Of a stretch of DNA of 64,000 nucleotides, positions 1 to 64,000 are shown in pieces. Source of the DNA: Prochlorococcus sp. AG-409-L18 (lineage in GTDB: Bacteria; Cyanobacteriota; Cyanobacteriia; PCC-6307; Cyanobiaceae); assembly GCA_003215535.1 (NCBI GenBank), contig QCKG01000005.1:1-64000 (forward strand). The letters are read 5' to 3'. Every line of letters begins with the position of its first letter. Position 1 is the first letter of the stretch. The notes beneath the pieces were generated by a model. That model was not told the origin of the DNA, did no database searches, and saw nothing but the letters and a program-made list of their open reading frames with translations. Made by a program: the position numbers and the translations under genes.

Positions 1-85
1 ACATCGTAATGTGCCAGAAGAAACAATGACTAAGAGAATTAATGTCGGTACTAATTTCTTTGAGTTGTTTTTCTATTTGGGCTAA
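1..85 (+). CDS. 3' end of an unidentified protein gene (5' truncated)
   Basis: Reading from base 2, an open frame runs off the left edge of the window and stops at TAA 83-85. The visible 27 residues start HRNVPEETMTKR and end FFELFFYLG, with an aromatic, hydrophobic tail that looks protein-like rather than random. I do not recognise the family and would not assign a function. The piece is short, so a chance open frame remains possible. The bases before position 1 would settle it. Confidence 0.35.
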   Translation, partial: HRNVPEETMTKRINVGTNFFELFFYLG

Positions 86-293
86 TAGGTCTTAATGTCT
101 TATTGGTGAGTCAAGAGAACCCTATCTTGGCATCGAATGCTTCAGTTCAAGATCGATAACTTCTCAAGGCATAACAGGGAAAGAGGGTTTTTTAAAGTTG
201 GATAATTGGTTTAGAGCTATCTAGAAGTCTTGTATCTAATAAATAAGCAAAGGTTTCTATGAGTTTTATTCGCAACACTTTTCGACAAAATGA

Positions 294-436
294 TGCCCCC
301 GACCTGAAATAGATCGAGGGCTCTCATCGGGTCCGCTATGGCGCGGAACCGTTTGATCAAGCAGGAAGACGCCTAAATCAGATGGCGTTCTCCGCGATCA
401 GCAGACCCTGCATCGAACAACTGGGACTCATGGGCA
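294..436. ncRNA. Candidate structured non-coding RNA (6S-like rod, unconfirmed)
   Basis: This stretch is much richer in G and C than its flanks and has no convincing reading frame. It folds by eye into one long rod: 294-298 with 432-436, GGGTCCGC 329-336 with GCAGACCC 401-408 (one mismatch), TGATC 354-358 with GATCA 396-400, and GGAAGACGCC 364-373 with GGCGTTCTCC 384-393 (one mismatch), closed by a 10-base loop. A long bulged hairpin of about 140 to 190 nt recalls the 6S RNA of picocyanobacteria, but I cannot match its sequence from memory. The strand is not certain, because a rod folds in both orientations. Signatures of RNase P RNA, SRP RNA and tmRNA were looked for and not seen. Confidence 0.4.
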
Positions 437-805
437 CCTCCTCCATTGGGGATAAGGACAACTCGTAAAGCATTCGACTCTTGCCACTGGGGACAAGGTC
501 ACTTAACTATTGTCTATTCCAAACAACCTTAGCTCGGAGGCAAGATCACGAACTCTTTGCTTTCGTAACCTCACAGTCGTTCGATGGGATATGGCAAGCC
601 TCTCATTCGCTTACTCATTCAATTGATTTAAACCGCTCTAATATGTGAGTCTTCAAATAAAGATTTTTTTGTATACCCTCAAATGGTTTACGGCCTTGAG
701 ATGGATACTCTGTCATTTGGTGTTCAAGGCCTAATTAAAAAGCTTTATTTCTTTCATCTAAGGACTTTGTCGGGCAAGAATGCTATTGGTTTTTGAAACA
801 GAACT
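437..805. other. Intergenic stretch with an imperfect direct repeat
   Basis: No gene is supported here. The first part is still GC-rich and may belong to the RNA candidate upstream. It holds two similar 20-base copies at 443-462 and 484-503 (CCATTGGGGATAAGGACAAC and CCACTGGGGACAAGGTCACT). CACCTCCTCC at 435-444 resembles the anti-Shine-Dalgarno end of 16S rRNA. From about 600 the sequence becomes AT-rich and probably carries the promoter of the UPF0367 gene, but I cannot fix a -10 box with confidence. Confidence 0.4.
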
Positions 806-1069
806 GTGTACGTTATTGAGCTTGCACTGAAGCTAAGTCCCTTCCCTTTGTCGGTCCAACGTAAGGAATTGGAAGAGGCCAAAGCGCTTTATCAGAAAGT
901 CCGGCAGCAAATGGAGAAGGGACATCCGACCCTTTTAGAATTGACTTGCGAAAAAGTTGAAGACAAGAAAATAACTGTGCTTACAGCAGATTTACAAGCT
1001 GTTCAAATTTATGAAAAGACAGCTTCTATTGGAGGTAACAAGCGTCCAGGGTTTTCTTTTGATACTTAA
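806..1069 (+). CDS. UPF0367 family conserved protein
   Basis: This 87-residue protein matches the UPF0367 family of cyanobacteria: it starts [12 protein letters not shown], has the central [11 protein letters not shown] block and ends in KRPGFSFDT. The function is unknown. The start is GTG at 806, directly followed by the family's conserved N-terminus, so no other start fits. It has no signal peptide or membrane segment and is probably a small cytosolic protein. It lies 3 bp upstream of an ABC transporter ATPase on the same strand, so the two are probably cotranscribed. The association with the ATPase suggests, but does not show, a linked role. Confidence 0.85.
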
Positions 1070-1072
1070 TTC

Positions 1073-1780
1073 ATGGTTAAAAAAGTTCCTGGATCTAATT
1101 CCTTGTCTCCAAGCTTGGTATTTGAAAAGGTTTGCTTTTCTTGGCCTTCTGGGAATAAGGCTTTGGATGAGTGCACTTTCTCTATCCCAGGGCCGGGTTT
1201 ATGGATGTTTGTTGGGAGCAATGGGAGTGGGAAAAGTACCCTTTTTCGTGTGATTAGTGGCATGCTGACTCCTCAAAAGGGAGTTCTGCATTGCACCTAT
1301 AAGCCTGCTTTGATGTTCCAGAATCCAGATCATCAGCTCCTTTTACCCAGTTGCGAGAGTGATCTACTTCTGAGCCTTCCAAGAGGCCTCTCATTGGGAC
1401 AGCGGCGAGAACGAATTCACTTTGCACTCCAGCAAGTTGGGATGGTGGGGATGGAGTCCAGGCCAATACATACTCTTAGTGGAGGACAGAAGCAACGATT
1501 AGCCCTTGCAGGCGCTTTGGTAAGTGAGGCGAATTTATTACTTTTAGATGAACCAACAGCCTTGCTTGACCCCACTAGCCAGAAATTAGTTTTAGCAATA
1601 GTTAAGGGGCTTTGTCATAGACCTAAAAACCCTATAACTGCGCTTTGGATCACCCATCGTTTAGAGGAGCTTGAATATTGTGATGGTGCTTCAAGGATGG
1701 AGTATGGGCGAATAAGTAGATGGTATTTGGGCACTCAACTGCAAAAGCTTTTAAGGCCACTTGCAGTTGGGAGGGTATGA
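1073..1780 (+). CDS. ABC transporter ATP-binding protein, CbiO/EcfA-like
   Basis: This is a 235-residue nucleotide-binding subunit that would hydrolyse ATP to drive a membrane transporter. Visible motifs in order are Walker A GSNGSGKST (about residue 49), Q-loop MFQNPDHQ, signature LSGGQKQR, Walker B LLLLDEPTA and the switch His in ITHRLEELEYC. The QNPDHQ Q-loop is typical of the CbiO/EcfA group that powers energy-coupling-factor importers of metals or vitamins. No permease or substrate-binding gene lies next to it, so the substrate is unknown. The ATG at 1073 follows the UPF0367 stop by 3 bp, and the gene is followed by tRNA-Asn. Confidence 0.85.
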   Translation: MVKKVPGSNSLSPSLVFEKVCFSWPSGNKALDECTFSIPGPGLWMFVGSNGSGKSTLFRVISGMLTPQKGVLHCTYKPALMFQNPDHQLLLPSCESDLLLSLPRGLSLGQRRERIHFALQQVGMVGMESRPIHTLSGGQKQRLALAGALVSEANLLLLDEPTALLDPTSQKLVLAIVKGLCHRPKNPITALWITHRLEELEYCDGASRMEYGRISRWYLGTQLQKLLRPLAVGRV

Positions 1781-1803
1781 AGGGTAAGTTCTGTGAGTTG
1801 CAA

Positions 1804-1875
1804 TCCTCGGTAGCTCAGCGGTAGAGCGGTCGACTGTTAATCGATTGGTCGCAGGTTCGAATCCCGCCCGGGGAG
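1804..1875 (+). tRNA. tRNA-Asn (GTT)
   Basis: A complete cloverleaf is visible. The acceptor arm TCCTCGG (1804-1810) pairs with CCGGGGA (1868-1874), followed by discriminator G. The anticodon arm is GTCGA-CTGTTAA-TCGAT with anticodon GTT, and the T arm contains GGTTCGAATCC. CCA is not encoded. This is the only tRNA gene I can find in the window. Confidence 0.97.
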
Positions 1876-1881
1876 CTTTTT

Positions 1882-1907
1882 AGCCACACCGTCATGTTGT
1901 GGCTTTT
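1882..1907 (+). terminator. Rho-independent terminator after tRNA-Asn
   Basis: AGCCACA (1882-1888) pairs perfectly with TGTGGCT (1898-1904) around a 9-base loop and is followed by a short T run. It lies 7 bp past the tRNA and probably ends its transcript. Confidence 0.75.
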
Positions 1908-2149
1908 AGTATTTATCTTAAGAAGTCCATAACAGAGCATGGTCGATTCTGAAGACTTTCTAAAGAGAGTTATTCTTTATCCAGTTTGCTTGTAAGGCAA
2001 AAGTATTGCAATAACAGCTTTTTTGCTGATCTTACGTTAACTCCATCACAATTTCGAATTCTGCAGTTCACATTAAATCTTGAGAGAATCCATCAAAAGC
2101 TCATGTAAATCCCCTGAGCTCGTTATCCATTCCGCCAGAGTTCGATCTA

Positions 2150-2947
2150 ATGAAGCCTTGCATTTTGCTGATCGAAGACGACCAGGATATGCGCGACCTT
2201 GTAGCAGGTCATTTAGAACACTGTGGTTTTGATGTTCAGCGAGCTGAGGATGGGATTAAGGGACAAGCCCTTGCACTCCAGTACTCCCCTGACTTGATTG
2301 TCCTTGATTTGATGCTCCCAAAGGTTGACGGACTAACTCTCTGCCAGCGTTTGCGTCGAGATGAAAGAACATCGGGGATCCCAATCCTTATGCTGACAGC
2401 TTTAGGTGGCACTAAAGACAAGGTCAGTGGATTTAACTCAGGAGCTGATGATTATTTGACCAAACCATTTGATCTTGAGGAATTACAAGTCAGGGTTAAA
2501 GCTCTTTTGAGAAGAACAGATAGAGCACCCTTAGGCACAAGTAGTCATCAGGAGATCCTTAGTTATGGTCCTTTAACCCTTGTACCAGAGAGATTTGAGG
2601 CTATTTGGTTTGAGGGTCCAGTGCGACTTACTCATTTGGAATTTGAGTTACTCCATTGCTTATTACAAAGACATGGTCAGACAGTTGCACCTTCTTTGAT
2701 TCTTAAGGAGGTATGGGGATATGAACCAGATGATGATATTGAGACTATTCGGGTACACGTTCGTCATCTTCGCACCAAATTAGAGCCTGATCCTCGTAAA
2801 CCTCGCTTTATTAAAACTGTTTATGGAGCAGGTTATTGTCTTGAGTTACCAACAGAATCTGGCGAAATTGAAAGTCTTCAGGAGATTTTACTGAAAGCAA
2901 GAGAAGAACGTCGATCTATAAGTAAGTCTGAGGATACTAGTAGTTAG
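2150..2947 (+). CDS. rpaA: Response regulator RpaA (OmpR family)
   Basis: This 265-residue protein has an N-terminal receiver domain (acidic pocket D10/D11, phospho-acceptor D53, T83, K105) and a C-terminal winged-helix DNA-binding domain ending around [10 protein letters not shown]. The [12 protein letters not shown] start and the block [20 protein letters not shown] are characteristic of cyanobacterial RpaA, the output regulator of the SasA circadian pathway, which also affects antenna coupling. The last 30 or so residues are a charged tail. A 240-bp region upstream has no gene and probably holds its promoter. Its 3' end overlaps the convergent holB by 11 bp. Confidence 0.9.
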
Positions 2948-3941
2948 GTCTTTTATTTAGTTCAAGTAAAGTGACTTCCCATGCAAGTCTAGGTTGAACA
3001 AATGAGAGCAAATGAGATCTAAGCTTTTCTAACCTTTTCAGTGGGATCGGATCTTTTTCTTTCCTCCATAGATTTTGCTCTAACCAATTAATTATCCACA
3101 GTTGTTGTTCTCCATCTAATGATTCAGTAAGGTCTCTAGCAAGAGATAAGGCATCTATAGCGTTATGAGGGAGTGACTCTAAGCGAGGCCATAGATCTCT
3201 AGGGATTTCCATCCAGGCTTTGTAATTTCTCAACAATGCACCTGGGGATCCGCCTGAAATCTTTAATAACTCATCGTGCTCTTCTAAGGTTATAAGGTCT
3301 AAATCTAAATCCAATTCTTTATATGCTTTAAGCTTTGAAAAGACTTGTTTAATTGAAAATGAGTCTAAAGGTGCGAATGGTATTTTTTGACATCTAGATT
3401 TAATAGTTGTCAATAACTTTTCTGGCCTTTCTGAAATCAAAATCAATATGCCTTTACCGGGCTCTTCTAGAGTTTTTAATAAAGCATTGCCAGCAGCTTC
3501 TGCCATTGACTCAACTTCTTCAATGATAACCATCCCGCCTTTTGTTTCTAATGGTTGTTGACTTAGGAATCTTCTTATGCCTCTTATTTGTTCTAGGCGA
3601 ATTTGGGGAGGAGTACGACGATTAATGCTTTCATTTTTGGCTCGTGATTTTGCTATTAATTGTCCTTGATGCAAATAAGTTGGCTCTATCCATAACAGGT
3701 CAGGATGGTTACGGTTTTCTAGCCTGCGTCGTTCTCGTTTTATAGGTTGACCATTATTTAGTAGTCCTTCCAAAAATCTTAGTGCTGCCAGCTTCCGCCC
3801 TACACCATCTGGACCATAAAATAAATATGCAGGGGCTAGGCGATTTTGAGATAAGGCCGATTGCAACATTGCAATGGCTGAAGATTGACCAAGAAGATCA
3901 TGAAAAAGAGGGACCTCTTGTTTCTCTGTGTCCAGATTCAT
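2937..3941 (-). CDS. holB: DNA polymerase III delta' subunit (clamp loader)
   Basis: The protein belongs to the clamp-loader AAA+ family and should help load the beta sliding clamp at replication forks. It begins [18 protein letters not shown], has a P-loop-like GPDGVGRK in which the usual GK is RK (typical of a delta' that does not hydrolyse ATP), the LKTLEEPG block and a sensor stretch KSRCQKIPF. The cysteine zinc knuckle of DnaX is absent, which favours delta' over tau/gamma. An upstream TTG at 3947 is possible, but ATG at 3941, 2 bp after the tmk stop, is preferred. It is the last gene of the P-ATPase-tmk-holB operon. Confidence 0.87.
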
Positions 3942-3943
3942 TA

Positions 3944-4588
3944 TCAAGAGGCCTTATATTTTGAGGTGAACTTTATAATTTCTTCTCTAATATTCTGGCT
4001 AATAAGATGTTCACTCTTGTCTGACTTGATTTGAATCCAGCTACGTTCAGATGCTAATAGCTTGAAACCAGATGCAACTCTTTCTAAGAATTCTTGGCCT
4101 TCATTTTCTATTCGGTCATTAGGAATCTCTCCTCTTCTAAAAAGGCTTTCTTTCACATCAACATCTAGCCATATTGTGAGATCTGGTTTTAGACCTTGAG
4201 TCGCAATTAATTCTAGCTGTCTAATAATTTCTAAATTTAATTTTCGTCCATAACCTTGATATGCAGTTGTTGACCCGCTAAAGCGATCACTAACTACCCA
4301 GTCCCCGTTAAGTAGGGCTGGTTTGATTACTTGTGAAACATGCTGAGCCCGGTCAGCGGCATATAGCAAAAGTTCGGTTATATCTTCAGGAGCAGTATCA
4401 CCAGGAGGATGAAGTAGCAAGTTTCTAAGAGAAGCCCCTAGTGGAGTCCCTCCTGGCTCTCTAGTTCGATGTAATTTTGTACCTTTAGGCATTAATCCAC
4501 TACTTGTCAGCCAATTAGTTAAATGATTTATTTGAGTGGTTTTCCCACAGCCATCAATACCCTCAATAACTAGAAGAAAGCCTCTCAT
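3944..4588 (-). CDS. tmk: Thymidylate kinase
   Basis: This 214-residue protein phosphorylates dTMP to dTDP for DNA synthesis. The P-loop is IEGIDGCGKTTQ near residues 8-19, followed by the TREPGGTPLG block, the DRFSGSTTAYQGYGR motif that binds the nucleotide monophosphate, and a LID region SLFRRG. The length fits the family. The ATG overlaps the stop of the upstream P-type ATPase by 4 bp (ATGA), which indicates translational coupling. It precedes holB, so two replication-related genes are read together. Confidence 0.95.
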   Translation of the reverse strand: MRGFLLVIEGIDGCGKTTQINHLTNWLTSSGLMPKGTKLHRTREPGGTPLGASLRNLLLHPPGDTAPEDITELLLYAADRAQHVSQVIKPALLNGDWVVSDRFSGSTTAYQGYGRKLNLEIIRQLELIATQGLKPDLTIWLDVDVKESLFRRGEIPNDRIENEGQEFLERVASGFKLLASERSWIQIKSDKSEHLISQNIREEIIKFTSKYKAS

Positions 4589-6918
4589 TCTGTTTTTAAC
4601 GATAAGGCGTTTACCACTACAGTAATAGAACTAATTGCCATTAATAATGCAGCTATTGGTGGAGATAGTAATAAACCAAAGCCTGGTAATAGCACACCTG
4701 CTGCAATTGGTAATGCGATTAAGTTATAGCCAAACGCCCAGAAAAGATTCTGTCTAACTTTGCTCATAGTTCTTTGAGCTAAGAATAGAGCCTCAGGTAA
4801 ACCTTCCAGCCTCTCACCAAGTAACACTAAATCGGCAGAGTCTTGGGCAATTTGTGTCCCAGTACCTATGGCTATTCCCAGATCAGATGCTGCTAGAGCA
4901 GGGGCATCATTGATTCCATCACCAACCATTGCTATTGGACCTAGTGCTTTTAACTTTTCCAACCTTTCTAATTTTTGGGCTGGTAAAAGTTGCCATCCTA
5001 ATTTATTTAAATCAAACCCTAGATGCTTTCCTATACGCTTAACAGGCTCTTTTCTATCACCACTAAGCATTATTAGATTTATTTTTTGTTGCCGCAATCG
5101 AGAGAGAGAAACTTCCGCATCTGCTCTTAACATGTCATCAATAATTATTAAACCTAAGACTTTTTTACCTTGAGCAACAGCAACTACTGATTGACTTTTC
5201 AGCAGAGATTGTTCAAAAATAATTTGATTATTAGAACTCCATTCTACCTTATTTGATTTCAGCCATTCAGGTGTACCAACACGAATTATTCCTTCAGCAC
5301 CTTGTAGTTCTCCTTCTATACCAGAACCTGGGAAAGTAGTACTACTATTAGTATTGAGTAGAGGTAATTTGTTTCGCTGTGACTCTTGTAAGATTGCATA
5401 AGCAATTGGGTGGCGGCTATTTTGCTCCAAGCTCGCAGCAAGTTGGAGCATTCTATCTTGATTAGTTATTGCTAAAGTATCAACAACAAATGGACGTCCA
5501 ATAGTAAGAGTCCCTGTCTTATCAAAGATAATTTGTTTAATTGAAGCAGCCATTTCAATTACATCTCCGCCACGGAATAACCATCCATGACGTGCTGCTT
5601 TGCCTGACGCAACTGTCATCACGGTTGGAGTCGCGAGTCCTAGTGCACATGGGCAAGCAACTACAAGTACAGCAATTGCCAATTGCAAGGCTAGGCCTAA
5701 AGGGGTCTCTGCTCCGCTCCCTAGAGATGCATGTAGGGCGTGATCATGATTATGAATAAAGCCTTGTCCAGAAGCATTGAGGACTTTTGGCCAAATATTG
5801 GGCCCTATTTTCCACCAAAAAAGAAATGTTATGAAAGATAGTGCGACAACTCCATAGCAAAATCTTCCAGCAACTTTATCCGCTAGGCCTTGAATCGGCG
5901 CTTTTCTGGCTTGTGCTTCTTCTACTAATCTAATAATTCGAGCAAGTGCTGTTTCAGCACCGACTCGAGAAATTTTCATTATTAGATTGCTTTCGAGATT
6001 AAGGCTTCCTGATGAGAGTTCGGAGCCAGGAGATGCTTCTAAGGGTATTGGTTCTCCTGTAATACTTGAAACATCTACAGCAGAGTGTCCTTTGATTACA
6101 ACCCCATCTACTGGAACACGATCTCCTGCTAGTAACTGAACCTTTTCACCAGGATTTAATGATCCAACTCTGACTTCTTTTAGTTGACCATTGTCCAAGA
6201 GCAGTTTTGCTTTTTCAGGTTGTAATTGAGCCAATTGTTTCAAGGCTTGACCTGTTCGGAAACGAGCTCGTTCTTCTAAGAATCTGCCTAATAAAACAAA
6301 TCCCAGAAGCATTACTGGTTCATTGAAGAAGCATGGCCATCCGACTGTCGGCCAAAGCAATGCAACAAGACTTGCTAAATATGCACTACTGACCCCAAGC
6401 CCTACAAGGGTATCCATGCTTGGTGCTAATGCTATGGCGGCTTTTGCACCGTTTTTTAAAATATTTAGTCCTGGACCAAATAAGGCGACGGTTGCGAGCG
6501 AGGCGTGAAATGGCAATCCCCCTAAAATTGGGAGATTGAGTTTGCCTCCTTCTGCGAGATGCCCAAGTACTGATAGCAGCAGCAAAATTAATGCCACCAT
6601 TAATTGGCGCCATTGTTTCCACCATCCCGCGGCTTTTGCAATCTCCTTGGATTGATTCTCAGTTAGGGGGTTTGGACGCCTTTTTTGAGAAGGAAAACCT
6701 CTATTCGCAAGGGCTTTCAGAATTGGTTCAAGAGTTTTATCAGGGTCTTCAACAAGGTCTAGTAAGGCAGTATGTGCAACTAGATTCACGCTCGCATTCT
6801 TCACTGATTCTTGTGAAAGCAAGATTTCTTCCACTGATCTCACGCACCCACCACATTTCATCCCTTCTACATTGAGTAGGACTGTGTGTGGTTCAGAGGA
6901 TGATTTGCTCGGGCTCAC
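4585..6918 (-). CDS. P1B-type copper-transporting ATPase
   Basis: This 777-residue membrane pump probably exports or distributes copper (PacS/CtaA/CopA group). In order it has an N-terminal heavy-metal domain with C22-x-x-C25, transmembrane segments, the actuator TGEP loop, the ion-binding CPC in VVACPCALG, the phosphorylation site DKTGT, SRHP of the nucleotide domain, GDGINDAPA and two final membrane helices. A short loop before the CPC helix is His-rich (HNHDHALH), unusual enough to note. The start is GTG at 6918. It is the first gene of an operon with tmk and holB. Whether it serves plastocyanin supply or copper efflux cannot be told from sequence. Confidence 0.9.
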   Translation of the reverse strand: MSPSKSSSEPHTVLLNVEGMKCGGCVRSVEEILLSQESVKNASVNLVAHTALLDLVEDPDKTLEPILKALANRGFPSQKRRPNPLTENQSKEIAKAAGWWKQWRQLMVALILLLLSVLGHLAEGGKLNLPILGGLPFHASLATVALFGPGLNILKNGAKAAIALAPSMDTLVGLGVSSAYLASLVALLWPTVGWPCFFNEPVMLLGFVLLGRFLEERARFRTGQALKQLAQLQPEKAKLLLDNGQLKEVRVGSLNPGEKVQLLAGDRVPVDGVVIKGHSAVDVSSITGEPIPLEASPGSELSSGSLNLESNLIMKISRVGAETALARIIRLVEEAQARKAPIQGLADKVAGRFCYGVVALSFITFLFWWKIGPNIWPKVLNASGQGFIHNHDHALHASLGSGAETPLGLALQLAIAVLVVACPCALGLATPTVMTVASGKAARHGWLFRGGDVIEMAASIKQIIFDKTGTLTIGRPFVVDTLAITNQDRMLQLAASLEQNSRHPIAYAILQESQRNKLPLLNTNSSTTFPGSGIEGELQGAEGIIRVGTPEWLKSNKVEWSSNNQIIFEQSLLKSQSVVAVAQGKKVLGLIIIDDMLRADAEVSLSRLRQQKINLIMLSGDRKEPVKRIGKHLGFDLNKLGWQLLPAQKLERLEKLKALGPIAMVGDGINDAPALAASDLGIAIGTGTQIAQDSADLVLLGERLEGLPEALFLAQRTMSKVRQNLFWAFGYNLIALPIAAGVLLPGFGLLLSPPIAALLMAISSITVVVNALSLKTE

Positions 6919-7064
6919 GGGTTAATTTGATGTCTCTTCAAGCTAATAACCCAATTCAGGAAAGCTCAGGTCATTTCATTTCTCAAACATTTAATCCATG
7001 CTTGTTCAGCAGGGATTCCATAATGGAGGCAGGATAGAACTCAACTTAATTCTTTAAGACCGTC

Positions 7065-7586
7065 GTGCCCCTAAGTCAAAAGAAGGACAATTTCATTGAT
7101 AAGGCTTTCACTGTGATGGCCGAGATGATTGTGAAAGCAATGCCGATTGACCAAAAGGAGAAGGATGCATATCTCTATTACAGGGAAGGACTGTCGGCTC
7201 AAGATCGTGGAGACTACTCAGAAGCATTGGAGTGCTATGAGGAAAGCCTTACTCTGGAGCTGAATCCTATTGATAGAAGTGAGACCCTCAAAAATATGGC
7301 GATTATTTATATGAGTAATGGTGATGAAGAACGTGCTTTGGAAATTTATAGACAGTCTCTTGATGAGAACCCCAAGCAACCTTCATGTCTAAAGAATATG
7401 GGATTGATCTATGAAAAACGTGGGCGACTTGCTCAGCAGGCAGGCAATCTTGATGAAGGTGATATGTGGATTGATCGTGCAACTGAGGTTTGGACAAAAG
7501 CTGTTAGGCTTTATCCAGGTGGTTATTTAGATATTGAAAATTGGTTGAAAACATCAGGCAGAAGTAATGTAGATGTTTACTTTTAA
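7065..7586 (+). CDS. ycf3: Photosystem I assembly protein Ycf3
   Basis: This 173-residue thylakoid-associated chaperone assists assembly of PsaA/PsaB into photosystem I. Three tetratricopeptide repeats are visible: around [40 protein letters not shown] and [17 protein letters not shown]. The C-terminal block [16 protein letters not shown] is typical of Ycf3. The start is GTG at 7065, directly before [14 protein letters not shown], which matches the family's N-terminus. The gene stands alone on this strand and converges on radA 26 bp downstream. Confidence 0.95.
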
Positions 7587-7612
7587 TAAATAATTTGTTT
7601 GCCATTATTTAA

Positions 7613-8989
7613 TTAGCTGCCTAGCGCAAAAAATATTGCCTCAGTAATAGTTGAAGCTTCTAGAATCTCTAAGTCAACTTTGTTATTTAGTGCGTTAACT
7701 CCATTTTCTTTAGGGACAATTGCTTTTTTGAATCCTAATCGAAAAGCTTCTTGGAGCCTTTGCTGGATATGACTTACAGGCCTTAATTGACCTCCTAACC
7801 CTAACTCTCCAATTAGTACAGTCCCAGTTGGCAAAGTTAGATCTCGAAAACTAGAGACAATCGCAGTCGCGATTCCTAAATCAGCAGCAGGTTCCTCCAC
7901 TTCGAGACCTCCTGCAGCAGCTAAATAGCAATCAAAACGTGAAATTGCTAGTCCCATATGTTTTTCAAGTACTGCAAGTATTTGGTGCAATCTGTTTGTT
8001 CCTATCCCAGTAGCTGTTCTGCGAGGACTGGCATAGGTGGTTGCATTAACCAATGCTTGTAATTCCACTACAAGAGATCTTGTGCCTTTACAAGCAACGA
8101 TTCTTGATATCCCAGAGGCAGCCTCCTCGCTTAGAAAAATTTGGCTGGGATTTTTTACTTCTACAAGACCCGCTCCGCGCATTTCAAATACCCCCAGTTC
8201 ATGAGTCGCTCCATATCTGTTCTTTACAGCCCTAAGAAGTCTGTGGCTTGCAAATCGATCCCCTTCAAAGGTCAGTACAGCATCAACAAGATGTTCTAAG
8301 ACTTTGGGCCCTGCTAGTGCGCCTTCCTTGGTGACGTGACCAACAATTGCCAATGCAGTGCTCTGTTGTTTAGCCAGTCGTTGCAATGCACTTGAACAAT
8401 CTCTCACTTGAGCTACTGAGCCTGGAGAACTGGAAAGGTTCTCATCATGAAGTGCCTGGATGCTGTCGATGATTGCTATGTCAGGTTTTAAGGCCTCTAG
8501 TTCTTCTAAAACAAGCTCTAAGTTTGTCTCTGAAAGCAGTTGAAGGTTTGATTTTGATCCTTCTAGTCGTTGCCAACGAAGTTTGACTTGTTGGGCAGAT
8601 TCTTCAGCGCTTACATATAGAACCGATTGCTTGTTTGCCATTGCATTTGCAGTTTGCAAGAGCAGTGTGCTTTTCCCTATACCAGGATCACCTCCTACTA
8701 AGACTAGGGATCCAGGGACAAAACCTCCCCCCAAGACTCGATCTAATTCGTCATATCCGCTTTGTAAACGCTTAAGTGGCTTGTCCTTTCCAGTAGAAAT
8801 TGGTCTGGATCGAAGAGAAACAGATTTTTCACTGGAATCGCGTCTTTTTTGTCCCCGTTTTTGGGTTAAGAAGCTTGAGGATTCTTCAATTATTGAATTC
8901 CAATCTCCACAGCTTGCGCACCGTCCAAAGTACTGTCGTGTTTGTGCACCACAGCTTTGACAGACGTAAATGGAGGTTATGCGGGACAA
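7613..8989 (-). CDS. radA: DNA repair protein RadA (Sms)
   Basis: RadA is a RecA-like helicase that promotes branch migration during recombinational repair. The 458-residue protein has an N-terminal zinc finger (C10, C13, C24, C27), Walker A GGDPGIGKST, the RadA-specific KNRYG motif and a C-terminal Lon-protease-like domain. The start is TTG at 8989, followed by the expected SRITSIYVCQSCG. It is divergent from rpaB with about 107 bp between them that must contain both promoters. Confidence 0.95.
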   Translation of the reverse strand: MSRITSIYVCQSCGAQTRQYFGRCASCGDWNSIIEESSSFLTQKRGQKRRDSSEKSVSLRSRPISTGKDKPLKRLQSGYDELDRVLGGGFVPGSLVLVGGDPGIGKSTLLLQTANAMANKQSVLYVSAEESAQQVKLRWQRLEGSKSNLQLLSETNLELVLEELEALKPDIAIIDSIQALHDENLSSSPGSVAQVRDCSSALQRLAKQQSTALAIVGHVTKEGALAGPKVLEHLVDAVLTFEGDRFASHRLLRAVKNRYGATHELGVFEMRGAGLVEVKNPSQIFLSEEAASGISRIVACKGTRSLVVELQALVNATTYASPRRTATGIGTNRLHQILAVLEKHMGLAISRFDCYLAAAGGLEVEEPAADLGIATAIVSSFRDLTLPTGTVLIGELGLGGQLRPVSHIQQRLQEAFRLGFKKAIVPKENGVNALNNKVDLEILEASTITEAIFFALGS

Positions 8990-9096
8990 GAGATGTGTGA
9001 AGAAAGTTGGCGTATCTTTAATAAAAATGACCTTTTGGGGCCTGTAAGGCGTTTATCTAAGATCGAGTCAAGGTTGCCGCCAAACCCAAAAAAGAC

Positions 9097-9837
9097 ATGA
9101 CGGCCAGCAGTCCATCTAAGGAAACCATTCTTGTTGCAGATGATGAGGCGAGTATTCGCCGGATCCTCGAAACTCGCCTGTCCATGATTGGCTATCAAGT
9201 GCTAACAGCATGTGATGGCAATGAAGCTCTAGCGCTATTTCAGAAATGTGAGCCTGACTTAGTCGTGCTCGATGTGATGATGCCAAAGCTAGATGGCTAT
9301 GGAGTTTGTCAAGAGTTGCGTAAGGAGTCTGATGTCCCAATTGTGATGCTCACTGCTTTAGGGGATGTCGCAGACAGGATTACAGGCTTGGAGCTGGGCG
9401 CAGATGATTATGTGGTCAAGCCTTTTAGTCCTAAGGAGTTAGAAGCCCGCATTAGATGTGTTCTTCGTAGGGTGGAAAAAGAGCACATTGCTGGGATCCC
9501 TAATTCTGGGGTTATACATGTAACTAATCTTCGAATTGATACCAACAAAAGGCAGGTTTTTCGTGCTGATGATCGAATACGTCTGACTGGGATGGAATTC
9601 AGTTTGCTTGAGCTTTTGGTGAGTCGTTCAGGGGAGCCATTTAGTCGAGGTGAAATCCTTAAGGAAGTCTGGGGTTATACCCCAGAGCGGCATGTTGATA
9701 CTCGAGTTGTAGATGTACATATATCCAGGCTTCGTTCGAAGCTTGAAGATGATCCTGCGAACCCTGAGCTAATACTTACGGCTAGGGGCACGGGTTATTT
9801 GTTCCAGCGCATAGTTGATTCCCTTGCCTCCGATTGA
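9097..9837 (+). CDS. rpaB: Response regulator RpaB (Ycf27, OmpR family)
   Basis: This 246-residue protein has a receiver domain (D15/D16, phospho-acceptor D59, TALGDVADRITGLELGADD block, K in VVKPFSPKE) and a winged-helix domain with EVWGYTPERHVDTRVVDVHI. It closely fits RpaB/Ycf27, the essential high-light and redox regulator that acts with kinase NblS on HLR1 sites. I saw no clear HLR1 pair in its own upstream region. It begins a string of same-strand genes for lipid synthesis; if the TTG start of plsX is right, the two overlap by 23 bp. Confidence 0.93.
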   Translation: MTASSPSKETILVADDEASIRRILETRLSMIGYQVLTACDGNEALALFQKCEPDLVVLDVMMPKLDGYGVCQELRKESDVPIVMLTALGDVADRITGLELGADDYVVKPFSPKELEARIRCVLRRVEKEHIAGIPNSGVIHVTNLRIDTNKRQVFRADDRIRLTGMEFSLLELLVSRSGEPFSRGEILKEVWGYTPERHVDTRVVDVHISRLRSKLEDDPANPELILTARGTGYLFQRIVDSLASD

Positions 9838-11179
9838 TCCTGATTCTCCCTCGACCTATGGATCGAGAAATAAAACTAATCGGCCTAGAGCTATAAGGCG
9901 GTTAGTGATTTGGTACCGACGCAATGCCGCGGTAACAAGTCTTGTTGACTCTGCTGCAAGTTCAGCATCAGTAGCTGGCAACGTCGCAGGGACCGTGGTT
10001 TCTAGTGCTGGATCAGTTGTAACAAGTGCTGGGTCAATGGCAGGAAACGTGCTTCAGCCTCTTGTTTCCGATCCTTTAAGACGTTTGCAAGGCGGCGAGA
10101 GTGATTTAGCAGAAATAGCTATCCAAGATTCTGATCGGCTTTGGATAGCTGTTGATGGTATGGGAGGAGATCACGCTCCGGGACTGATTTTGGATGGTTG
10201 CCTTCAGGCTGTTAAGAGGCTGCCAATTCGAATCAAATTTGTTGGTGAATCCGAAAGAGTTTTGCAGGGGGCTAAGGAAAATGGATTAATTGAATTAATG
10301 AATCAAGCAATTGATTCCGGTTGTTTGGAGCTCGTATCAAGTGGCCCTTCTGTAGGTATGGATGAGGAAGCCACTGTTGTTCGTAAGAAGCGCGATGCAA
10401 GTATCAATATCGCCATGGATCTTGTTAAGAAAGGGCAAGCAATGGCTGTTTATTCCGCGGGCAATTCAGGTGCATTGATGGCCTCAGCGATTTTTCGGCT
10501 AGGTCGTTTGGTTGGTATAGACCGCCCTGCAATAGGGGCTCTTTTCCCCACAAAGGACCCTGGGCAACCGGTTCTGGTTCTTGATGTTGGAGCAAATATG
10601 GATTGCAAGCCAGCTTATTTGCACCAGTTTGCTCTCTTGGGCAATATTTATTCTCGAGATGTTTTGCAGATTTCTAAGCCTCGAATAGGGCTTTTGAATA
10701 TTGGTGAGGAGTCTTGTAAAGGCAATGAACTTTCTCTTAGGACTTATGAGCTTTTAAGTGAAGAGGAACGTTTTCATTTCGCTGGGAACTGTGAAGGGAG
10801 GGATGTTCTTTCTGGAGATTTTGATGTGGTGGTTTGTGATGGCTTCACTGGAAATGTGTTATTGAAATTCCTTGAGTCAGTAGGAAGTGTTTTGTTAGGT
10901 GTGCTTCGAGCTGAATTGCCACGAGGCAGGAGAGGAAAGGTTGGTTCTGCATTCCTAAGAAGTAATTTGAAGCGCATCAAGAAACGTCTTGATCATGCAG
11001 AGCATGGCGGAGCACTTTTACTGGGGGTAAATGGCATCTGTGTTATTGGGCATGGCAGCAGTAAGGCACTCTCTGTTGTTAGTGCTCTTCGTATCGCACA
11101 TTCCGCTGCAAGCCATGGAGTTATGGAAGATTTGGCTGAGTTGCAAAAACCGCAGCCTTTAAGTGCTGTGGTTGACTGA
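9815..11179 (+). CDS. plsX: Phosphate acyltransferase PlsX
   Basis: PlsX makes acyl-phosphate from acyl-ACP, the first step of phosphatidic acid synthesis in bacteria. The family core begins at IAVDGMGGDHAP near residue 111 and continues through the SAGNSGALMASA and DVGANMDCKP blocks. Ahead of it is an unusual extension of about 100 residues: a basic part (RPRAIRRLVIWYRR) then an Ala/Ser/Val/Gly-rich repetitive part. No ATG fits; candidate starts are TTG 9815, TTG 9824 and GTG 9905, the last with an AGG a few bases upstream. The longest is given, but GTG 9905 is a serious alternative. The order plsX-fabH-fabD-plsC links acyl-chain start with membrane lipid synthesis. Confidence 0.9.
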   Translation: MIPLPPIDPDSPSTYGSRNKTNRPRAIRRLVIWYRRNAAVTSLVDSAASSASVAGNVAGTVVSSAGSVVTSAGSMAGNVLQPLVSDPLRRLQGGESDLAEIAIQDSDRLWIAVDGMGGDHAPGLILDGCLQAVKRLPIRIKFVGESERVLQGAKENGLIELMNQAIDSGCLELVSSGPSVGMDEEATVVRKKRDASINIAMDLVKKGQAMAVYSAGNSGALMASAIFRLGRLVGIDRPAIGALFPTKDPGQPVLVLDVGANMDCKPAYLHQFALLGNIYSRDVLQISKPRIGLLNIGEESCKGNELSLRTYELLSEEERFHFAGNCEGRDVLSGDFDVVVCDGFTGNVLLKFLESVGSVLLGVLRAELPRGRRGKVGSAFLRSNLKRIKKRLDHAEHGGALLLGVNGICVIGHGSSKALSVVSALRIAHSAASHGVMEDLAELQKPQPLSAVVD

Positions 11180-11220
11180 CCATTCTTGGCAACTAATCCT
11201 CCTTGGATGGAACTTCCGAA

Positions 11221-12222
11221 ATGATTCGTGGAGTCACGCTTGTAGGTAGCGGCAGCGCTACTCCCTGTCAAAGGGTAAGTAATGATCAGTTGGGCTTGCG
11301 CGTTGAGACAAATGATGCATGGATCAAAAGTCGTACTGGGATTCGTGTTCGTCGTGTAGTTGGACCCGAGGAATCACTTGCTGACCTTGCGAAACAAGCA
11401 GGCTTATCGGCTATTCACATGGCTGGTTGGGATCCAGAAAGCATTGATTTGGTTTTATTGGCGACTTCAACCCCAGATGATCTTTTTGGCTCTGCCCCAA
11501 AAGTACAAGCAAAATTAGGAGCAAATAGGGCAGTGGCGTTTGATTTAACTGCTGCTTGTAGTGGGTTCCTTTTCGCTCTAGTTACTGCAGCTCAATTTCT
11601 GAGAAGTGGAGCTATGCAGAGGGTTCTTGTGATTGGCGCTGATCAACTCTCGCGTTGGGTTGATTGGGATGATCGGAGAAGTTGTGTACTCTTTGGAGAT
11701 GGCGCAGGTGCGGTTGCTCTTCAAGCAACGAGTAGTGATATTGATGGATTAATTGGCTTTTGTTTGAAATCTGATGGAGCTCGTGGGGATTGTTTGAATT
11801 TGCCCCAATTGGTTGAGCATATGCCTTTAGTCGATGGAACTACTTACCAGAGAGGAGGCTTTTCTCCTATTCAGATGAATGGTCAAGAGGTATATAAATT
11901 CGCAGTGCGTGAGGTGCCTAGCATTTTGGAACAGCTTTTGAGGACACAAAATATTGAAGCTGGACAATTGGATTGGTTGCTGCTTCATCAAGCCAATCAA
12001 CGAATTCTTGATGGTGTAGCTAATCGCTTTAATATTCCGACTAGCAAGGTTTTAAGCAATCTTGCTGACTATGGAAATACATCTGCAGCAACTATTCCTC
12101 TGATGTTGGATGAAGCTGTTCGAGATGGCAGAGTCAAATCAGGCGACCTCATCGCTAGTAGTGGGTTTGGAGCTGGTTTGAGTTGGGGTGCGGCTCTCTT
12201 CCGGTGGCATGGTCCCAATTAG
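11221..12222 (+). CDS. fabH: 3-oxoacyl-ACP synthase III
   Basis: FabH condenses acetyl-CoA with malonyl-ACP to begin fatty-acid synthesis. The catalytic triad is visible: C113 in DLTAACSGFLFAL, His in LLLHQANQRI and Asn in ADYGNTSAAT. The GAGLSWG block near the C-terminus is also typical. ATG at 11221 leads directly into MIRGVTLVGSGSATP and is preferred to an in-frame TTG at 11203. It lies 41 bp after plsX and 26 bp before fabD. Confidence 0.95.
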   Translation: MIRGVTLVGSGSATPCQRVSNDQLGLRVETNDAWIKSRTGIRVRRVVGPEESLADLAKQAGLSAIHMAGWDPESIDLVLLATSTPDDLFGSAPKVQAKLGANRAVAFDLTAACSGFLFALVTAAQFLRSGAMQRVLVIGADQLSRWVDWDDRRSCVLFGDGAGAVALQATSSDIDGLIGFCLKSDGARGDCLNLPQLVEHMPLVDGTTYQRGGFSPIQMNGQEVYKFAVREVPSILEQLLRTQNIEAGQLDWLLLHQANQRILDGVANRFNIPTSKVLSNLADYGNTSAATIPLMLDEAVRDGRVKSGDLIASSGFGAGLSWGAALFRWHGPN

Positions 12223-12248
12223 GCTTGGCCTGATTAGGTGATCTTTTT

Positions 12249-13145
12249 ATGACCATCGCATGGGTTTTTCCAGGTCAAGGCTCGCAGAAACCTGGTATGT
12301 CTGACCATGTCATTAATTTGCCTGGCGCAAAAGAGCGATTTGACTTGGCCTCACAAATTCTCGGACGAGACTTATTGGAAATATGTGGTGTAGATGGATG
12401 TGCTTCCAATCCCTCTTCCGACCTCAATGACACAAGAAATACTCAACCGGCGCTTTTTGTGGTGGAGTCGTTGTTAATTGATGAATTGAAAAGACAAGGG
12501 CGAAAGCCGGCTTTTCTTGCAGGTCATAGTCTTGGTGAGTTTGTGGCTCTATATGCGGCTGAGGTTTTTGATGCCAAAACAGCCTTGGTGTTGTTGCAAA
12601 ATCGATCAGAGCTAATGGCTGCCGCGGGAGGAGGTGCAATGACTGCGGTTATGGGGTTCGACCGTGGACGACTTGAGAGCCTCGTAGGAGCGGCTCAGGA
12701 CGTGGTGATTGCCAATGACAACAGTTCTGCGCAGGTAGTCCTTTCTGGCTCCTTGCAGGCTGTTGAGGAGCTGGTAAACCAGCTTTCTTGCAAGAGGGCT
12801 ATCCCCCTTCAGGTTTCTGGAGCTTTCCATTCCCCTTTTATGTCAGATGCGGCTAAAGAGTTTGAGTTATTGCTTGATTCAGTCCACTTTCAAGATGCTT
12901 CCATCCCAGTTCTTAGTAACTCAGAACCTTCTCCCACTGGTGAATCAACTCTTTTAAAGAACCGTCTTAAGATGCAAATGACCAGCGGAGTACGTTGGCG
13001 CGAAACGATGGATGTTTTAGTGGCTGAGGGGGTAAATACTTTGGTTGAGATAGGCCCTGGGAATGTTCTTAGTGGTTTAGCAAAGAGATCTTTAAAGGGA
13101 ATAACTATTAGCCAAATAGCAACTTCTATTGACTTAGGTTGTTGA
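12249..13145 (+). CDS. fabD: Malonyl-CoA:ACP transacylase
   Basis: FabD transfers malonyl groups from CoA to acyl carrier protein. The 298-residue protein starts with the FPGQGSQ oxyanion-loop motif, contains the nucleophile elbow GHSLGEF, a catalytic His in SGAFHSPFM and the late block VEIGPGNVLSGL. The length is normal for the family. It sits between fabH and plsC, with only 3 bp before the plsC start. Confidence 0.95.
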   Translation: MTIAWVFPGQGSQKPGMSDHVINLPGAKERFDLASQILGRDLLEICGVDGCASNPSSDLNDTRNTQPALFVVESLLIDELKRQGRKPAFLAGHSLGEFVALYAAEVFDAKTALVLLQNRSELMAAAGGGAMTAVMGFDRGRLESLVGAAQDVVIANDNSSAQVVLSGSLQAVEELVNQLSCKRAIPLQVSGAFHSPFMSDAAKEFELLLDSVHFQDASIPVLSNSEPSPTGESTLLKNRLKMQMTSGVRWRETMDVLVAEGVNTLVEIGPGNVLSGLAKRSLKGITISQIATSIDLGC

Positions 13146-13148
13146 AAG

Positions 13149-13808
13149 TTGACTAATCCACTTAATTCTGCGATTGCTGAAACTGCATTAACTAAGCAGC
13201 CTAGCTCCAGTATTGTATATAAGTTAGTTAGTTATTTATTAGTTTTTCCTGTTTTTCGCTTCTTATTTAGAGGAATTACTTTTGGCAATTCGAATGTTCC
13301 CAAAAGAGGTCCTTTAGTTGTTGTAGCAAATCATGGGTCTCATCTTGACCCTCCCTTGCTTGGTCATGCTTTAGGACGACCTGTAGCTTTTATGGCCAAG
13401 GCAGAGCTGTTTAAAATCCCTTTAATAGGTTCTGTTATTCGAGCTTGCGGTGCATATCCTGTTAAGCGTGGAGCTAGTGACCGCGAGGCAATTAAAACAG
13501 CTAGTGCCAAGCTTCGTGAAGGTTGGGCAATAGGTGTTTTCCTTGATGGCACACGTCAGAGCAATGGAAAGGTTAATAGCCCCATGCCAGGAGCGGCTTT
13601 GTTGTCTGCACGTACAGGAGCTTCTTTGTTGCCAGTTGCCATCGCAAATAGTCATAGAGCGTTAGGGTCAGGGAAATTATTCCCAAGATTGGTACGCATT
13701 GAATTGCGGATTGGAGAGCCAATTTCTCCACCTCGTAGTAGGCGTAAGTCTGATTTGCAAGAGACAACATTTGAATTGCAAAGACGAATTAATGCTTTAT
13801 TGGGTTAG
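13149..13808 (+). CDS. plsC: 1-acyl-sn-glycerol-3-phosphate acyltransferase
   Basis: This 219-residue membrane-associated enzyme should add the second acyl chain to lysophosphatidic acid. A hydrophobic segment (VSYLLVFPVFRFLF) is followed by the catalytic NHGSHLDP motif (NHx4D), then a second block reading FLDGTRQ in place of the common FPEGTR, and a third around LLPVAIAN. The start is TTG at 13149, 3 bp after the fabD stop, with no ATG nearby that keeps the motifs. It completes the plsX-fabH-fabD-plsC set. Confidence 0.9.
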   Translation: MTNPLNSAIAETALTKQPSSSIVYKLVSYLLVFPVFRFLFRGITFGNSNVPKRGPLVVVANHGSHLDPPLLGHALGRPVAFMAKAELFKIPLIGSVIRACGAYPVKRGASDREAIKTASAKLREGWAIGVFLDGTRQSNGKVNSPMPGAALLSARTGASLLPVAIANSHRALGSGKLFPRLVRIELRIGEPISPPRSRRKSDLQETTFELQRRINALLG

Positions 13809-13809
13809 A

Positions 13810-14427
13810 TTAATCTCTTTTTTTACTGTGTAGATTATTAATATTATTAGTAATTCTTTCTTCCAAAACTTTAGGAGCTAATAGCTTGAGGTCTCTTCCT
13901 GTTGCAACCCAGATCCAAGCCCTTGTTAAGTCAATTACTTGCTTACTCCACCCTTCTTTTTTGCAATTTGGTACACATGGCACTGACAAACTTGTCAGTT
14001 TGATTCCTCTACTTCCTGCTATGATATTCCCTAAAGAAATTGCTCTAGATAGATGATCTTCACTAGTTATTAGCAGTATATGTTTTGTTTCCTTTTCTTT
14101 TAATTCATCAACTAATGAAGTGAAGTTGGTAAGAGTATCTTGAGCTCGATAATCGAGTGTTACTTGTTGCGAAGGGATCCCTGCTTTTGCCATTAACCAA
14201 TTTGCATGTTCAGGATTGCTCCCGCCACTCAAAATTAGCGGTAGCCGTTTCTCCAAAGCTATTTTTGCTCCCATCCGTTCTCGATCTATATCTCCACCTA
14301 GTACAAGAATTAATTGAGGAGGGGTTTTATTCATCCAGGCTATCCTGAAGGGATGTAAAGGACCAGGCCCAATTAACCAAATAAATAATGCTCCGATAGT
14401 TAGAGACTCTTTGTTAAATAGTCTCAT
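13810..14427 (-). CDS. YdcF/ElyC-like DUF218 protein
   Basis: This 205-residue protein has one N-terminal membrane segment (LTIGALFIWLIGPGP) and a DUF218 fold: LILVLGGD, ILSGGSNPEHANW, a TLDYRAQDTLTNF block and LLITSEDHLSRA. Members are often tied to envelope polysaccharide or S-adenosylmethionine binding, but no defined function can be given here. The ATG overlaps the tsaB stop by one base (TAATG), so it is translated with tsaB and ycf34. It converges on plsC with a 1-bp gap. Confidence 0.75.
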   Translation of the reverse strand: MRLFNKESLTIGALFIWLIGPGPLHPFRIAWMNKTPPQLILVLGGDIDRERMGAKIALEKRLPLILSGGSNPEHANWLMAKAGIPSQQVTLDYRAQDTLTNFTSLVDELKEKETKHILLITSEDHLSRAISLGNIIAGSRGIKLTSLSVPCVPNCKKEGWSKQVIDLTRAWIWVATGRDLKLLAPKVLEERITNNINNLHSKKRD

Positions 14428-15101
14428 TAAGAATTAGATACTGGTGAAGTTGGATATATAGGAAGAACATCGCTCCATATGCTTTTCTTTTGTATTTTGT
14501 GGCTTTCCAGACAAATCTCTAAGAGTGTTTGTACATCAGCTTCGACATCTTGATTTTCATGTATTAAAGGATAAACATGCCTATCTTTTCCCAACAAATG
14601 AGGCGCTTCTAATTCTGAGACTTGGTCTAAACAAGTAATATTACAGTTGTGATTAACTTGATATTTCCCTCCAACCTTTCCTCTCTTATCTAAATCTTTA
14701 ATGATCCAAAAGGGTTGACTTTGTTCTTTTGGACACAAAGTCTTGGCTAGGCGAGGAGCCATTAAGGGAAAGCTTCCTATCCCATCAAGTGGACAGTCAA
14801 GCTGTTGTGCAAGAGTTCTTGCCATTACTACTGTTAGACGGGTACCAGTGAATCCACCAGGGCCAGTAGCTACTGCAATTCGAGTTAACTGAGACCAGTA
14901 TTTAGTTGGTAAAAGCTTTGCTACACAACTAAGCAGGCTGTTTGATAGTTTTTTACCTATAGGGAATGTTAAGCAACGTTTGCTTTTTTCTGGATCTCTA
15001 CTGTCAAGTAGAGCTACCCCAAGAGTTTCAGAAGAACTATGCATCGCCATCAGAAAATGCCCTAGAGCAGATTTGTTTTCATTAATGACATCCCATTTCA
15101 T
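14427..15101 (-). CDS. tsaB: tRNA threonylcarbamoyladenosine synthesis protein TsaB (YeaZ)
   Basis: TsaB partners TsaD in adding the t6A modification to tRNAs that read ANN codons. The ASKHA fold is seen in AMHSSSETLGVALLDS near the start and in the strongly conserved AVATGPGGFTGTRL motif. The C-terminal half is less conserved, as usual for TsaB. The 4-bp ATGA overlap with ycf34 upstream and the TAATG overlap with the ydcF-like gene downstream make a tight three-gene unit. An inner start near the MAMHSS motif is possible. Confidence 0.88.
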   Translation of the reverse strand: MKWDVINENKSALGHFLMAMHSSSETLGVALLDSRDPEKSKRCLTFPIGKKLSNSLLSCVAKLLPTKYWSQLTRIAVATGPGGFTGTRLTVVMARTLAQQLDCPLDGIGSFPLMAPRLAKTLCPKEQSQPFWIIKDLDKRGKVGGKYQVNHNCNITCLDQVSELEAPHLLGKDRHVYPLIHENQDVEADVQTLLEICLESHKIQKKSIWSDVLPIYPTSPVSNS

Positions 15102-15349
15102 GTGGGTAGTTCCTCTCCTGGTCTCAATCTGAGCCAGCGTCCATGGTCTTCTAAGAAACTATTGCATTGGCGGACATCCCATTCAATTCCAGATTCGCCA
15201 TTTGCCAGATCCATCACACTGATATGAATACGAGGATCATTTGGCTCAATGTCAGGAGATGCGTTGAGATGAGGAGCACCATGTTGCCTCTCCACGGTGT
15301 GATAGGCCTTGCAACGGTCCACCCAGTGGCAATTAACACATATGCACAT
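15098..15349 (-). CDS. ycf34: Ycf34 iron-sulfur protein
   Basis: Ycf34 is a small cyanobacterial and plastid protein that binds an Fe-S cluster and is linked to photosynthetic electron transport. The N-terminal cysteines C2, C4, C7 and C13 (MCICVNCHWVDRC) are the expected ligands, and GIEWDVRQCNSF is also conserved. An ATG five codons upstream (15364) is possible, but GGAG lies 7 bases before the ATG at 15349, and family members start MCICxNC, so the inner start is chosen. It is the first gene of the ycf34-tsaB-ydcF unit and is divergent from cca. Confidence 0.9.
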   Translation of the reverse strand: MCICVNCHWVDRCKAYHTVERQHGAPHLNASPDIEPNDPRIHISVMDLANGESGIEWDVRQCNSFLEDHGRWLRLRPGEELPT

Positions 15350-15356
15350 ATTCAAT

Positions 15357-15360
15357 CTCC
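15357..15360 (-). promoter_or_regulatory. Shine-Dalgarno GGAG that decides the ycf34 start
   Basis: GGAG on the minus strand lies 7 bases before the ATG at 15349. It sits inside the five-codon extension read from ATG 15364, so it supports the shorter Ycf34. Confidence 0.6.
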
Positions 15361-15399
15361 ACAACCTTTTGCTGTTTCATTTTGGAGGGTTAGATAATT

Positions 15400-16590
15400 A
15401 TGCTTGCTAAGGCTATTTGGGAAAAGTTAAAACCTGAAGAATGGCCATTGCGAATTGCTGATCTTCCTGAAGGAAGTGCATTGGTTGGAGGAGCTGTTCG
15501 TGATGTGATTCTTAAAAGGATTGAGCAAAGGTTTGATCTTGACTTTGTAGTACCTTCTGAAGCAGTCAAACTTGCGAATAGATTTGCTCTTAACTTAGGA
15601 GCTAAGTGCATAGTCCTTGATTATGAAAGAGATATTGCTCGTTTAATAATTGATAGATGGACAATTGATTTTGCTAGTTATCAAAAACATGGTTTCGAGA
15701 AAGATCTTTTGCGTAGAGACTTCAGGGTTAATGCAATTGCATTAACCCTGAAGTCTTGCCCAGAAATTATTGACCCTTCCCATGGCATAAAGGACTTAAC
15801 TCAAAAAAAATTGGTTGCTTTAAGTGAACAAAACCTAATAGATGATCCATTGAGATTACTTCGTGCATTCAGGCTAATGGCTGAACTAAATCTGTCGATT
15901 GACCCTCAAACAAAACATTGGATTTTGGCCAATTCAGCACTGCTTTCAAGATCTGCACCTGAGAGAGTTCAAAGTGAGTTGAATCTTTTAGTAGCTGCTC
16001 CATGGGCTGATGAAGTTCTACCCATCCTTAAAGAAAGCGGCTTATTGACTTTGTGGAGTGATCAACAAGAGACTTGCAAAATGAGTCCTCCTTTCAAAAA
16101 GGATGCACGGGCTTTATCAGCAAAAGAAGCGGCTTTAGCATTGCCTTTAGCTCGTTTGACATATTTATTAAGTGATGATGGATTGCTGCAATTGCGTTTT
16201 AGTCGTAGACAAAGGAATCGCTGTCAATTGCTAAGGAAGTGGCAAAACTATAGTGATGATATGGATTTTCAGAGTCTTAAAGAAGAAGACCGCCTTCAAT
16301 TGCATAAGGACTTAGAGGCTGATCTTCCAGCGCTTTTACTTGGACTCTCTTCTGGAAATCAGAAACTTTGGTTAAGGCGGTGGAGGGATCAAAATGACCC
16401 TTTGTTTCATCCTGCTTCTCCAGTGGATGGACATACTCTTCAGGTGAGTCTAGGTATTCCCTCTGGACCACAACTAGGTAAACTAATTACATATCTATGC
16501 AAAGAAAGAGCCTTTGATCGAGTGCAGAATCAGGAGGAAGCTTTTCTAGCTGCACGTTACTGGTTGAAGCAGAACATCACCGTACTGTGA
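15400..16590 (+). CDS. tRNA nucleotidyltransferase / poly(A) polymerase family (CCA-adding type)
   Basis: This 396-residue protein has the class II nucleotidyltransferase head: ALVGGAVRDVIL, catalytic carboxylates in FDLDFVV, the RRDFRVNAIAL motif and the nucleotide-recognition block DDPLRLLRAFR. It should add or repair the CCA end of tRNAs; tRNA-Asn in this window lacks an encoded CCA, which fits a need for it. GGAGGG precedes the ATG by about 11 bases. A perfect 40-bp palindrome lies inside the conserved RRDFRVNAIAL region. Cyanobacteria may split A and CC addition between enzymes, so the exact specificity is open. Confidence 0.88.
   Translation: MLAKAIWEKLKPEEWPLRIADLPEGSALVGGAVRDVILKRIEQRFDLDFVVPSEAVKLANRFALNLGAKCIVLDYERDIARLIIDRWTIDFASYQKHGFEKDLLRRDFRVNAIALTLKSCPEIIDPSHGIKDLTQKKLVALSEQNLIDDPLRLLRAFRLMAELNLSIDPQTKHWILANSALLSRSAPERVQSELNLLVAAPWADEVLPILKESGLLTLWSDQQETCKMSPPFKKDARALSAKEAALALPLARLTYLLSDDGLLQLRFSRRQRNRCQLLRKWQNYSDDMDFQSLKEEDRLQLHKDLEADLPALLLGLSSGNQKLWLRRWRDQNDPLFHPASPVDGHTLQVSLGIPSGPQLGKLITYLCKERAFDRVQNQEEAFLAARYWLKQNITVL
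15717..15756. repeat. Perfect 40-bp palindrome with no spacer, inside the CCA enzyme gene
   Basis: The left arm, 15717-15736, is AGACTTCAGGGTTAATGCAA, and 15737-15756 is its exact reverse complement, centred on AA|TT. It encodes residues RDFRVNAIALTLKS of the nucleotidyltransferase. In RNA it would form a 20-bp stem minus the few bases needed for a loop, in DNA a cruciform. Flanking bases G15716 and T15757 could add a wobble pair in RNA only. Confidence 0.97.
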
Positions 16591-16658
16591 TTAACTGCAC
16601 AAGCACTCCATAAATCGATCGGCTGATCCGGACCATTCCCCCTTCCCCCCTAGTTCCT

Positions 16659-17093
16659 ATGAGCGTTCGCCTTTACATCGGTAATTTGCCCCAAACTTTC
16701 GAGAGTAAGGAGCTTGAAGCTCTACTGGGGAGCATCGGAGATGGGATTCGCTTTAAAGCGGTTTTTGATAGAGATACAGGGGGTTGTAGGGGCTTTGGCT
16801 TCGCAAATGTCCCTGATCAGAAAATCGCTGATTCATTGATTCAGCAGCTCAATGGTACTGATTTCAATGGAAATAAGCTAAGGGTTGAACGCTCAGAGCG
16901 GCGAGAATCAAATAGTGGTGGGTCTCGACGTGGGGGGAACTCGTCAAATGGCAATTCTCAAGGCGCGAATCGTAAGCAGGCTAAAAAAGTTGTACATAGT
17001 GACGCTCCTTCTAAAGAAGCACCTGATCCACGTTGGGCTGGAGAGTTGTCGAAATTAAAAGATCTTCTTGCTAATCAAAAAACAGCAGTTTGA
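16659..17093 (+). CDS. RRM-type RNA-binding protein
   Basis: A single RNA-recognition motif fills residues 1 to about 82, with RNP2 (LYIGNL) and RNP1 (RGFGFANV). A Gly/Ser/Asn/Arg-rich linker (SGGSRRGGNSSNGN) follows, then a short C-terminal helix-like tail (WAGELSKLKDLL). This is the cyanobacterial Rbp type, which in other strains responds to cold or affects mRNA location; no specific target can be given. It stands alone between cca and the convergent crtB. Confidence 0.9.
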   Translation: MSVRLYIGNLPQTFESKELEALLGSIGDGIRFKAVFDRDTGGCRGFGFANVPDQKIADSLIQQLNGTDFNGNKLRVERSERRESNSGGSRRGGNSSNGNSQGANRKQAKKVVHSDAPSKEAPDPRWAGELSKLKDLLANQKTAV

Positions 17094-17134
17094 TCAATGC
17101 TCTCCTAAGTGAATGAGGATTTTCTCATTGCTTT

Positions 17135-18075
17135 TTAATGGGATTGAGCGATTAGGTAGGACAATGGAAGGTCTAAAATCTTCACCCAGCGATTTACATA
17201 AGCTCGATTATTAAAGACATCATAGTCGAGTCTTTCTATAGCATCTAATATCCCTCTATAAAGCCTCAGGGAAGTCCATACTGGCCAACGTGCATCAGGA
17301 GACAGCCAGCGGACCCCATCCTCAGAACGGGCAAACCATTCCCTAGCTCTATTTAATTGAAATGCCATTAGATTTTTCCATTGTTTGTTAAGTTTTCCAG
17401 CCATAAGATCATTTTCTGAATAACCAAATCGCTTTAAATCTTCTTGAGGGATGTAAATCCGTCCTCTCCCTCTGTCCTCTCCTACGTCTCTAAGAATATT
17501 TGTTAATTGATTAGCTATGCCAAGAGCGATTGCTGCTTCAGATGGATCTGGTGCGGAGCTCCATGGAGCTGTTGTGTAGGCAGGGTCTAGACCCATCACA
17601 CCTTGAGTCATAAGTCCAACAGTTCCTGCAACTCTGTAGCAATAAAGCTTTAGATCCTTGAAAGTTTCGTATCTATGTTGCTCAAGATCCATTCTCTGTC
17701 CTTCTATCATATCGAGATATGGCTGGATAGGCTGTGAGAAACGCTCAATGGTGTCAGCCATTACTGCATCAAGCTCATCTTTAATGCACCCTTGAAAAAC
17801 TGACCTTGTATGTTCTTCCCAGGCTGCAAGTCGGTCTGATAGCTCACTGACTGAACACTTTTGTGCTTCAGGACTATCCATAAGTTCGTCTGTTCTTCTA
17901 CACCAAACGTAAATCGCCCAAATAGCCTGTCGTTTGGCTTTCGGAAGGAGCATGGTCCCCAAATAGAAAGTTTTGGCCCATTGCGCGGTTTCTTTGCGAC
18001 ATATCTCATAGGAATCCTCAAGGCTGATGGGCTCCTTCGTATTCATAATTGTTGAAGTTGGAATCCCAAGAGCCA

Positions 18076-18076
<1 letters not shown>
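17135..18076 (-). CDS. crtB: Phytoene synthase
   Basis: CrtB joins two geranylgeranyl-diphosphate molecules to 15-cis-phytoene, the first carotenoid step. The two Asp-rich motifs that bind Mg-diphosphate are visible: RRTDELMD and DVGEDRGRGRIYIP. Other conserved stretches are FYLGTMLLP and ANQLTNILRD. The first ATG overlaps the crtP stop by one base (TAATG); an inner ATG at codon 11 would also keep the family's core. crtP-crtB is an operon transcribed leftward. Confidence 0.95.
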
Positions 18077-19503
<1,427 letters not shown>

Positions 19504-19603
19504 TTAGAAGTTGAAAATTAACTTTAATGATGAACGATACCCATTGCTTCCCTAAAGTCATTTTGTCTGTTCAAAAGCCCCTTAATAGGGATCAGTTTTT
19601 GCC

Positions 19604-19951
19604 ATGAGCGAGACCCAGTACAAATGCACGACTCGCCACGTAAGGATATTCACAGCAAGGGTTGAGGGGGATAACCTTGTTTCCGACTCTGACCATCTCA
19701 CCCTTGATCTTGATCCAGATAATGAGTTCGTATGGTCTGAAGAGGTTGTCAAGAAGGTTAACCAGAAATTTATAGACCTAGTCAATGCGCAAAAAGGCAG
19801 TGAATTGACTGATTACACACTTAGACGAATTGGTTCAGATCTTGAGGGTTATATTCGGACACTATTGCAAGCTGGGGAGTTGAGTTATAACCCTGATTGT
19901 CGAGTGTTGAATTATTCGATGGGGCTACCAAGAACCCCTGAATTGTTATGA
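19604..19951 (+). CDS. ndhM: NAD(P)H-quinone oxidoreductase subunit M
   Basis: NdhM is a cyanobacteria- and plastid-specific peripheral-arm subunit of NDH-1. The 115-residue protein matches the family across its length, with [10 protein letters not shown], the [11 protein letters not shown] block and the C-terminal [18 protein letters not shown]. Its stop overlaps the start of the DUF3172 gene by 4 bp (ATGA), so the two are probably cotranslated. It is divergent from crtP. Confidence 0.95.
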
Positions 19952-20601
19952 GCCGTTCTCCTTACAACCGACAGTCCGGCCGAAGAGACTCTGGGCTGGG
20001 AGGGAATAGGCAGGGAGGTCGCTATGGCGCAAATGGAAGGTCGTCGGGCGGCAGAATTGATTACTCATCGCGCTCTTCTGCGTCCACTCCTCCTGGCGGA
20101 CCCCCGGGAGGAGGAGTGAGACTGAATTCAGGCTCAATAGCTGTTCTTGCAGGGGTTCTTGTGGTAGGCGTTGGGATAGGTAGTGCAATAACGAGCACCA
20201 CTCAAGGGGGGCAGGGAAATATTGCTAGTCAACAACAATTAGATATGGCTGTGCCTGATCCTGAATTTTGTAGGCAGTGGGGTGCAAGTGCCTTTGTAAT
20301 TGACGTGGAAATGTACACCACCCTCAACCCATCTACTAGTTTCGTTACACAACCTGCCCTGCAGCCTGGCTGTGTAATTCGTAGAGAGAATTGGACTGTA
20401 TTGCAAAAACAGGGAGCTATAACTAATGAAGATGTGAGAGAGTGCAAACAAAGAATGAATACCTTTGCTTATATAGGTTCAATTCGTGATAAGCCCATTG
20501 TTCGTTGTGTATATCAAACAGATGTTAATGAAAATAAGTTCATCACTAAAGGTGTTGCCGACGATCCAGTTGGTGTGAACCAGGAAGCAGTTCAATTTTG
20601 A
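19948..20601 (+). CDS. DUF3172 domain protein, membrane-anchored
   Basis: This 217-residue protein has a low-complexity Arg/Gly/Ser-rich N-terminus (about 50 residues), one membrane segment ([18 protein letters not shown], about residues 69-86) and a conserved cyanobacterial domain, [20 protein letters not shown] onward, that fits DUF3172. Cysteines in that domain (for example in EFCRQWG, QPGCVIR and VRECKQR) could form disulfides if it is lumenal or periplasmic. Function is unknown. It overlaps ndhM by 4 bp and converges on rbcR. Confidence 0.75.
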
Positions 20602-20614
20602 ATTTATTTAATTT

Positions 20615-21571
20615 TTAATTATGTTCTATTGACCTGAATAAGGGACTATCGGAACCTGCGAAAATTGGAAGAACTTTATCCCTAAAGGCTTCTGCAGCTC
20701 GAGAACAGTATCTAGCAGGATGACGTATTAATTTCAATTCCCTACGTACTTCCAAGTCTATAACAATTGCTTTATGAATAGTACCTGCTTCCAATTCTCT
20801 CTCGATTGAAACGATTGGAAGGAATGCTGCTCCTAGTCCTGACTGGACGGCATTTTTGATTGCTTCAAGAGAATTTAGTTCCATATCTAGGCGAAGACGC
20901 TGAATCTCTAATCCAGAATTGGCAAGAAGCTTATCTACTACTTTTCTTGTTGTTGATTGGCTATCAAGGGTTATAAACCCAATCTTATATAAGTCTTCTT
21001 TTGTGAGTTCTTTAAGTTTTGCGAGTGGATGATTAACAGGCAGCACCAGCGCTAATTCATCTGTTGTGTAGGGAACTACTTCGAGTAATACGTCTAGCTC
21101 GGGGGGCAGCTCCCCCCCAATTATGGCTAAATCAATTTGTCCATTTGCCACACTCCACCCTGTTCGTCTGGTGCTATGCACTTGCAGTTGGACTGTCACA
21201 TTGGGAAATTTCTGCCGAAAGAGACCAATCATGCGAGGCATTAAATATGTACCAGTTGTTTGACTCGCCCCAATAATTAAAGAGCCACCTTTGAGATTGT
21301 GAAGATCCTCAATTGCTCTGCAGGCTTCGTGGCATTTAGTCAGAATTTTTTCGCAATAATCCAAGAGAAGTTGGCCAGCCTCAGTTAGTTGTGCTTTTCG
21401 ACCACCTCGATCGAAAATAGTCACTTCTAATTGCTTTTCAAGATTTTGAATTTGGAGGCTTACGGCGGGTTGAGTCACATAAAGACTATCGGCAGCTTTT
21501 TTAAAGCTGCCTTCATTAGCAATTGCGCGGAGTATGCGCAATTGATCGAGAGTGAAGGGCAGATCGGCCAT
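20615..21571 (-). CDS. rbcR: LysR-type regulator RbcR (Ycf30/CbbR-like)
   Basis: The 318-residue protein has an N-terminal winged helix ([31 protein letters not shown]) and a LysR co-inducer domain ([25 protein letters not shown]). These blocks match RbcR/Ycf30, which controls RuBisCO and carbon-concentrating genes in response to carbon metabolites. It is divergent from the Z-ISO-like gene, with 88 bp between starts. LysR proteins commonly act on the divergent neighbour as well as themselves, but no clear T-N11-A operator was pinned down here. Confidence 0.92.
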
Positions 21572-21659
21572 GGAGGCTGCCTATCACGCAGCTACAACAC
21601 AAAAACTTTAAGCGGGATTTGTCTAGAGCTCACAATTAACTAAATATTGCACTGAACAT

Positions 21660-22406
21660 ATGACTGAACTATCTCCTGGGGGTTTGCACTACAGCAGCCT
21701 TGTCATGATAGGGCTACTAGTTGGATTCTCGGTTATTCATAGCGGGGGTGCAGCTCTTCGTGCTCGTGCGGAAACCCTCATCGGAGCAAGGGCTTGGCGC
21801 TTGGTTTTTGCAGCTGCAAGTATTCCTTCGGCGGTTTTATTGATTTCATATTTTTTGGCACATCGATATGACGGTGTCCGCTTGTGGAATCTGCAGGGAG
21901 TACCTGGGATGGTCCCTTTTGTTTGGCTCCTAACTGCGATTAGCTTTTTGTTTCTATATCCAGCGACATACAACCTTTTGGAAATACCAGCTCTAAAGAA
22001 GCCAGAAGTGCGTCTTTATGCTTCAGGAATTATTCGAATAAGCCGGCATCCTCAGGCAGTCGGCCAAGTCCTTTGGTGCTTTACCCATCAACTTTGGATT
22101 GGCAGTAGCTTCACTTTGGTTACTTGTTTAGGTTTGATTGCACACCATCTTTTTGCAGTTTGGCATGGGGATAGAAGATTGCGGGCCAAATTTGGTAGAG
22201 CTTTTGAAGAATTGCGTACCCAAACTTCTGTCATTCCTTTTCTTGCTGTAATTGATGGTCGGCAGAAATTACTTGTGGAAGAGTTTTTGAGGCCTTCACA
22301 ACTTGGTATTTGCTTAGCTATTGGTGTTTTTTGGTGGGCTCATGGCTATATCAGTGTGGGTAGCCAATTATTTCTTTCCTCTCGCTTAGCAGAAATGCTT
22401 AGCTGA
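21660..22406 (+). CDS. Probable 15-cis-zeta-carotene isomerase (Z-ISO, NnrU family)
   Basis: The 248-residue integral membrane protein has several hydrophobic helices and the NnrU/Z-ISO core: FLYPATYNLLE, RISRHPQAVGQVLWC, HQLWIGSSF, LIAHHLFAVWHGDRRL and TSVIPF. From memory these blocks match plant Z-ISO closely, not just NnrU. H27 and H143 are 116 residues apart, the same spacing I recall for the two haem-ligand histidines of maize Z-ISO. It would isomerise the 15-cis bond of the CrtP product before zeta-carotene desaturase. Nearby crtP and crtB support this role. It lies 34 bp before ndhF. Confidence 0.8.
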   Translation: MTELSPGGLHYSSLVMIGLLVGFSVIHSGGAALRARAETLIGARAWRLVFAAASIPSAVLLISYFLAHRYDGVRLWNLQGVPGMVPFVWLLTAISFLFLYPATYNLLEIPALKKPEVRLYASGIIRISRHPQAVGQVLWCFTHQLWIGSSFTLVTCLGLIAHHLFAVWHGDRRLRAKFGRAFEELRTQTSVIPFLAVIDGRQKLLVEEFLRPSQLGICLAIGVFWWAHGYISVGSQLFLSSRLAEMLS

Positions 22407-22439
22407 TCTGCTTACACTCCCTGAAGTCTTTTTGTTCGG

Positions 22440-24458
22440 ATGCCATCGGCCGCTGAAATCGCTTGGTTGATACCGCTGCTCCCATTGCTTGGGGCGGCAA
22501 TTACAGGGCTTGGCCTTATTGGCTTTAACCGAACTCTGAACCAACTTCGTAAACCTGTCTCTATCGGCTTAATTTCTTGTCTAGGAGCATCTGCCGTTCT
22601 GAGTTATGCAGTGCTTTTAGAGCAGTTGGGTGGTAGCCCGACTGTGGAGCATCTCTTTGTTTGGGCAAGTGCTGGAAGTTTTGTTCTGCCAATGGGGTAT
22701 GTGGTGGATCCCTTGGCAGCAGTGATGCTTTCTTTAGTAACCACCATCGCAATGCTGGTGATGGTTTATTCCCATGGCTATATGGCTCATGACAAAGGAT
22801 ATGTGAGGTTTTTTACTTATTTGGCTTTATTTAGTAGTTCGATGCTTGGTCTAATTGTTAGCCCAAACTTGTTGGAGATATATGTCTTTTGGGAATTAGT
22901 AGGAATGTGTTCCTATTTACTTGTTGGCTTTTGGTATGACCGCGAGGGTGCTGCTCATGCTGCCCAGAAAGCTTTCGTAGTAAATAGAGTTGGTGATTTT
23001 GGTTTACTTCTGGGAATTCTGGGATTGTTTTGGGCAACAGGAAGTTTTGATTTTCAAGGCATTGCGGATGGCCTAGCTGCAGCCACATCAGTAGGGACAG
23101 TACCTGGATGGGCTGCATTGACTCTATGCCTTTTGGTTTTCATGGGACCGATGGCAAAGTCTGCACAATTCCCCTTACATGTATGGCTTCCTGATGCGAT
23201 GGAGGGCCCGACACCTATATCAGCCTTGATTCACGCTGCCACAATGGTTGCTGCAGGCGTTTTCCTTGTTGCAAGGCTAGAGCCTCTTTATAGCCAATTC
23301 CCTTCTGTAGGTCTTGTTATAGCAGTCGTTGGAACTATTACATGCTTTTTAGGAGCTTCTATAGCTCTAACTCAAATGGATTTAAAGAAAGGGTTGGCTT
23401 ACAGCACAGTTTCTCAGCTTGGATACATGATGCTTGCAATGGGGTGTGGAGCTCCTGTTGCAGGCATGTTCCACTTGGTCACTCATGCCTTTTTCAAGGC
23501 AATGCTTTTTCTTGGATCTGGTTCTGTCATTCATGCAATGGAGGATGTGGTTGGCCATCAACCAATCCTTGCTCAAGACATGCGTTTAATGGGAGGGTTG
23601 AGGAAAAAGATGCCTATAACAGCTTTTACTTTTTTAATAGGATGCGTTGCTATCAGTGGCATTCCGCCACTTGCAGGCTTCTGGAGTAAGGATGAAATTC
23701 TTGGTCAAGCCTTCTCCGCTTTCCCAATTCTTTGGTTTGTTGGTTTCCTTACAGCAGGTATGACTGCTTTCTATATGTTCCGTCTATATTTTCTGACTTT
23801 TGAGGGTACTTTCCGAGGAGAAGATAAGGCTCTTCAACAGCAGTTACTACGGGCAGCCGGCGAGTCAATAGATGAGGAGGAAGAACCACATAGTTCAGGA
23901 GTGCTTCATGAGTCACCTTGGTCAATGACTTATCCATTGATCGTGCTTGCTGTTCCGTCTGTCTTGATAGGCCTTCTGGGGACACCTTGGAACAGTTTGT
24001 TCGGAGCCTTATTGAACCCTGAAGAGGCTATTGAGATGGCCCAAAATTTTAGTTGGCGGGGATTCCTTCCTTTGGCTTCTGCTTCGGTAGCAATTTCATC
24101 TTTAGGGATCACCTTGGCTATTTTTGCCTATTATTTGAAGCGTATTGATCTTGGGATTCAAGTTGCAGAGCGCTTCAAATCTATAAATTCTTTCCTTATA
24201 AGAAAATGGTATTTAGATGACATTAATGAAAAGATTTTCGTACAAGGTAGTCGTAAACTTGCCCGGGAAGTGCTCGAAGTGGATGCAAAGGTGGTGGATG
24301 GAGTAGTAAATCTCACAGGGTTACTCACCTTAGGTAGTGGTGAAGGACTCAAATATTTCGAGACAGGTCGAGCTCAGTTTTATGCATTGGTTGTTTTTGG
24401 TGGCGTTATTGCCCTAGTTGCCCTATTTGGGGTTCTTGGGAACCCTCCCCCGGTTTAA
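22440..24458 (+). CDS. ndhF: NAD(P)H-quinone oxidoreductase subunit 5
   Basis: NdhF is an antiporter-like, proton-pumping membrane subunit of NDH-1. The 672-residue protein has many transmembrane helices and the typical core WELVGMCSYLLVGFWYDR, LPDAMEGPTPISALIHAATM, YSTVSQLGYMMLA and HAFFKAMLFL. A long C-terminal amphipathic region is present. Its pairing with ndhD 89 bp downstream suggests the F1/D1 form used in respiration and cyclic flow, rather than a CO2-uptake form, because no cupA-type genes are seen. Confidence 0.95.
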   Translation: MPSAAEIAWLIPLLPLLGAAITGLGLIGFNRTLNQLRKPVSIGLISCLGASAVLSYAVLLEQLGGSPTVEHLFVWASAGSFVLPMGYVVDPLAAVMLSLVTTIAMLVMVYSHGYMAHDKGYVRFFTYLALFSSSMLGLIVSPNLLEIYVFWELVGMCSYLLVGFWYDREGAAHAAQKAFVVNRVGDFGLLLGILGLFWATGSFDFQGIADGLAAATSVGTVPGWAALTLCLLVFMGPMAKSAQFPLHVWLPDAMEGPTPISALIHAATMVAAGVFLVARLEPLYSQFPSVGLVIAVVGTITCFLGASIALTQMDLKKGLAYSTVSQLGYMMLAMGCGAPVAGMFHLVTHAFFKAMLFLGSGSVIHAMEDVVGHQPILAQDMRLMGGLRKKMPITAFTFLIGCVAISGIPPLAGFWSKDEILGQAFSAFPILWFVGFLTAGMTAFYMFRLYFLTFEGTFRGEDKALQQQLLRAAGESIDEEEEPHSSGVLHESPWSMTYPLIVLAVPSVLIGLLGTPWNSLFGALLNPEEAIEMAQNFSWRGFLPLASASVAISSLGITLAIFAYYLKRIDLGIQVAERFKSINSFLIRKWYLDDINEKIFVQGSRKLAREVLEVDAKVVDGVVNLTGLLTLGSGEGLKYFETGRAQFYALVVFGGVIALVALFGVLGNPPPV

Positions 24459-24547
24459 TGGTTTTACTGCTCTTGTGTGTGTCAACGCCTATCGAGGGGA
24501 TGCCATATCCCTCAGTATTTCTACACTCCCAGAAGTGGTGAGAACCA

Positions 24548-26218
24548 TTGCAAATCCTGGAGTTTGCTGTTAATGCATCTTTGCCCCCCTCCTTTGAAAT
24601 GTTGACAGATCAGGTGAGTGCAGATTTCCCATGGCTCAGTTTCTCGATTTTGTTTCCAATTGCGGGATCATTGTTGGTTCCATTTATTCCCGATAAGGGT
24701 GAAGGCAAACAAGTTCGCTGGTTTGCTTTGGGGATTGCTTTAACCACGTTCTTGATAACCGTTTTCGCTTATGTGAATGGTTATGACCCATCTGAAGATG
24801 GCTTGCAACTTGTGGAGAGAGTCAATTGGTTGCCTGATTTAGGACTCACATGGGCAGTAGGTGCGGATGGCCTTTCGATGCCACTGATTCTGCTTACTAG
24901 TTTTATTACGGCCTTGGCTGTATTGGCAGCTTGGCCAGTTTCTTTTAAGCCGAAGTTGTTTTTCTTTCTTCTTTTGGCAATGGATGGAGGACAGATAGCT
25001 GTTTTTGCAGTTCAAGACATGCTGCTGTTCTTTTTGGCATGGGAACTGGAACTTTTACCTGTTTATCTTTTGTTGGCTATTTGGGGGGGGAAAAAACGCC
25101 AGTATGCAGCAACTAAATTCATCCTTTACACAGCAGGCAGCTCATTATTTATTCTCCTAGCCGCTCTGGGAATGGGTTTCTTTGGGGATGGCCCGCCTAA
25201 CTTCGAATTCACACACCTTGCGCAACAGGGATTTAGTACAGGTTTTCAATTGTTGTGTTATGCGGGGCTTTTAATTGCATTTGGGGTCAAATTACCCATT
25301 GTTCCTTTGCATACTTGGTTGCCTGATGCTCATGGTGAGGCGACTGCCCCTGTTCATATGTTATTGGCGGGGATCCTTCTAAAAATGGGAGGTTATGCCT
25401 TGTTGCGTTTTAATGCACAACTTTTGCCAGAAGCCCACGCCCAATTTGCTCCTCTTCTCATAGTTCTTGGGGTAGTTAACATTATTTATGCGGCTTTGAC
25501 CTCTTTCGCTCAGCGCAATTTGAAGCGAAAGATTGCTTATAGCTCTATAAGTCATATGGGATTTGTTTTGATTGGCATAGGTAGTTTTAGTTCTTTAGGT
25601 ACAAGCGGAGCGATGTTGCAAATGGTTAGTCATGGGCTTATTGGGGCAAGTCTCTTCTTCTTGGTGGGTGCAACTTATGACCGTACTCATACTCTTCAAC
25701 TAGACGAAATGGGTGGAGTTGGGCAGAAAATGCGGATCATGTTTGCTCTGTGGACTGTATGTGCATTGGCTTCTTTAGCTCTACCAGGGATGAGTGGATT
25801 TGTGTCTGAGTTAATGGTTTTTGCAGGCTTTGTGACGGATGAGACTTTTACACTTCCTTTTAGAATTGTTATTGCTGGTCTGGCGGCTGTCGGAGTAATA
25901 CTTACCCCGATTTATTTGTTGTCAATGCTTAGAGAGATTTTCTTTGGGAAGGAAAACTCCGAACTGGTTTCACATACCAACCTTGTAGATGCTGAGCCAC
26001 GCGAGATTTACATCATTGGTTGTTTATTGGTACCGATTATTGGTATTGGTCTTTATCCAAGGTTGATGACAGATACTTATAGTGCATCTATTGATGCACT
26101 GGTGCAGAGAGATTTGAATGCGATGCAAAGTATGCCTAAATCATCGATGCCAATCATCAGTATTTTTAAATCATCACCTGCTGTAATTTCAGCCCCCACC
26201 ATTCCAATAAAGAGTTAG
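24548..26218 (+). CDS. ndhD: NAD(P)H-quinone oxidoreductase subunit 4
   Basis: NdhD is a second antiporter-like proton-pumping subunit of NDH-1. Family blocks are [49 protein letters not shown] and [14 protein letters not shown]. Length is about 540 to 556 residues depending on the start. The longest frame begins with TTG 24548; ATG 24599, just before [13 protein letters not shown] where homologues begin, is a good alternative. The C-terminus is longer and Pro/Ser-rich. It forms a pair with ndhF; an imperfect hairpin lies between them near 24494-24513. Confidence 0.93.
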
Positions 26219-26338
26219 CTATTTTCTTTACTAATACTTTTGTGATTGAATTCTTACCTTTTTCTCTTGTGAAAGCATTATTGGAATCTCCAGATTATGA
26301 GTAAGTTTTTCAAGGTTTAATTTTAATGTAGTTATAAA

Positions 26339-26388
26339 GTTCAAGATCCAAGTTGAGGTTTAATTTTTCTGATTAATTGATCTTGAAC
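26339..26388. repeat. 10-bp inverted repeat upstream of scpA
   Basis: GTTCAAGATC (26339-26348) is exactly complementary to GATCTTGAAC (26379-26388), with a 30-base AT-rich spacer. It lies in the 242-bp gap between ndhD and scpA. The same gap has two copies of TTTCAAGGTTT (26308-26318 and 26418-26428). It could be a weak terminator-like hairpin or a regulator site; there is no T run right after it. Confidence 0.6.
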
Positions 26389-26460
26389 CATTATCTTTGA
26401 GCTATTAAATACTCATCTTTCAAGGTTTGAAGCTTATTTTCATAGTTTTTGCAACCTTGA

Positions 26461-27402
26461 GTGGCATTAGTGAAGGAGTCTCGATACCTTTCTTTAAGAA
26501 TAGGATTCACATTGGACGTTGATGGGAGGACAACTGGTGCTGATGCTGGAGCCCGTCTAGCTATTCGTCTATTGCAAGATGCAGCACAAAGTGGGGATTT
26601 GGATCCATGGGATGTCGACGTTATTTCAGTCATTGATGGATTCCTGGATCAATTGCGTCAACGTATTGAGGTCCCAAGGCAGGTATCGGTTCAATTGAAA
26701 CGTCACGGTGGAAGTTACGAACAAGATCTTGCGGATAGCAGTGAAGCTTTTCTCGCTGCTTCAGTATTGGTAGGCCTCAAGGCTGAAATACTTGAAGCAG
26801 ATACATTTCCTCCCGAAGTTTTTCTTGACGAGGATTTTGGTTTGGAAGCCTCAGAGCAGCCTTGGCTTGATTCAAGTTTTGAATTACCTAGACGCCCAGA
26901 ACGGCATCTGCAGCGACGACCAGTTGCCCCTCCACCTCTTCGCAGACCATTCACGCTTGGTGAATTGATAGATCAATTGGAATCGATAGCAGAACAGCTT
27001 GAGTCCGATGAATTGCAGCAGCGCCGTCGCCGCCGCAATAAACGATTTAGTGACAAGGAGGCCATTGCTCAAGTGAGCGCTTTGGCGCATAGAGAGAAAC
27101 TTCCTGAGACAACAGCTGCATTAGGAGTTTTTTTGAATGATTGGGAGAAAGCTTTGCATTGGGTTGATTTTGATTCTTTCGTGAATCATTGGGGAAATGT
27201 TGCTCAGCCTGACTTGGATAAAGATCGAGTGGGGGTTTTTTGGGCACTTTTGTTCTTGTGTTCACAGGGCAAGGTTGAGCTTGAACAGGAGGGTTATCTT
27301 TACGCTCCATTAAGACTGAAACGCATACTTGCACCAGGGACAGTTGCTCAACTTCCTTTGAGGGCAGTCAACGTGACAGATGCTGCGCCGGCTGCTGCAT
27401 AG
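26461..27402 (+). CDS. scpA: Segregation and condensation protein A
   Basis: ScpA is the kleisin that bridges SMC heads in chromosome condensation. The 313-residue protein has the N-terminal kleisin block ARLAIRLLQDAAQSGDLDPWDVDVI in divergent cyanobacterial form, a basic Pro/Arg-rich middle (RRPERHLQRRPVAPPPLRRP) and a C-terminal winged-helix region (VGVFWALLFLCSQGKVELEQ). The start is GTG 26461; GTG 26470 is possible. It is separated from ndhD by 242 bp with inverted repeats and lies 58 bp before the sugar nucleotidyltransferase gene. Confidence 0.85.
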   Translation: MALVKESRYLSLRIGFTLDVDGRTTGADAGARLAIRLLQDAAQSGDLDPWDVDVISVIDGFLDQLRQRIEVPRQVSVQLKRHGGSYEQDLADSSEAFLAASVLVGLKAEILEADTFPPEVFLDEDFGLEASEQPWLDSSFELPRRPERHLQRRPVAPPPLRRPFTLGELIDQLESIAEQLESDELQQRRRRRNKRFSDKEAIAQVSALAHREKLPETTAALGVFLNDWEKALHWVDFDSFVNHWGNVAQPDLDKDRVGVFWALLFLCSQGKVELEQEGYLYAPLRLKRILAPGTVAQLPLRAVNVTDAAPAAA

Positions 27403-27460
27403 ATAGTGGCCTTTAAGGGCGTCTATGTTGTCGTCATATGAGCAGAGGTATATAAAGCCA

Positions 27461-28639
27461 ATGAAGGCAATGATCCTGGCAGCTGGGAAAGGAACGCGGG
27501 TTCAGCCAATTACCCACGTGATTCCAAAACCGATGATTCCCATCCTGCAGAAACCCGTAATGGAGTTTTTGTTGGAACTTCTTAAGGAACATGGTTTTAA
27601 AGAAGTCATGGTGAATGTTTCTCATCTGGCTGAAGAAATAGAAAATTATTTTCGAGATGGACAAAGGTTTGGTGTTGAAATTGCCTACAGCTTTGAGGGA
27701 CGGATTGAAGATGGTGAGCTAATTGGAGATGCATTGGGGTCGGCAGGTGGATTAAAAAAGATTCAAGATTTTCAAGAATTCTTTGATGACACCTTTGTTG
27801 TTCTTTGTGGAGATGCTCTTATTGACTTAGATCTTACTGAGGCAGTTCGAAAACATCGTGAAAAAGGAGCTTTGGCCAGCTTAATTACTAAGCGAGTATC
27901 TAAAGATCAGGTTAGTAGTTATGGAGTTGTAGTTACAGATGAAGATGACAGGGTTAAAGCTTTTCAGGAAAAGCCTTCTGTAGACATTGCATTGAGTGAT
28001 ACGATTAACACTGGAATTTATCTTTTTGAACCTGAGATATTTGAGCATATTCCTTCAGGTAAGCCATTTGATATTGGTTCAGATTTGTTCCCAAAACTGG
28101 TTGAGATAGGTGCACCTTTCTTTGCTCTACCTATGGATTTTGAATGGGTAGATATTGGTAAGGTTCCCGACTATTGGAAAGCAATTAGAAGTGTTCTTCA
28201 AGGAGAGGTTCGTCAAATTGGCATTCCTGGAAAACAAGTTAGACCGGGGATTTTTACAGGGCTTAATGTTGCTGCTAATTGGGATAAAATCAATGTTAAG
28301 GGGCCTATATATGTAGGAGGTATGTCATGTATAGAGGATGGTGCAACTATTATTGGACCGTCAATGATTGGACCAAGTTGCTGTATTTGTGAAGGCGCAA
28401 CAATTGACAATTCAATTATTTTCGATTATTCCCGCATTGGTCCAGGTGTTCAATTGGTTGAGAAGTTGGTTTTTGGCCGTTATTGCGTTGGGAAAAATGG
28501 TAATCATTTTGATCTTCAAGAAGCAGCCTTAGATTGGCTTATTACTGATGCAAGACGACAAGATCTTGTTGAGCCTTCACCACAACAAAAGGCAATGGCT
28601 GAATTGTTAGGTACGGACCTTACTTCTGCTGCAAATTAA
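27461..28639 (+). CDS. Sugar-phosphate nucleotidyltransferase (mannose-1-P guanylyltransferase-like)
   Basis: The protein begins MKAMILAAGKGTRVQP, the nucleotide-binding signature of sugar-phosphate nucleotidyltransferases, followed by PKPMIPILQKPVMEF and the catalytic FVVLCGDALIDLDL. The second half, from about residue 250, is a left-handed beta-helix (repeats around GPIYVGGMSCIEDGATIIGP). It would make an NDP-sugar for cell-envelope polysaccharide; mannose-1-phosphate with GTP is the usual guess, but substrate cannot be read from sequence. A 12-codon upstream extension exists, but ATG 27461 matches homologues. Its 3' end overlaps convergent metF by 20 bp. Confidence 0.85.
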   Translation: MKAMILAAGKGTRVQPITHVIPKPMIPILQKPVMEFLLELLKEHGFKEVMVNVSHLAEEIENYFRDGQRFGVEIAYSFEGRIEDGELIGDALGSAGGLKKIQDFQEFFDDTFVVLCGDALIDLDLTEAVRKHREKGALASLITKRVSKDQVSSYGVVVTDEDDRVKAFQEKPSVDIALSDTINTGIYLFEPEIFEHIPSGKPFDIGSDLFPKLVEIGAPFFALPMDFEWVDIGKVPDYWKAIRSVLQGEVRQIGIPGKQVRPGIFTGLNVAANWDKINVKGPIYVGGMSCIEDGATIIGPSMIGPSCCICEGATIDNSIIFDYSRIGPGVQLVEKLVFGRYCVGKNGNHFDLQEAALDWLITDARRQDLVEPSPQQKAMAELLGTDLTSAAN

Positions 28640-29513
28640 TTTTTGTACGGTTAAGAATTTCTGGAATCTTATCTTCGGCTTTAATTGCCATTATGTGAAC
28701 TCCTTGGGCTATGCTCAAGAAATTTTGGACTTGTTCTGAAGCGATTGCAATACCAGTATTGAGAGGATCTTTAGATGATTCTAATCGAGCTATTATTGAA
28801 TTTGGAATACATGCTCCAGGGACTACACGATTTATAAATGCAGCATTTTTTGCGGATTTCAATAAGAAAACTCCTGCGAGAACAGGTAATTCAAGTGGGT
28901 GAGCAATTTCTTTGCAAAATTTCTCCAGGACAAAAGGGTTCATGACCATTTGAGTTTGTAAGAAACGAGCACCTGCCTTCCTTTTACGCTCTAAACGTTT
29001 AGTTAAAGATTTAACATTTAGGCAATTGGGGTCAGCAGCGGCTCCTGCAAACAAGCTTGTTGCTCCATCGGGTAATAGGCCTTCTACAGGATCTTCTCCT
29101 TTGTTTAGCGCCGTAACTTGGTTAAGTAGTTGAACAGATTCATAGTCATTAACTGGCCGTGCTTCTGGTTGATCTCCTACTCGCACGGGGTCACCTGTAA
29201 GACATAGAACATTCCTGATGCCCAGGGCGTGTGCACCTAGTAGGTCAGCTTGCATCCCAATTCGGTTTCTGTCGCGACAAGCTATTTGAAGTATTGGCTC
29301 TAAATCATTTTCTATCAGTAATTTGCATACAGCAACGCTACTCATCCTCATGACAGCACGACTTCCATCTGTAACGTTGATGGCATGAACCCAATCTTTA
29401 AGCTTTTTAGCCATATCAATGGCATGTGATGGGTCTGCACCACGAGGTGGCATGATCTCGGCAGTGATCGTTGTCCCCCCTGACTCCAAAATTCGCTGCA
29501 GAGCTGACCTCAA
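28620..29513 (-). CDS. metF: Methylenetetrahydrofolate reductase-like protein
   Basis: The 297-residue protein has the FAD-binding TIM-barrel features of MetF: TAEIMPPRGAD, the VTDGSRAVMRMSS and LQIACRDRNRIGMQADLL blocks, NVLCLTGDPVRVGDQ and FLQTQMVMNP. It should reduce 5,10-methylene-THF to 5-methyl-THF for methionine synthesis. The start is TTG at 29513, as no nearby ATG keeps the conserved N-terminus. It is divergent from the PedR-like gene and overlaps the nucleotidyltransferase gene tail to tail by 20 bp. Confidence 0.88.
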   Translation of the reverse strand: MRSALQRILESGGTTITAEIMPPRGADPSHAIDMAKKLKDWVHAINVTDGSRAVMRMSSVAVCKLLIENDLEPILQIACRDRNRIGMQADLLGAHALGIRNVLCLTGDPVRVGDQPEARPVNDYESVQLLNQVTALNKGEDPVEGLLPDGATSLFAGAAADPNCLNVKSLTKRLERKRKAGARFLQTQMVMNPFVLEKFCKEIAHPLELPVLAGVFLLKSAKNAAFINRVVPGACIPNSIIARLESSKDPLNTGIAIASEQVQNFLSIAQGVHIMAIKAEDKIPEILNRTKINLQQK

Positions 29514-29601
29514 ATACCTTTTTTCGTAAGCTTCTTACTATGGGATATCAGTGGGCCTTTAGTCTGCGTAATATGACTTACAGAAGTTGATTAGGGAGAC
29601 C

Positions 29602-29886
29602 ATGGCCTCAGGCGAATTCTCCAATTCAGCTGGTATAGCTCTCTCTCCGAGGGAGATGGAGATTATTGAGTTGGTTGCAGATGGTCTGACTAATCAAGAG
29701 ATTGCTGAGCGACTAACTATCAGCAAGAGAACTGTTGATAACCATGTAAGCAACATGTTTACAAAGACAGCCTCAAAAAATCGTGTAGCTCTTTTGAATT
29801 GGGCTATGGATCATGGGAAGATTTGTCGCGACGGATTTAATTGTTGTTCATTGCCTGACTGCGACTCCGATTCCGATTCTTTCTAG
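29602..29886 (+). CDS. Small LuxR-type regulator, PedR-like
   Basis: This 94-residue protein is almost entirely a LuxR-type helix-turn-helix (LSPREMEIIELVADGLTNQEIAERLTISKRTVDNHVSNMF). It lacks a receiver domain. From memory the size and sequence fit PedR of cyanobacteria, a regulator that senses photosynthetic electron flow through thioredoxin. The CC in FNCCSLPDC near the end could be the redox-active part. An upstream TTG (29587) is possible, but AGGGAG lies just before ATG 29602. The acidic end DSDSDSDSF overlaps the convergent CYTH gene by 50 bp. Confidence 0.82.
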   Translation: MASGEFSNSAGIALSPREMEIIELVADGLTNQEIAERLTISKRTVDNHVSNMFTKTASKNRVALLNWAMDHGKICRDGFNCCSLPDCDSDSDSF

Positions 29887-30631
29887 GGAAATTTCTTACT
29901 GAGACTCGACTTGGTTCAGGGAGGCTCATCAAAGAACAATCTATTGATTGAAGATCAAATAGCTCTGCATAAGCTATACAAGCTTCTCTTTCTCCGCATA
30001 CGTAACGAAGGATTCCGTCTTTGTCGTATAACCCATACAAAGCCAGCCTTCCTGCAGTTGCTACTGCATAAGCGGGCGACACAAGGCCGACCGGAATATA
30101 AAGAGAATCTAAAGGAGAGAGGCCCTTTCCCGCTAGAGGGCCCCAGTAAATTGATTTTTTTATAGACCTTGATGAGTAAGGAGTTTGCGCTAAGGCAGCA
30201 TTACTCCATTGGTATTCTCCTGTCACTTCTTTTGCGCACCAGGTTGGGAGTTCTATTGGTGTGACTTCTGAGGCAAGTTCTACTTCCGCTATGACTAGAG
30301 GTGAATTTGCTCCATGAAAGCAATCAATTACCCATTCTCCACCTGGAAGATCCAAGAAATAGCGTGTTTTGGTGACCTTATTGCTGATAAGTTTCCATAT
30401 GGTTTTCGCTTCAGTTAAGGGAATCAAATATTCAAATTCATTATTAGAAAATCCATTCGTTGAGTTTTTCAGAGTTAGCCAAGCTTTTTTGTTGGCAAGG
30501 ATCCTTATCCTTACTGTCCAATCTTTTGCATTGCTCGCAAGATAACCTTGTTGCAATTCTTGAGAGTCAATAGTATTTCTTCGCCAATTTTCTCCTCTTA
30601 CTAGGAATCGCCTTTCTATTTCAAGGGCCAT
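29837..30631 (-). CDS. CYTH-domain protein (triphosphate tunnel fold) with a C-terminal extension
   Basis: Residues 1 to about 165 form a CYTH domain: EIERRFLV at the start (the ExExK-type metal site), VRIRI, LTLKN, EFEYLIP, ERF-like TRYFLDL and VIAEVEL. Such proteins hydrolyse inorganic triphosphate or cyclise ATP; for a stand-alone bacterial CYTH the triphosphatase role is more likely. About 95 more residues follow, with a separate-looking module GRLALYGLYDKDGILRYVCGEREACIAYAELF and an Arg/Asn-rich tail. The gene lies 4 bp after nadK on the same strand. The tail overlaps the PedR-like gene by 50 bp. Confidence 0.82.
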   Translation of the reverse strand: MALEIERRFLVRGENWRRNTIDSQELQQGYLASNAKDWTVRIRILANKKAWLTLKNSTNGFSNNEFEYLIPLTEAKTIWKLISNKVTKTRYFLDLPGGEWVIDCFHGANSPLVIAEVELASEVTPIELPTWCAKEVTGEYQWSNAALAQTPYSSRSIKKSIYWGPLAGKGLSPLDSLYIPVGLVSPAYAVATAGRLALYGLYDKDGILRYVCGEREACIAYAELFDLQSIDCSLMSLPEPSRVSVRNFPRKNRNRSRSQAMNNN

Positions 30632-30635
30632 GGAA

Positions 30636-31583
30636 TTAATTATCGCTTTGGGACTTTTTTTTGTTAATTAGGCTCCCAGCCCAATGCAGCTTCTGAGTCA
30701 GTGTTCTGTAATAGGAAGGACTTTGCTCTAGAACAACCATCAGGGCATGTTGACGAGCGCGTTGAACGACGCAGCTTTCTCCAGGCTCAAGAAGAGCTCC
30801 ACTCGATCCGTCTTGCCATAATTTGACTCTTCGGGTTCTATCCCCAATAGATTTAATTACTAGCCTGGATGCTGGAGGTACAACTATTGGGCGGCTAGAT
30901 AAGCTCATGGGACAGATTGGGCCAACAATGATTGCTTCTATGCCTGGATGGAGGATGGGGCCTCCAGCTGCCATTGCGTATGCAGTTGAGCCTGTTGGTG
31001 TAGATAAGATCAGTCCGTCCCCCTTGTATTGATCAACGGTTTCTCCATCAATTTCTAATTCGAGGGTGCAGGTGGGAGAGACTTCATCTCGATATGAGCG
31101 GAAATAGAAATCATTGAAAGCCAATAAAGTATTTGTAATTGACCTAGATTTTTCCTTTTCTATTTGTTTGATTTCTTTCTTATTGGTGGCTTTTGCTAGT
31201 GATGCCTTAAGCATCATTCTGCGTTCAATTGCAAAACGATCTTCCCTTAATCTGGTCCAAAGCTTTTCGGTAGTGAGTAGATGATGATCATGAGTTAAAA
31301 ATCCAAGATTACCTCCTACGTTAAAACTAAGGATTGGAACATTATGTTCAGCAAGATGTCTCGCAGCTCTAAGTACTGTGCCATCTCCTCCAAGTACAAT
31401 GGCTAAATCTGGAAGGGCTTTAGAAATTGAGAAAAGGCTGGGGAATGGATTTTCGTCAAGACCACTTTTTGCAGCAATAACTTCTATGCCATTTTTTTGA
31501 AGCTGACTTACGCATGAATATGCTTCACTTTCTGCATTATTACTATCTGCACGATAAACAACCCAGACCAGACTTAGACGCAT
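30636..31583 (-). CDS. nadK: NAD kinase
   Basis: NadK phosphorylates NAD to NADP. The 315-residue protein has the GGDGT motif in [15 protein letters not shown], the [11 protein letters not shown] block and the nucleotide-binding [17 protein letters not shown]. An insertion rich in Lys and Glu ([16 protein letters not shown]) sits around residue 140 and looks surface-exposed. It is 10 bp downstream of ndhE and 4 bp upstream of the CYTH gene, so it is likely part of the ndh operon's long transcript. Cyanobacteria often carry two NAD kinases; this one cannot be assigned to a subtype. Confidence 0.93.
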
Positions 31584-31593
31584 ATTGTTTTTC

Positions 31594-31923
31594 CTACCAA
31601 CGCAGTAAATTAAAGCTTTCCATATCGACAGTTATCATATTACGATAAAGTGAAAGAAGAATTGCAAGCCCTACAGCTGCCTCTGCTGCTGCAACTGTTA
31701 TTACAAATACAGCGAATACTTGTCCCCTAATTAAATCTCCATCTAAAAATGACGAAAATGCCATAAGATTTATATTTACTGCATTGAGCATTAGTTCAAT
31801 GCTCATCAAAACACGTACGGCATTTCGACTATTGATCAGTCCCCATACACCTATACAGAAAAGTAAGGAAGCGAGTGTTAAATAAGCCTGAAGAGGAATT
31901 GGATCTATTGGTGAATTTAACAT
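31594..31923 (-). CDS. ndhE: NAD(P)H-quinone oxidoreductase subunit 4L
   Basis: NdhE (NuoK type) is a small membrane subunit of NDH-1. The 109-residue protein has three membrane helices and the conserved acid-containing block [19 protein letters not shown], then [16 protein letters not shown]. It is the fourth gene of the ndhA-I-G-E operon, 39 bp after ndhG. Confidence 0.95.
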
Positions 31924-31962
31924 TAGATTTTTAAGAAGAAAGTGTTAGAGAGTTGGGAATAA

Positions 31963-32565
31963 CTAAGGAGATGTTTTATCAATAAGAAGAGGCTCTTTCC
32001 CGTTTTCTATTATGGGAAGGTCTATTGCCTTTTCGGTGTCTAGATCTTGAATAAGCACGTCTCTTCTGGCTAAAACAATTGCGCCAATCATTGCCATTAA
32101 TAAAAGAACTGAGGCAAGTTCAAAAGGCAAAAGATAATCAGTAAACAGATGCTCCCCGATTCTCTCTGTAGCATCTTCTCCAATGGCTTTAGGTCCTGGA
32201 AGATTCCAGGGTGTTGTGAAATCAACTCGAATTAAGAGACTAAGTAAGCCTAAGCAGATAGCTCCAGAAAGTATTTTTCTAAGTTGTAAACCCTTTATCG
32301 GCTTTAGTTCTTCTTTTTTGTTAACTAACATAATTGCAAAGAGAATTAAGACGTTAACGGCTCCTACATATACCAAGACCTGAGCAGCTGCAACGAAGCT
32401 GGCATTTAGTAGTAAGTAAAGACCTGCAACGGCCATGAAAACACCACCAAGCAGGAATGCTGAATAGACAATGTTAGTTAGTAAAACGACTCCAATGCTG
32501 CCAAGTACCACTACAGCTCCTAAAATCAAAAAGCAAATCAACTCAGTAGAAGCAGCGATTGTCAT
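31963..32565 (-). CDS. ndhG: NAD(P)H-quinone oxidoreductase subunit 6
   Basis: NdhG (NuoJ type) is a membrane subunit of NDH-1. The 200-residue protein shows five hydrophobic helices, with the typical NIVYSAFLLGGVFMAVAGLY and VLVYVGAVNVLILFAIMLVN. A hydrophilic C-terminal tail follows LARRDVL. Its ATG overlaps the ndhI stop by one base (TAATG), so these are translated in step. Confidence 0.95.
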   Translation of the reverse strand: MTIAASTELICFLILGAVVVLGSIGVVLLTNIVYSAFLLGGVFMAVAGLYLLLNASFVAAAQVLVYVGAVNVLILFAIMLVNKKEELKPIKGLQLRKILSGAICLGLLSLLIRVDFTTPWNLPGPKAIGEDATERIGEHLFTDYLLPFELASVLLLMAMIGAIVLARRDVLIQDLDTEKAIDLPIIENGKEPLLIDKTSP

Positions 32566-33212
32566 TAGTCTTTCTTCTCAAGGGAAACGGATTCATTTGT
32601 TCTTTCAGAGGACTCCTGTGGTCTTGAATTTTGATTTAACCACTCAAGCATCTCCGAAGGAAGTTTTCCTGCCCTGGGTTCTTCAGCAGGGATTCCATGA
32701 GGTTCTATAACGCCTTGTGGTAAGTATCCAAGTTCGCGTAAAGGTTCTATTGAAGGATCAGTTGTTACGCTCGTTGGGAGTCGCCCTAGAGCTACATTGT
32801 CGAAGTTCAGACTATGTCGGTCGAAAGTTGAAAGCTCATATTCTTCTGTCATAGAAAGACAGTTGGTAGGGCAATACTCGACGCAATTCCCGCAAAAAAT
32901 ACATACTCCAAAGTCAATTGAGTAATTTCGAAGTTCTTTTTTCTTCGTTTCTTTATTCATTACCCAATCAACTACGGGAAGATTGATTGGACAAACCCTT
33001 ACACAGACTTCACAAGCAATGCATTTGTCAAATTCGTAGTGGATTCTGCCGCGATAACGTTCTGAAGGAATGAGCTTTTCATATGGGTATTGAACGGTGA
33101 CTGGACGCCTCCCCATATGGTCAAAAGTTACCGAGAGACCCTGAAATAAGTAATTTGCTGCATCGACTGCATCACGAGTGTAGTCGGCTACTTTCTTGAG
33201 AAACCCGAACAT
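32565..33212 (-). CDS. ndhI: NAD(P)H-quinone oxidoreductase subunit I
   Basis: NdhI carries two [4Fe-4S] clusters that pass electrons towards quinone. Two ferredoxin motifs are visible: [16 protein letters not shown] and [14 protein letters not shown]. The N-terminal [18 protein letters not shown] is also conserved. The 215-residue length fits the cyanobacterial form, with a Ser/Glu-rich tail. It is 116 bp downstream of ndhA, and that gap carries a hairpin. Confidence 0.96.
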
Positions 33213-33253
33213 TAGAAAGGAGCTGCCTTAGGGAAATGGGTCACTAGATCAAT

Positions 33254-33279
33254 CTTACAAGCTTTTTGAAAGCTGTAAG
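33254..33279. other. Hairpin between ndhA and ndhI
   Basis: CTTAC (33254-33258) plus AGCTTT pairs with AAAGCT plus GTAAG (ending 33279), 11 bp with one bulged A and a 3-base loop. On the transcribed minus strand it is not followed by a T run, so it looks more like an RNA-processing or stability site than a full terminator. Confidence 0.6.
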
Positions 33280-33328
33280 TAAAACTACCCAGGATTGAAC
33301 TTTGTGCGCTATGCATGTGTTGGTGTTC

Positions 33329-34489
33329 TCAACCTCCAAAAGCAATAGGGAAAGCAAGTTTGAGCGCCGCTGTGAAAAGCAAATTAACTAGTGATATTGG
33401 TAATAAAAACTTCCAGCCTAAATCTAAAAGCTGATCAATTCGCACTCTGGGGGTTGTCCAACGTAGAAGAATCGCTAAGAAAACCAATAGATAAGCTTTT
33501 AGTACTGTCATGCCAATACCAATTGACCCTGCGCAAACTTGGACAATTGGAGAGCTGATAGGTTCTCCGATCCATTCAGCAAACCATTCAATAGGGATTG
33601 GGAATCCCCAACCTCCAAGATAGAGAACTGATACTAATAAGGCTGAAAGGACAAGGTTGATATAACTACCAAGGTAAAAGAGAGCAAACTTCATTCCTGC
33701 GTACTCAGTTTGATATCCCGCTACAAGTTCTTCTTCAGCCTCAGGTAGATCAAAAGGTAATCTTTCGCATTCTGCTAGTGCACAAATCCAAAAAATTAGA
33801 AAACCAATTGGTTGTCGCCATATATTCCAGCTTAATAAGCCAGCAGAATTTTGTTGCTCGACAATATCCACTGTACTTAGAGAATTGCTCATCATCACTA
33901 CTGCTAGGACGGCTAAAGCCAGAGGAATTTCGTAACTGATTGATTGAGCCGCGGCTCTTAGTCCCCCCAGTAGGGAGTATTTGTTATTTGAAGCGTATCC
34001 ACTCATTAAAAGTCCTATTGGTTGGATGCTACTAAGTGCGATCCAGAGAAAAATTCCAATTCCAACATTGCTTATCAACAAATTTTGCCCGAATGGAACT
34101 ATTAACCAAGAGAGAATTACTGGAACAAGTACAAGTACTGGCCCAAGAGTGAAAAGTAATCCATCAGCTTTTGCAGGAATGATGTCTTCTTTGACAAGTA
34201 ATTTGAGACCATCTGCCATTGGCTGCAGTATGCCTAGTGCACCTGCATACTCAGGCCCAATTCTTTGTTGGGCAGCTGCAGAAATCTTTCTTTCCAACCA
34301 AACTGTCACCAGTACTCCAATAATGGCCGCTATAAGTACTAAGAACATTGGCAAAGGCAGCCAAAGGATGTGAGCCAGCTCAGGAGATACTCCTAAATCC
34401 TGAAGGAATTCGTTGAAGCTCAGCTCTATATCTATGCCTGGACTAACCAAAGCTAAATGAGCTGTGAAAGGGTTAGGCAGCATTTTCAT
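33329..34489 (-). CDS. ndhA: NAD(P)H-quinone oxidoreductase subunit 1
   Basis: NdhA (NuoH type) lies at the junction of the membrane and peripheral arms, near the quinone site. The 386-residue protein has about eight membrane helices and the blocks [56 protein letters not shown] and [19 protein letters not shown]. It is the first gene of the ndhA-I-G-E operon and lies 18 bp after gltA on the same strand, so gltA may share the transcript. Confidence 0.96.
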
Positions 34490-34507
34490 CGATTAGATAA
34501 ATTCAAC

Positions 34508-35653
34508 TTAGTTGTTTCTTGTCTGATTGCGCTCTTCGGGAGGCATCCATCTACGGGCTTGAACCCCTGTATAAATTTGCGAGGGTCTGAAGATACGGTT
34601 TGCACCTAGTTGTTCTCGCCAATGAGCCAGCCACCCTGCAACACGTGATATTGCGAAAACTGGTGTAAAAAGGTCTCTAGGAATCCCTAATTTTCTATAA
34701 ACCAAGCCTGAATAAAAATCGACATTAGGAAAAATTCCTTTTGGTCCTAAACGATGAGTAGCTTCATTCTCTAAAGCTTTGGCAACTTCATACATTTCGT
34801 CTTTGCCAAACCTTGCGAATAACTCTTCAGCTAGTTCTTGAAGAATTGAAGCACGAGGATCTTTCACTCTGTATTCCCTATGTCCAAAGCCCATTACCTT
34901 GAGTTTATTTGCGATAGCTTTATCAAGGTAAACGCCAGCTTTCTCAGGGCTTCCTATCTCTTCCAGCATTGCAAGAACGTCTTCGTTGGCTCCTCCATGA
35001 AGGGGACCGGCCAGTGTACCCACTGCAGAGGCAACAACAGCATATGGGTCAGTGAGGGTGCTAGCAGTTACACGGGCACTAAAAGTGCTTGCGTTGAGAC
35101 TATGTTCAGCGTGCAGAATTAGGCATCGATCAAAGATTCTGGAAGCAAGGGGGTCTTGTTCTTTTTCAGTCAACATATAAAGGAAGTTTGCTGAATAGGC
35201 CAGATCATCTCTTGGCTGAATGGGATCTTGGCCTTTCCGAATGAGCTGAAAGGCTGCAACCATTGTTGGAATTTTGGCAATTAGTCTGACTACAGCGTCA
35301 TAGATGTATTGAGGGTTATCAATTGCTCGTCTTGAGTAAAAGAGTCCTAGTGAGGCTGCGCAGGATTGAAGGGCATCCATGGGATGCCCTGAAGCTGGGA
35401 AGCATTTCATCATGTCCCGAACACGGAAGCTAACCCTGCGATGCATTTGGACTTCAGCTTCAAAATCTCTAAGTTGTTGAGGACTTGGTAAATCGCCCCA
35501 GATCAAGAGATAAGTTGTTTCTAAAAAACTGCTTTGAGAAGCTAATTCACCTATTGGGTAACCGCGATATGTCAGGTTCCCTTGTAAACCATCAATATCG
35601 CAGATAGCTGATTGTGTGACTGGAACTCCTTCAAGCCCTGGACGCAAAGTCAT
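34508..35653 (-). CDS. gltA: Citrate synthase
   Basis: GltA condenses oxaloacetate and acetyl-CoA to citrate and supplies carbon for 2-oxoglutarate. The 381-residue protein has the catalytic and substrate-binding stretches ILHAEHSLNASTF, AGPLHGGANEDV and GFGHREYRVKDPRA. Length and motifs match the shorter bacterial form without the N-terminal extension of E. coli GltA. ATG 35653 is unambiguous. The 630-bp region upstream is the largest gap in the window and must hold its promoter. Confidence 0.95.
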   Translation of the reverse strand: MTLRPGLEGVPVTQSAICDIDGLQGNLTYRGYPIGELASQSSFLETTYLLIWGDLPSPQQLRDFEAEVQMHRRVSFRVRDMMKCFPASGHPMDALQSCAASLGLFYSRRAIDNPQYIYDAVVRLIAKIPTMVAAFQLIRKGQDPIQPRDDLAYSANFLYMLTEKEQDPLASRIFDRCLILHAEHSLNASTFSARVTASTLTDPYAVVASAVGTLAGPLHGGANEDVLAMLEEIGSPEKAGVYLDKAIANKLKVMGFGHREYRVKDPRASILQELAEELFARFGKDEMYEVAKALENEATHRLGPKGIFPNVDFYSGLVYRKLGIPRDLFTPVFAISRVAGWLAHWREQLGANRIFRPSQIYTGVQARRWMPPEERNQTRNN

Positions 35654-35779
35654 GCCACTGTGGTTTTGCTGGGATTGTATGGCTTGCTCCTTAAGGACTT
35701 CATTTGAGAAAACAATGCATCACGTATAGGGAATTTGGCAAGAAATATTTTGTTCTTAGTAAAGAAATTAGTTTTCTTT

Positions 35780-35908
35780 ATGGAGGATGAGCTTTTCGAC
35801 TTCTTTTGTCAGTTGAAGGTGGCTTTGAGGCATGGCGATAAGAATAGAGGTCAGTTTAGTCAGATTCAATTCATTACTCAATATGCTCTTCCCCCTACTA
35901 AACCTTAA
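35780..35908 (+). CDS. Possible small protein of 42 residues (weak)
   Basis: ATG 35780 opens a frame to TAA 35906-35908 whose product begins MEDELFDFFCQLKVALRHGD. The composition is plausible for a protein, but there is no good ribosome-binding site and I know no family. It may be chance in AT-rich DNA. Confidence 0.2.
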   Translation: MEDELFDFFCQLKVALRHGDKNRGQFSQIQFITQYALPPTKP

Positions 35909-36141
35909 ATTAAGGGCACTAAGTCACTTGCCTTATTGAAAATTATTTTTCTTGTTTCGTTTGGATGATGAAACTACATAAATAGATTCTTTATTTGACT
36001 AGTCTTTATTGATTTACTATTGAATAGATTGTTGGCTTCAAAGGCTAGAGTTCTAATCTTCTTGAAATTATTATGGTTTCTTAAATACCTTTTTTAGTAT
36101 TAATCGTTTTAAAGAATAATTTTTCTTTAATCCATTGCGTG

Positions 36142-36161
36142 TTAGTAGAACATTCTACTAA
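36142..36161. repeat. Near-perfect 20-bp palindrome upstream of the rhodanese gene
   Basis: TTAGTAGAA (36142-36150) and TTCTACTAA (36153-36161) are exact complements separated by CA. The short spacer and dyad shape resemble a repressor operator rather than a terminator. It lies about 120 bp before the rhodanese ATG. Confidence 0.7.
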
Positions 36162-36283
36162 GTTTGGACTACCAGGAAGATTGAGTTGGGAAGTCCTATA
36201 CAATTAGTATTGACGACTAGCTGGTTTAAATTGCACCATGCTAGTTAAGCTTGCTGATCCCACCTATTCATCACGATTGATTT

Positions 36284-36637
36284 ATGCAGCAAAAAAGTCC
36301 CCACTCAATTTCAGCTAAGGATCTTTATAATTGGTTAAATAATCAATCTGAACAACCTGTTTTGGTTGATGTGCGTGAAGACCAGGAGCTGGAAATTGCA
36401 CCATTCCCAGGCCCTGTAGTCCACTTACCTCTAAGTCAGGCAGCAATATGGACGAAAAGTTTTTCCAGGCGATTTACAACTGATAAACCAGTTGTAGTTG
36501 TGTGTCATGCAGGGGTAAGAAGTTGGGATTTTGGGATGTGGCTGGTAGAACAAGCTTGGGGTTTTGAAGTATGGAATTTGGAGGGGGGAATTGATGCTTG
36601 GAGTAGGAATGTGGATGCATCTGTTCCACTTTATTGA
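36284..36637 (+). CDS. Rhodanese-like sulfurtransferase
   Basis: This 117-residue single rhodanese domain has the Cys active loop CHAGVRS (after VVVV), the VDVRED block near residue 30 and NLEGGIDAWS. It should transfer sulfur or act on thiols in the cytosol; no partner is implied by position. The single-domain length is normal. It precedes hrcA by 79 bp on the same strand. A possible operator palindrome lies upstream. Confidence 0.9.
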   Translation: MQQKSPHSISAKDLYNWLNNQSEQPVLVDVREDQELEIAPFPGPVVHLPLSQAAIWTKSFSRRFTTDKPVVVVCHAGVRSWDFGMWLVEQAWGFEVWNLEGGIDAWSRNVDASVPLY

Positions 36638-36716
36638 ATAGGAATAAAGGAATTCTTTACACACTTGTGAGACTTTTGATAACCCCTCGTACGATTTCTT
36701 TGTCTTTATAGATCCA

Positions 36717-37718
36717 TTGGAGAAACTGTCCGCCAGACAGCAACATATTTTGCAAGCCACGGTGAACCATTATGTGGACACCATGGAACCTGTTGGCAGC
36801 AAAACTCTTGTTCAGCGTTTTGGCTTGCAAGCGAGCTCTTCTACAGTTCGTTCTGCTATGGGGGCTTTGGAATTAAGAGGATTTCTTACTCAGCCTCATC
36901 CTTCATCAGGCCGAGTCCCTAGTCCTCAGGGGTATCGTCATTATGTTGACTGGTTGTTGCCACCCCCGGGAGCCAGTGCTCATCATCTTGAGAGTGAATT
37001 AACCAATTTGAGCCTCAGATGGGCGGCGTTTGACGATCTTTTGTGGCAGCTTGCTAGACGTTTAACTGATTTCACAGGGTTGATGAGCTTAATTACAAGA
37101 CCTTTCCCTAAAGAACCCACTCTTCAGGAATTGCGGTTAGTTCAAAGCGATGGAAGGTTGTTAGTCATGCTTGTTGAAAGCTCTAATCAAGTCAGTCATC
37201 TCAATGTGCGATTACCTGTAGGTGCTGAGTGTGAGGTGGACGCTATTGAGGCTTGGACTCGCGAGCAACTTGGACAATCTGGGGATGGCAGTTTGAATTG
37301 GTCTTGTCTCCCATCTCATTTGCATATCAGTGGATCGGTTCTGAGGGAAGCTATTCAAAGCCATCGACAATCACAGGGTGCGAGTGATGGAGATGCAGTT
37401 TTTCATGGCATGTCACGCTTAGTAGCTGAACCTGAATTTAGAAACAGCAGTAGCCTGAGGCCTCTAATGGAACTAATGGATAGCCAGCCAGTCGCAGTGG
37501 TACCTAAAGGGCCAAATGAAGTTAGGAGTGTTGTATGGATAGGCGAAGAACATCCAAATGTTGCATTGGCTGATTGTTCCGTTGTTCAGGCTTCATATGG
37601 AAGCGTTAACAAAGGTGTAGGGCAAGTTGCATTAGTGGGTCCGATGCGCATGGCATATGCAACCGCGGTAGCGGCTGTACATAGTGTTGCTCATCATTTA
37701 GATAGGATTTTGCGTTAA
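36717..37718 (+). CDS. hrcA: Heat-shock repressor HrcA
   Basis: HrcA represses groESL and related chaperone genes through the CIRCE inverted repeat. The 333-residue protein begins with the winged-helix block LSARQQHILQATVNHYVDTMEPVGSKTL, then STVRSAMGALELRGFLTQPHPSSGRVPS, a hallmark. The central and C-terminal dimerisation parts (GPMRMAYATAVAAVHSVAHHL) also fit. The start is TTG 36717. No CIRCE sequence was seen next to the gene itself, so autoregulation is not supported here. It converges on trpB with an 8-bp gap. Confidence 0.93.
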   Translation: MEKLSARQQHILQATVNHYVDTMEPVGSKTLVQRFGLQASSSTVRSAMGALELRGFLTQPHPSSGRVPSPQGYRHYVDWLLPPPGASAHHLESELTNLSLRWAAFDDLLWQLARRLTDFTGLMSLITRPFPKEPTLQELRLVQSDGRLLVMLVESSNQVSHLNVRLPVGAECEVDAIEAWTREQLGQSGDGSLNWSCLPSHLHISGSVLREAIQSHRQSQGASDGDAVFHGMSRLVAEPEFRNSSSLRPLMELMDSQPVAVVPKGPNEVRSVVWIGEEHPNVALADCSVVQASYGSVNKGVGQVALVGPMRMAYATAVAAVHSVAHHLDRILR

Positions 37719-37726
37719 AGAGTTGC

Positions 37727-38998
37727 TCATATTTGTGCAAGTTTTTCTGCAACTGTGTTTACGTCTTTATCTCCTCGCCCTGAACAATTAATTATGACTT
37801 CTGTTCCAGGGGCAAGAGTTGGGCAAAGATTTTGTAGCCATGCAAAAGCATGCGCTGTTTCAAGAGCAGGAATAATACCTTCAAGTTCGCTAACTAATTG
37901 GAGGGCAGTCAGAGCTTCTTGATCAGTTACAGCTACATATTCTGCCCTCCCTATTTCACGCAAATAGCTATGTTCAGGTCCAACTCCTGGGTAGTCTAAT
38001 CCAGCGCTGATGGAATGTGCCTCTAATACTTGCCCGTCTGAATCTTGCAGTAAAAGACTCATCGCCCCATGTAGAACCCCTACTCGTCCTTCGGTAATTG
38101 TTGCAGCATGTCGATTTGTATGTACCCCATCACCAGCAGCTTCTACACCAATCATTCTGACTGAGGTGTCTTGAATGAATGAATGAAAGAGCCCCATTGC
38201 ATTCGAGCCTCCCCCTACACATGCCAAAAGGACATCAGGAAGCCTGCCAAAATATTCTTTGCATTGTTGGCGAGTCTCCTCCCCAATTACTGCATGAAAG
38301 TCCCTTACTAGCATCGGATAAGGGTGAGGACCTGCTACAGAACCAAGTATGTAGTGCGTGTCTTCGACGTTTGTAACCCAATCACGTATAGCTTCACTAG
38401 TTGCGTCTTTGAGAGTGGATGTTCCTGTAGTGACTGGATTAACTTTTGCTCCGAGTAATTTCATGCGGAATACATTCAGAGCTTGTCGCTTCATGTCCTC
38501 AGCACCCATGTAAATAACACATTCGAGACCAAAGCGTGCACAAACGGTTGCTGTCGCTACACCATGTTGGCCGGCCCCTGTTTCGGCAATTATTCGTTTC
38601 TTTCCCATTCGAATGGCCAATAGAGCTTGGCCAAGAGCATTGTTGATTTTGTGTGCTCCTGTGTGGTTTAAATCTTCGCGCTTAAGCCAAATTCTTGGAC
38701 CTCCCTCAGGACGGCTGTAATGACTTGTGAGCCGTTTGGCTTCATACAGAGGTGTCGCACGGCCAACATATGTATGTAATAACTTTTGGAGCTCATCGGT
38801 AAATGATTTATCTTTCCAAGCTGCTTCTGCTGCTTTCTCTAGTTCTTCTAGAGCTGGCATAAGAGTTTCTGGTACGTATTGCCCCCCATATATGCCGAAA
38901 CGACCATTGGCTGATGGACGTGCGCTGAGTGCTAAATCTGCATCCTTGGGATGGGAGGGAATGGGGCTTTTCACCTTGAAAGAGCAGAAGATATACAC
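37727..38998 (-). CDS. trpB: Tryptophan synthase beta subunit
   Basis: TrpB joins indole and serine to tryptophan. Pyridoxal-phosphate Lys is in [14 protein letters not shown], the phosphate loop is [10 protein letters not shown], and [18 protein letters not shown] and [14 protein letters not shown] are conserved. The 423-residue length includes about 30 residues before the family's usual start. The called start is GTG 38998; GTG 38974 would also serve. Start codons of trpB and the SUI1 gene are only 19 bp apart, so their promoters must overlap the opposite genes. No trpA lies nearby. Confidence 0.95.
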
Positions 38999-39017
38999 CA
39001 GCCTAGGAATTTGACCA

Positions 39018-39341
39018 ATGCCTAAACCAAGTTGGCGTGAATTTAATGATCCTTTGACTCATAATCAGCCGAATCTGTCATCTCCCAAGTCTCAGAAAGG
39101 AGAGCGATCTGTTCGAGTTCAGAAGACTCGGAGTGGAAAGGCTGGTAAAACAGTCACGTGGATAAGTGGCCTGGAATTAGATCCTGATCAGTTGAAAATA
39201 CTTCTCAAACGGCTTAAGGCGTCTTGTGGGACTGGTGGGACTATCAAAGGCGTTTTTCTTGAATTGCAAGGGGATCATGTGAAAGTTGTATTAGAGCTTT
39301 TAACGAAAGATGGTTTTAGACCAAAACAGTCTGGTGGATAG
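39018..39341 (+). CDS. SUI1/YciH-family translation initiation factor
   Basis: The 107-residue protein has a basic, disordered N-terminus (about 45 residues) and a SUI1 domain with [15 protein letters not shown] and the LQGDHVKVV block. Bacterial YciH-like proteins resemble eIF1 and affect start-site fidelity; the precise role in cyanobacteria is unknown. It is divergent from trpB and lies 57 bp before cysC. Confidence 0.88.
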
Positions 39342-39398
39342 GGAGTTAATCCTAGGGTTTCTTCACCATGGAGAATAGGTGTCAAAATTTCTTTGGTT

Positions 39399-40028
39399 AT
39401 GCAAGTAATCTCCTCGGAAGACACCACTCCTAAGGCACAAAATATTGTTTGGCACAAAGCTTCTGTCGATCGTTTAGCAAGATCCGAACGGAGTGGCCAT
39501 CAAAGCACGATTCTTTGGTTTACTGGTCTTTCTGGTTCAGGTAAAAGCACTTTGGCGAATGCTGTCAATGCAGCATTGTTTGAGAGAGGGTTTGCGACTT
39601 ATTTGCTAGATGGTGACAATATTCGCCATGGTTTGTGTAAGGACTTGGGCTTTTCTGATTCCGATCGAGAAGAGAATATAAGGAGAATTGGTGAGGTCGC
39701 TAAACTTTTTTTAGATGCTGGTGTGATAGTTTTAACAGCTTTTGTTTCTCCTTTCCGAGCGGATAGAGCAAAGGCTAGGCAATTAGTTGCTGAAGGAGAT
39801 TTTCTTGAAATTTATTGCTCTGCGGATCTCAAGGTTTGTGAAGCCCGTGATACCAAAGGTCTCTATGCAAAGGCTAGGGCAGGGGAAATAAAACATTTTA
39901 CGGGCATTTCTAGCCCTTATGAAGAGCCCGAAGAGCCTGAGTTGAGAATCGATACTGGTTTGGATGATTTGGGAAAATGTGTGGAGATTGTATTGATGGA
40001 GTTGATTGAGAGAAAGATAATTTCTTGA
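39399..40028 (+). CDS. cysC: Adenylylsulfate kinase
   Basis: CysC phosphorylates APS to PAPS in sulfate assimilation. The P-loop GLSGSGKST is near residue 46, followed by [27 protein letters not shown], which is diagnostic, and [10 protein letters not shown]. The 209-residue length is right for a stand-alone kinase. ATG 39399 is preferred to an in-frame TTG at 39393. A convergent purE follows with a 59-bp gap. Confidence 0.95.
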
Positions 40029-40087
40029 TCAATTATGAGCCCTTATCTATTAGTTTAAATTTATGAGAATGATAGTTTTTTGTATGA

Positions 40088-40675
40088 TTACATTTCATCT
40101 AGATACTTAGAAGGACCTATTTCTAATAATCGCTTATCTTTTTCAACGACCTGATCGTGAAGAGATTGGCGATAGGCAATCACTTTCTCTTCGATTGTGG
40201 AGTCATAGATTGCCAGAATTTGTGCAGCCAGTAATCCAGCATTTAATCCGCCTCCAATTGCAACCGTTGCGACTGGGATGCCTCCTGGCATTTGCAAGAT
40301 TGAATGCATGGAGTCCACTCCTGCTAGAGCCTTGCTCGAGACAGGGACTCCAATGACAGGGAGTGAGGTAAGGGCGGCAAGCATTCCAGGTAAATGTGCT
40401 GCCCCTCCAGCACCAGCAACAATTACTTTCAGACCTTTGGATTTGGCTTCTTTGCCAAATTTGAACATCTGCTCTGGTGTTCGATGTGCTGAAAGCACGC
40501 GAACTTCACATGGGATCTCAAATGCCTCTAAAACCTCTATGGCAGGTTCGAGAGTTTTTAAGTCAGAATCACTACCCATTACTACCGCCACTAATGGCTT
40601 CAGTTCAGCATTTGCTGAAGGCATTTGCGTTGGATCAGAGGTCACTACTAATAATGACGAGTGTCCCATGGTCAT
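40088..40675 (-). CDS. purE: N5-carboxyaminoimidazole ribonucleotide mutase
   Basis: PurE moves the carboxyl group in CAIR formation during purine synthesis. Motifs are VVMGSDSDLKTL, VLSAHRTPEQMF and GAGGAAHLPGMLAA, all catalytic or substrate-binding. A 25-residue N-terminal leader precedes the usual start; an inner start would restore family length, but ATG 40675 is the best codon in view. It is divergent from nagA, with 25 bp between starts. Confidence 0.94.
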   Translation of the reverse strand: MTMGHSSLLVVTSDPTQMPSANAELKPLVAVVMGSDSDLKTLEPAIEVLEAFEIPCEVRVLSAHRTPEQMFKFGKEAKSKGLKVIVAGAGGAAHLPGMLAALTSLPVIGVPVSSKALAGVDSMHSILQMPGGIPVATVAIGGGLNAGLLAAQILAIYDSTIEEKVIAYRQSLHDQVVEKDKRLLEIGPSKYLDEM

Positions 40676-40700
40676 GCATTAGTCATCGCTGGTTCTCCTT

Positions 40701-41858
40701 ATGAGAAGGATCACTCACATCCGCATACCTCAGCCTTTGATCAATCCCAATAGAGAAAATCTCTTTTGGGCGCTTCTAGATGATCAGGACAGGGTTATTT
40801 CTGTGAATGTGATGAATAAGGGAACAGCCCTTTCTGGTGAAAATTGGCATGGCGATTGGCTGAGTCCTATGGGTCTAGATCTGCAAATCAATGGAGGTTT
40901 GGGCTTGGCCTTTAACAATTTGACGTTTCAAGATCTTCCTAAGCTGAGGCTGTTGTTGGATCATTTATGGGCAGATGGAGTTGAGGCGATTTGTCCAACA
41001 TTGGTCAGTTGTGAGACCTCTGTGCTTCGACAGTCTCTTGAGGTTTTACGCGAAGCACGTTTAAACGTTCATGAGAAACAATGTGCTTTGCTTGGTGCTC
41101 ATTTAGAGGGTCCGTTTCTCGAAAAAACCCGGTGTGGAGCTCATAATCCGGAATACCTATGCTCAGCAAGTCTTTCTGCACTTGCTCAACGGATTGGAGG
41201 TTTTGAAGAAGAAATCTCAATCGTCACATTGGCGCCCGAATTGAATGGAGCCGAAGAGTTAATACGTAGCTTGAGAGCAAACGGGATTGTTATTTCTTTG
41301 GGACATTCTCAGGCCGATGCCAAAATTGCTAGCCGAGCGTTTCACTCTGGGATCAGCATGCTTACGCATGCTTTTAATGCCATGCCAGGCATTCATCATC
41401 GTTCCCCTGGGCCAGTTTTAGAGGCAATAGTCAATGGTGATATAGCAATTGGCTTGATCGCAGATGGAGTCCATGTACATTCAACTATTGCAGTAATGCT
41501 TCAAAAATTGGCATCAGAACAATTGGTTTTGGTTAGTGATGCATTGGCTCCTTATGGATTAGAGGATGGACAATATGCGTGGGATAAGCGTTGGATGAAT
41601 GTTCATCAGGGCACGTGTCGTTTAGAGGATGGAACTCTTGTTGGAGTGACTTTGCCTTTGTTAGAGGGTTGTATCAGGCTGGCCAGCTGGGGCTCTCAGC
41701 CTTCTGCCTCAATCTGGGCAGCAACTATTGCCCCTCGCATAGTTGTTGAGAAAAGGTCTCAGAAAGATGGATTTTTGTTGGGAAAATCTTTGAAGAATCT
41801 TCTGAGATGGAGATGCAATCGTGAAAGTAAAGAGCTCAGTTGGTGTAAAGCTGCTTAA
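40701..41858 (+). CDS. nagA: N-acetylglucosamine-6-phosphate deacetylase
   Basis: NagA removes acetyl from GlcNAc-6-phosphate in amino-sugar recycling. The amidohydrolase motifs are visible: GLDLQINGGLGLAF, HLEGPFLEKTRCGAH, SLGHSQADA, LTHAFNAMPGIHHR and LIADGVHVH. The 385-residue length is normal. In a phototroph it may serve cell-wall recycling. The last 20 residues are Arg/Lys-rich. An alternative longer chlM start would overlap it, but the preferred chlM start lies 26 bp downstream. Confidence 0.9.
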   Translation: MRRITHIRIPQPLINPNRENLFWALLDDQDRVISVNVMNKGTALSGENWHGDWLSPMGLDLQINGGLGLAFNNLTFQDLPKLRLLLDHLWADGVEAICPTLVSCETSVLRQSLEVLREARLNVHEKQCALLGAHLEGPFLEKTRCGAHNPEYLCSASLSALAQRIGGFEEEISIVTLAPELNGAEELIRSLRANGIVISLGHSQADAKIASRAFHSGISMLTHAFNAMPGIHHRSPGPVLEAIVNGDIAIGLIADGVHVHSTIAVMLQKLASEQLVLVSDALAPYGLEDGQYAWDKRWMNVHQGTCRLEDGTLVGVTLPLLEGCIRLASWGSQPSASIWAATIAPRIVVEKRSQKDGFLLGKSLKNLLRWRCNRESKELSWCKAA

Positions 41859-41883
41859 GATTTTGTCGGTTGACTTTTACCAA

Positions 41884-42597
41884 ATGGCCAAGGAACAGCT
41901 AAAGGAGCTTAAACAGGCTGAAAAAGCAGAAGTAGCCAGTTATTTCAATGGCATGGGTTTTGAGCGCTGGAATCGTATTTATAGCAATAGCGATGAGGTC
42001 AACAAAGTTCAGCGCAATATTCGCATTGGACATCAAAAGACCGTTGATGATGTTCTTTCCTGGGTAGCAGAGCTAGGCGACCTCGAGACAAGGAGTTTCT
42101 GCGATGCCGGATGTGGTGTAGGAAGTCTCAGCATCCCCTTGGCTGAAATGGGTGCTTGTTCGATTGCTGCTAGCGATATCTCTGCAGCAATGGTTGTGGA
42201 AACTAAACGTCGTGCTTCAGATGCGGGATTGGATCTTAGTCGTTTTACATTTCATACATCAGATTTGGAAAATTTGAAGGGGTCTTTTAATACAGTGATT
42301 TGCTTAGATGTGTTTATTCATTATCAACAAAAGGCTGCAGAAGAAATGGTGCAGCATTTATGTGGCCTGTCTGAAGACACTTTGATAGTTAGTTTCGCAC
42401 CATATACTCCTCTATTGGCACTTCTGAAGCGAATTGGCCAGTTATTTCCTGGCCCCAGCAAAACTACGCGTGCGTATACTTTGCGTGAAAGTGGAATTAT
42501 TTCTGCAGCTAAAGAATGTGGCTTTAAACCTATTCGTAGCAAATTAAATAAGGCTCCATTTTATTTTTCACAATTAATTGAATTCAAGAGAGTCTAA
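41884..42597 (+). CDS. chlM: Magnesium-protoporphyrin IX methyltransferase
   Basis: ChlM uses S-adenosylmethionine to methylate Mg-protoporphyrin in chlorophyll synthesis. The SAM site FCDAGCGVGSLSIPLAEMG, the YFNGMGFERWNRIYSNSDEVN block and CLDVFIHYQQ fit the family. The 237 residues from ATG 41884 match its usual length; a GTG at 41821 would add 21 residues and overlap nagA, which is less likely. No other chlorophyll gene is in the window. Confidence 0.92.
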   Translation: MAKEQLKELKQAEKAEVASYFNGMGFERWNRIYSNSDEVNKVQRNIRIGHQKTVDDVLSWVAELGDLETRSFCDAGCGVGSLSIPLAEMGACSIAASDISAAMVVETKRRASDAGLDLSRFTFHTSDLENLKGSFNTVICLDVFIHYQQKAAEEMVQHLCGLSEDTLIVSFAPYTPLLALLKRIGQLFPGPSKTTRAYTLRESGIISAAKECGFKPIRSKLNKAPFYFSQLIEFKRV

Positions 42598-42669
42598 GTT
42601 ATGTTATTAACATGATAGATTTTCAAAGCAAAGCTTTTAAAAGTTATATTTATTCTGATTGAATATATT

Positions 42670-43680
42670 TCATCCAATAGTTTTACGTAGGAGCTCAGGT
42701 AGCTTGGCTTCAAATGAGTATTCTCTATCATGCAATCTTATATTACCAATTTGATAAGCATGTAATAGGAACCCACCTTGCCCGGGAGTTGCTATTGGTG
42801 AGACTATCTCTTTTGCTAAATATAGGGGGTCTCCTATTAATGGAGTACCTAATGCGGCTAAATGAATTCTAATTTGATGTGGCCTTCCTGTTTTGATAAT
42901 TATCTCTAAAAGATCACATGATTCCCTTTTCTCAAGGAGTGTAATCTTTGAGAAAGCTTCCAAAGCTTTTAAATCTTTGTCAATATTTTTAATCTTTCTT
43001 CTGGTATCGCTGCCCCAGACTTTTCCTGTTAAAGGATGGATATATTCTTTGATTGGGATGTTTATTTCAAGGCTTTCATTCAGGGTTAACTTTGAGTTTT
43101 TCTCAGCCAGCCCACGATAAACCTTTATACAATTTTTCTCGTAAATCTCTTCATTCCTTAAGATCTTTGAAAGTTGTGCTCTGCTTTCTTTTTGACGTGC
43201 ACACATTAAAACCCCTGAGGTATACCGGCCAAGCCTATGTACTGGTTTTGGAGTGAGGCCATTACTGAGTGGCTTTACTCTTGACTTCAGGAGCTCAGTA
43301 AGTGTGTGTTTCAGAAATCCACCTCCTGGAGTTACAGGCAAACCAGAAGGTTTATTAATTACATACAAGTCACCATCGTCATAGATGACTTCCCAGTTTG
43401 CTGGGACTGCAGGCTCTTCCCAAGGTGGGCGCTCCCAAGAAATTTTGTCACCAAGGTTTAAGATATGGTCGAATTTTGTGGACTTTTCATTGAGTTTAAT
43501 CTCACCTTCATTTATTCGGTCACGCCAAACTTGGCTTGAAGAATGTTTATATTTATATGAGAGCATTTCCAATAACTTCATTCCTGTAAAGTCTTTATTT
43601 ACAAGATAGGTGTATGTCCACCCGTTATTAAAGCCGCAAGGCATCCAGCTGGGCTTATGGATTATATCTTTTCTCTTCAA
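42670..43680 (-). CDS. RluA-family pseudouridine-synthase-like protein lacking the catalytic Asp
   Basis: The 336-residue protein has an S4-like N-terminal region, then the RluA fold: DGDLYVINKPSGLPVTPGGG, PVHRLGRYTSGVLMCAR, and TGRPHQIRIHLAALGTPLIGDPLY. In active members the second motif is HRLDR with the catalytic Asp; here residue 151 is Gly. I recall HRLGR forms in other cyanobacteria and plants, so this may be a real subfamily rather than a damaged gene. Activity is uncertain. The start is TTG 43680, 1 bp after rre1's stop; an inner ATG at 43644 is possible. Operon with rre1. Confidence 0.85.
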   Translation of the reverse strand: MKRKDIIHKPSWMPCGFNNGWTYTYLVNKDFTGMKLLEMLSYKYKHSSSQVWRDRINEGEIKLNEKSTKFDHILNLGDKISWERPPWEEPAVPANWEVIYDDGDLYVINKPSGLPVTPGGGFLKHTLTELLKSRVKPLSNGLTPKPVHRLGRYTSGVLMCARQKESRAQLSKILRNEEIYEKNCIKVYRGLAEKNSKLTLNESLEINIPIKEYIHPLTGKVWGSDTRRKIKNIDKDLKALEAFSKITLLEKRESCDLLEIIIKTGRPHQIRIHLAALGTPLIGDPLYLAKEIVSPIATPGQGGFLLHAYQIGNIRLHDREYSFEAKLPELLRKTIG

Positions 43681-43681
43681 A

Positions 43682-44407
43682 TTATGTTACTAAATGGTTC
43701 TCGAGGGCATACCTAACTAGTTCTGTACGACTTGAAGTGCCAGTTTTAATAAATAGCCTGCTCACATATTTTTCTACATTTCGGATCGATGTTTCTAGCC
43801 TTCTTGCGATCTCCTTATTCATAAGTCCCTCTGCAACTAGTTGGAGGACACTTGACTCTCTTGGAGTAAAACTTGGAAGACTTATTTCTTTGGATGTAGT
43901 GTCATCGCCTTTTGTGAGCATCGAACGAATCTCCGTTATTTGCTTGGCCATCTGACCAACATCTGCATCTGCAAATCGAGCAGCCTCAGTCAATAATCTT
44001 TCTTGTCTCTTTACAACATTCTTTACTCTTGCGACCAACTCATCGGGATCAAATGGCTTTGGAATGTAATCATCAACACCCGCTTGGTATCCCTGGGTCC
44101 TATCAATGGTCATTCCTTTCGCGGTAAGAAATATGACTGGAGTTCCTCCTAGGCGTTCATCTTCTCGAAGTCTCTTTAGTAGTTCATATCCATCGCAACG
44201 AGGCATCATCACATCACTAATAACTAGATCTGGGATCATTTGTTGGGCTTTTTGCCATCCTTCCTCACCATCGGCGGCAGTAGTTACATCGAATCCTTCG
44301 TCTTGGAGATATGCCTGTACGGCATTACGCATCCCTGGCTCATCGTCAACGAGCAACAGTCTTGGTGATTGGATAATTTCTTGATTAGGCATGTGTGGCT
44401 CACTCAT
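43682..44407 (-). CDS. rre1: Response regulator Rre1 (Ycf29, NarL family)
   Basis: A receiver domain (D21/D22, phospho-acceptor D65, TAKGMTIDRTQGYQAG) is joined to a LuxR-type helix-turn-helix (FTPRESSVLQLVAEGLMNKEIARRLETSIRNVEKYVSRLF). The end TGTSSRTELVRYALENHL matches Rre1/Ycf29, a stress and redox regulator that pairs with Hik2 or Hik34 in other cyanobacteria. The 241-residue length fits. The RluA-like gene follows directly with a 1-bp gap. It is divergent from the cysteine desulfurase gene. Confidence 0.92.
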   Translation of the reverse strand: MSEPHMPNQEIIQSPRLLLVDDEPGMRNAVQAYLQDEGFDVTTAADGEEGWQKAQQMIPDLVISDVMMPRCDGYELLKRLREDERLGGTPVIFLTAKGMTIDRTQGYQAGVDDYIPKPFDPDELVARVKNVVKRQERLLTEAARFADADVGQMAKQITEIRSMLTKGDDTTSKEISLPSFTPRESSVLQLVAEGLMNKEIARRLETSIRNVEKYVSRLFIKTGTSSRTELVRYALENHLVT

Positions 44408-44508
44408 TAATAAAATGGTTGATATCTGCAGAAAAGCTAGAAGCTAAAGGTCCTTCAGAAGTTCTGTGAAAGACGGTTTTTGAATGCAGAATCAAATCAC
44501 ATTCCATT

Positions 44509-45690
44509 ATGGCTTCCAATTTTTTAAATCGGCCAGACCCATCTTCCCTTCTGGAATTTGATTATCAAGCTACGACTCCCTGCTCACCAGAAGTCATCGA
44601 TGCTATGGCGCCTTATTGGTATGAAGTTTGGGGGAATCCATCCAGTCGTCAGAATCGTCCTGGCTTGAAAGCATCTGCTGCAATCAACTTGGCTAGAGAG
44701 CAGCTGGCCTCATTTCTGAGGGTTGATTCAAAGAAACTGATTTTTACAAGTGGGGCTACAGAGGCTAACAATTTGGCTCTTCTTGGCCATGCTCGCGCAA
44801 AAGCAATAGAACTTGGCAGTCCTGGTCATTTAATTACCGTTGGGACAGAGCATCATGCTGTTTTAGATCCTCTTCGATATTTGCAGAAAGAAGGATTCAG
44901 ACTCACAGAACTAAATCCTCGATCAGATGGTCTTCTGTCTTCTGAGCAATTAGCTGAAGCATTTCAAGAGGACACCATCTTGGTGAGTGTAATGATTGCC
45001 AATAATGAAATAGGAGTAGTTCAACCGATAGCTCAGTTAGCAGATTTATGTAAGTCTAGAGGTGTAACTATTCATAGTGATGCTGCTCAGGCTTTTGGGT
45101 TTTTGCCTTTAGATTTTGATTCCCTTGGGTTAGATCTCATTAGCTTTAGTGGGCACAAGCTTTATGGCCCTAAAGGTATTGGTGCTCTTGTAGTTGATTC
45201 GCAGGTCCCTTTGTTGCCTTTGCAATGGGGTGGTGGTCAAGAAAATGGACTTAGACCGGGAACAATTCCAGTCCCTTTAGTTATTGGATTTGCCAAGGCT
45301 GCCGAACTTGCCTTGAAAGACCTAACTGAGCGACAGAAAAGGTTGTTGTCTTTCCGTACACAACTTTGGGAAGGACTTCTAGAACATTTGCCTGATTTGA
45401 TTCTTAATGGTTCTTTTGAACAACGATTGGCACATAATCTCAATTTCACTATCCCAGGAGTTTGCGGAAGTTCATTACATCGAGCAATTAGGTCGATCTT
45501 GACTTGTAGTAGTGGCTCCGCTTGCAGTAATGGTGAACCCTCTCATGTCCTCATGGCTTTAGGACGTAATCGCAAAGAGGCCGAGGCTTCCTTGCGTTTA
45601 AGTCTTGGCAAAACTACAACTCTTGAGGATGTTAATGATGCCATTTTTGCCATTGTAAAAGTTGTCAAATCATTGAGGGAAAGTGATTAA
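44509..45690 (+). CDS. Cysteine desulfurase (NifS/IscS-like)
   Basis: The enzyme takes sulfur from cysteine for Fe-S clusters or thio-modifications. The 393-residue protein has the start DYQATTPCSPEVIDAM, the TSGATEANNLAL loop, TEHHAVLD, HSDAAQAFG, the pyridoxal-phosphate Lys in SGHKLYGPKG, and the catalytic Cys in CSSGSACSNG. The canonical YLDNNATTP is FDYQATTP here, a small variation. Group I (IscS/NifS) is implied by the ACS loop. Followed by convergent rsmH. Confidence 0.93.
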   Translation: MASNFLNRPDPSSLLEFDYQATTPCSPEVIDAMAPYWYEVWGNPSSRQNRPGLKASAAINLAREQLASFLRVDSKKLIFTSGATEANNLALLGHARAKAIELGSPGHLITVGTEHHAVLDPLRYLQKEGFRLTELNPRSDGLLSSEQLAEAFQEDTILVSVMIANNEIGVVQPIAQLADLCKSRGVTIHSDAAQAFGFLPLDFDSLGLDLISFSGHKLYGPKGIGALVVDSQVPLLPLQWGGGQENGLRPGTIPVPLVIGFAKAAELALKDLTERQKRLLSFRTQLWEGLLEHLPDLILNGSFEQRLAHNLNFTIPGVCGSSLHRAIRSILTCSSGSACSNGEPSHVLMALGRNRKEAEASLRLSLGKTTTLEDVNDAIFAIVKVVKSLRESD

Positions 45691-45764
45691 ATCAGATTGC
45701 AATAAGTTTGCAAAGATGAATCCCTAAAGCTTGAATTGTTTTCATTGGTTAAATTCTTTTGATA

Positions 45765-46682
45765 TTATTTATTTAGGATTGTTCTTCGAGCGATTCGACA
45801 CTTTGCACTCCGACTTCGTGGATTTATTGAAACCTCGCTTGGGCTCGCAACAAGAGGTTTTTTAGTGACTCTCTCTAAACGCTCATCTTGTAGAAAAGAT
45901 GATTTCACTAAGCGATCTTCAAGAGAGTGAAAGCTGATTATCGTGATCAAGCCACCAGGAATAATCCAATCAGGACAAGCTTTTAGAAAGCGACTTAGAA
46001 CAGTTAACTCATCGTTTACGGCAATTCTCAAGGCTTGAAAAGTACGAGTAGCAGGATGGATCCGACCATAACGAAGCCTTCGTGGGTAGCACCCTGCAAT
46101 TGAATAGGCTAAATCAATTGTTCCTTGATATTGCCCACGATCGCTGAGATCATTTTTGATTTTATGTGCTATTCGCCGGGCGAACTTTTCTTCGCCATTT
46201 GTAAAGATCAGATCAGCAAGTGCATTCTCTTCGAGGTTTTCAATGAGATCAGCTGCAGTTAACTTTTGGGTGGGGTTCATCCGCATATCCAGTGGGCCAT
46301 CAAGGCGGAAACTAAACCCTCTAGCTGCAATATCTAGTTGTGGACTGCTTACGCCCAAGTCTGCAAGTACTAAAAGTGCTTTCTCCGGGGGTGTGAAATC
46401 TGCGAAATTGGTGTCGAGAATTTTTATACGTTGCCCGAAATTGGCTAGCCGCTTCTGGGCTGCGGTTCGTGCGTATGGGTCTTGATCTAGACCAATTGCA
46501 CGTAAATTTTTGTGCTCTTTAAGCAGTATTTCGCAATGTCCACCACCACCCAAAGTGGCATCAATTATTAAACCGTCATTAAGTAGTTCTTTAGGGAATT
46601 TGTTGATTGAGTCAAGTAATTCATCAGTAAGCACAGGCATGTGACGGAAGTTGAAGTCTTGATTCGCAAATGTGTCTGGCAT
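45765..46682 (-). CDS. rsmH: 16S rRNA (cytosine-1402-N4) methyltransferase
   Basis: RsmH (MraW) methylates C1402 of 16S rRNA. The 305-residue protein has [66 protein letters not shown] and [12 protein letters not shown], all diagnostic. It starts at ATG 46682, divergent from ndhH with 45 bp between. It is not in a division and cell-wall cluster here, unlike many bacteria. Confidence 0.95.
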
Positions 46683-46727
46683 AGGGTTTTCCTAAGATCT
46701 AAAAACGCTCTCTATTTCTTTGGCCCC

Positions 46728-47912
46728 ATGACGCAGCTGGAAACGCGTACGGAGCCAATGGTGGTCAATTTTGGCCCGCATCATCCTTCTATGCATGGTG
46801 TGTTGCGCTTAGTAGTGACACTTGATGGGGAAGACGTTGTTGACTGTGAGCCTGTCATTGGTTATCTCCATCGGGGCATGGAGAAAATTGCTGAGAATCG
46901 TACAAATGTAATGTTTGTGCCCTATGTCAGCCGTATGGATTATGCGGCTGGAATGTTTTATGAGGCGATAGTAGTCAATGCACCTGAACGATTAGCCAAT
47001 ATTGTTGTACCTAAAAGGGCAAGTTATATTCGGGTCTTGATGCTTGAGCTAAATCGGATTGCGAACCATTTGCTTTGGCTGGGTCCGTTTTTGGCTGATG
47101 TCGGAGCTCAGACACCTTTCTTTTATATTTTTAGAGAAAGAGAAATGATCTATGACCTTTGGGAAGCTGCCACAGGTCAGCGTTTGATTAACAATAACTT
47201 TTTCCGAATAGGTGGAGTGGCTTGTGATCTCCCATGGGGTTGGCTTGAGAAATGTCAGGATTTTTGTAATTGGTTTGCCCCCAAAATTGATGAATACGAA
47301 AAACTGATTACGAACAACCCTATTTTTCGTAGAAGGATTGAAGGATTAGGCACTGTTGGGCGAGAGCAAGCTATTAACTGGAGTTTGTCTGGACCGATGC
47401 TAAGGGCTTCGGGAGTCCCTTGGGATTTACGAAAGGTTGATCACTATGAGTGTTATGACGATTTTGAGTGGGATGTGGCTTGGGAGAAAGAGGGTGATTG
47501 CTATGCCCGTTATCGCGTTCGCATTGAAGAGATGCGCCAATCATTGAAGATTTTGAAACAAGCTTGCGAGATGATCCCTGGTGGTGCAACTGAAAATCTT
47601 GAGGCACATAGATTGTCAGAGGGGAAAGCAAGCCCTTTCGCAGGGTTTGATTTCCAGTATGTAGCCAAGAAAGTCGCTCCCACTTTTAAAGTGCCTAATG
47701 GTGAGCTCTATACCCGCTTGGAGTCAGGGAAGGGGGAGATTGGTGTTTTTATTCAAGGTAAGAATGACGTGACTCCTTGGAGATTCAAAATTCGTGCAGC
47801 TGATTTAAATAACTTGCAAATTCTTCCTCATATTCTGAAAGGTGCGAAGGTTGCAGACATCATGGCCATTCTTGGCTCCATTGACGTAATCATGGGCTCT
47901 GTAGATCGCTGA
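46728..47912 (+). CDS. ndhH: NAD(P)H-quinone oxidoreductase subunit H
   Basis: NdhH is the 49-kDa-type peripheral subunit that forms part of the quinone site. The 394-residue protein starts [23 protein letters not shown] and shows [40 protein letters not shown] and the late [19 protein letters not shown] longer frame begins at 46641, but the ATG at 46728 matches all homologues. It is followed 7 bp later by a thioesterase gene. Confidence 0.97.
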
Positions 47913-47919
47913 TTTTCAT

Positions 47920-48387
47920 GTGTCCTCTTTAAGTCCTCAGAATTGGCTTTTGTTGAAGCGGGTAGTTCGCTTTGGTGAGACTGATGCGGCTGGAGTAATG
48001 CATTTTCATCAGATATTTCGCTGGTGTCATGAAGCTTGGGAAGAGAGCCTTGAAAAGTATGGCTTGAGAGCATCTCAAGTTTTTCCAAATGACAATGAGG
48101 TTGGCGGAACTCTAGAAGTGTTTTTGCCAATTGTTCATTGTCACGCAGATTTTCGATTGCCTATCAAGAACGGAGATCAATTGTCCTTAAAACTAATGCC
48201 TACCAAAATTGATTTAGGAAGTTTTGAGTTGAAAGTTCTATTTCAGAGAGGCGATGAGGATGTTGCAATCGGAGTCCTTCATCATTTGGCGATTAATTCC
48301 CAAACACGGAAGCGATGTCCTTTACCAGAGGAAATTAATCTTTGGCTAGAGGCTTCATCAGTACAATTCGGTTTACGTCCTCTATAG
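47920..48387 (+). CDS. Hotdog thioesterase, probable DHNA-CoA hydrolase
   Basis: This 155-residue hotdog-fold protein has the 4HBT-type motif VRFGETDAAGVMHFHQIF, with a catalytic Asp as expected for 4-hydroxybenzoyl-CoA-type thioesterases. In cyanobacteria the related enzyme hydrolyses 1,4-dihydroxy-2-naphthoyl-CoA on the phylloquinone route. Its position next to menE, menC, menA and menF supports that role here. The start is GTG 47920; an overlapping ATG at 47918 is out of frame. It lies 7 bp after ndhH and may be transcribed with it. Confidence 0.82.
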   Translation: MSSLSPQNWLLLKRVVRFGETDAAGVMHFHQIFRWCHEAWEESLEKYGLRASQVFPNDNEVGGTLEVFLPIVHCHADFRLPIKNGDQLSLKLMPTKIDLGSFELKVLFQRGDEDVAIGVLHHLAINSQTRKRCPLPEEINLWLEASSVQFGLRPL

Positions 48388-48423
48388 CGGTCTTCATTAA
48401 AATGCCAAGTAATTAACCCCTGC

Positions 48424-49689
48424 TTAAAGCCGCTTTGTTTGGATGCTCTTCTCTGCTTTTTGTTGATCGTTCAACCAAGCTATCCATTTTTGACGTTCCC
48501 ATTTTCCAGCTTCATTAGTTGCTAACTCTTGGCAGTGATACCAAGCAACTGGGCGCTCGGCTGGGAGCCATTCTTTGACCAAATTTTGAAGGGTCAAGAT
48601 AAGTTCTGGAGGTTGATTCCTTTCAAGCTTCTTCTCCCAGCGCAAAAGCACTACCAAACGTTGGCCCCATTCTGCGTTTTCGATGGGTAAGAAAATCAAT
48701 GCTTGTATTGGTAGTTCGGCAATTTTGATGGCTTCTATTAGGCGTGCTTCTAATTGCTCCGGGAAAACAGTCTCACCTCCTGAATTTATTGCTGTGTCTA
48801 TCCTGCCAACAATGTCTAGATAAAGGAGATTATCTCTTCTAATGAGCTTTGCAGCATCGCCAGAATGCCACCATCCATCTCTTTCTTGTAGTGGCCTTAG
48901 TCGTCCATCTTTCAATTGAACTGGCGCGAGCCTTGGTGTTTTGATTTTTAATGTTCTGTTTTGATCAATACTGAGATCGACATCATCTAATGGGTTTCCA
49001 CAATCAACCCTTCCTGCTAAGAAGTCTTGTGGACTAAGTGCCGTCACCATGGCAGCTGTTTCAGTGGATCCATAGCATGGGGCCAAACGAATACCTTCGT
49101 TTCTCGCAATTAGTGCTAACTCTTTAGGTAGGGAAGAACCTCCTATCCATACAACTTCAAAGGATTTCAACCAATGCACACCTGCAGGATGTGTGAGTAA
49201 TCGTTGGAGTTGTGTGGGGACTAATGAAATAACAATTCGGCCAATTGCTTTTTCAAATAAAGACTTAAATACTTCATTTAATGCATCGGGATTCCGCATT
49301 AATGAAGGCATTACCCAGATATGATTCGATCCCCAACTACGACTTCTCCACCAGGGCATTAAGCCACTTACATGATGCAGTGGTAATGGATTGAGAATTA
49401 GGCATTTTTTTGGATCTACCCCTTGTGCTTTAAGCCATTGTCCCGTAGCGAAAGCGGATTGTTCGAGATTGCTACATGGCTGTAGACATTCATGAGGGCC
49501 ACCACAAGTTCCTCCACTCGTGATGATTACTCCAGGCCCTTTTGGTAAGAGCGCAGGCCGAAGAGAGATTCTTTTCCCACTCTTTGGCAATAACTGCACC
49601 CAAGCACCTCTTCCGATTGCGTCGGAAAGCTTTTGAGTGCAGTCTTCAATTTTTGTGGGATCGCATTTAAGAACGATTAGCTCTTGCAT
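48424..49689 (-). CDS. menE: O-succinylbenzoate-CoA ligase
   Basis: MenE activates o-succinylbenzoate to its CoA thioester. The ANL-family parts seen are GSTETAAMVTAL, SGDAAKL, DIVGRIDTAINSGGETVFPEQLE and a C-terminal lid with WERQKW. The P-loop reads SGGTCGGPHE, where the usual end is GxPK, a notable change. ATG 49689 is chosen over TTG 49701. It overlaps menC by 13 bp. Gene order menA-menC-menE on this strand fits the pathway. Confidence 0.87.
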   Translation of the reverse strand: MQELIVLKCDPTKIEDCTQKLSDAIGRGAWVQLLPKSGKRISLRPALLPKGPGVIITSGGTCGGPHECLQPCSNLEQSAFATGQWLKAQGVDPKKCLILNPLPLHHVSGLMPWWRSRSWGSNHIWVMPSLMRNPDALNEVFKSLFEKAIGRIVISLVPTQLQRLLTHPAGVHWLKSFEVVWIGGSSLPKELALIARNEGIRLAPCYGSTETAAMVTALSPQDFLAGRVDCGNPLDDVDLSIDQNRTLKIKTPRLAPVQLKDGRLRPLQERDGWWHSGDAAKLIRRDNLLYLDIVGRIDTAINSGGETVFPEQLEARLIEAIKIAELPIQALIFLPIENAEWGQRLVVLLRWEKKLERNQPPELILTLQNLVKEWLPAERPVAWYHCQELATNEAGKWERQKWIAWLNDQQKAEKSIQTKRL

Positions 49690-50657
49690 GCGGCTTCCCA
49701 AACTTTATGGGGGTCATTGCAAAACAGTAGTCGATTATTAGGACACCAGCCTGGAGCAAGTCCGGGCGCGGTGGGTGTTGGTCCTTTTTGTTGGAGGGCA
49801 GCCAAATGGTGGAGCCAACGGAGACCAATACCAGTTTCAAAAGCTGTGCTTAGGACTCTGTAGCCCAATCCTTGATTTAGCTCTTGCAGTAAAAGCCTTG
49901 GGTCACCGTCAAGAAGGGGGCGTCGGATTTGCCAGCTTTGCCATTCTTTTCTTAAAGATGGATTTGCCACTAGTGATTCGTCAAGGGCTATCGGTACTTG
50001 TTCAGATAGTTCACGAAGGCCTTCAAAATCATGTGCAGCCAAAGGCTGTTCTAACCATTCCAGACGAGGCTCATTAACCAGTTGATTAGCCCAATGTTTA
50101 GCTTCTTCAAGACTCCAGCTTGCATTTGCATCAATTCTGAGGCGAGTTTCAGAAGGTAAGAGTTCCAAAATTCGATGCAATAGCTCCTTCTCTTTAGCTT
50201 GCGTTTCAACGGCCACTTTCCATTTCAGGGTGAGCGGTTGGCTCTTTGTCTGAGGATCTTTTACTAAGAAATTAATTTTACTTAAGATTAATTTGTTATT
50301 CGGGAGCAAAATTGCTGAAGGGGGAGACTTTAGCCAACCGGTTTTGTTATTCGATCCAACAAGACCATCGATTTCAGCCAAGGCGGCACCTAATCCAAAC
50401 GCTAAGGGACCAGGCCAAGTTCTTGTACCATCTTCTAACTCTTGTCTGCTTTGAGTATCATTAAACCCATCTAAAAGACTTTCGCATATCTTCAGTTCAG
50501 ACAAATTAAGTGGAGAAACTTCACCCCATCCCAATTGACCAGTCTGACTTTCTAGTCGAATTAACCATCCATGCTTTTGTTGTAGTGTCCTCTTGGAGGT
50601 AACAAGTGGTTCAGTGAGACTAAAAGAAAAAGGTTTTACATTAAGGGTATAAAGCAT
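49677..50657 (-). CDS. menC: O-succinylbenzoate synthase
   Basis: MenC is an enolase-superfamily dehydratase. The 326-residue protein has the capping start WLIRLESQTGQLGWGEVSPLN, a Lys in LKWKVAVET, the metal acids in RIDANASW, EQPLA and LDESLV, and a late FETGIGLRWLHHLA. Sequence divergence is high, as is common for MenC. It lies 4 bp after menA and overlaps menE, so all three are one operon. Confidence 0.9.
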   Translation of the reverse strand: MLYTLNVKPFSFSLTEPLVTSKRTLQQKHGWLIRLESQTGQLGWGEVSPLNLSELKICESLLDGFNDTQSRQELEDGTRTWPGPLAFGLGAALAEIDGLVGSNNKTGWLKSPPSAILLPNNKLILSKINFLVKDPQTKSQPLTLKWKVAVETQAKEKELLHRILELLPSETRLRIDANASWSLEEAKHWANQLVNEPRLEWLEQPLAAHDFEGLRELSEQVPIALDESLVANPSLRKEWQSWQIRRPLLDGDPRLLLQELNQGLGYRVLSTAFETGIGLRWLHHLAALQQKGPTPTAPGLAPGWCPNNRLLFCNDPHKVWEAACKS

Positions 50658-50661
50658 TAGG

Positions 50662-51636
50662 TCAGAGTTGATTCACTAATTCACTTCCTAAAACAGGTGT
50701 AAGTGCAAGACCAAGACTTAAACCCAAACCATTTAAAGCTTGAAAACGTAAGGCTAAGAATTTGCTTCCGCTGACTCGCTCAGGTTGATTGTGGTGCTTC
50801 TTGAGTAATCGTATTAGAGCGATACCAGAAGGCAACCCGATGATCCCCATTAGGGCTGTAATGGGCCACTCTCCTCGAATAACTGGCAACCACTCAAGTG
50901 CCAGTGTTAACAATACAAACCAAGGGACAAGTGTTGCTGCACGGCGTGTACCTAGACGCACTAATGGGGATCTTTTCCCATGTGCTTTATCTTCGGCTAC
51001 TTGATGAAAATGTGAGCAAAAGAGGACTAGTGTTGTCGCTAGTGCAGGTCCTGCTCCAAGTAGGGTCGCGGTTCCCCAAGGTATCCCTGATTGATTGCTG
51101 TTCATTGGGGACAAGACCATCAATGCAGCGGCAGTTCCCAGTGGCCCAAAAGCTAACCAGCACAAAGGTTCTCCAAGCCCTTGGTACCCAAGCCTAAAAG
51201 GTGGACCTTGATATAAATAACCTAGGAAACAACTTCCTAAAACCAGAAATAAGACTGAGATACTGCTGTTGAATGCCAAAAGAAGGATTAATCCCAAGCC
51301 TAAAGAGAGTGCCATATATGCAACTCGCTTTACTGGCTGGGCTGTACCTACCAGAGCAACAACTGAATGTGGCTTATTTAGTTCATCTATACCAGTTTCA
51401 GCATCAAAAAGATCATTAGTTAGGTTTTCCCAAAGCAAAAGCAACACAGAAGCTAGAAGAAATCCAAGAAATTGGTTTATTCGCAAAGTTTCACTTGATC
51501 CAAGTTTCCAGCCTGCTGCCAAAAGCACTGGCATAACAGCGACTGAGTACAAAGGCCATTTGATAGCCGCCCTCCAGAGCCGTTTCCTTTCAGTCTTTGC
51601 GGCGTAAAGGGATGCAACATCCTGACCCTCTTGCAT
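50662..51636 (-). CDS. menA: DHNA phytyltransferase (1,4-dihydroxy-2-naphthoate prenyltransferase)
   Basis: MenA attaches the phytyl chain to DHNA to make demethylphylloquinone. It is an integral membrane protein of the UbiA family with about nine helices; the first Asp-rich motif is NLTNDLFDAETGID, and the second is around HFHQVAEDKAHGKRSPLVRLG. A frame extends to 51723, but ATG 51636 gives the normal N-terminus and avoids overlap with menF. It is divergent from menF, 17 bp between preferred starts. Confidence 0.92.
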   Translation of the reverse strand: MQEGQDVASLYAAKTERKRLWRAAIKWPLYSVAVMPVLLAAGWKLGSSETLRINQFLGFLLASVLLLLWENLTNDLFDAETGIDELNKPHSVVALVGTAQPVKRVAYMALSLGLGLILLLAFNSSISVLFLVLGSCFLGYLYQGPPFRLGYQGLGEPLCWLAFGPLGTAAALMVLSPMNSNQSGIPWGTATLLGAGPALATTLVLFCSHFHQVAEDKAHGKRSPLVRLGTRRAATLVPWFVLLTLALEWLPVIRGEWPITALMGIIGLPSGIALIRLLKKHHNQPERVSGSKFLALRFQALNGLGLSLGLALTPVLGSELVNQL

Positions 51637-51653
51637 GGATTTAACCCCCTTTT

Positions 51654-53126
51654 TTGCTAGTGACGGTTTATACATTTGAGAAGTCCTTTGATCAGCTCGC
51701 ACTTGGTATGACGGCTGGCCCAACTTTTACAGACATTCTGACTGCGGTAGCCAAAGGCTGGAAAGAGCGTGAGGTTGAGGAGTGTGTATTGAGTTTGGCG
51801 TTACCAATTAGAGGAGTAGATCCTCTTTATCAATTACCTTGTTTAGGCTCTGAGCAGAACTTCCGTTTTCTTTGGGATGGGTCTCCAGGGCTTTGTATTG
51901 CAGCATCAGGAGAATGTCAGCATTTTGATTTGGTTGGTTCGAGGAGGTTTGAACTTGCACAACGATTTAGCGATGCCACTCTTGGAAGACTCAAAGATTT
52001 AACGCCAGAAGCCCCTGCTCAAGCACTTCCAAGAATTTTTTTAGCATTTTCGTTTTTTGAGAATCCTTCAGAAAGAAAGGCCAAGGTAGGAATCCCTCCG
52101 GCAGTGCAAGCTGTCCTCCCTCGTTGGCAATTGACTAGACAAGGTCAATTGGGTTGGTTGCGATTGAATGCTACAGCGACTCATGAGGCAGATGCTAGGG
52201 AGCTTGCAGAGCAACTTTGGTTGATGCGTGAAATGTTATTGAAATCCTCTGAAGGATATAGATACTCATGTGAAAGTCCATTGGGGATTACAGAACCTCA
52301 TCAGTGGGAAGATTGTTATCGTCCAGCATTGAATCGTGCGATAGAGCTTGTAGAGAAAGGAGAGTTGAAGAAGTTAGTTCTTGCAGTTCGTCAGTCAATA
52401 TTGCTGCATGCTCCATTAGACCCATTAGGAATTCTCTTCCGCTTAAGGAAGTACCAGGCAGGTAGCTGCCGTTTCCTTTGGCAGCACAGCCTTAATGAAT
52501 CCTTCTTTGGAGCTTCCCCTGAGCGCCTTGTCAGTCTTAGACGGGGGCAATTGAGAAGTGATGCTTTGGCCGGTACTGCAAGTAGAGATGATGATGGACA
52601 GGCACTTTTGCGATCCGAAAAAGATAGAAGAGAACATGAATTGGTTGTTTCTTCAATTAGTGATCAACTTCTGAGCCAAGGGCTCCAGCCACGTCGTCCT
52701 AGGTGTCCTCAGCTTTCTCGCCATGGTCATTTAGTGCATTTGCATACGCCAATAACGGCTGATTCAAATTCTCGATCACCTCTTCACTTGGTAGAAGCAT
52801 TGCATCCAACACCAGCAGTAGCAGGGCTGCCTCGAAAGGAGGCTATGAGTTGGCTTCGCTCTTTAGAACCATTTGAGAGGGGTAGTTATGCAGCCCCGAT
52901 TGGATGGATTGATAGTTCTGGAGACGCAGAGTTCAGAGTTGCTATTCGCTGTGGATATTCAAAAGGTAAAAACCTTCATTTGACTGCTGGTGCCGGTTTG
53001 GTCAGGGGTTCACTAGCTGATAGGGAGTTGCAAGAAGTGGGGCTGAAGCTTGCTGTTCTTGCTGATCAGCTTGATTTGAGACAAAATTTTCAACTCAACT
53101 CATCCAGTAATCGATTTATAACTTGA
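51654..53126 (+). CDS. menF: Isochorismate synthase
   Basis: MenF converts chorismate to isochorismate, the first committed step to phylloquinone. The 490-residue protein has the chorismate-binding C-terminal domain: [66 protein letters not shown] and [16 protein letters not shown]. Possible starts are TTG 51654, GTG 51660 and ATG 51708; which is used is not clear. Its last 37 bp overlap convergent gshB. Confidence 0.92.
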
Positions 53127-54016
53127 TCTCCAAGGGGAATATTCATAAGGCGTTCTACTTCCCTGATCCCAGTAGGACTAGTGACATTAATTTCACTTAA
53201 CATGCCTCCAATTACATCAATTCCAACAAAAAAAAGACCTTCATTTCTTAATGAGGGCTCAAGTTCCTCACATATCTCTTGCTCACGAATTGTGAGATGG
53301 GTTGCTTCTGGTTGGCCTCCTAATGCGAGGTTGCTTCTAAAGTCTCCTTTTTTGGGGCGACGATTTACAGCGCCGAGAGGTTTCCCATTTACTAATAAGA
53401 TCCGCTTATCTCCATTGATTACTTCAGGCAAAAAACGTTGCATCATTACTGGCAACCTTTCTTGGTCCGTGATTAGTTCTAAGAGGGCCCCTAGTCCAGG
53501 AGCATCCTTAGCGATTCTTATAACTCCTTGACCTCCCTTCCCTCCGAGGGGTTTTAAGACGACTTCTCCATTCTCACGAGCAAAGGCTTCCAGCTCTTCG
53601 ACTCTGCTAGCTACAAGTGTTGAGGCCATTAGGCCACTGAAACGAAGCGCTCCAAGCTTTTCATTCCACGCTCTTAATGAAGCTGGCTTATTCAAAACCA
53701 GTACACCATCTCTTTCTGCGACTTCCAGTAAGTGGGTTGCATATAAAAACGCTTCATCTACAGGTGGATCTTTTCGCATCCAGATGCACGTGAATTCAGT
53801 TAATGATTGGCTGCGTGGGGGAGCGATTTTTATCCATGGTTCAGGAATAATTGGGCTTGCAACTACCCATGCTTTGTCCCCTCTGGCTTGCAAGTCAGAG
53901 GGCATACATGCCCAAACCTCAATGGAAGCTCGATGAGCAGCTTGCATCAAAGCTGCTGAAGAGTCTTTGGCTGGGTTGATCTGCTCAACAGGATCAAGCA
54001 CGAAAAGTTGTTTCAT
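53090..54016 (-). CDS. gshB: Glutathione synthetase
   Basis: GshB joins gamma-glutamylcysteine and glycine. The 308-residue ATP-grasp protein has the block [55 protein letters not shown], and [16 protein letters not shown]. It lies 5 bp after grxC, so glutathione synthesis and a glutathione-dependent glutaredoxin are coexpressed. Its 3' end overlaps menF by 37 bp in the opposite direction. Confidence 0.95.
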
Positions 54017-54021
54017 TGGTT

Positions 54022-54285
54022 TTAGTGCTTCACATCAAGCAAGATGTCTAATTCTTTTGACCTTTCCAGTGCATGGAGCTCATCACAGCCTCCAATTCCC
54101 TTGTCATTGATAAAGATTTGGGGAACTGTGGTTCTCCCATCTGCTCTTTCTGTCATCGCCAGCCGTGCTATTGAATCACCATCAATCGCATGTTCTTCAT
54201 AACTAACCCCTTTACTATCAAGTAGTGCTTTTGCTCTTAGGCAAAATGGGCAGGTCTGCCAGGTGTAGATCTCAATCTTGGCCAT
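54022..54285 (-). CDS. grxC: Glutaredoxin 3
   Basis: An 87-residue thioredoxin-fold protein with the dithiol active site CPFC (in [12 protein letters not shown]), the cis-Pro loop TTVPQIF and the glutathione-binding [10 protein letters not shown]. It would reduce disulfides or mixed glutathione disulfides. It is the first gene of a grxC-gshB operon and diverges from prfB, with 28 bp between grxC and the longest prfB start. Confidence 0.95.
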
Positions 54286-54313
54286 TTGAAAATGCTGACT
54301 TCATGTTGATCCT

Positions 54314-55493
54314 ATGAAGGATTCATCTACTGACACCGTTAAATCTGTTGAGATAGCAACGAAATTGCTAGATCTAACCGATTTCAAACGTGATCTTTCT
54401 GTACTTTCTGATCGCCTGAGCAATGCTCAGGACTGTCTTTGACGTCCCTGCATTAAAAGCTTTTCAGCTGGACCTTGAACAAGTGGCAGCCCAGCCAAAT
54501 TTTTGGAACGATCAGAAGAATGCACAGAAACAGATGAGACAACTGGATGAGGTTAAAGCGCAGTTAGGACAGTTGGAACGATGGCGCAGTGCAGTTAAAG
54601 ACGCTCAGGCCACTATTGAGTTGTACGATCTAGATCCAGATGAAGAATTGCTGGGTGAGGCTCAATCAGGCTTGAATAAGTTAAGGGTTGAATTAGATCG
54701 ATGGGAGTTAGAACGCCTTTTGAATGGCCCTTATGACAAAGAGGGGGCAGTGCTTTCGATTAATGCTGGTGCTGGTGGAACAGATGCTCAGGACTGGGCT
54801 CAGATGCTCCTTCGTATGTATACGAGATGGGCAGAGGATCAAGGAATGAAGGTAATTGTCGATGAAATTTCAGAAGGGGAGGAAGCAGGTATCAAGAGTG
54901 CCACTGTTGAGATTGATGGTCGCTATGCATATGGGTATTTGCAAAATGAGAAAGGGACTCATCGATTGGTAAGAATTTCTCCTTTTAATGCCAATGACAA
55001 ACGACAAACTAGTTTTGCTGGAGTTGAGGTTATGCCGAAACTAGATAATGAAGTGGAGTTAGAGATACCTGAAAAGGATTTAGAAGTGACGACTAGTAGA
55101 TCAGGGGGAGCTGGAGGTCAAAATGTCAACAAAGTAGAAACTGCTGTGCGTATTCTTCATTTGCCAACTGGATTGTCCGTGAGATGTACTCAAGAGCGCT
55201 CACAGCTTCAGAATAAAGAGAAGGCAATGGCTTTGTTAAAAGCTAAATTAATGGTCGTTGCTCAAGAACAACGTGCAGCTGAAATTGCAGATATTCGAGG
55301 TGACATAGTTGAGGCCGCATGGGGAAACCAAATAAGAAATTATGTCTTTCATCCTTATCAGATGGTTAAAGATTTAAGGACGGCTGAAGAAACAACAGAT
55401 GTACAGGCTGTCATGAATGGTGAACTTAATATTTTTATTCAGGCTTTATTGCGTAAAGGTGTAGACCGTCCTGGCATAGATTCAGAGCATTGA
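54314..55493 (+). CDS. prfB: Peptide chain release factor 2, with programmed +1 frameshift
   Basis: RF2 releases peptides at UGA and UAA. The main frame carries the GGQ motif in [17 protein letters not shown] and the [19 protein letters not shown] block. Upstream, a different frame from ATG 54314 (or TTG 54365) runs to the in-frame TGA at 54440-54442; shifting +1 at CTTTGAC joins it to [14 protein letters not shown], giving the full N-terminus. From TTG 54365 there are exactly 25 codons before the stop, as in E. coli. The true start is uncertain. The short frame alone, from ATG 54423, would lose the N-terminal helix. Confidence 0.93.
54437..54443 (+). promoter_or_regulatory. RF2 programmed frameshift site CTTTGAC
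   Basis: CTT TGA C is the classic prfB shift site. CAGGAC TGT precedes it at the position of the AGGGGG TAT element in E. coli, so AGGA is the likely internal Shine-Dalgarno stimulator. Low RF2 would favour the shift and thus autoregulate the gene. Confidence 0.9.
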
Positions 55494-55503
55494 GGACGAT
55501 TTA

Positions 55504-55695
55504 ATGAATAAAGACTCAAGCAAGAAGAATCGCAACATTAAGGGCACCCCTCCACCTAGCTTTGTGAAGTTAGCGATGAGAAATATGGTTAAAAAGGGGA
55601 GTCAGAGTCTTCTTCATTTTGGCTTTACAGCGGTTGGTTTTGTGGGATTTATTGTAATAATTGCATGGTTGGGCCGACCAAGTCTTCCTCATTAA
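55504..55695 (+). CDS. DUF3285 small membrane protein
   Basis: This 63-residue protein has a conserved PPPSFVKLAMRNMVKKG block and one C-terminal membrane helix (FTAVGFVGFIVIIAWL). It fits DUF3285, a family found across cyanobacteria with unknown function. It sits 10 bp after prfB and 17 bp before ybeY, within a same-strand run. Confidence 0.8.
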   Translation: MNKDSSKKNRNIKGTPPPSFVKLAMRNMVKKGSQSLLHFGFTAVGFVGFIVIIAWLGRPSLPH

Positions 55696-55712
55696 TGAAG
55701 AGAAGAAACTAA

Positions 55713-56300
55713 ATGATGGAAGGCTCTCTAGGTTTAGATCTTGACTTAGCTTTTACTGGTTTCCAGGGCTATAATTCCTTAGGTATTTTGGATGTCTCTA
55801 CTAAGCTTCTTTTAACTAAATCTGAGCCTTGGTATAAGGATTTAACACATTGGATCCAATTGCTTCGCACTGACGTCACTTTCTCTTGCCCAGAATTAAT
55901 TAGACAATCTTCTTCTTTTAGTATGGGACTACAATTTATTGATGATGTAACCATTACTAAACTGAATGCTCAGTGGCGAGAGAAGAATGAAAAAACCGAT
56001 GTTCTTTCATTCCCAGCTTTAGATGAAAGCTTTGCTTACCCTCAATTGAAATTTATTGAATTGGGAGACATTGTTATATCTGTTCCAACAGCACTACATC
56101 AAGCCAAGGAGCTAAATCACTCTTTAGCAATGGAACTTCGATGGCTAGTTAGTCATGGATTCCTCCATCTTTTGGGCTGGGATCACCTCACCCCAAATAC
56201 TTTGCAAAGCATGCTGAGTTGCCAGAAGCAACTTATGCAGTTGAACGCTAAGGTTCAAGGCCCTCACGAAGAAAGTGCAAAGATCACGAATGTATCCTGA
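55713..56300 (+). CDS. ybeY: Endoribonuclease YbeY
   Basis: YbeY is a zinc endonuclease for 16S rRNA 3'-end maturation and ribosome quality control. The metal motif HGFLHLLGWDH is clear, and TDVLSFPA and LGDIVISVPTA fit the family. The 195-residue length includes a longer N-terminus than E. coli YbeY, normal in cyanobacteria. Its stop overlaps dgkA's start by 11 bp. Confidence 0.92.
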   Translation: MMEGSLGLDLDLAFTGFQGYNSLGILDVSTKLLLTKSEPWYKDLTHWIQLLRTDVTFSCPELIRQSSSFSMGLQFIDDVTITKLNAQWREKNEKTDVLSFPALDESFAYPQLKFIELGDIVISVPTALHQAKELNHSLAMELRWLVSHGFLHLLGWDHLTPNTLQSMLSCQKQLMQLNAKVQGPHEESAKITNVS

Positions 56301-56748
56301 GACTACAAATTTGCTATCTGAAAGAGTTACGTCACTTTCTAGCCATTCCCCGAAAGCATCACGCAGAGGGGCTTGGCGAATTGCTAGCGATTTACCAGCT
56401 AGCTTTCGCTATGCGACTCAGGGGCTTTTGTATAGCTTCCGAAGTCAGCGTAATTTTCGTATCCATGTATTGATTGGGGTACTTGTCTTTAGTTTGGCGA
56501 TTTGGCTCAAACTTGCTTTCATTGACTTGGCTGTATTAGTGCTGACAGTTACAGCTGTATTGGTGTTGGAGTTAATCAATACTGCAATTGAGGCGGTCGT
56601 GGATCTTGCGATTGGTCGTCGCTTCCATCCACTTGCGCGTATTGCAAAAGATTGTGCCGCTGCAGCAGTGCTTGTTGCCTCGATTAGCTCACTTTTGATA
56701 GCTACCTTGTTATTACTACCTCCTTTTTTATTTCGTATTGGGTTTTAA
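56290..56748 (+). CDS. dgkA: Diacylglycerol kinase / undecaprenol kinase family
   Basis: This small integral membrane kinase has RNFRIHVLIG, the catalytic ELINTAIEAVVDLA and KDCAAAAVLV, spanning three membrane helices. The N-terminal 40 residues are hydrophilic. In cyanobacteria the substrate may be undecaprenol or diacylglycerol; sequence does not settle it. ATG 56290 is chosen over GTG 56275. It overlaps ybeY by 11 bp and precedes trpG/pabA by 15 bp. Confidence 0.87.
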   Translation: MYPETTNLLSERVTSLSSHSPKASRRGAWRIASDLPASFRYATQGLLYSFRSQRNFRIHVLIGVLVFSLAIWLKLAFIDLAVLVLTVTAVLVLELINTAIEAVVDLAIGRRFHPLARIAKDCAAAAVLVASISSLLIATLLLLPPFLFRIGF

Positions 56749-56763
56749 GCCCCTGGCATCTCC

Positions 56764-57360
56764 ATGCTTTTGGTAATTGACAACTACGACAGCTTTACTT
56801 TCAACCTTGTTCAGTACTTGGGTGAACTTTCTTCCTCCCATCCTATAGCCAATGAAATATGTGTTGAGCGTAATGATGCTTTGTCTATAAAGGAGATTAA
56901 AAAACTAAAACCTGATGCGATTCTCTTGTCTCCTGGTCCTGGGGATCCAGATCAATCGGGTGTCTGTTTGGATGTATTGGTTGAGGTGTCTCCTACGACT
57001 CCAACTCTTGGCGTCTGTTTAGGCCATCAAGCTTTGGCACAAGCATATGGAGGTCGAGTCGTTAGAGCAAATGAATTAATGCATGGAAAAACATCACCGG
57101 TGATGCATGAAGGTGAGGGGATTTTTGAGGGCTTGCCTCAGCCTTTAATTGCCACGAGATACCACAGTTTGATTGCTGAAAGGAAGACTTTGCCGGACTG
57201 CTTGGAAGTTATTGCTTGGCTAGAAGATGGCACAATTATGGGGCTTCAACACCGTCAATACCTTCATCTCCAGGGAGTTCAATTTCATCCGGAAAGTGTC
57301 TTAACTCAATCAGGCCATCAATTGCTGAGTAATTTTTTGAATTTAGCTGAATCCTTTTAA
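56764..57360 (+). CDS. Glutamine amidotransferase, anthranilate/aminodeoxychorismate synthase component II
   Basis: This 198-residue class I amidotransferase supplies ammonia to TrpE and/or PabB. It begins LLVIDNYDSFTFNLVQYLGEL, has the SPGPGDPDQSG loop, the catalytic Cys in LGVCLGHQAL and the His/Glu in VQFHPESVLT. TrpG and PabA cannot be separated by sequence, and one protein often serves both. No trpE or pabB lies here. It follows dgkA on the same strand. Confidence 0.92.
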   Translation: MLLVIDNYDSFTFNLVQYLGELSSSHPIANEICVERNDALSIKEIKKLKPDAILLSPGPGDPDQSGVCLDVLVEVSPTTPTLGVCLGHQALAQAYGGRVVRANELMHGKTSPVMHEGEGIFEGLPQPLIATRYHSLIAERKTLPDCLEVIAWLEDGTIMGLQHRQYLHLQGVQFHPESVLTQSGHQLLSNFLNLAESF

Positions 57361-57397
57361 GTGCACTGCTAATTTTCTGGGGCGTCATGCTTTTTTC

Positions 57398-58135
57398 ATG
57401 TCAGCTCATTTTAATCTTTTAAGGCTTCTAGGCAGGACGCTTGCCTCATCATTGGGATTGTGCTTTTGCTTTTTAAGTCCTGGCTTTGCTGGTGCTGTTG
57501 AAATTAGGAGCTATGGGCACAGTGCGCTCTTGATAAAGGGTGGTGGACGTTCTGTTTTGCTCAACCCTTTCCAATCTGTTGGATGTGCAGCTGGATTGAA
57601 GGAGCCCAGATTGAGAGCTAATGTGATTTTGGCTAGTTCTGAGTTGGCTGATGAAGGAGCGAGGGTTGCTAAAGGAGTTTTTCTAGTTAAGCCAGGTTCC
57701 TATCGTGTTGCTGGAATTAATTTTGAAGGATTTACTGCACCTCATGATCGCCTGGGAGGACGTCGTTTTGGGCAAGCTACGCTCTGGCAATGGAGTCAAG
57801 CTGGTATGAGATTTGCTCATTTGGGAGGTAGTGCAGCGCCTCTTAGTGGAGAAGATAAAATTTTATTGGGACGTCCAGATGTTTTGATTATTGCTGTAGG
57901 TGGTGGAGCGAAGGTATATAACGGACTTGAGGCCGCTCAAGTAGTAAGACAGCTAAGACCAAAGTTTGTCATTCCTGTTCAGTATTTGAGAGATACTCCC
58001 TCAAGTAAGTGTGACTTGCAAGGAGTTGAACCTTTCCTAGAAGAAATGAAAGATATAGAGGTACAAAAAGTAGGTAAGATATTTAAGGTATCGAGCAATA
58101 GTTTGGAAAATACTATAATTAAACTATTGCATTGA
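57398..58135 (+). CDS. Exported metallo-beta-lactamase-fold protein with a degenerate metal site
   Basis: The 245-residue protein has a signal-peptide-like N-terminus (about 33 residues, hydrophobic LASSLGLCFCFLSPGFAGA) followed by an UlaG-like fold: EIRSYGHSALLIKGGGRSVLLNPF, then VILASSELADEG. Active members have HxHxDH at the second site; here the aligned residues are SSELAD (80-85), so the main zinc motif is gone, though H41, H116 and H141 remain. It probably does not act as a normal hydrolase. The true function is unknown. It lies 37 bp after the amidotransferase gene and converges on hisC. Confidence 0.82.
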   Translation: MSAHFNLLRLLGRTLASSLGLCFCFLSPGFAGAVEIRSYGHSALLIKGGGRSVLLNPFQSVGCAAGLKEPRLRANVILASSELADEGARVAKGVFLVKPGSYRVAGINFEGFTAPHDRLGGRRFGQATLWQWSQAGMRFAHLGGSAAPLSGEDKILLGRPDVLIIAVGGGAKVYNGLEAAQVVRQLRPKFVIPVQYLRDTPSSKCDLQGVEPFLEEMKDIEVQKVGKIFKVSSNSLENTIIKLLH

Positions 58136-58143
58136 ATTGAATT

Positions 58144-59268
58144 TTAGCTTGATGTGTGATCAAGTCTCATAAAAACTTCCCAGAATATTTGCATTTGTTT
58201 TGTTGTCCCGATACTCACTCTAAGAGAGTTTTCGATGGATAATTTGTTGTTCATATTCCTGACAAGAATACCTTCATCTTTGAGATGGGTTTCGATTTTT
58301 AAAGAGTTATGTTTTGGCCAGATTAAGCAATAGTTCCCTCCATCCATATGATGTCTAGTCCCGCTTGCTTCTAATTGTTTTTTCAACCAAGCCTTTGCCC
58401 GTAAGACTTCTTCTACATAGTTATCAACATAATCTTGGTCTTTCAGAGCTGCCAAAGCTGCTATGACGGCAAAACTGTTGATGTCATAGGGACCGGTGAC
58501 GCGCTTTGTACGCTCAATAACATATGAGTTTGCAATGGCGAATCCAATGCGAAGTCCTGCTAAACCTGCTGTTTTGGATAATGATCTTAAAACCACAAGG
58601 TTCTGAGTGGTATTGAAATCTACGAAAGGCAAGACACTATCGCCAGAGAAGGCTTCGTATAGCTCATCAACAACGACAAGAGTTTTAGGAGCCAGTTTGG
58701 CTAGTTCCAGGATTGTTGTTGCAGCTAGTCTTGTCCCAGTTGGATTATTGGGATTACATATAAGTAAAATTTTTGGCTTCTTATTTAGTAATGCTTCACG
58801 GATTTCTTCAAGAGGGAATATGAATTTCTTTCCTGCGTATGGAATGGAAATAATGCTCATACCTTGCATGTGAGCGCAGGGGGTGTAGTAACCGAAAGTG
58901 GGATTAGTGGTTAATAGGTGCTCATTTGGATTTCCGTAAGCGTGAAAAATTGCATGAATTGCCGCATCTACTCCGTTGAACAACCCTATTTGTTCAGATT
59001 GCAATGCTGCGCCTGACTTTGAGATACTCAAATTTGAAACCACTGCTTCTTGTAAGCCGTTGTATTCGGGGTAGATAGAGATTTGCCTGGCAGGAATATT
59101 TCTTAGAGCTTTGATTACCATTGGACTGGGTCCGATAGTGTTCTCATTAAAGTCGAGCCTTAATAGGTTTCTACGTCCTTCCAAAGGAGCTGTATATGGA
59201 TGCATATTTTCTACTGCGTTTCGAGGAACAGGCCATTGCAATGGCATGGATTTTTGACCAAATTCCAT
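58144..59268 (-). CDS. hisC: Class I/II aminotransferase, HisC-like
   Basis: This pyridoxal-phosphate enzyme fits histidinol-phosphate aminotransferase: LRLDFNENTIGPSP, ICNPNNPTGT, VDELYEAF, the PLP Lys in LRSLSKTAGLAGLRIG and LRVSIGT. It would transaminate imidazole-acetol phosphate in histidine synthesis. A frame extends to 59340, but ATG 59268 overlaps the argS stop by one base (TAATG), a pattern repeated in this genome, so it is preferred. Other HisC-like genes may exist, so the exact substrate is probable rather than sure. Confidence 0.85.
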   Translation of the reverse strand: MEFGQKSMPLQWPVPRNAVENMHPYTAPLEGRRNLLRLDFNENTIGPSPMVIKALRNIPARQISIYPEYNGLQEAVVSNLSISKSGAALQSEQIGLFNGVDAAIHAIFHAYGNPNEHLLTTNPTFGYYTPCAHMQGMSIISIPYAGKKFIFPLEEIREALLNKKPKILLICNPNNPTGTRLAATTILELAKLAPKTLVVVDELYEAFSGDSVLPFVDFNTTQNLVVLRSLSKTAGLAGLRIGFAIANSYVIERTKRVTGPYDINSFAVIAALAALKDQDYVDNYVEEVLRAKAWLKKQLEASGTRHHMDGGNYCLIWPKHNSLKIETHLKDEGILVRNMNNKLSIENSLRVSIGTTKQMQIFWEVFMRLDHTSS

Positions 59269-61079
59269 TACATCCTCTCCAGGATAGGTAGACCAAGCAG
59301 ACTCATCCCCAATTTGAGAGTGTCTGCTGTAAGACGACAAAGGGCTAATCTGCTATCTCGATAAGGTTGACTTGCCTTTAAAACAGGAACTTGATCGTAG
59401 AAGCGATTAAAAACTTGGCTTAGTTCAAATAAATAATTACATAGACGATTTGGTAATAACTCCTCTTCCACTTCGGCAATTGTTTCATCAAATCTCAGGA
59501 GTTCTCGAATTAGCGCCCACTCCTGTGGCTCTTTAAATTCAAGACTCGAACCTTGAATGTCAAGACTCCCCCCTTTTCGGCTAATACCAGCTATTCGTAC
59601 TAAGGCATATAGAAGATAGGGTGCTGTATTTCCTTGAAGAGAAAGCATTCGATCAAAGCTGAATTGGTAGTTTGTAACTCTATTTTGGCTTAAATCAGCA
59701 TATTTCACGGCGGCAAGACCTACTGCCTTAGATACACGGGTAATGAAGACTTCAGTTTCTTCTCGACTTTCTTCTTTCAAGCGTCTACGTAGATCAGCCT
59801 CTGCTCGATCAATGGCTTCATCTAGGAGATCACGTAGGCGTATGGTATCCCCTGATCGTGTTTTGAGTTTTTTCCCATCTTCTCCTTGTACTAAACCGAA
59901 TGGTACATGCTCAACCCGACTAGCTTTTGGAATCCAATTGGCAAGTTTGGCGACTTGAAAAACCCCTTGAAAGTGGTTGGATTGACCTGCATCGGTCACA
60001 TAGATCAATCTACAAGCTCCATCTCCTTCTGGAGGTGTGGCAAAACGATATCTCAAGGCAGCCAAGTCGGTTGTTGCGTAGTTGAAACCTCCATTGCTCT
60101 TTTGAATGATTATTGGTAGAGGCTTTCCGCTTTTGCCATACATGCCATCAAGGAATACACACTTCGCACCTTCGTCAGTGACAAGCATTCCTTTTTTATT
60201 GAGATCATCTACTACATTCTGGAGATATGGATTATAAAATGACTCTCCGCGTTCGCTAAGTTTAACATCAAGATAGTCGTAGATTTTTTTGAATTCTTGG
60301 CGTGATTGTTCACATAGTAACTCCCATGCTTTCTTGGCTAGTGGATCGCCCCTTTGAAGCTTGACCACTTCATCTCGCGAGGTGGTTTGAAAAACTGCAT
60401 CCGTATCAAAGCGTTGCTTTGCTTCACGATAAAAGGTTACAAGGTCACCTAGATCAACAGCATTGGCGGTTTCTAATGCTTCCGGTGCCACTTCCTTAAG
60501 GTGAGTGATCAACATTCCAAATTGTGTACCCCAATCTCCAACGTGATTGATTCGCAAAACTGAATAACCGCGAAATTCCAATACTCTCGCTAGTGAATCT
60601 CCAATAATTGTCGAGCGCAAATGACCCACATGCATCTCTTTGGCAATATTCGGACTTGAAAAATCCACTACAACTGTGGGAGTAATTGCGTCTGGTGTTT
60701 CGCTATTTATTAATGGCACGCCTAGACGTTTATCTTTTATACGAGCTTGTATCTCTGCAACGAGACATTGGTTTTTGATTCTAAGGTTTATGAACCCAGG
60801 GCCTGCTATCTGAGGAGCGTTGCATAGAGCTGAGAAGTCTTGATCAATGTTCAGATTCTCAACAATTCTCATGGCGATTCCATGAGGGGATTGCTTTAGC
60901 TCCTTGGCTAATGATAAAGCGATATTTACTTGGAAATCACCAAATTCAGGCTTGCTTGCAGCGACTAATTGTGGATCTAGAGCCCTCCCTGAGCTTTGTG
61001 GGGAGGGGGCAATATCCTGGATTGTCTTCTCTATGGCTACTAGAAGTTGTTTCCGTAGGGTTTTGTAGAGGTTGAGCAT
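59268..61079 (-). CDS. argS: Arginyl-tRNA synthetase
   Basis: ArgS charges tRNA-Arg. The 603-residue protein has the class I signature in [20 protein letters not shown] (HIGH form HVGH), [17 protein letters not shown], the region [16 protein letters not shown] that takes the place of KMSKS, and an anticodon-binding C-terminal domain. Near the 5' end is a strong GC hairpin (60983-61007). It overlaps hisC by one base downstream and follows nadC by 17 bp. Confidence 0.96.
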
Positions 61080-61096
61080 TGGTTGCTGTTGTATCT

Positions 61097-62017
61097 TTAT
61101 TTTTTAAAGGGATTTTTGCCATCTTTTTGAGTGGCTATGTGTTCAGTAATATCGGACTCAAATCTCATACTGAAGTCGATCCAAGAACTTTTTGTGATGG
61201 GTGCGCTGCTTGAAATAAGATCAATTCCGGTTTCTGCATAAGCTTGTAAATCAACCGGATTCACCCCTGAAGCTTCTAGCACAATCTCTTGTGGTCCATC
61301 ATCTTTGCTACGGATTGAGGCTAAAGAGCGTAATCTTGGAACCAATTCTTTAAGAATTCCTGGTGGTATTTCATCAAGCAAGATTCCATCAGCTCCAGCC
61401 TGGATAGCTTGCTCCGCCTGTACAGGAGTTTCGGCTTCAACAATAATCTTTGTTGGCCATGGTGCTTGTATTCGTATTGCCTTCACTGCATCTTCAAGGC
61501 CTCCTGACCAAGCTATGTGGTTTTCTTTCAGCATGGCGGCATCATCAAGACCGAGACGGTGATTAGTACCTCCTCCACAGCGCACTGCATATTTCTCTAA
61601 AACACGAAGGCCTGGAGTTGTTTTTCGAGTATCGACAAGTTTGACCTTTGTTCCTTCTAACTCTTTCACCAGTTTGGCTGTGGCCGTGGCAATGCCGGAG
61701 AGGTGCATCGCAATATTTAATGCTGTTCTTTCTCCTGCTGCCAGCAAGTCTGCTGAACCATGTAACTCTAGAAGTCTTTGATTTGCATTGAAATAGCTTC
61801 CATCTTCAACAAGTAATTTGACCTTTATTGCTTGATTCAGTCGCTGAAAGATTTTTTGAACCAACCCACCACCACAGAAAACACCTGATTGCTTGGCAAT
61901 CCAATAAGCAGAACCAATGATATTTTCAACAGCTGGAGCTGTTAAATCTCCACGTCCTAAATCTTCCTGGAGCCATTCGTCTACAAGACGGTTTATCGCT
62001 GGACTATGTAGATCCAC
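61097..62017 (-). CDS. nadC: Nicotinate-nucleotide pyrophosphorylase (quinolinate phosphoribosyltransferase)
   Basis: NadC makes nicotinate mononucleotide from quinolinate in NAD synthesis. Key blocks are [69 protein letters not shown] and LEASGVN. The 306-residue length includes an unusual basic C-terminal tail. The start is GTG 62017. It belongs to the mnmE-nadC-argS-hisC run; mnmE lies 68 bp upstream. Confidence 0.94.
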
Positions 62018-62085
62018 GATGCTTTCAAGGTGAGTGTCTTCTTAATAGCTTATTTGGCATGAGTTTTTGTCATAGATGCATTGCT

Positions 62086-63480
62086 TCACTTCCCAATACA
62101 GAAGCGCGAAAAGATTCTGTCGAGTACTGGCTCTGTGATCTCTTCACCTGTGAGCTCACCTAGTTTCTTGATGGCTTCTCGTAAATCAATGCTCCAGAAA
62201 TCCCATGGTAATTTTTGCTTGGCAACTTCCTTGGTTCTTTCTAAAGCAGCAGCTGCAAGAGTTGCCAGATCCCGTTGCCTTTCATTTAGTGCAAAAATCA
62301 AACCTTCAGTTTGGGCAGTACCACACTTTTCTAGTAACTCAGCAATGAGAGCTTGTTCACCTTCATTGGTATGTGCGCTGTATGTGACATAGTTAATTCC
62401 TTTAGCGGCATGCCCTTTTGGGAGAGTGATTATTGACTGGTTAGCAATATCAGCTTTATTGCCGACAATAAGCTTTGGGATGCCCGTAGGAATATTGGCA
62501 AGAAGTGCATCATCCTCTTCCCTCCAACCTAATGCGAGATCAAACACAAGAATTGCAACGTCAGCAGCCATTAATGCTTTGTGGCTTCTTGCAATCCCAA
62601 GTTGTTCAAGTTCATCGTTAGTTGAGCGAATTCCAGCAGTATCAAGAAGCATGATTGGGACACCTTCCAAAACAATTTCACTCTCGAGTAGATCTCGTGT
62701 TGTTCCTGGTAGATCAGCGACTATTGCTCGCTCACGTCGACTGAGCCTATTAAGCAGGGAACTCTTGCCAACATTTGGGCGACCAATGATTGCCACTTTT
62801 AGACCCTGGCGGAGCAAGGCACCTCTATTTGCATCTTCAACTAGCCCTTGTAAGGCGAGTTGAACCTTAATTAGTTCGTCTAAGAGCTTTTGCCCGTCAA
62901 GGATGGGTAGTTCATCTTCAAAGTCCACTCTGGCTTCTATCTCACTGAGTTGATCCAGCAATGTTTCTCTCAGCTTATTAATGTGACGTTGTATTCCTCC
63001 ATCAACTCCAGTCATTGCAAGCTCTGCGGCTCTATAAGTTCTGGCTGCCACTAAATCCCTAATGGCTTCAGCTTGGGTAAGACTTAGACGACCATTCATA
63101 ACTGCACGTTGACTGAACTCACCAGGCATTGCTCTTCTTACTTCGGGGTGAGCCAGGACTTGTTCAAGCACTCTTTGAACAGCTATTAATCCACCATGAC
63201 AGTGGATTTCTACTATGTCTTCTCCCGTAAAACTTCTTGGGGCGTTCATGATCAAAACCAAAACTTCATCGACTTGCTCTTTACCTGTTTTGTCCATTAC
63301 ATGGCCATAAAGCACGTGATGACTTGCCCAAACTTGGTTCCCAGGTATTGAGACTATGCTTTGTACAACTTTTGATGCTGCAGGACCAGAGACTCGTATT
63401 ACTGCAATTCCACCTTGCTCTGCAGCCACTGCCGTTGCTATAGCGGCGATTGTTTGGACGTTAAGAGGGTCAATAGTCAT
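62086..63480 (-). CDS. mnmE: tRNA modification GTPase MnmE
   Basis: MnmE, with MnmG, modifies wobble uridines of tRNA. The 464-residue protein has the N-terminal folate-binding domain (VIRVSGPAASKV, IHCHGGLIAVQRVLE, PGEFSQRAVMNGRLSLTQAEAI), the G domain (GRPNVGKSS, DLPGTTRD, DTAGIR, VGNKAD) and the C-terminal CIGK tail with its catalytic Cys. All parts are intact. It diverges from the DUF2062 gene, with 72 bp between. Confidence 0.97.
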   Translation of the reverse strand: MTIDPLNVQTIAAIATAVAAEQGGIAVIRVSGPAASKVVQSIVSIPGNQVWASHHVLYGHVMDKTGKEQVDEVLVLIMNAPRSFTGEDIVEIHCHGGLIAVQRVLEQVLAHPEVRRAMPGEFSQRAVMNGRLSLTQAEAIRDLVAARTYRAAELAMTGVDGGIQRHINKLRETLLDQLSEIEARVDFEDELPILDGQKLLDELIKVQLALQGLVEDANRGALLRQGLKVAIIGRPNVGKSSLLNRLSRRERAIVADLPGTTRDLLESEIVLEGVPIMLLDTAGIRSTNDELEQLGIARSHKALMAADVAILVFDLALGWREEDDALLANIPTGIPKLIVGNKADIANQSIITLPKGHAAKGINYVTYSAHTNEGEQALIAELLEKCGTAQTEGLIFALNERQRDLATLAAAALERTKEVAKQKLPWDFWSIDLREAIKKLGELTGEEITEPVLDRIFSRFCIGK

Positions 63481-63552
63481 TAACAGTTCACCTTTGGACC
63501 TGCATTTGAACTACTCCAGGCTGTGATGCCAGGGTTCAGGAGACTCGAATTT

Positions 63553-64000
63553 ATGTTCAAGTTTATTCGCAACCTAATTTATCGACTCCAAAGGCTATTT
63601 TTGTGGTTATGGAACCAGGAAGGGACCTCTGGAGAACGTGCGCGTGGGTTAGCAGCTGGAGTTTTCAGTGGATTCTTTCCTTTATTTGGGGTGCAGACAC
63701 TTTTGGGGATTGCTCTCGCGAAGTTATTAAGAGGCAATATTCTCTTGGCTGTAATAGGTACTTGGATAAGTAATCCAATTACCTATTTGCCACTTTATTG
63801 GATTAATTATCAGATTGGTACATACATTTTAGTTAGTGAGCCTAGTGATGATGTGCTTAGACAATTTTCATTGAGAGATGTATGGTCGCAGGGTTTGTTA
63901 TTTAGTGGTCGTTTAGTGGTGGGATCTATGTTGGCCGGTTTAGTTACATCAATTGTTGTGGGGATAATTATTTATGTGTTACTAGAGAGGCTCTCTAAGA
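63553..64000 (+). CDS. DUF2062 membrane protein, cut by the right edge
   Basis: An ATG at 63553, preceded by AGGAG, opens a frame still running at the last base, so the 3' end is missing. The visible 149 residues start MFKFIRNLIYRLQRL and contain GVFSGFFPLFGVQTLLGIALAKLLRGN, typical of DUF2062, then ISNPITYLPLYWINYQIG and two more helices (LVVGSMLAGLVTSIVVGIII). Function is unknown; members are small inner-membrane proteins. Confidence 0.8.
   Translation, partial: MFKFIRNLIYRLQRLFLWLWNQEGTSGERARGLAAGVFSGFFPLFGVQTLLGIALAKLLRGNILLAVIGTWISNPITYLPLYWINYQIGTYILVSEPSDDVLRQFSLRDVWSQGLLFSGRLVVGSMLAGLVTSIVVGIIIYVLLERLSK

Follow-up and report, generated by a model that had tools for sequence, protein, structure and literature searches.

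The question raised by this locus is how a perfect palindrome of 40 bp came to lie within a conserved catalytic-domain motif of a protein-coding gene. The locus was analysed in a window of 64,000 nucleotides (the whole stretch of DNA examined) from Prochlorococcus sp. AG-409-L18, a genome referred to below as G000. The host gene is an intact cca, and its product matched the poly(A) polymerase head domain (PF01743 PolyA_pol, E 3.3e-14) and the neighbouring RNA-binding domain (PF12627, E 2.2e-8), both above the curated cut-off. The motifs VGGAVRD, DLD and RRDFRVNAIA were all found, and the product thus combines the PolyA_pol head with the GG, DxD and RRDxxxNA signatures of a CCA-adding enzyme. 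Homologs of cca were detected in all 149 relatives searched, the closest being in Prochlorococcus single-cell genomes at a protein identity of no more than 60%. A scan of genome contigs with the single cca protein gave no match, and an alignment-based scan gave 80 loci, none of them above 60% identity. In the viral contigs searched, only distant cca relatives were found, and the palindrome core had no match.

The palindrome is the best inverted repeat of the window. Its two arms are 100% complementary, and the runner-up among the spacerless palindromes of the window has an arm of only 7 bp. The whole element is coding, from the third base of R106 to S119 (peptide RDFRVNAIALTLKS). The coordinates and complementarity given in the initial annotation, which had described a spacerless and wholly coding dyad in the RRDxxxNAIA motif of cca, were reproduced. 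As the arms measure 2 x 20 bp with a spacer of 0 nt, the element has the form of a perfect inverted repeat with a short spacer that characterises a product of quasipalindrome correction.

Table 1. Coordinates of the cca gene, its palindrome and the palindromes of the alpha/beta-hydrolase gene (positions without a locus prefix are those of the window)
Feature	Position	Strand	Description
cca, CCA-adding tRNA nucleotidyltransferase, intact	15400..16590	+	396 aa; ORF, Pfam matches, homologs
Perfect 40-bp palindrome	15717..15756	.	AGACTTCAGGGTTAATGCAATTGCATTAACCCTGAAGTCT; RNA form: 18-bp stem, 4-nt loop
Left palindrome arm	15717..15736	+	AGACTTCAGGGTTAATGCAA; codes (R)DFRVNA and AT of ATT; holds the RRDxxxNAIA catalytic-domain motif
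Right palindrome arm	15737..15756	+	TTGCATTAACCCTGAAGTCT; codes ..ALTLKS
Alpha/beta-hydrolase palindrome, this genome	L085 11422-11455		arms 17
Alpha/beta-hydrolase palindrome, relative	L338 2543-2570		arms 14

From base composition, the expected number of spacerless palindromes with an arm of at least 20 is 7.7e-8 per 64 kb and 2.1e-6 per genome, and none longer than 12 was obtained in 20 windows generated under a first-order Markov null. The earlier statement that such a dyad is very improbable by chance in 64 kb is therefore borne out. The palindrome is nevertheless less extreme than this raw expectation, because the encoded peptide is itself self-complementary: conditioned on the encoded protein and on genome codon usage, the exact P of a perfect palindrome at the site is 3.0e-5. 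In the register of the palindrome, codon position 3 lies opposite position 3 and position 1 opposite position 2, and the first two codon positions of R-V-N-A-I-A-L-T-L can pair among themselves, as R(AG)/L(CT), V(GT)/T(AC), N(AA)/L(TT) and A(GC)/A(GC), and I(AT) with itself.

Most of RVNAIALTL is kept among 102 cca homologs, and the residues in the left-arm columns are near-invariant (R, D and N in 100%, A in 92%). Across 108 cca homologs, the mean self-pairing at the site was 9.81/20, compared with a gene mean of 5.35 (sd 0.85), and this 40-mer ranked first of 1134 cca positions for mean self-pairing. An imperfect inverted repeat is thus present at the same site in homologs that are all at least 40% diverged in protein from this cca, and this quasipalindrome accompanies the protein motif because the motif is self-complementary at two of its three codon positions. 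None of the 102 related sequences had a perfect palindrome at the site, the highest self-pairing in any relative was 14/20, and the wobble-to-wobble pairs matched in only ~16-50% of the 102 relatives. What is peculiar to the present genome is the loss of every remaining mismatch. A predisposed site of this kind is not the rule, since the hairpin at L268, when traced in relatives, had a pairing of 4.4/14, which is near chance.

The self-complementary peptide raises the possibility that ordinary synonymous drift simply happened to complete the palindrome. The peptide takes away most of the improbability, as the conditional P indicates, and the central pairs are near-fixed among relatives. However, the pair frequencies observed among the relatives multiply to ~2e-8, and the same genome carries an excess of similar elements that makes coincidence unlikely. 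This excess was measured by counting close coding hairpins, defined as perfect inverted repeats within coding sequence with an arm of at least 12 and a spacer of at most 12, against a null in which synonymous codons were shuffled within genes. In an 864-kb sample of G000, 14 were found where the null gave 0.65-0.67, an approximately 20-fold excess (Poisson p about 2e-14), and five had arms of at least 14, where 0.1 would be expected. As a control, mirror repeats were counted as well; they numbered 2 and were not in comparable excess, and inverted repeats with spacers of 20-32, 60-72 and 150-162 numbered 0, 0 and 1, respectively. As neither control was comparably raised, the enrichment is one of close inverted complementarity. 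Stepwise point mutation would be an improbable route to the cca palindrome (P ~3e-5 given the protein), though not an absurd one if many predisposed sites exist.

The hairpins of G000 include those at L085:11422-11455, L091:2956-2993, L260:7274-7302 and L268:1754-1784. In the alpha/beta-hydrolase gene, spacerless perfect palindromes occur at the same LLK codons in two lineages, and their sequences differ (Table 1); recurrence at predisposed places combined with sequence turnover is a prediction of repeated arm homogenisation. Elsewhere in other cyanobacterial cca genes, perfect hairpins were seen at L116 1370-1407 (17-bp arms, 4-nt loop) and, at a further position, at L110 1715-1744 (12-bp arms, 6-nt loop). 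Very long perfect hairpins were also present outside long ORFs, at L080:866-914 (arm 23), L088:5751-5798 (arm 21) and L079:5219-5259 (arm 19). No obvious terminator T-run was found in the 15 bases examined on each side of the L080 and L088 hairpins.

Close coding hairpins were also in excess in most of the sampled relatives that lack the nuclease SbcCD, with 5 in G003, 3 in G010, 7 in G025 and 6 in G051, against nulls of 0-0.8 each; G070 had 1. These counts bear on the possibility of a laboratory artefact, in which the polymerase used for amplification or sequencing switched template, or the assembly was in error. The same fold-back chemistry is possible in vitro, and the closest cca homologs come from single-cell assemblies. 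Nevertheless, G003 and G051 are single-contig genomes that are at least 99% complete, and as they carry the excess too, it is not simply a product of single-cell amplification. At cca itself, the frame is preserved, as are the conserved residues (ALTL) within the right arm and beside it, and the element is located inside a 104-kb contig. An artefact is accordingly considered rather unlikely.

Two functional explanations, for which the initial annotation had named an mRNA hairpin slowing translation and a protein site, fared less well. The first is that the palindrome was selected as an mRNA hairpin or attenuator-like element, with an effect on the speed of translation or on mRNA decay. Its predicted fold is indeed very stable (18-bp stem, -41.6 kcal/mol for 100 nt, z -7.1). 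However, the hairpin was conserved in none of the 102 relatives, in which pairing was not kept by compensatory changes or at synonymous sites (maximum 14/20, mean 9.8/20). The coding hairpins of the same genome are, moreover, spread all along genes, and those of the six genome sets lacking SbcCD have no preferred codon phase (14/12/10), so that selection for an mRNA structure is very unlikely. A preference of the hairpins for the wobble-to-wobble phase, considered during the analysis, was dropped on the same counts. The second explanation is a site for a dimeric DNA-binding protein. The dyad symmetry is perfect, as such a site might be expected to have, but the palindrome occurs once in the 1.775-Mb genome even when up to 3 mismatches are allowed, with no further copies of the kind that a repeated operator would have. 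It also lies in the middle of a gene, its 20-bp arms much exceed typical half-sites, and it is missing from the 102 relatives. A binding site is therefore hardly credible.

The palindrome is observed and wholly coding, it lies at a predisposed site and is missing from relatives, and close perfect hairpins are in excess in coding sequence across the genome. On these grounds, it is probably a quasipalindrome that was perfected by template switching during replication. Such perfection appears to be frequent among genes of this group. The conserved motif would leave a half-matched inverted repeat in the cca genes of the group. At a stalled fork, the nascent strand could then have folded back, or moved over to the sister strand, so that one arm was copied from the other. 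Such copying would have erased the mismatches that were left, most of them at wobble positions, and may also have altered one or two residues of the variable stretch K118-S119. The motif would still be encoded, and a palindrome of 40 bp is short enough to persist. Template switching had been proposed in the initial annotation as an inverted copy of the left arm, and it is the best supported of the options listed there. The wholesale nature of that copy was not upheld: the relatives already encode NAIALTL across both arms, so homogenisation of a pre-existing quasipalindrome is favoured. From these data we infer the switching event itself, its direction, which leans towards the left arm as donor, and a single event rather than several.

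As to the direction of copying, the left arm was ~325 times likelier than the right as native sequence when homolog residue frequencies were multiplied by codon usage. The right arm contains the rare codon CTG, which accounts for 7% of Leu codons, and ACC, which accounts for 17% of Thr codons. Its residues K118 and S119 occur in 10% (10/102) and 16% of homologs, respectively; an earlier impression that K118 was never present in relatives proved wrong when more homologs were included. These values lean towards the left arm as the donor and the right arm as the one that was rewritten. The direction is not decisive, because CTG and TCT are already present in the right arm of the closest homolog (L003, 60% identity), whose left arm has GACTTC. 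The right arm is the less native of the two by this ratio, but at 60% protein identity, where synonymous sites are saturated, the closest relative is too distant to display simultaneous clustered changes, and the homologs provide no before-and-after pair with a clustered multi-base change.

The nuclease SbcCD was considered as a possible context for the hairpin excess. In G000, SbcD was not found, a result that is provisional as the genome is 90.1% complete, and for SbcC there was nothing beyond a weak ATPase-like match. Other Prochlorococcus genomes gave the same picture, and several other cyanobacteria carry both. By family cut-offs, the sets without SbcCD were G000, G003, G010, G025, G051 and G070, and those bearing it were G071, G102, G118 and E. 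coli K-12, the last of which was assigned there from the control list. There were 36 close coding hairpins in 1564 kb of the six sets lacking SbcCD, as against 6 in 731 kb of the four bearing it (binomial p 0.008), a contrast that is confounded by phylogeny and G+C. In the SbcCD-bearing G071, the close class numbered 4 and was not above the class with spacers of 20-32, which numbered 6. The palindromes that SbcCD is known to cut in vivo are far longer than these. Because of this difference in length and of the confounding, the SbcCD contrast is a lead and not a conclusion. Loss of ExoI was also tried as a cause and rejected, since the PF08411 model matched just 1 of 14 control genomes and its absence here carries little weight. 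ExoVII (xseA) is present in this genome. It is possible, though doubtful, that loss of the hairpin nuclease SbcCD in the Prochlorococcus lineage, perhaps along with the absence of a nuclease of the ExoI type, allows short quasipalindromes to undergo template switching that marks coding genes lastingly. Arm homogenisation would then be a recurrent source of clustered codon changes, and conserved peptide motifs with self-complementarity, such as NAIAL, would be hot spots. As a lead, the lineage-wide hairpin excess coinciding with SbcCD loss is more interesting than the palindrome itself.

Template switching at quasipalindromes is established in E. coli, where the Ripley model, the thyA hotspot and the lacZ QP5/QP6 reporters have been described (PMC7202029, PMC6357072). 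As in that system, an imperfect inverted repeat with a short spacer would have become perfect in cca, and the arm length is close to that of the reporter (20 bp in cca, 18 bp in the reporter). Unlike in E. coli, the mutation event in cca is deduced from sequence, a conserved motif of the catalytic domain dictates the quasipalindrome and the repeat is spacerless. PMC6649704 and PMC8604942 both cite van Noort et al. 2003; the former credits that work with the finding that short perfect inverted repeats are over-represented, which is put down to template switching, and a genome-wide excess of such repeats was found here as well. In yeast, template switching has been traced in coding genes (PMC8604942), with homogenised arms, amino-acid change and recurrence at the same place across lineages, as is proposed here; those cases were based on close strains and reconstructed ancestors, whereas cca was compared with distant relatives. 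Template switching has also been invoked for coding palindromes in the mitochondria of Nematomorpha (PMC6649704), where, as in cca, both arms of perfect inverted repeats encode conserved residues; those palindromes are up to 284 bp long and are present in four species, in contrast to 40 bp in one genome. It can also build RNA stems (PMC8794818), and in both settings a single mutation event can complete a stem; there, the stem is a functional RNA, whereas no conserved RNA function was seen for the cca palindrome. The literature search returned no paper tying Prochlorococcus to template switching or coding palindromes. The cca palindrome is a long, spacerless and extreme case of a known kind, and a new mechanism is unnecessary.

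The cca locus illustrates how conservation of a protein motif can give the underlying DNA the form of a quasipalindrome in advance, and how replication errors can go on to perfect it while the essential gene around it stays intact. The excess of coding hairpins in marine picocyanobacteria lacking SbcCD suggests a measurable and little-considered source of mutation in very abundant ocean organisms. If this is true, picocyanobacterial genes would, as a result of such events, show spurious evidence of selection or of RNA structure.
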